Source: an uncultured Ruminococcus sp. (GTDB lineage: Bacteria; Bacillota; Clostridia; Oscillospirales; Ruminococcaceae). From it: a DNA stretch of 15,812 nt. The notes beneath the pieces are model-generated. The model ran no database searches and had not been told where the DNA came from. It saw only the letters and a program-made list of their open reading frames with translations. Positions 1-15,812 of this stretch are shown here, piece after piece. Each line of letters opens with the position of its first letter. The stretch's first letter is position 1. The stretch is from positions 1 through 15,812 of the forward strand of contig CAMCOJ010000012.1 in the NCBI GenBank assembly GCA_945876405.1. The letters run 5' to 3'. Both the position numbers and the translations under genes were made by a program.

Positions 1-45
1 GATTTCTGCCTGTCTCGTGGGCTCGGAGATGTGTATAAGAGACAG
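1..45. other. Nextera sequencing adapter, not genomic
   Basis: These bases match the Illumina Nextera transposase adapter: the tail of the P7 oligo, an 8-base index (TTCTGCCT, read as AGGCAGAA), the read-2 primer site, and the 19-base Tn5 mosaic end finishing in AGAGACAG at 45. The same sequence occurs inverted at the right end. It is a library artefact that the assembler kept. It supplies a false GTG start at 31, so the first five residues read from there (M-Y-K-R-Q) do not belong to the adjoining protein. Confidence 0.98.
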
Positions 46-741
46 GTATACTACATAAGCGGCGATGGATATGATGAAAATACCCCTGTTGACTTAACGG
101 TATACAACGAATGGAAAATGTCATGGAGAAACGGTTCGTCACAGATAAAATTCAAATACAGTGATCTTACCCAGAAGAATATCGACAACATTGATACAAG
201 CATAAGAGTTGTTACAACTATTCCAGCGGTGACTACAACCGTCACAACAACTACAACTCCGGCAGATATTACTACTGTCCCTGAAACCACCACAACATCC
301 GTTACCACAACTACGGAAGCAACTACCACTCCGGTTACTACTGTAACCACTCCGGTAACTACTGTTACCACTCCGGTAACTACTGTTACCACTCCGGCAA
401 CTACTGTTACCACTCCGGTAACTACTGTTACCACTCCGGCAACTACTGTTACCACTCCGGCAACTACTGTTACCACTCCAGCAACTACTGTTACCACCAC
501 TGTAACTACTACTGCAGTAACTACTTCATCAACTACTGTAACAACTGAACCGGATTTTGAAAATTCAAAATATGATATCAGCAAAGACGGCATCATATCA
601 TCAGCTGACTTTGTAAAACTGGTTCAGATAATAATCGACCCTGAGAAACATCAGCTCAGTTCACTTCACGGTGACCTTAACTTCAACGGGACCGTAGCTG
701 CTGATGACTTAATGCTTATGAAAAAATTTCTTAAAAAGTAA
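46..741 (+). CDS. Dockerin-containing protein, 5'-truncated
   Basis: This is the C-terminal 231 residues of a secreted-type protein; the start lies beyond the adapter junction at 45. Three parts are visible. First come about 55 residues of an unrecognised upstream module rich in W, Y and N. Then comes a Thr/Val/Pro linker of about 115 residues containing eight near-identical seven-residue units. Last is a type I-like dockerin from about base 571 with two 12-residue calcium loops: DISKDGIISSAD at 574-609 and DLNFNGTVAADD at 673-708, each with acidic or Asn ligands at positions 1, 3, 5 and 12. Dockerins plug enzymes into cellulosomal scaffoldins through cohesins, so the product is probably an extracellular cellulosome component. 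The catalytic or binding function cannot be known because the N-terminal part is missing. Transcription ends at the hairpin just downstream, shared with the convergent pectate lyase gene. Confidence 0.85.
   Translation, partial: VYYISGDGYDENTPVDLTVYNEWKMSWRNGSSQIKFKYSDLTQKNIDNIDTSIRVVTTIPAVTTTVTTTTTPADITTVPETTTTSVTTTTEATTTPVTTVTTPVTTVTTPVTTVTTPATTVTTPVTTVTTPATTVTTPATTVTTPATTVTTTVTTTAVTTSSTTVTTEPDFENSKYDISKDGIISSADFVKLVQIIIDPEKHQLSSLHGDLNFNGTVAADDLMLMKKFLKK
325..492 (+). repeat. 21-bp in-frame tandem repeat (linker)
   Basis: Eight head-to-tail copies of a 21-base unit encode TTVTTP followed by V or A. The ACCACTCC core recurs at 325, 346, 367, 388, 409, 430, 451 and 472. Copies differ mainly at the Val/Ala codon and a few third positions, which points to recent expansion by slippage or unequal crossing-over. 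The unit forms the flexible, probably O-glycosylated linker before the dockerin. Confidence 0.9.
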
Positions 742-748
742 TTTTCAA

Positions 749-778
749 AAAAAAAGCAGCCTGAAGGCTGCTTTTTTT
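749..778. terminator. Bidirectional Rho-independent terminator
   Basis: Stem GCAGCC (756-761), loop TGAA, stem GGCTGC (766-771), flanked by seven A (749-755) and seven T (772-778). The A/T flanks extend the stem and give a U-tract on either strand. It lies between the convergent dockerin gene (ends 741) and the pectate lyase gene (ends 807), so it can stop transcription from both sides. Confidence 0.92.
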
Positions 779-806
779 GGTTCTTAAGCTGTATTTTATA
801 GAATGA

Positions 807-3800
807 TTATTTTTTAACACCAAGCCAGTTAGTTACCCTTGAGATATACTGTCTGAGATGAGCAAGGTCAGCAAGATTTACAGCTCCGTCTCCTGATACA
901 TCGGCAGCCAGTTTCTGTGCTTCTGTATCAAACGGAATTTTGTCTGCGAGATGAATAGCAAGTATTGAGAGGTCTGTTACATCCACAACACCATTGTCGT
1001 TGAGATCGCCGTACTTAAAGCTTACTTCATCCTTAACTGTTGTAGTAGTAACATTAGAAGCTACTGTAGTTGTTGTAGTTACAGGAGGAGCCTGTGTTAC
1101 TGTTGTTGTAATCGGGTCTGAAGGTTCCACTGCAGGTGGTGTTGCAGGATTTGTACTCTTAACGAAGTGGGCTCCCATAGATGCATATTTGCTTCCTGAA
1201 GCTGTCTGATAAAGTCCTTCTGTCCAGATTGAACCGTCTGCATTTCTCCAGATCTTGTGGAAATCTGCCCCCTGCTCAGGTGCTTTTCCATACTTTTGAA
1301 AATCTGATGCTGCAGGACCTGCAGAAAGCTTTGTTCCTATCTTTGCACCGTTAGTTACATCTGTCTTTGCATCTACCTGATAGTAGCCGCTGTTGTAGTA
1401 TACACCGTTTTCATATGTGCCGACAAACTTATCATTTGAAGCAGATGCATTGAGCTTGCTGTCAGACAGAGCTACTGATGCGTCATAAACTGACATCATA
1501 TTCTTAAAGTCACAACCGTCATCTGTGCAACGGTAAAGTGAGAAGTTAGGCTTACCCTTGCCTTCCATGTTGTTGTTAAAGGAAGTGCAGTTTGTAAGTT
1601 TGTCAAGCTTCGGATTGTTGTTGTCTGTAAATCCGCAGTGGAGGTTTTCAAATGCAAGACAGTTTTCCACTACATGAGGCGAACCCACACCTGAACCGCC
1701 AAGCTTGAATCCGTTACCGTCGCAGTCACCGTATCCTTCACCGAATTCTGTAAATCCGTTTCTGAAAGCGATACTGTTCTTGATTGTAACTATTCCTATC
1801 GGACCTGTTTCTGTTTTTGCGTAGAGATCCCAACCGTCGTCAGAGTTATTATATGCCATACATCCGTCAAATACATTTCCCGGACCGCATGTTAGCTTTG
1901 CAGCAAATCCGTCTGCGTTTTCCATAGTCGCATCATCACAGTTATTCTTTGATGTACAGTTAAGAATAAGGTTGTTTGACGGCCATGCATCGATTGTTGC
2001 TGCTGATGTATCAAAACGTGAAATCTGGAGACCTGTATCCTGATTATCGTTGAATACCATCATTTCAATTCTGTTGTTATTGCCGGCGAGGAGCATACCG
2101 TTGTCCCCTGCCTTTGTAATTTCAAAACCGTAGAAATGCCAGTATGAGCCTGCAAGAACAAATCCTCTGTTTGAAGGAGCAGTAGCCTGACCTGTGAAGT
2201 CGAACTTTACATTTGCACCAGGATAAGCTGCGATTGTCTTGTATGCACCCTGCTTACCACTGTTGTCCTTATCAATAATTATTGTCTCGGTAAAACTGTA
2301 TGTACCTTCGAGGAGGTAAATCATTCCGCCTGCCGGCACTGCCTTTATTGCTGATAAAACGCCTGTCGGGCTGTTTATACTCTTGCCGTCACCTGTTCCT
2401 GTCGGTGAACAGTAGATTACATTTTCACCTGAAACCGGTGCATTTGTTACTATCGGCTGAGTTGCCGATGAAGCCTGTGTAGTCTGCTGAGGTGCTGTAA
2501 CAGAAGAAACTGTTGTTGTAACCGAAGGAGCAGGTGTTGTCACTGCAGGAGGTGCTGAATTATCTTCCTTAAATCCGCTGCCTATTGCAACAACTGAACC
2601 CTTATAGCTTGTAAGAGCTGCCTTAAGTTCTGTGTTTACCGCATAACTTTCATCATCAACTGCATTGTTGAACTGCCACTTGAAATCGCCGCCGTCAACA
2701 CGTCCTGCCTTCGCAGTCACTACTGACGGAACATCCTCCGGCTTATCAGCTGTGTAACTGTACATTACTGATGAAGTATCAAAGTTATTGTATGATGTAC
2801 CTCCGGAAACTGCCTTTACATCTGAAGGAACAGTGTCCTTTGCAGCTGAAACTTCATATGCATCAAAGCTTGTACTGTTTTCCTTGTATGTGATATAGCT
2901 TTCAGCATCCTTTATGATATTGTTATACGCCTTGATAACGCCGCCTGTTTCTCCTGAGAATGTACCTTCACCAAGAGCATCAGTTCCCTGACCTGAACTC
3001 ATCATTGGATTCTTGCAGGCTCTGAAGTAGTTGTTTTCAACAAAAGCTGACGCACCCATTGTTACACCTACACCGTATTTTGCATTTCCGTCAAAGTAGT
3101 TGTTGTAGATGTGAACTGAACATGTTCTGATTCTCGGATGACGTGAATCAGAATGATCATACCAGTTGTGGTGATATGTGATATAGTTTTCTGTGGTTTC
3201 ACTCTTCATTCCCTGGAGGTTGCATTTTCCGTTATCCCAGAAGTGGTTATATGAGTGAGTAACAAATGTTGACTTCTTTGTGTCGAGAGCACCGTCACCC
3301 TTTACCTGATCCGCATCTGAACCTGCATCACCGTAGAAGAAGTCGCAGTTATGTACCCATATATGATCATTAGCCTGCTGGAGCCCGCAGTTGTCACCCT
3401 CTGAACTGTTGCAGTTCATAAAGCCGATATTTCTTACTTCAACGTTTGAACTGTTCTTCATAACAAGTCCGAAGCCATTGAACACTGCGTCATTTCCGAT
3501 ACCTTCAATGGTAAGGCCAGCCTTTACAGTGTCAACCATAAGGTCACCCTTCGGCATATTTGCAGGGTCTGTGATATTGCCGATAACTCTTACGCAGAGC
3601 GGTCTCTTTTCCTTGCCCTTCTTATATCCTGTTATAATATTCTGAACACCTGTAACTGTTGTCACACCGCTTCCTGAATCTATATCAGCTGTGACTTTGT
3701 CCTTGTTTTCTTCAGTTACATAAATCACTACTGCATCTGACTTAAGTGTACCGTCTTCATTGTATGCCCCTGAAGATGTACCGTTCACAAAGCCAAATCC

Positions 3801-4199
3801 TGATCTGTCATGTGCGTACGCTGTAGCCTTTGCTTCAGCAGCTTTTGAAGAGTCTTCCTTGCCGTTTATTATCGGAACTATCTTCATTGTGTGATCACCG
3901 GCTTTTAAACCAGGAGCATCTGCTCTCATATATCCGGTGTACTGTCTGATAAGCATTGAATCAATCTGATTTCCGTCAACATATACGTTATAACCTGTTG
4001 CGCCGGTAACAGATGTCCACGTTGCATACATACCTTCACCGAATCCTGCTGAGCTCTGAACCTTTACACTTGCTTCAGCTGCATAAACTGTGCTGATTCC
4101 GTCTGCTGGTGTAAAATCCGCTCCTGCAAATGATGAAAATCCTGACATCATCATTGCTGCTGCAAGAAAACAACATGTAAATCTAGCTGATTTGTTCAT
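807..4199 (-). CDS. Bimodular pectate lyase PL1-PL9 with dockerin
   Basis: A secreted cellulosomal enzyme of 1130 residues that should cleave (poly)galacturonan by beta-elimination with two catalytic modules. Order: signal peptide (about 1-41, likely cut near VYA-AEA); fibronectin-III-like module (about 43-130); PL1 beta-helix (about 133-440); Thr/Pro linker (about 548-590); PL9 beta-helix (about 592-1012); second Thr-rich linker (1017-1058); dockerin (1062-1125) with loops DLNDNGVVDVTD and DVSGDGAVNLAD. In PL1, DGALD (302-306), K325 and RHPRIR (353-358) match the calcium and Lys/Arg positions of PelC-type lyases; R353 is the probable catalytic base. In PL9, D763, D787, D788 and D791 reproduce the spacing of the four calcium-binding Asp of Dickeya Pel9A, and K832 in GNGFKLGG is the likely catalytic Lys. 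The ATG is preceded by GGAGGA at 4207-4212. Divergent from an AraC-type regulator, its likely controller (inferred). Confidence 0.95.
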   Translation of the reverse strand: MNKSARFTCCFLAAAMMMSGFSSFAGADFTPADGISTVYAAEASVKVQSSAGFGEGMYATWTSVTGATGYNVYVDGNQIDSMLIRQYTGYMRADAPGLKAGDHTMKIVPIINGKEDSSKAAEAKATAYAHDRSGFGFVNGTSSGAYNEDGTLKSDAVVIYVTEENKDKVTADIDSGSGVTTVTGVQNIITGYKKGKEKRPLCVRVIGNITDPANMPKGDLMVDTVKAGLTIEGIGNDAVFNGFGLVMKNSSNVEVRNIGFMNCNSSEGDNCGLQQANDHIWVHNCDFFYGDAGSDADQVKGDGALDTKKSTFVTHSYNHFWDNGKCNLQGMKSETTENYITYHHNWYDHSDSRHPRIRTCSVHIYNNYFDGNAKYGVGVTMGASAFVENNYFRACKNPMMSSGQGTDALGEGTFSGETGGVIKAYNNIIKDAESYITYKENSTSFDAYEVSAAKDTVPSDVKAVSGGTSYNNFDTSSVMYSYTADKPEDVPSVVTAKAGRVDGGDFKWQFNNAVDDESYAVNTELKAALTSYKGSVVAIGSGFKEDNSAPPAVTTPAPSVTTTVSSVTAPQQTTQASSATQPIVTNAPVSGENVIYCSPTGTGDGKSINSPTGVLSAIKAVPAGGMIYLLEGTYSFTETIIIDKDNSGKQGAYKTIAAYPGANVKFDFTGQATAPSNRGFVLAGSYWHFYGFEITKAGDNGMLLAGNNNRIEMMVFNDNQDTGLQISRFDTSAATIDAWPSNNLILNCTSKNNCDDATMENADGFAAKLTCGPGNVFDGCMAYNNSDDGWDLYAKTETGPIGIVTIKNSIAFRNGFTEFGEGYGDCDGNGFKLGGSGVGSPHVVENCLAFENLHCGFTDNNNPKLDKLTNCTSFNNNMEGKGKPNFSLYRCTDDGCDFKNMMSVYDASVALSDSKLNASASNDKFVGTYENGVYYNSGYYQVDAKTDVTNGAKIGTKLSAGPAASDFQKYGKAPEQGADFHKIWRNADGSIWTEGLYQTASGSKYASMGAHFVKSTNPATPPAVEPSDPITTTVTQAPPVTTTTTVASNVTTTTVKDEVSFKYGDLNDNGVVDVTDLSILAIHLADKIPFDTEAQKLAADVSGDGAVNLADLAHLRQYISRVTNWLGVKK

Positions 4200-4304
4200 T
4201 TTTTATTCCTCCATACAATCTAATCATTAATAAATATATACATTATCACATTTTTATAACAGATTAAAAGCACAAAACTATCATCTGTCACATCCATTGC
4301 TCTA

Positions 4305-4333
4305 ATTATATATTTTTTTCAGATTAAAATCAA
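4305..4333 (-). promoter_or_regulatory. Candidate promoter of pectate lyase gene
   Basis: On the minus strand, -35 TTGATT (4328-4333), a 17-base spacer and -10 TATAAT (4305-4310) fit sigma-A. The predicted start near 4298 gives a leader of about 100 bases. One CAGATTAAAA copy (4320-4329) lies across the spacer and -35 box, where a bound regulator could act. A second possible extended -10 (TGTGATAAT) lies nearer the gene, so the assignment is tentative. Confidence 0.45.
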
Positions 4334-4481
4334 TGACATATAATATTTTTGATACTGATATATAGTCTTTTACTTGTTTTTTCATTCAACAATAGTTCAG
4401 TACGAATTTTTTGAGTATATGTTAATTCATTATAAATTTCTTGTTTTTTTCAGAATAAAATTGTAAAAAAGCTTTAATCAA

Positions 4482-4510
4482 TTGACAGAAATTAAAAAAC
4501 ATTGTATAAT
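4482..4510 (+). promoter_or_regulatory. Consensus sigma-A promoter of AraC-type gene
   Basis: TTGACA (4482-4487), exactly 17 bases, then TATAAT (4505-4510): a perfect match to the sigma-A consensus. Transcription would start near 4517, giving a leader of about 40 bases to the ATG at 4557. The TTG of the -35 box is in frame with the gene and can be mistaken for its start codon. Confidence 0.88.
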
Positions 4511-4556
4511 TAACAAATCAGAAATTAACACTATTTTTCATAAGGAACATAATGCC

Positions 4557-5342
4557 ATGACCATTACAGATATAAACTTCAACTGTCGTCAGGATGAATT
4601 CTACCGTCCTTCTCTTGAAACACCTGAAAATACATTGGTACTGTATATTCTAAAATCGCCTGCTGTTTTCCGTTTTGGAGGCAGTTACTCGCAAAAATTC
4701 AGAACATCATTTATACTAATTAATGAAAATACCTCGTACAGCATGTATGCAACAGGAGAAGTTCTTGTTTATGACAGAATCACCCTGCTCACAGAAGGGA
4801 AAAATGATACCACCGTCCCGGGCAGCATAAGTACCAATACTCTTTATAAACTTTCATCGTACAGCAAAACGGACTCTCTGCTCAATATAATACTCAATGA
4901 GTACTACAACCTCGGAAATCACAAACACGAACTGCTTGAGCATTACATATCATCTCTTTTTACAGTATTGGGCAATGAAATAAAAACGGAATCCTCTCCG
5001 GTAAATATCCCGTACTACGATAAACTTCTGGAGGTCAGAAAAAAAATACACAGCAGGCCTGACGAAAAATGGACAGTCGATTCCATATGCCGTCAGATAA
5101 ATCTGAGCAGATCATATTTTCAGCTTCTGTACCGCGAAGCTTTCGGTATAACATGTATCAACGATGTAATAGAATGCAAAATCAAACATGCCTGCCATCT
5201 GCTTGAATCAACTTCAGCAACTGTATCATCTGTGGCTTCACAGTGCGGTTATGACAATGATGTTCATTTCATGCGCCAGTTTAAAAAAGCCACAGGATTA
5301 ACCCCCTCAGAATACAGAAAAAATGCGTCAAAAGGGAACTGA
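4557..5342 (+). CDS. AraC-family transcriptional regulator
   Basis: A 261-residue DNA-binding regulator. The N-terminal ~150 residues are a cupin-like sensing region of unknown ligand. The C-terminal ~100 residues (about 155-257) are a double helix-turn-helix AraC domain: the first HTH around WTVDSICRQINLSRSYF (172-188), the second around TVSSVASQCGYDNDVHFMRQF (222-242), then the family tail GLTPSEYR. I chose the ATG at 4557, preceded by AAGGAA at 4542-4547, because an upstream in-frame TTG at 4482 lies inside the -35 box. The gene is divergent from the pectate lyase gene, a common layout for sugar- or oligosaccharide-responsive AraC activators, so control of pectin degradation is likely but inferred. 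Its stop codon directly abuts that of the convergent flavin reductase gene, inside a terminator loop. Confidence 0.9.
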   Translation: MTITDINFNCRQDEFYRPSLETPENTLVLYILKSPAVFRFGGSYSQKFRTSFILINENTSYSMYATGEVLVYDRITLLTEGKNDTTVPGSISTNTLYKLSSYSKTDSLLNIILNEYYNLGNHKHELLEHYISSLFTVLGNEIKTESSPVNIPYYDKLLEVRKKIHSRPDEKWTVDSICRQINLSRSYFQLLYREAFGITCINDVIECKIKHACHLLESTSATVSSVASQCGYDNDVHFMRQFKKATGLTPSEYRKNASKGN

Positions 5343-5370
5343 TTACTTCCCTCTGACGCATTTGTTTTTT
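5318..5370. terminator. Bidirectional terminator overlapping two gene ends
   Basis: A long hairpin. The outer stem AAATGCGTCA (5321-5330) pairs with TGACGCATTT (5354-5363), all 10 bases. The inner stem AGGGAA (5333-5338) pairs with TTCCCT (5347-5352). The loop is CTGATTAC (5339-5346). T-rich tracts follow on both strands. The loop contains TGA (5340-5342), the stop of the AraC-type gene, and on the other strand TAA (5345-5343), the stop of the flavin reductase, so the hairpin encodes the last residues of both proteins. Confidence 0.88.
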
Positions 5371-5930
5371 GATTTTTTCCGTACTGAGTATCCGAACTCA
5401 CCGAGCTTTCTTCCCGTCGCAAAATATTCGCCGTGGGAATATGAAATCAGTCCGGCCTGCTGAAGATTAAGCTTTCCCTTGCTGTCAATAAATCTTTCCT
5501 CAATATCAACCGCAACAATCTCCGCAATGAACATATCGTGTGTACCAAGATGTTTTATCTCAGTTACCCTGCACTCCAGACTGAGAGGACTTTCAGAGAT
5601 AACAGGTGCGGAAATTTTTGACGCCGGCTCCTTGTGAAGACTGCACACTTTAAGCTTGTCCACACTGCTCCCTGACCTGACTCCACAGAAATCAACCGTA
5701 CGAACCATAGCCGAAGTAGTGAGATTTATTACAAATTCTCCGCTTTCCTTTATCATACTGTATGAATGTCTGGAAGGCCGTACAGAAATATATGTCATTG
5801 CAGGATGTGTATTTATAATCCCTGTCCAGGCTACAGTAAAAACATTTGCCTTCTCCATGGTTCCGCACGAGACAAGCACAGCCGGAAGCGGTGCAAGCAG
5901 TGTTCCGGGTTTCCATGTAATCTTAGCCAT
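5343..5930 (-). CDS. Flavin reductase-like FMN-binding protein
   Basis: A 195-residue cytosolic protein of the flavin reductase-like (split-barrel, flavoredoxin-type) family, which binds FMN and usually passes electrons from NAD(P)H or a ferredoxin-type partner. Family features are the N-terminal ITWKPGTLLAPLPAVLVSCG (4-23), the FMN-contacting ISVRPSRHSYSMIKESGEF (48-66) followed by VINL, and the barrel strand LGTHDMFIAEIVAVD (128-142). The physiological partner is not indicated. I chose the ATG at 5930: GGAG sits nine bases upstream, whereas an ATG at 5939 directly abuts that GGAG and a TTG at 5960 has no good site. The start lies eight bases inside the end of the upstream GGDEF gene, whose last codons carry the ribosome binding site, so translational coupling is likely. 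Last gene of the operon. Confidence 0.88.
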   Translation of the reverse strand: MAKITWKPGTLLAPLPAVLVSCGTMEKANVFTVAWTGIINTHPAMTYISVRPSRHSYSMIKESGEFVINLTTSAMVRTVDFCGVRSGSSVDKLKVCSLHKEPASKISAPVISESPLSLECRVTEIKHLGTHDMFIAEIVAVDIEERFIDSKGKLNLQQAGLISYSHGEYFATGRKLGEFGYSVRKKSKNKCVRGK

Positions 5931-7725
5931 CTTTTTCATCTCCGTTAAATATTTTTTCAAAAATAATCCTGCCGAGAACGCTCATAAAATTCGCATCCAT
6001 CTGAGGCCATTTTTTAAAATGATTCGTAAGCTCATAGGATATCATACCATTTACGGAATCTCCGGCTCTGCTGATATACTGTACAGAAGCCTTTACCCCG
6101 TCTTTTTTATTTCTTGAAAATGCCTCGTTATTTCTCCCTTCAAGTATATCTGTATTGTCTATTAAAAAAATATTCTTTCCGGAAAAATTGTCCATATAAT
6201 TCTCACGCAAAATATACTCCGCATTTTCATCCGTATTTATCTCAGGCACGGAAAGCATAAGCTGCAGCTTTTCACCTGCATAGATTCTTATTCTGTCAAG
6301 TTCAAAAACTGAAACTATGGTCCTGAGTGCCTGTACGACAGAAATACTATGTGATACTGTAAGGCCGGCAATAAGACTTCCTGTAATTTCCGCCTTATCC
6401 TTTTCAGTTTTTTCCTGTAATGCTGTGGATATGGCTGTATCGTATCCCTCTACTATCCCGTGTTTTTCACGGTTATAAATCACATAACGATCCTTGCCCT
6501 TTTCCTTGGCAATATACAAAGACTTATCTGCTGTCCTGAAAAGCTGATGGTAATCAGAAGCATCTGCCGGATACTGGGCAGTACCCATTGAGCAGGTTAT
6601 CTTCAGTCCTTCAGCTTTTTCAGCACACCGAAGTTCAATATTGGAACGTATAGCTCTTAGAATACTTCTGAGTTCCATCTCATCAGATATATCATCAAGT
6701 ACCAGCATGAACTCGTCGCCGCCGATACGCCCGGCCACACCCTTGTTTCCCGTTTCTTTTTTTATTACATTAGCAGCAGTCATGATGATATCATCGCCGA
6801 AAAGATGTCCGTAGGTGTCATTGATATATTTGAAATCATCTATGTCTATTATAACAATGGTAACGGTTCCGGAAGCTCCGGAACTGATCCGGTTTTCTGC
6901 AAAACTGGTTACCGACTTTTTATTGAACAGTCTTGTCAGAGAATCAAGATTCGCCTCATATGCCGGATTAACATCGGAAAATGTATCATCAGGAGCCTTT
7001 TTTTCAGTGATAAGTCCAAGAACTATACTGTTTCCGTCATCATCAGTTTCAGTAAATCCGCTGAACTGCTGAAGACAGGTATGCTCCCCACCAGTGAACA
7101 TACCTGTTTCCATCTCAAAGCGAAATCTTGAAATACCGCTTTTTACACTTTCAAAAAAACTTTCAAATGTTTCACGGCTGCCCTCTGAAATCATATTTTC
7201 CGAGAGCATGTGAAAATGAAAATAATCAAAATCTTCGTTATAGAAAACTGTATTTACATTATAGTCAAATGAATAGATGTAAAACCGGTTTGTCATACTG
7301 CTGTATTCAAATATAACAGCTTCCTGAACACTCATAAGAAATCTGAAACGTTCTATTATGTTTTCAAGACCGGTAGTACTTTTTTCAAGAAAAAACGCAT
7401 CCTTTACAACTATATCTGTAAGCCTCGTTCCTCTCGAAAGCATCTGAATATTTACCGACATTTTCATTATCATCCATCTGTAAGTACCTTCTGCATTCTT
7501 CATGCGAATAATACAGTGCTTTACTTCGTCATCACCAAGAGTATTTACAAGCTCCTTAAAATCAGCGAGATCATCAGGATGTATGGTTCTGGTCATTGAA
7601 TAAAGCGTATCGTTACAGAAATAACTGAAAAAATTTTCATCAGCACTCTGAGTGTGAAAGCTCCCGTCTATTGTAACTCTCCCTATTCTGTAACGGGAAC
7701 TGCTGTCATCTGAATTAAAAAACAT
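5923..7725 (-). CDS. PAS/GGDEF diguanylate cyclase
   Basis: A 600-residue protein predicted to make cyclic di-GMP from two GTP. Residues 1-110 look like a PAS fold (TIHPDDLADFKELV at 47-60, then YRWMIMKMSVN) and 120-245 like a second, divergent sensory domain. The GGDEF domain spans about 258-418: DIDDFKYINDTYGHLFGDD (294-312) carries the metal and substrate residues and the signature GGDEF is intact at 335-339. The usual RxxD inhibitory site just upstream is absent (GNKG at 326-329), so product inhibition at that site is unlikely. Residues about 430-600 resemble a GAF-like domain, which is unusual at the C-terminal end. No transmembrane segment is evident, so it is probably cytosolic. It starts 14 bases after gpsA with AGAGG upstream, and its tail overlaps the flavin reductase start by eight bases. 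Target and signal are unknown. Confidence 0.9.
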   Translation of the reverse strand: MFFNSDDSSSRYRIGRVTIDGSFHTQSADENFFSYFCNDTLYSMTRTIHPDDLADFKELVNTLGDDEVKHCIIRMKNAEGTYRWMIMKMSVNIQMLSRGTRLTDIVVKDAFFLEKSTTGLENIIERFRFLMSVQEAVIFEYSSMTNRFYIYSFDYNVNTVFYNEDFDYFHFHMLSENMISEGSRETFESFFESVKSGISRFRFEMETGMFTGGEHTCLQQFSGFTETDDDGNSIVLGLITEKKAPDDTFSDVNPAYEANLDSLTRLFNKKSVTSFAENRISSGASGTVTIVIIDIDDFKYINDTYGHLFGDDIIMTAANVIKKETGNKGVAGRIGGDEFMLVLDDISDEMELRSILRAIRSNIELRCAEKAEGLKITCSMGTAQYPADASDYHQLFRTADKSLYIAKEKGKDRYVIYNREKHGIVEGYDTAISTALQEKTEKDKAEITGSLIAGLTVSHSISVVQALRTIVSVFELDRIRIYAGEKLQLMLSVPEINTDENAEYILRENYMDNFSGKNIFLIDNTDILEGRNNEAFSRNKKDGVKASVQYISRAGDSVNGMISYELTNHFKKWPQMDANFMSVLGRIIFEKIFNGDEKDG

Positions 7726-7739
7726 ATGAAAAACCTCTG

Positions 7740-8741
7740 TTAAACGAGTGTCTGTTCTCTTTCATGTCTGCTTGGTCTGCTCATAAGCGAAGCAAGCGGC
7801 TTGTTTACATCTCCGTTTTCAAAAAGAATCTTATAAAGTTCTTCAGTTATAGGCATCTCCACGTTCATCTTTCTGCTCAGTCCGTAAGCTGCTTTGCAGC
7901 AGTAATACCCTTCAACAGTACCAACCTGTTTTACAGCATCGTCCGGTGAAACACCCTTTCCAATAAGTGTACCGGCACGTCTGTTTCTGCTGTGAAGACT
8001 TGTGCATGTTACGATAAGATCTCCTATACCTGTCAGGCCGAAAAATGTGTCAAGTCTTGCCCCCATGGCCACACCAAGACGGGCTATTTCGGTTATTCCT
8101 CTTGTCATAAGTGCAGCTATAGTATTATCGCCGTAACCAAGTCCGTCGCAGATACCCGCACAAAGAGCAATTATGTTCTTGAGTGAGCCGCCGAGTTCAC
8201 AGCCGGTAACATCATCATTCAGGTAAATACGGAGACAACCGTTTGATAGAGTTTCCTGTACTGTTGCAGCAGCCTTTTCGTCTTCTGAAGCTGCGGATAT
8301 TGTTGTCGGCATTTTTCTTGCCACTTCCTCAGCATGTGAAGGACCGGAAAGAACAACTATCGGTGAATCGCTTATTTCCTCTCTGATTACCTGACTCATT
8401 CTCAGATAAGTTCCGTCCTCAAGACCTTTGCTTGTGTTAACAACTATCATTTCAGGTGTGATATACGGTGCAGCCTGTTTAACTACATTTCTGACGAAAA
8501 TAGAAGGTACACCAATGACAACCATATCCGAACCGCTGATACAGGATATATCAGATGTAAAACCAATACTTTCCGGAATCTTCACTCCTGGAAGTTTTTC
8601 CTTGTGTTCCCTGATGCTAAGAATACTTTCGACCTCACTTTCAAAGGCCGACCATATTGTTACGCTGTGTCCGGCTTCAGCCGCCATTATCGCAATACTG
8701 ATACCGAAGGCACCAGCTCCTAATATAACAATTTTTGACAT
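7740..8741 (-). CDS. gpsA: NAD(P)H-dependent glycerol-3-phosphate dehydrogenase
   Basis: A cytosolic enzyme that reduces dihydroxyacetone phosphate to sn-glycerol 3-phosphate, the backbone of membrane phospholipids. At 333 residues it has the usual length. Visible are the Rossmann motif GAGAFG (8-13), GVPS (77-80), NTSKGLE (102-108), LSGPSHAEEVA (131-141), the catalytic Lys in GSLKNIIALCAG (K188), GDNTIAALMTRG (204-215) and the substrate-binding SRNRRAG (251-257). The ATG at 8741 follows GAGGTGA with good spacing. It lies 22 bases downstream of plsY, whose product uses glycerol 3-phosphate, so the two adjacent genes encode consecutive steps. Its end overlaps the ribosome binding region of the GGDEF gene. 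Confidence 0.97.
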   Translation of the reverse strand: MSKIVILGAGAFGISIAIMAAEAGHSVTIWSAFESEVESILSIREHKEKLPGVKIPESIGFTSDISCISGSDMVVIGVPSIFVRNVVKQAAPYITPEMIVVNTSKGLEDGTYLRMSQVIREEISDSPIVVLSGPSHAEEVARKMPTTISAASEDEKAAATVQETLSNGCLRIYLNDDVTGCELGGSLKNIIALCAGICDGLGYGDNTIAALMTRGITEIARLGVAMGARLDTFFGLTGIGDLIVTCTSLHSRNRRAGTLIGKGVSPDDAVKQVGTVEGYYCCKAAYGLSRKMNVEMPITEELYKILFENGDVNKPLASLMSRPSRHEREQTLV

Positions 8742-8763
8742 AAGCTGTTCACCTCACTGTTAA

Positions 8764-9417
8764 TTATTTTTTTGAAAATGAAAATTTGTTCTCTGTGCCC
8801 GCCTTAAGACGGCTTATATTTGCACGGTGCATATAAATAATAAGGAATGAACTTATGCAGACAAGTCCCGTATGAACAAGAACAGTACAAAGTTCATAAT
8901 GAAGAACAAAATACTGGAGCAGGAATGTTACCACAGGATAGGCAGCAGCTGCTGTTATGGACGAAACCGAAACATATTTTGTAATGACAAGCATAATGAT
9001 GAATATCGGAATAACTACGGCAAACGTACGGATATCTATTGCAAGAAGAACCGTTGCTGTAACAAGCACACCCTTGCCACCCTTAAATCCGTAGTAAACC
9101 GGAAAAACATGACCGAGCATAACGCAGAGACCGGAGATATATCCGATTGTCATCAGATCTCCTTCAAATCCTGCAGCACTTACAATCATCTTTATAAGTA
9201 TAATCGTAAGTGAACCCTTAAGAAGATCGGCTAAAAGCGTAACCAGTGCCGGTCCCTTTCCGAAACATCTGAGAACATTTGTCAGTCCCGCATTTTTACT
9301 TCCGAAGTCACGGACATCTTCATGCTTAAGAAGTCTTGTTACAACAATTGCGGAGTTGCAGCTTCCTATAAGATAGGCGGCCACAAAACAGATAAACACA
9401 ACAATATAAGGCAGCAT
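8764..9417 (-). CDS. plsY: Acyl-phosphate:glycerol-3-phosphate acyltransferase
   Basis: An integral membrane enzyme that acylates position 1 of glycerol 3-phosphate using acyl-phosphate made by PlsX, giving lysophosphatidic acid. It has 217 residues with about five hydrophobic segments. Family motifs are present: GSCNSAIVVTRL (18-29), FGSKNAGLTNVLR (38-50), GHVFPVYYGFKGGKGV (102-117) and HRANISRLKAGTENKF (197-212). The start ATG at 9417 is preceded by AGGAGG at 9425-9430, which begins inside the TAA of der (TAAGGAGG), a tight operon junction. PlsX is not encoded in this window. The gene passes straight into gpsA. Confidence 0.97.
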   Translation of the reverse strand: MLPYIVVFICFVAAYLIGSCNSAIVVTRLLKHEDVRDFGSKNAGLTNVLRCFGKGPALVTLLADLLKGSLTIILIKMIVSAAGFEGDLMTIGYISGLCVMLGHVFPVYYGFKGGKGVLVTATVLLAIDIRTFAVVIPIFIIMLVITKYVSVSSITAAAAYPVVTFLLQYFVLHYELCTVLVHTGLVCISSFLIIYMHRANISRLKAGTENKFSFSKK

Positions 9418-9429
9418 AAGTTTTCCTCC

Positions 9430-10761
9430 TTATTTTGTATCGTCGTTTCCGCGTTCTCTTACAATAAAGCGAACCGGTGTTCCGTCAAGTCCGAATGTCT
9501 GGCGAATCTGGTTTTCAAGGTATCTCTGGTATGAGAAGTGGAAAAGTTCGCTCTTGTTTACAAATGTTACAAACGTCGGCGGCTTCGTTGATGGCTGTGT
9601 CATGTAGTAAATCTTCAGACGCTTGCCCTTGTCAGAAGGCGGCTGCACCCTTGTTGTAGCATATGCAAGAACATCGTTTAGCATTCCTGTTGAAATTCTC
9701 ATTGAATTCTGTTCATTTACATGAACAATCATATCATAAAGTTTGTCAACACGCTGACCTGTCTTTGCAGAAATAAAGAGGAACGGGACATATGACATAA
9801 AGCTGAAGTCATTTTCAAGCTTTGTTCTGTATTCATCCATTGTCTTTGTATTCTTTTCAATAAGATCCCACTTGTTTACTACAACTACTGAAGCCTTTCC
9901 CTGTTCATGGGCATATCCGGCAACCTTGGAATCCTGTTCAGTAAATCCCTCGGTGGCATCAATAACTATAACGCATACATCTGCTCTGTCAACTGCCATA
10001 TATGCACGCAGTACACTGTAACGTTCGATATTTTCATTTACTTTGGATTTTTTTCTTATTCCGGCTGTATCAATAAATACAAATTTTCCGTGTTCATTTT
10101 CGATTGTTGTATCCGTTGCATCTCTTGTAGTTCCGGCAATTTCTGAAACAATTACTCTTTCCTCACCGGCTATACGGTTGATAAGAGATGATTTTCCGGC
10201 ATTTGGCTTGCCTATAACTGCTACTTTGATATAGCTGTCATCATAGTCTTCAAAATCTCCTTCCGGAAAATACTTAAACACTTCATCAAGAAGGTCACCT
10301 GTTCCGTGACCGTGTGCCGACGATATCGGGAATGGGTCACCGAGTCCGAGATTGTAGAATTCATATACTTCAGGTGGTGTATCGCCAATCTCATCACACT
10401 TGTTAACTGCAAGGACAATTGGTTTTCCGCTCTTCTGAAGCATGGCAGCAACATCAAGGTCATTTGCAGTAACACCACATCTTACATCGGTAACAAGAAC
10501 TATAACATCTGCTCTTTCTATCGCAAGCTCTGCCTGTCTTTTCATCTGTGAAAGAATTAGGTCGTCAGTTTTAGGTTCGATACCTCCAGTATCAACAACC
10601 ATAAACTCCCTGCCTCTCCATTCACACTTTGAATAGATACGGTCTCTGGTAACGCCCGGAGTGTCCTCAACAATTGAAAGGCGCTTTCCTATAAGTTTAT
10701 TAAACAGTGTAGACTTTCCTACATTAGGTCTTCCTACAACGGCTACTACCGGTAACGGCAT
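9430..10761 (-). CDS. der: Ribosome biogenesis GTPase Der (EngA)
   Basis: An essential double-GTPase that assists late 50S subunit assembly. It has 443 residues, the normal length. G domain 1 shows GRPNVGKS (10-17), DTPGVTRD (33-40), DTGG (57-60) and NKCD (120-123). G domain 2 shows GKPNAGKS (184-191), EIAGTTRD (207-214), DTAG (231-234) and NKWD (296-299). A C-terminal KH-like domain (about 350-435) includes TRVQPPSDKGKRLKIYYMTQ, the usual RNA-binding face. The start is supported by AGGAGGT upstream of the ATG at 10761. A terminator hairpin lies between this gene and rpmF with only 28 bases to the ATG, so expression probably depends on read-through or a promoter I cannot see. Confidence 0.98.
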   Translation of the reverse strand: MPLPVVAVVGRPNVGKSTLFNKLIGKRLSIVEDTPGVTRDRIYSKCEWRGREFMVVDTGGIEPKTDDLILSQMKRQAELAIERADVIVLVTDVRCGVTANDLDVAAMLQKSGKPIVLAVNKCDEIGDTPPEVYEFYNLGLGDPFPISSAHGHGTGDLLDEVFKYFPEGDFEDYDDSYIKVAVIGKPNAGKSSLINRIAGEERVIVSEIAGTTRDATDTTIENEHGKFVFIDTAGIRKKSKVNENIERYSVLRAYMAVDRADVCVIVIDATEGFTEQDSKVAGYAHEQGKASVVVVNKWDLIEKNTKTMDEYRTKLENDFSFMSYVPFLFISAKTGQRVDKLYDMIVHVNEQNSMRISTGMLNDVLAYATTRVQPPSDKGKRLKIYYMTQPSTKPPTFVTFVNKSELFHFSYQRYLENQIRQTFGLDGTPVRFIVRERGNDDTK

Positions 10762-10789
10762 AACGTATACCTCCTATGAATTTCAGTAT

Positions 10790-10823
10790 AAAAAAATTAG
10801 AGGAGAATCGCTCCTCCTCTAAT
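10790..10823 (-). terminator. Terminator or attenuator between rpmF and der
   Basis: A perfect 10-base inverted repeat, ATTAGAGGAG (10796-10805) and CTCCTCTAAT (10814-10823), with an eight-base loop. On the minus strand it is followed by seven T (10796-10790). It should end much of the yceD-rpmF transcript, leaving partial read-through into der. Confidence 0.85.
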
Positions 10824-10841
10824 CACCGGAAAGCGGTTAAA

Positions 10842-11024
10842 TTACGCTTCCTTCTTAATAACTTCAACGCCCTTATAGAAACCACAGTTTTTGCAAACCT
10901 TATGTGGTGAAGTGAGTTCTCCGCAGTTTGAGCACTTGCTGAATGCCGGTGCATCTAACTTCCAGACACTTGAACGTCTTTTATCACGTCTAGCCTTAGA
11001 CGTTTTTCTCTTTGGTACAGCCAC
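10842..11024 (-). CDS. rpmF: 50S ribosomal protein L32
   Basis: A 60-residue component of the large ribosomal subunit. The N-terminus MAVPKRKTSKARRDKRRS is diagnostic. A zinc ribbon is formed by C31, C34, C44 and C47 (CxxC...CxxC), so this is the zinc-containing form of L32. The start is the GTG at 11024, with AGGAGGT seven bases upstream. A longer ORF reading back to 11069 would add unrelated hydrophobic residues and overlap yceD, so it is rejected. The yceD-rpmF order is conserved across many bacteria. A terminator hairpin follows. Confidence 0.97.
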   Translation of the reverse strand: MAVPKRKTSKARRDKRRSSVWKLDAPAFSKCSNCGELTSPHKVCKNCGFYKGVEVIKKEA

Positions 11025-11053
11025 GATTATACCTCCTGTCAAGCATAAATTTA

Positions 11054-11503
11054 TTAAGATGAAAAGCAATCACACTGCGATTCGTTTAAATTACAGCCAC
11101 ATGAAAAGCAAAGACCTTTGCAATCTTCATCACAGAGAATCTTTGACGGGAGCTGCAACAGTAAATCTGAAATTGCAATTTCCTTCAAATCAATGCTCTC
11201 GTTATCCGCAACAATATACTCATCATTTTCCGTGGAAAGTGATTTGACTACCACATGTTCAAATTCGTAAACATATGAGCGCTCGAATTCCTTCAGGCAC
11301 CTGTCACATATAAGGTTCAGGGTAAACTCCGTAGTAAATTTAATCTTAACTATTCCGGCACGGTTATATGCCTGTCCTTTGACAACAACCGGAGAAGCAA
11401 AACTATAACCATGTATATCGGTAATTTCATGCTGATCAACAGCAATGTCAATCGGCATAACCTCACCTGGTGAATTGAATATTTTTCTTAAATTAATAAT
11501 CAT
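11054..11503 (-). CDS. yceD: DUF177 (YceD) protein, 23S rRNA accumulation
   Basis: A 149-residue protein of the DUF177/YceD family, linked in E. coli and plants to accumulation of 23S rRNA; the molecular mechanism is not settled. It begins with the typical MIINLRKIFNSPGE, has a CDRC pair (66-69), and ends with the family's Cys-rich signature from CDEDCKGLCFSCGCNLNE (124-141) to CDC (144-146), probably metal-binding. It is read from a perfect consensus promoter about 30 bases upstream, and is followed after 29 bases by rpmF, its usual partner, consistent with a role in 50S production. Confidence 0.93.
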   Translation of the reverse strand: MIINLRKIFNSPGEVMPIDIAVDQHEITDIHGYSFASPVVVKGQAYNRAGIVKIKFTTEFTLNLICDRCLKEFERSYVYEFEHVVVKSLSTENDEYIVADNESIDLKEIAISDLLLQLPSKILCDEDCKGLCFSCGCNLNESQCDCFSS

Positions 11504-11534
11504 TGTTCAACACCCTTAGAGCATCACAAAATTT

Positions 11535-11563
11535 ATTATATCAAACTAATGAAAAAATGTCAA
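11535..11563 (-). promoter_or_regulatory. Perfect sigma-A promoter of yceD-rpmF operon
   Basis: On the minus strand, TTGACA (11563-11558), exactly 17 bases, then TATAAT (11540-11535). Both boxes match consensus completely. Transcription should start near 11528, giving a leader of about 25 bases before the yceD ATG. Such a strong promoter suits a ribosomal protein operon. Confidence 0.92.
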
Positions 11564-11584
11564 TAGTTTTTTCAGCTTTTTGAA

Positions 11585-11992
11585 TTAACCTACGTACTTT
11601 GTAACTGAAGCAGGCATATCAGCATTGTTAGCTGAAACTGTAAATATGATTGTTGTAGCTTCACCTGTGAGAGCTGCAAGCTTGTCAAGCATAGCTGCAA
11701 AAGCTTCAAAATCTCTGCCGCCGATCTTGAGGATACCGTCAACAAAAATCTTTTCGATGTCGTAGTTGCCTGCGAGCATTCCTGATACAAAACCGTAGAA
11801 AGCTTCAAAACCGTCAACCTTATAGAATTCTGTATCGCACCATCTTATCTTGTAGTTGATCTGTGTTCTGAGGTTTGAACCTTTTTCGATACAAACAAGG
11901 CTGCCGTTTGATGTAGCTGTTGCTTCGTTCATCATGTCGAGCATTATCTTAGTTTTACCTGTTCCCTTTTCGCCAGTAATTAATTTAATCAT
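11585..11992 (-). CDS. Small orphan P-loop NTPase
   Basis: A 135-residue cytosolic protein that is little more than one P-loop fold. Walker A GEKGTGKT sits at 7-14, a Walker B-like strand KIFVDGI at 81-87 (D85), and a sensor-1-like strand TTIIFTVSANN at 113-123. I recognise no appended domain. Small Clostridia proteins of this type are sometimes labelled PilT-like, but nothing here supports a pilus role. The start ATG at 11992 has GGAG eight bases upstream. It follows pgi by 45 bases on the same strand and is probably co-transcribed with it. No terminator is visible before the yceD promoter, so some transcription may continue into that operon. Function unknown. Confidence 0.75.
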   Translation of the reverse strand: MIKLITGEKGTGKTKIMLDMMNEATATSNGSLVCIEKGSNLRTQINYKIRWCDTEFYKVDGFEAFYGFVSGMLAGNYDIEKIFVDGILKIGGRDFEAFAAMLDKLAALTGEATTIIFTVSANNADMPASVTKYVG

Positions 11993-12010
11993 AATATTTT
12001 CTCCATTTCC

Positions 12011-12026
12011 GCCGTCTTGCGACAGC
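12011..12026 (-). other. Small hairpin with GCAA tetraloop
   Basis: On the minus strand, between pgi and the P-loop gene, GCTGTC-GCAA-GACGGC can fold into a six-pair stem (one G-U) closed by a GNRA tetraloop. No U-tract follows, so it is not a standard terminator. It could be an mRNA stability or processing element, or chance. Confidence 0.35.
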
Positions 12027-12037
12027 TATATATTTTA

Positions 12038-13372
12038 TCAGTAAAGCTTTGCTTCAAGCGCTGCCTTCTTGTCTTCGTAACCAGGCTTGCCAAGAAGTGC
12101 AAACATGTTAGCCTTATAGCTTTCAACACCCGGCTGATTGAAAGGATTTACACCGAGAAGGTATCCTGAAACTGCACATGCCTTTTCAAAGAAGTAAATC
12201 ATATAACCTGTACTGAATTCGGATGTGTCTTCAAGTTCAAGAACGATATTCGGAACACCGCCTTCTGTATGAGCGATGATTGTGCCTTCCTGGGCTTTTC
12301 TGTTTACTACGGACATATTCTGGTTTGTAAGGAAGTTAAGTCCATCAAGGTTTTCAGCATCGTCCTCGAGGAAGAAATCCTGCTGCGGCTTCTTAATATC
12401 CATAACTGTTTCAAACATAATTCTTGAACCGTCCTGAATGAACTGTCCCATCGAGTGGAGGTCTGTTGAGAATGTTACAGCTGACGGGAAAAGTCCCTTG
12501 TTGTCCTTGCCTTCACTTTCGCCGAAGAGCTGTTTGTACCATTCGGACATCATTGTAAAACTTGGATCATATGAAACAAGAAGTTCAATACTCTTACCTT
12601 TTCTGTTAAGAATGTTTCTGTAAGCAGCGTACTTGTAGCAGTCATTGTTGTCAAAGTCTGCCTGATAGTCTTCACGAGCCTTTGCCGCACCGGCCATAAG
12701 AGCGTCTATATCACAGCCTGCTGCAGCAATCGGAAGAAGACCAACAGCCGTAAGAACTGAGAATCTGCCGCCTACGTCATCCGGTACAACGAATGTTTCA
12801 TAGCCTTCTGTATCAGCAAGTGACTTGAGTGTTCCCTTTGCCTTGTCTGTTGTACAGAAGATTCTTTCCTTTGCGCCTTCCTTGCCGTACTTTTCCTCAA
12901 CCATCTTTCTGAATACTCTGAAAGCAAGAGCAGGTTCAGTTGTTGTACCTGACTTGGAAATTACGTTTACAGAGAAATCTTTATCCTTGCAGATGGAAAT
13001 AACCTGATTGAGGTATGAAGGACTGATGTTGTTTCCAACAAAATATATGTCAGGTGTGTCCTTGCTGAGATTGTTGTAGAACGGTGACTTGATAAGCTCG
13101 ATAACAGCTCTTGCACCGAGATACGAACCACCGATACCAATAACGATGAGAACATCGGAATTTTTCTTTATCTTTTCAGCAGCAGCCTTAATTCTTGTGA
13201 ATTCTTCCTTATCATAGTTTACAGGAAGATCAAGCCAGCCTAAAAAGTCATTTCCGAGACCCTTCCTGCTGTGAAGAAGTTCTGCAGCTGTTTCAACCTG
13301 TGGTTTAATACCTGCAATTTCGTCACTGTTTACGAAACTATCAAGATATTTTGAGTTTAATTTAAGCGTCAT
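12038..13372 (-). CDS. pgi: Glucose-6-phosphate isomerase
   Basis: A cytosolic glycolytic enzyme interconverting glucose 6-phosphate and fructose 6-phosphate. It has 444 residues, typical of the shorter Firmicutes form. Visible are [11 protein letters not shown] (79-89), the phosphate-binding SKSGTTTE (139-146), [15 protein letters not shown] (198-212), the catalytic Glu region FGESEGKD (283-290), and the C-terminal signature [14 protein letters not shown] ending in the catalytic Lys (K420). I place the start at the ATG at 13372 because GGAGGT (13379-13384) sits seven bases upstream. An ATG five codons earlier (13387) overlaps that Shine-Dalgarno sequence. The gene lies about 110 bases after the carboxypeptidase-like gene; I found no confident promoter or terminator in that gap. 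Confidence 0.97.
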
Positions 13373-13481
13373 AGTATGGACCTCCATAAAATATTTACTT
13401 ACCTTATATCAATTTTACTATATTATGATTTCTTTTGCAAGCAGATAATTTATTATTATTCAAACTCTACAATATAATCTT

Positions 13482-14624
13482 TTATTCTTTGAACATTTTT
13501 ACTATTATTTTTCTAAAAGATTTCCGAAATGTCTTTTCCGGAACAGAATCTGCAGCTATAAGTGATGTTTCATACAAAAGAGTTCTGTCAAGGTAAAATG
13601 CCAGTGTACCTATTTTCTGCCCCTTTCTGACCGGAGCTTTTATATAGTCCGGGCTTACTGTTACAATTCTCAGAGTATCTTCCGTTCCTTTCGGTACGAC
13701 AAGAGTACTGAGATTCTCAGCATTCAGTATTACTGAATCTTCAGTCCCCTGTTTTACTTTCAGAGGTTTCATATATTCAGATGAAAAACCCGGTATTATG
13801 GTCTTGTATCCTGAAATTCCCTTCTTAAGAAGCTGTTTGGCAAAGTCAAAACGTTCTTCACTGTCCTCACTGCCAAGAACCACTGCTGTATATTTTCCTC
13901 CGCTCCTGTGTGCGGAAACTGCAGCACAGTATCCGGATTGTTCTGTATGCCACGCCTTTACTCCGTTTACTCCTTCGTAGGTTCTTATAAGAGTGTTCTC
14001 ATTTACCGTCTCTGTTTTGCCTCCTCTGACTGTATCACGCCATGTTAGCATTATTTCACGGAGTTCTTCATGCGAGGCTATTTCAGATGTGAGAAGTGCA
14101 GTATCAAAGGCAGTTGTATACTGACTGTCATCATCAATAGCATAGGGAGATGTAAAAAAAGTATTTTTCATCCCGAGCTCAGCCGCCCTGAAATTCATAA
14201 GACATGTGAATTCATCACATCCTCCGGCTATAGTTTCCGCAAAAACAACTGCTGCGTCACCGGCATTTCCTATAAGAAGAGCTTTCATCAGTTCACCGGC
14301 CGTTATTTTTTCACCTGTATCCAGCCATATTACCGCACCGGTCGCAGTATGAGCAGCTTCAGAGGCAGTAAGTTCCGTCTCCATGGAAATTTCACCGGAT
14401 TCAATATATTCGGCTGCTATAAGTGCTGTCATAAGTTTGTTAAGAGCACCTGAAGGAACTCTCTTATCCGAATTGTACTCAGAAATAACATAACCTGTTT
14501 CCTGTTCCGTAAGAATCCATGTGCTTATCTCACAGCCGGGTTTTGCTGCCTTTGCATATACAGGACATGAAAACCCCAGTGTCACTGCACATACTGCAGA
14601 AAATATTTTTTTTATACCAGTCAT
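13482..14624 (-). CDS. D,D-carboxypeptidase homologue lacking catalytic motifs
   Basis: A 380-residue exported protein with the DacF/PBP5 (peptidase S11) layout: signal peptide (about 1-27, cut near VYAKA), transpeptidase-like domain (about 30-272), PBP5 C-terminal-type beta domain (about 277-360) and a basic amphipathic tail. Such enzymes remove the terminal D-Ala from peptidoglycan stem peptides, but every catalytic motif is altered here. SxxK reads A60-L-N-K63, in PSGALNKLMT. SxN reads N120-A-G122, in IGNAGDAAV. KTG reads K223-A-W225, in NGVKAWHTEQSGYC. The surrounding framework (TWRDTVRGG, LIRTYEGVNG, GMKNTFF) is well kept and the frame is open, so this looks like a pseudoenzyme rather than a decaying gene. 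The start is the ATG at 14624, with GGGAG ten bases upstream; a GTG at 14633 is too close to it. Confidence 0.85.
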   Translation of the reverse strand: MTGIKKIFSAVCAVTLGFSCPVYAKAAKPGCEISTWILTEQETGYVISEYNSDKRVPSGALNKLMTALIAAEYIESGEISMETELTASEAAHTATGAVIWLDTGEKITAGELMKALLIGNAGDAAVVFAETIAGGCDEFTCLMNFRAAELGMKNTFFTSPYAIDDDSQYTTAFDTALLTSEIASHEELREIMLTWRDTVRGGKTETVNENTLIRTYEGVNGVKAWHTEQSGYCAAVSAHRSGGKYTAVVLGSEDSEERFDFAKQLLKKGISGYKTIIPGFSSEYMKPLKVKQGTEDSVILNAENLSTLVVPKGTEDTLRIVTVSPDYIKAPVRKGQKIGTLAFYLDRTLLYETSLIAADSVPEKTFRKSFRKIIVKMFKE

Positions 14625-14658
14625 ATTCAACACACTCCCTGTATTTATACATGTTAGT

Positions 14659-14688
14659 ATTATACAGGGTTTTTATCTTTGTTATGAA
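14659..14688 (-). promoter_or_regulatory. Promoter of carboxypeptidase-like gene
   Basis: On the minus strand, -35 TTCATA (14688-14683), an 18-base spacer and -10 TATAAT (14664-14659). It begins right after the U-tract of the upstream terminator and 35 bases before the ATG, so the gene is probably its own transcription unit. Confidence 0.65.
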
Positions 14689-14689
14689 T

Positions 14690-14717
14690 AAAAAAAGCAG
14701 ATGCGTACTGCATCTGC
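14690..14717 (-). terminator. Rho-independent terminator after HPr-like gene
   Basis: GCAGATGC (14697-14704) and GCATCTGC (14710-14717) form a perfect eight-pair stem with a five-base loop. On the minus strand seven T follow (14696-14690). It separates the HPr-like gene from the carboxypeptidase-like gene. Confidence 0.92.
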
Positions 14718-14736
14718 CGGAAAATCCGTGATATTA

Positions 14737-14964
14737 TTATGAAGCAACAAAAGGCTTTACCGCTTCGATGAACTTCGCATCATCTGTTTCTGCGTTCATC
14801 TTTACCGGCTTGTCAAGGTCAAGACTGAAAATGCCCATTATTGACTTTGCGTCAACAACATATCTGCCTGAAACCAGTTCAATGTCAAAATCAAAACCGG
14901 AAACAAGATTTACAAATTTTTTTACTTCTTCAACGCTTTTCAAAAGTATATTCTCCGAATACAT
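14737..14964 (-). CDS. HPr-like protein lacking the phospho-histidine
   Basis: A 75-residue cytosolic protein with an HPr-like C-terminal half: SGRYVVDAKSIMGIFSLDL (32-50) lines up with the HPr region around regulatory Ser46, which is S41 here. The first half does not carry the active-site GxHARPA. An ungapped alignment back from S41 puts S10-VEEV where HPr has H15-ARPA, so the phosphotransfer His, Arg and Pro are all missing. It therefore cannot relay phosphate in the PTS in the normal way, but could be phosphorylated on Ser by an HPr kinase and act as a regulator, as Bacillus Crh does (Q15, S46). That role is inferred. The start ATG at 14964 has GGAGGG upstream (14972-14977); a longer ORF to 15111 reads through the promoter. 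It has its own promoter and terminator. Confidence 0.75.
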   Translation of the reverse strand: MYSENILLKSVEEVKKFVNLVSGFDFDIELVSGRYVVDAKSIMGIFSLDLDKPVKMNAETDDAKFIEAVKPFVAS

Positions 14965-15007
14965 CAAAATACCCTCCGTCAGAATCAGATTGTTTTTTAC
15001 TCTAAAA

Positions 15008-15036
15008 ATCATAACACCAAAAATATTAATAGTCAA
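15008..15036 (-). promoter_or_regulatory. Promoter of HPr-like gene
   Basis: On the minus strand, -35 TTGACT (15036-15031), 17 bases, -10 TATGAT (15013-15008); each box has five of six consensus bases. Its -35 lies four bases from the -35 of the divergent mtaB promoter. Confidence 0.82.
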
Positions 15037-15040
15037 GTCA

Positions 15041-15069
15041 TTGAAATTTTTTTGTAAGTTTAGTATAAT
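15041..15069 (+). promoter_or_regulatory. Promoter of mtaB
   Basis: TTGAAA (15041-15046), 17 bases, TATAAT (15064-15069). Transcription should start near 15076, with a leader of about 55 bases to the TTG start at 15132. It is back-to-back with the HPr-like promoter. Confidence 0.85.
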
Positions 15070-15131
15070 TGAATTACAGAAGAATTTACACAGTAAATGC
15101 AGTATGCACAACCGGAAAAGGAGACATTCTA

Positions 15132-15766
15132 TTGACAGTATTTTTTGTGACCTTCGGCTGCAAGGTCAACTGCTATGAAACTGAATGCATGAAAAAATCA
15201 TTTTCAGAATCGGGATTTACAGTTTCGGAAAATATCACAGGCTCAGATGTTATCGTAATAAATTCATGTACAGTAACGTCCTCAAGCGATAAAAAAGTTC
15301 GTCAGACTCTGAGGAAACTAAGAAATGAAAATCCTGATTCTCTCATAGTTCTTACCGGCTGCTATCCGCAGGCATTTGGCGAAGATGCTTCAAAACTAAG
15401 TGAAGCCGATATAGTTACAGGTACGAAAAACCGCATTCAGATTCCTGAACTTGTTCTGAAAGCATTTGAAAAACAGGAAAGAGAAATAAGTATAGAAAAA
15501 TATACAGGTCATGAGGCTATTGAACGGATGAGATGTGATTCCTTCGAATGCAAAACACGTGCATTTGTAAAGATACAGGATGGCTGCAATCAGTTCTGTT
15601 CCTACTGCATCATACCTTATTCACGCGGCAGGATAAGATCAAAGCCTCTTGATGAACTCGTTTCCGAGATTACTGCTCTTGCCGCAAACGGACATCAGGA
15701 AATTGTTCTTGTAGGAATAAACCTTGCCTTCTACGGAAAGGAATACGGACTTACACTCGCTGATGC
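15132..15766 (+). CDS. mtaB: tRNA t6A37 methylthiotransferase MtaB, 3'-truncated
   Basis: The first 211 residues of a MiaB-family radical-SAM enzyme that adds a methylthio group to N6-threonylcarbamoyladenosine-37 of tRNA. The N-terminal UPF0004 domain carries the three Cys for the auxiliary iron-sulfur cluster: C10 in FGCKVNCYET, C46 in INSCTVT, and C77 in TGCYPQ. The radical-SAM motif CxxxCxxC is C152, C156, C159 in DGCNQFCSYCIIPYSRG. The opening TFGCKVNCYET and the sequence style favour MtaB (YqeV type) over MiaB. The start is a TTG at 15132 with AAGGAGA about seven bases upstream; no earlier in-frame start has a better site. The gene is cut at 15766 by adapter sequence, so its radical-SAM C-terminal half and TRAM domain are missing. 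That truncation is an assembly limit, not a mutation. Confidence 0.92.
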
Positions 15767-15812
15767 CTGTCTCTTATACACATCTCCGAGCCCACGAGAC
15801 AGGCAGAAATCT
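15767..15812. other. Nextera sequencing adapter, not genomic
   Basis: Starts with the 19-base Tn5 mosaic end (CTGTCTCTTATACACATCT), then the read-2 primer site, the i7 index AGGCAGAA and the start of the P7 sequence. It is the exact inverse of bases 1-45 plus one base. The mtaB reading frame is genuine only up to 15766. Confidence 0.98.

Follow-up and report, generated by a model that had tools for sequence, protein, structure and literature searches.

Catalytic motifs are lost from an S11 carboxypeptidase

What is the job of a D,D-carboxypeptidase that has lost the residues for cutting and still keeps an open frame? The question is posed by a gene in the window, i.e. the whole stretch of 15,812 nucleotides from an uncultured Ruminococcus sp. 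that was analyzed here. The reading frame codes for 380 amino acids counted from ATG; an alternative GTG start upstream would give 383. The protein scored 148.5 bits against PF00768 (Peptidase S11; cut-off 27.6) and 50.1 bits against PF07943 (PBP5_C; cut-off 21.2). In an AF2 model (pLDDT 93.9) the S11 fold was preserved; the matches listed in the fold comparison were chains of S11 type and a single designed protein built on the S11 scaffold. It is, then, a protein with a PBP5-type carboxypeptidase fold and a PBP5_C domain, and the preliminary description was correct in stating that open frame, framework and C-terminal domain are retained. The features of the locus are:

13482..14624, reverse strand: pseudo-DD-carboxypeptidase, S11 with PBP5_C; possible GTG start at 14633
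14436..14447, reverse strand: SxxK site, A60-L-N-K63 (structure alignment; Ser gone, Lys retained)
14259..14267, reverse strand: SxN site, N120-A-G122 (structure alignment)
13950..13958, reverse strand: KTG site, K223-A-W225 (structure alignment; Lys retained)
14556..14624, reverse strand: signal peptide, approximate end (model helix 4-18 and hydrophobic N-terminus, by eye)
13485..13529, reverse strand: Lys/Arg-rich C-terminal helix, residues 366-380 (model helix 366-379)
14625..14690, reverse strand: own leader of the S11 gene, behind a hairpin and T-run 3' of the HPr-like gene
14737..14964, reverse strand: upstream neighbor, presumably HPr-like from its sequence; ATG at 14964 (listed as 14737-15111 from TTG)
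12038..13387, reverse strand: downstream neighbor, which from its sequence we take to be pgi (glucose-6-phosphate isomerase; synteny)

The motif positions were assigned by alignment to solved PBP5-type structures. A catalytic D,D-carboxypeptidase has the nucleophilic serine of SxxK, an SxN and a KTG (or KSG). Here the serine is replaced by Ala60, SxN reads N120-A-G122 and KTG reads K223-A-W. These are the three sites and readings given in the preliminary description (AxxK, NxG, KAW). Its claim that all three motifs are lost was right for the nucleophile, for both SxN residues and for threonine and glycine of KTG; a refinement concerns K63 and K223, which are retained. The protein differs from the low-molecular-mass PBPs of the S11 family (PBP5, DacA/DacB/DacF) in these residues and keeps only the two lysines. 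The C-terminal helix seen in the model possibly is an amphipathic membrane anchor as in PBP5.

The gene of an independent MAG (L005/G007) is 96% identical and has the same three altered motifs. All seven carriers in the genus, the own genome included, have Asn at the first SxN position and Ala after the KTG lysine. Close relatives with intact SxN and KTG, which would have counted against the preliminary description, were not among these seven. A read error or assembly artefact was ruled out because the losses are common to L005/G007 and the congeners.

The gene occupies a conserved slot

The homologues compared were the best 120 of 405, 666 and 4865 matches, respectively, and the named loci were the best 80 of 122. 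At the named loci a recurrent gene order was HPr - S11 - pgi - ATPase - DUF177 - der - plsY - gpsA (names by eye), with pgi present in 75/80; in some lineages the S11 gene is inverted within this order. We also used a sample of 99 genomes of the window's family, each at least 80% complete, in which a slot-type S11 was defined as the best profile match below 1e-70. Such a gene was found in 85 of the 99 genomes. In 69 of these pgi was no more than 1 kb away, 68 times with the S11 gene directly upstream on the same strand. In five genomes the two genes were 2.8-38 kb apart, and in 11 they were on different contigs or pgi was missing. The S11 gene of the window is one of these orthologues, and its slot between HPr and pgi is conserved.

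The motif loss is shared by a clade

Motifs were read in 78 of the 85 slot-type proteins (G017, G023, G031, G058, G075, G076 and G095 were left out). SxxK, SxN and KTG were all present in 54. In 22, the window included, Asn stood for the SxN serine and KTG was missing; these were single genomes from each of 22 genera. Two proteins had lost KTG alone (G019, G098). In other genera an intact enzyme occupies the same slot.

A tree of 121 rows was calculated with the motif columns omitted and every second named locus taken. The rows that had lost catalysis formed one clade of 62 (SH-aLRT 87, i.e. moderate support at its base, with some long branches) that splits into subclades of 7 and 55 (98 each). 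On this tree the distribution of intact and lost states requires at least three changes. N120 was present in 62/62 rows of the loss clade, where the absence of changes at this position is by construction, and S120 in 56/56 rows outside. The motif loss is ancient and clade-wide, not recent or private; the proposal that orthologues share the altered motifs was borne out across 22 genera in one loss clade and in 7/7 carriers of the genus.

How the individual positions evolved is informative. Outside the loss clade S60 was unchanged in all 56 rows. Within it, position 60 was T in 22 rows, S in 16, Y in 13, H in 7, A in 3 and F in 1, which requires at least 13 changes. K63, D123 and K223 did not change once in the same 62 rows; A224 was present in 58 and H226 in 45. 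A larger loss group of 214 rows was defined by G-N at positions 119-120, was partly gathered with a pattern containing these residues and had duplicates left in. Its uniform S-to-N exchange (214/214) is therefore by construction; this does not apply to the lysines, K63 and K223, each present in 214/214. Position 122 was G in 20 and N in the other 194, A224 was found in 200 and W225 in 10. Position 60 was Ser or Thr in 138 (Ser in 52), Tyr in 46 and Ala in 16; the remaining 14 had V, M, N, H, F or W there. Position 60 drifts and K63, D123 and K223 are constant, so the nucleophile was released from constraint and a polar pocket became fixed in modified form. With G122 and W225, the window protein itself may have a pocket unlike those of its relatives. 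In some relatives residual chemistry might persist, because 52 of the 214 have Ser at the nucleophile position.

The pseudoenzyme gene is under purifying selection

dN/dS was calculated according to NG86 for 35 pairs; 33 were computable and two saturated, values with dS > 1 are rough, and one pair entered twice (G003/G006 is L006/L007). All 33 values were below 1 (range 0.06-0.36), as had been predicted for a pseudoenzyme retained by selection. Pairs within the genus gave 0.12-0.36 (20/21 computable), named pairs 0.06-0.21 (13/14 computable). For the closest pair, G000/G007, dN/dS was 0.121 for the S11 gene, 0.057 for the active paralogue and 0.006 for pgi, and in nearly all comparisons the S11 gene was more divergent than both. 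The gene is under purifying selection that is looser than on its neighbors. In-frame stops were absent from the 22 loss-clade matches and the seven genus genes. A recent pseudogene was excluded on account of the open frames and the dN/dS values.

A separate observation concerned the two genomes L006 and L007. Over approximately 4.7-7.2 kb of the locus a tract of 2.5 kb differs by 12-32%, and the flanks are mostly 95-100% identical. The tract, an allele replacement, covers the end of the upstream gene, HPr and the pseudo-carboxypeptidase. In 9 of the 12 other computable named pairs dS of the S11 gene exceeded that of pgi.

Co-occurrence with SpoIVA

In the genus (11 genomes) the S11 gene was present in 7/7 SpoIVA-positive and 0/4 SpoIVA-negative members. 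The slot was empty in the three SpoIVA-negative congeners in which it was readable (G001, G002, G005): pgi comes after HPr there, without an S11 gene between the two. According to a pgi tree this absence is one loss event. In the sub-clade concerned (G001, G002, G005, G009) SpoIVA, the pseudo-carboxypeptidase and the active paralogue of the L001 type are jointly missing.

In the family sample 81/85 SpoIVA-positive genomes had the slot gene versus 4/14 SpoIVA-negative ones (Fisher p 5e-8, ignoring kinship). Among genomes at least 90% complete the figures were 69/72 versus 0/8 (p 6e-9, ignoring kinship). The SpoIVA-positive genomes without the gene were G033, G066, G072 and G101; the four SpoIVA-negative genomes with it were 83-86% complete. 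Kinship was taken into account using a pgi tree of 51 genomes chosen from 108 (all 17 SpoIVA-negative and 34 SpoIVA-positive), which contained four well-supported independent pairs of SpoIVA-positive and SpoIVA-negative genomes. When all 51 rows were used, an average of 2.5 of the four pairs behaved as expected and 1.4 did not differ (sign test, p 0.25-1); when only the 38 rows at least 90% complete were used, 3.8 of four behaved as expected (p 0.125-0.25). SpoIVA was also present in 40 of 41 loss-clade genomes from the 80 named loci, several of which are in the family sample as well; the exception is an assembly of 1.0 Mb. Cultured strains that have both the gene and SpoIVA are R. flavefaciens ATCC 19208 and Y1. 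This co-occurrence is suggestive of a link between the slot gene and sporulation, and only suggestive because independent losses are few.

S11 paralogues

A separate intact paralogue, the presence of which the preliminary description had left to be checked, exists in the own genome: both L001 and L004 have intact motifs and, by this token, could supply the catalysis. A further type, L003, was found in sporulating and non-sporulating congeners alike; among the latter it was read in G001, G005 and G009, and in G002 it was recognized from its score and the length of its frame.

L003 (own genome, contig C276, 25-1272) together with P0197-P0316, L164, L178 and L181-L184 forms a second family of pseudo-S11 proteins. 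The alignment had 122 rows, i.e. the best 120 of 4865 matches and two own paralogues. KTG was present in 105/122, and in 81/122 the Asn of SxN was Cys. The Ser/Lys pair of SxxK read Q/Q in 32, P/N in 26, H/Q in 9 and S/K in 18 of the 122. The slot-gene pseudoenzymes and the L003 type are both S11 sequences, yet their patterns are opposite: in most L003-type members SxxK is destroyed with Ser and Lys both replaced, while KTG and the SxN serine are mostly retained.

Leader sequences

Leaders were scanned up to 114 bases 5' of the start. The pattern CATANANT, which we take to be a mother-cell -10 box from the Bacillus sigma-E consensus, was present upstream of 53/103 loss-group and 14/37 intact genes versus 4/225 control leaders (pgi 2/75, der 1/52, HPr 1/36, plsY 0/42, gpsA 0/20). 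From the intact set 17 of 54 leaders had been dropped (start missing or fewer than 90 bases), and control leaders ended at the earliest possible start instead of a chosen one. These counts are not to be read as probabilities because the pattern was picked after word counts in the same leaders and the rows are related. In the window's own leader neither CATANANT nor a canonical promoter was found. Of the four one-box patterns, CATANA (63/103 loss-group and 18/37 intact versus 26/225 control leaders) and CATANNNTA (28/103 and 4/37 versus 8/225) were raised as well. CATNNTA was not raised in either set (21/103 and 4/37, the level of shuffled sequences). A first two-box pattern was found in 9/80 named and 1/77 family-sample leaders. 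A looser one, with the start re-set, gave 12/103 in the loss group (shuffles 0.84) and 1/54 among intact genes (0.07). By eye, a TCATA box followed some 14 bases on by a TATA-type box was seen in the congeners G003, G004, G006, G008 and G010. For Clostridioides difficile one report gives CATATTAT as a canonical mother-cell -10 box and ATA-N16-CATATATA for a sigma-E promoter (PMC3789822). As printed there, CATATTAT and CATATATA are similar to the CATANANT pattern, not letter-identical.

Just 5' of the start codon of the window gene (14669-14637) there is an inverted repeat, CCCTGTAT-N17-ATACAGGG, possibly an operator or a hairpin. In G007 each arm has one different base; perfect pairing of the arms is thus not kept.

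A proposed role in spore building

Lost catalysis, retention of the gene and its co-loss with spore genes suggest, at the level of sequence comparison, a non-enzymatic job in spore building. We lean towards a former sporulation D,D-carboxypeptidase that now would act as a non-catalytic binder or adaptor at the cortex. The ancestor would have been an active, sporulation-linked S11 D,D-carboxypeptidase encoded upstream of pgi across the family. Its active site was dismantled in one ancient clade, with SxN Ser turned into Asn, KTG Thr into Ala and the nucleophile set free. The pseudoenzyme would be a product of sporulating cells, probably of the mother cell; it would be exported to the space in which the cortex is built, be anchored there by its C-terminal helix and act without catalysis. 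It might bind nascent stem peptides via K63 and K223, joined in most members (not in the window protein) by N122, or else bind a partner such as an active DacF-type paralogue, and in this manner tune cortex cross-linking. In active PBP5-type enzymes the retained lysines and N122 are substrate contacts; therefore a binder that does not cut is the most economical reading. A sharper version, which we put forward tentatively and consider somewhat less probable than its negation, is that the dead D,D-carboxypeptidases of at least 22 genera are a dedicated non-enzymatic cortex factor in endospore formation that binds uncut stem peptides or the active DacF-type enzyme and sets cross-linking via a re-fixed pocket (K63, N120, K223 and, mostly, A224 and H226) that replaces the catalytic one.

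What else could keep such a gene? It may have a non-catalytic role apart from sporulation, such as wall binding or sensing, and the association with SpoIVA may reflect shared loss in few lineages. The small number of independent losses fits this, as do the eight of 99 genomes that contradict the association, the lack of CATANANT in the window's leader and the post hoc nature of this box elsewhere. However, non-sporulating congeners retained the L003-type S11 (three read, one by score); S11 genes were therefore not lost there at large, and CATANANT occurs upstream of some loss-clade and some intact orthologues. On balance we consider a role apart from sporulation unlikely, yet the most serious competitor of the cortex binder. 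Another catalytic chemistry could also have been kept, in which K63, N120 and K223 cooperate with Thr, Ser, another nucleophile or water to cleave or bind a modified substrate. The invariance of both lysines, N120 throughout the loss clade and Ser or Thr at position 60 in 138/214 would accord with it. A nucleophile, however, would not tolerate at least 13 changes, and position 60 is also Tyr, Ala (as in the window) or one of six further residues; this makes altered chemistry improbable. Least credible is a functionless gene decaying towards loss. Its greater divergence compared to pgi and the active paralogue and its absence from four congeners would be expected of such a gene; zero internal stops, dN/dS of at most 0.36 and pocket lysines that are invariant across 22 genera are not.

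The cortex binder would have both relatives and precedents. In C. difficile, D-Ala-D-Ala carboxypeptidases belong to the sporulation program: sigma G controls dacF (CD1291), and sigma F controls CD2141 (PMC3789822). dacB is listed among stage III-VI sporulation genes (PMC3533761). Like these enzymes as described there, the slot gene appears to track sporulation, and its intact orthologues have canonical motifs; the comparison is drawn from motifs and co-occurrence, and the loss clade differs in lacking the catalytic motifs.

Degenerate LytM proteins such as EnvC and SpoIIQ are non-catalytic relatives of cell-wall hydrolases, and SpoIIQ acts in sporulation. The window protein would resemble them in retaining an enzyme fold for binding or for regulation of wall work; it differs in fold and family, S11 instead of LytM. 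Inactive relatives of wall enzymes are already a known kind. The suggested sporulation link goes beyond the preliminary description. In the open-access literature searched, no paper on an inactive S11 carboxypeptidase turned up, nor one on a dead D,D-carboxypeptidase that is conserved in 22 genera and linked to sporulation. D,D-carboxypeptidases set the cross-linking of the spore cortex and thereby heat resistance and germination. A dead copy in the slot of the enzyme, kept along with SpoIVA, is a natural experiment on whether catalysis and binding are separable, with intact, half-lost and lost orthologues coexisting for one slot. Because the sources name such proteins 'D-alanyl-D-alanine carboxypeptidase' (e.g. 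P0009), annotation-based enzyme counts may be incorrect where this gene is concerned.

Other features of the window

Near both ends of the window (27-45 and 15767-15785) there is an exact copy of a sequence which we take to be a transposon-library adapter; zero copies were expected by chance. The gene at the right end is cut by it. L001 starts with the same sequence, and the L003 protein ends in residues that look like a translation of it. The proteins encoded at 31-741 and 807-4199 both have Thr-rich linkers and dockerin-like ends, and the latter has a pectate-lyase-like body (all by eye). These traits suggest that the two proteins are parts of a cellulosome.
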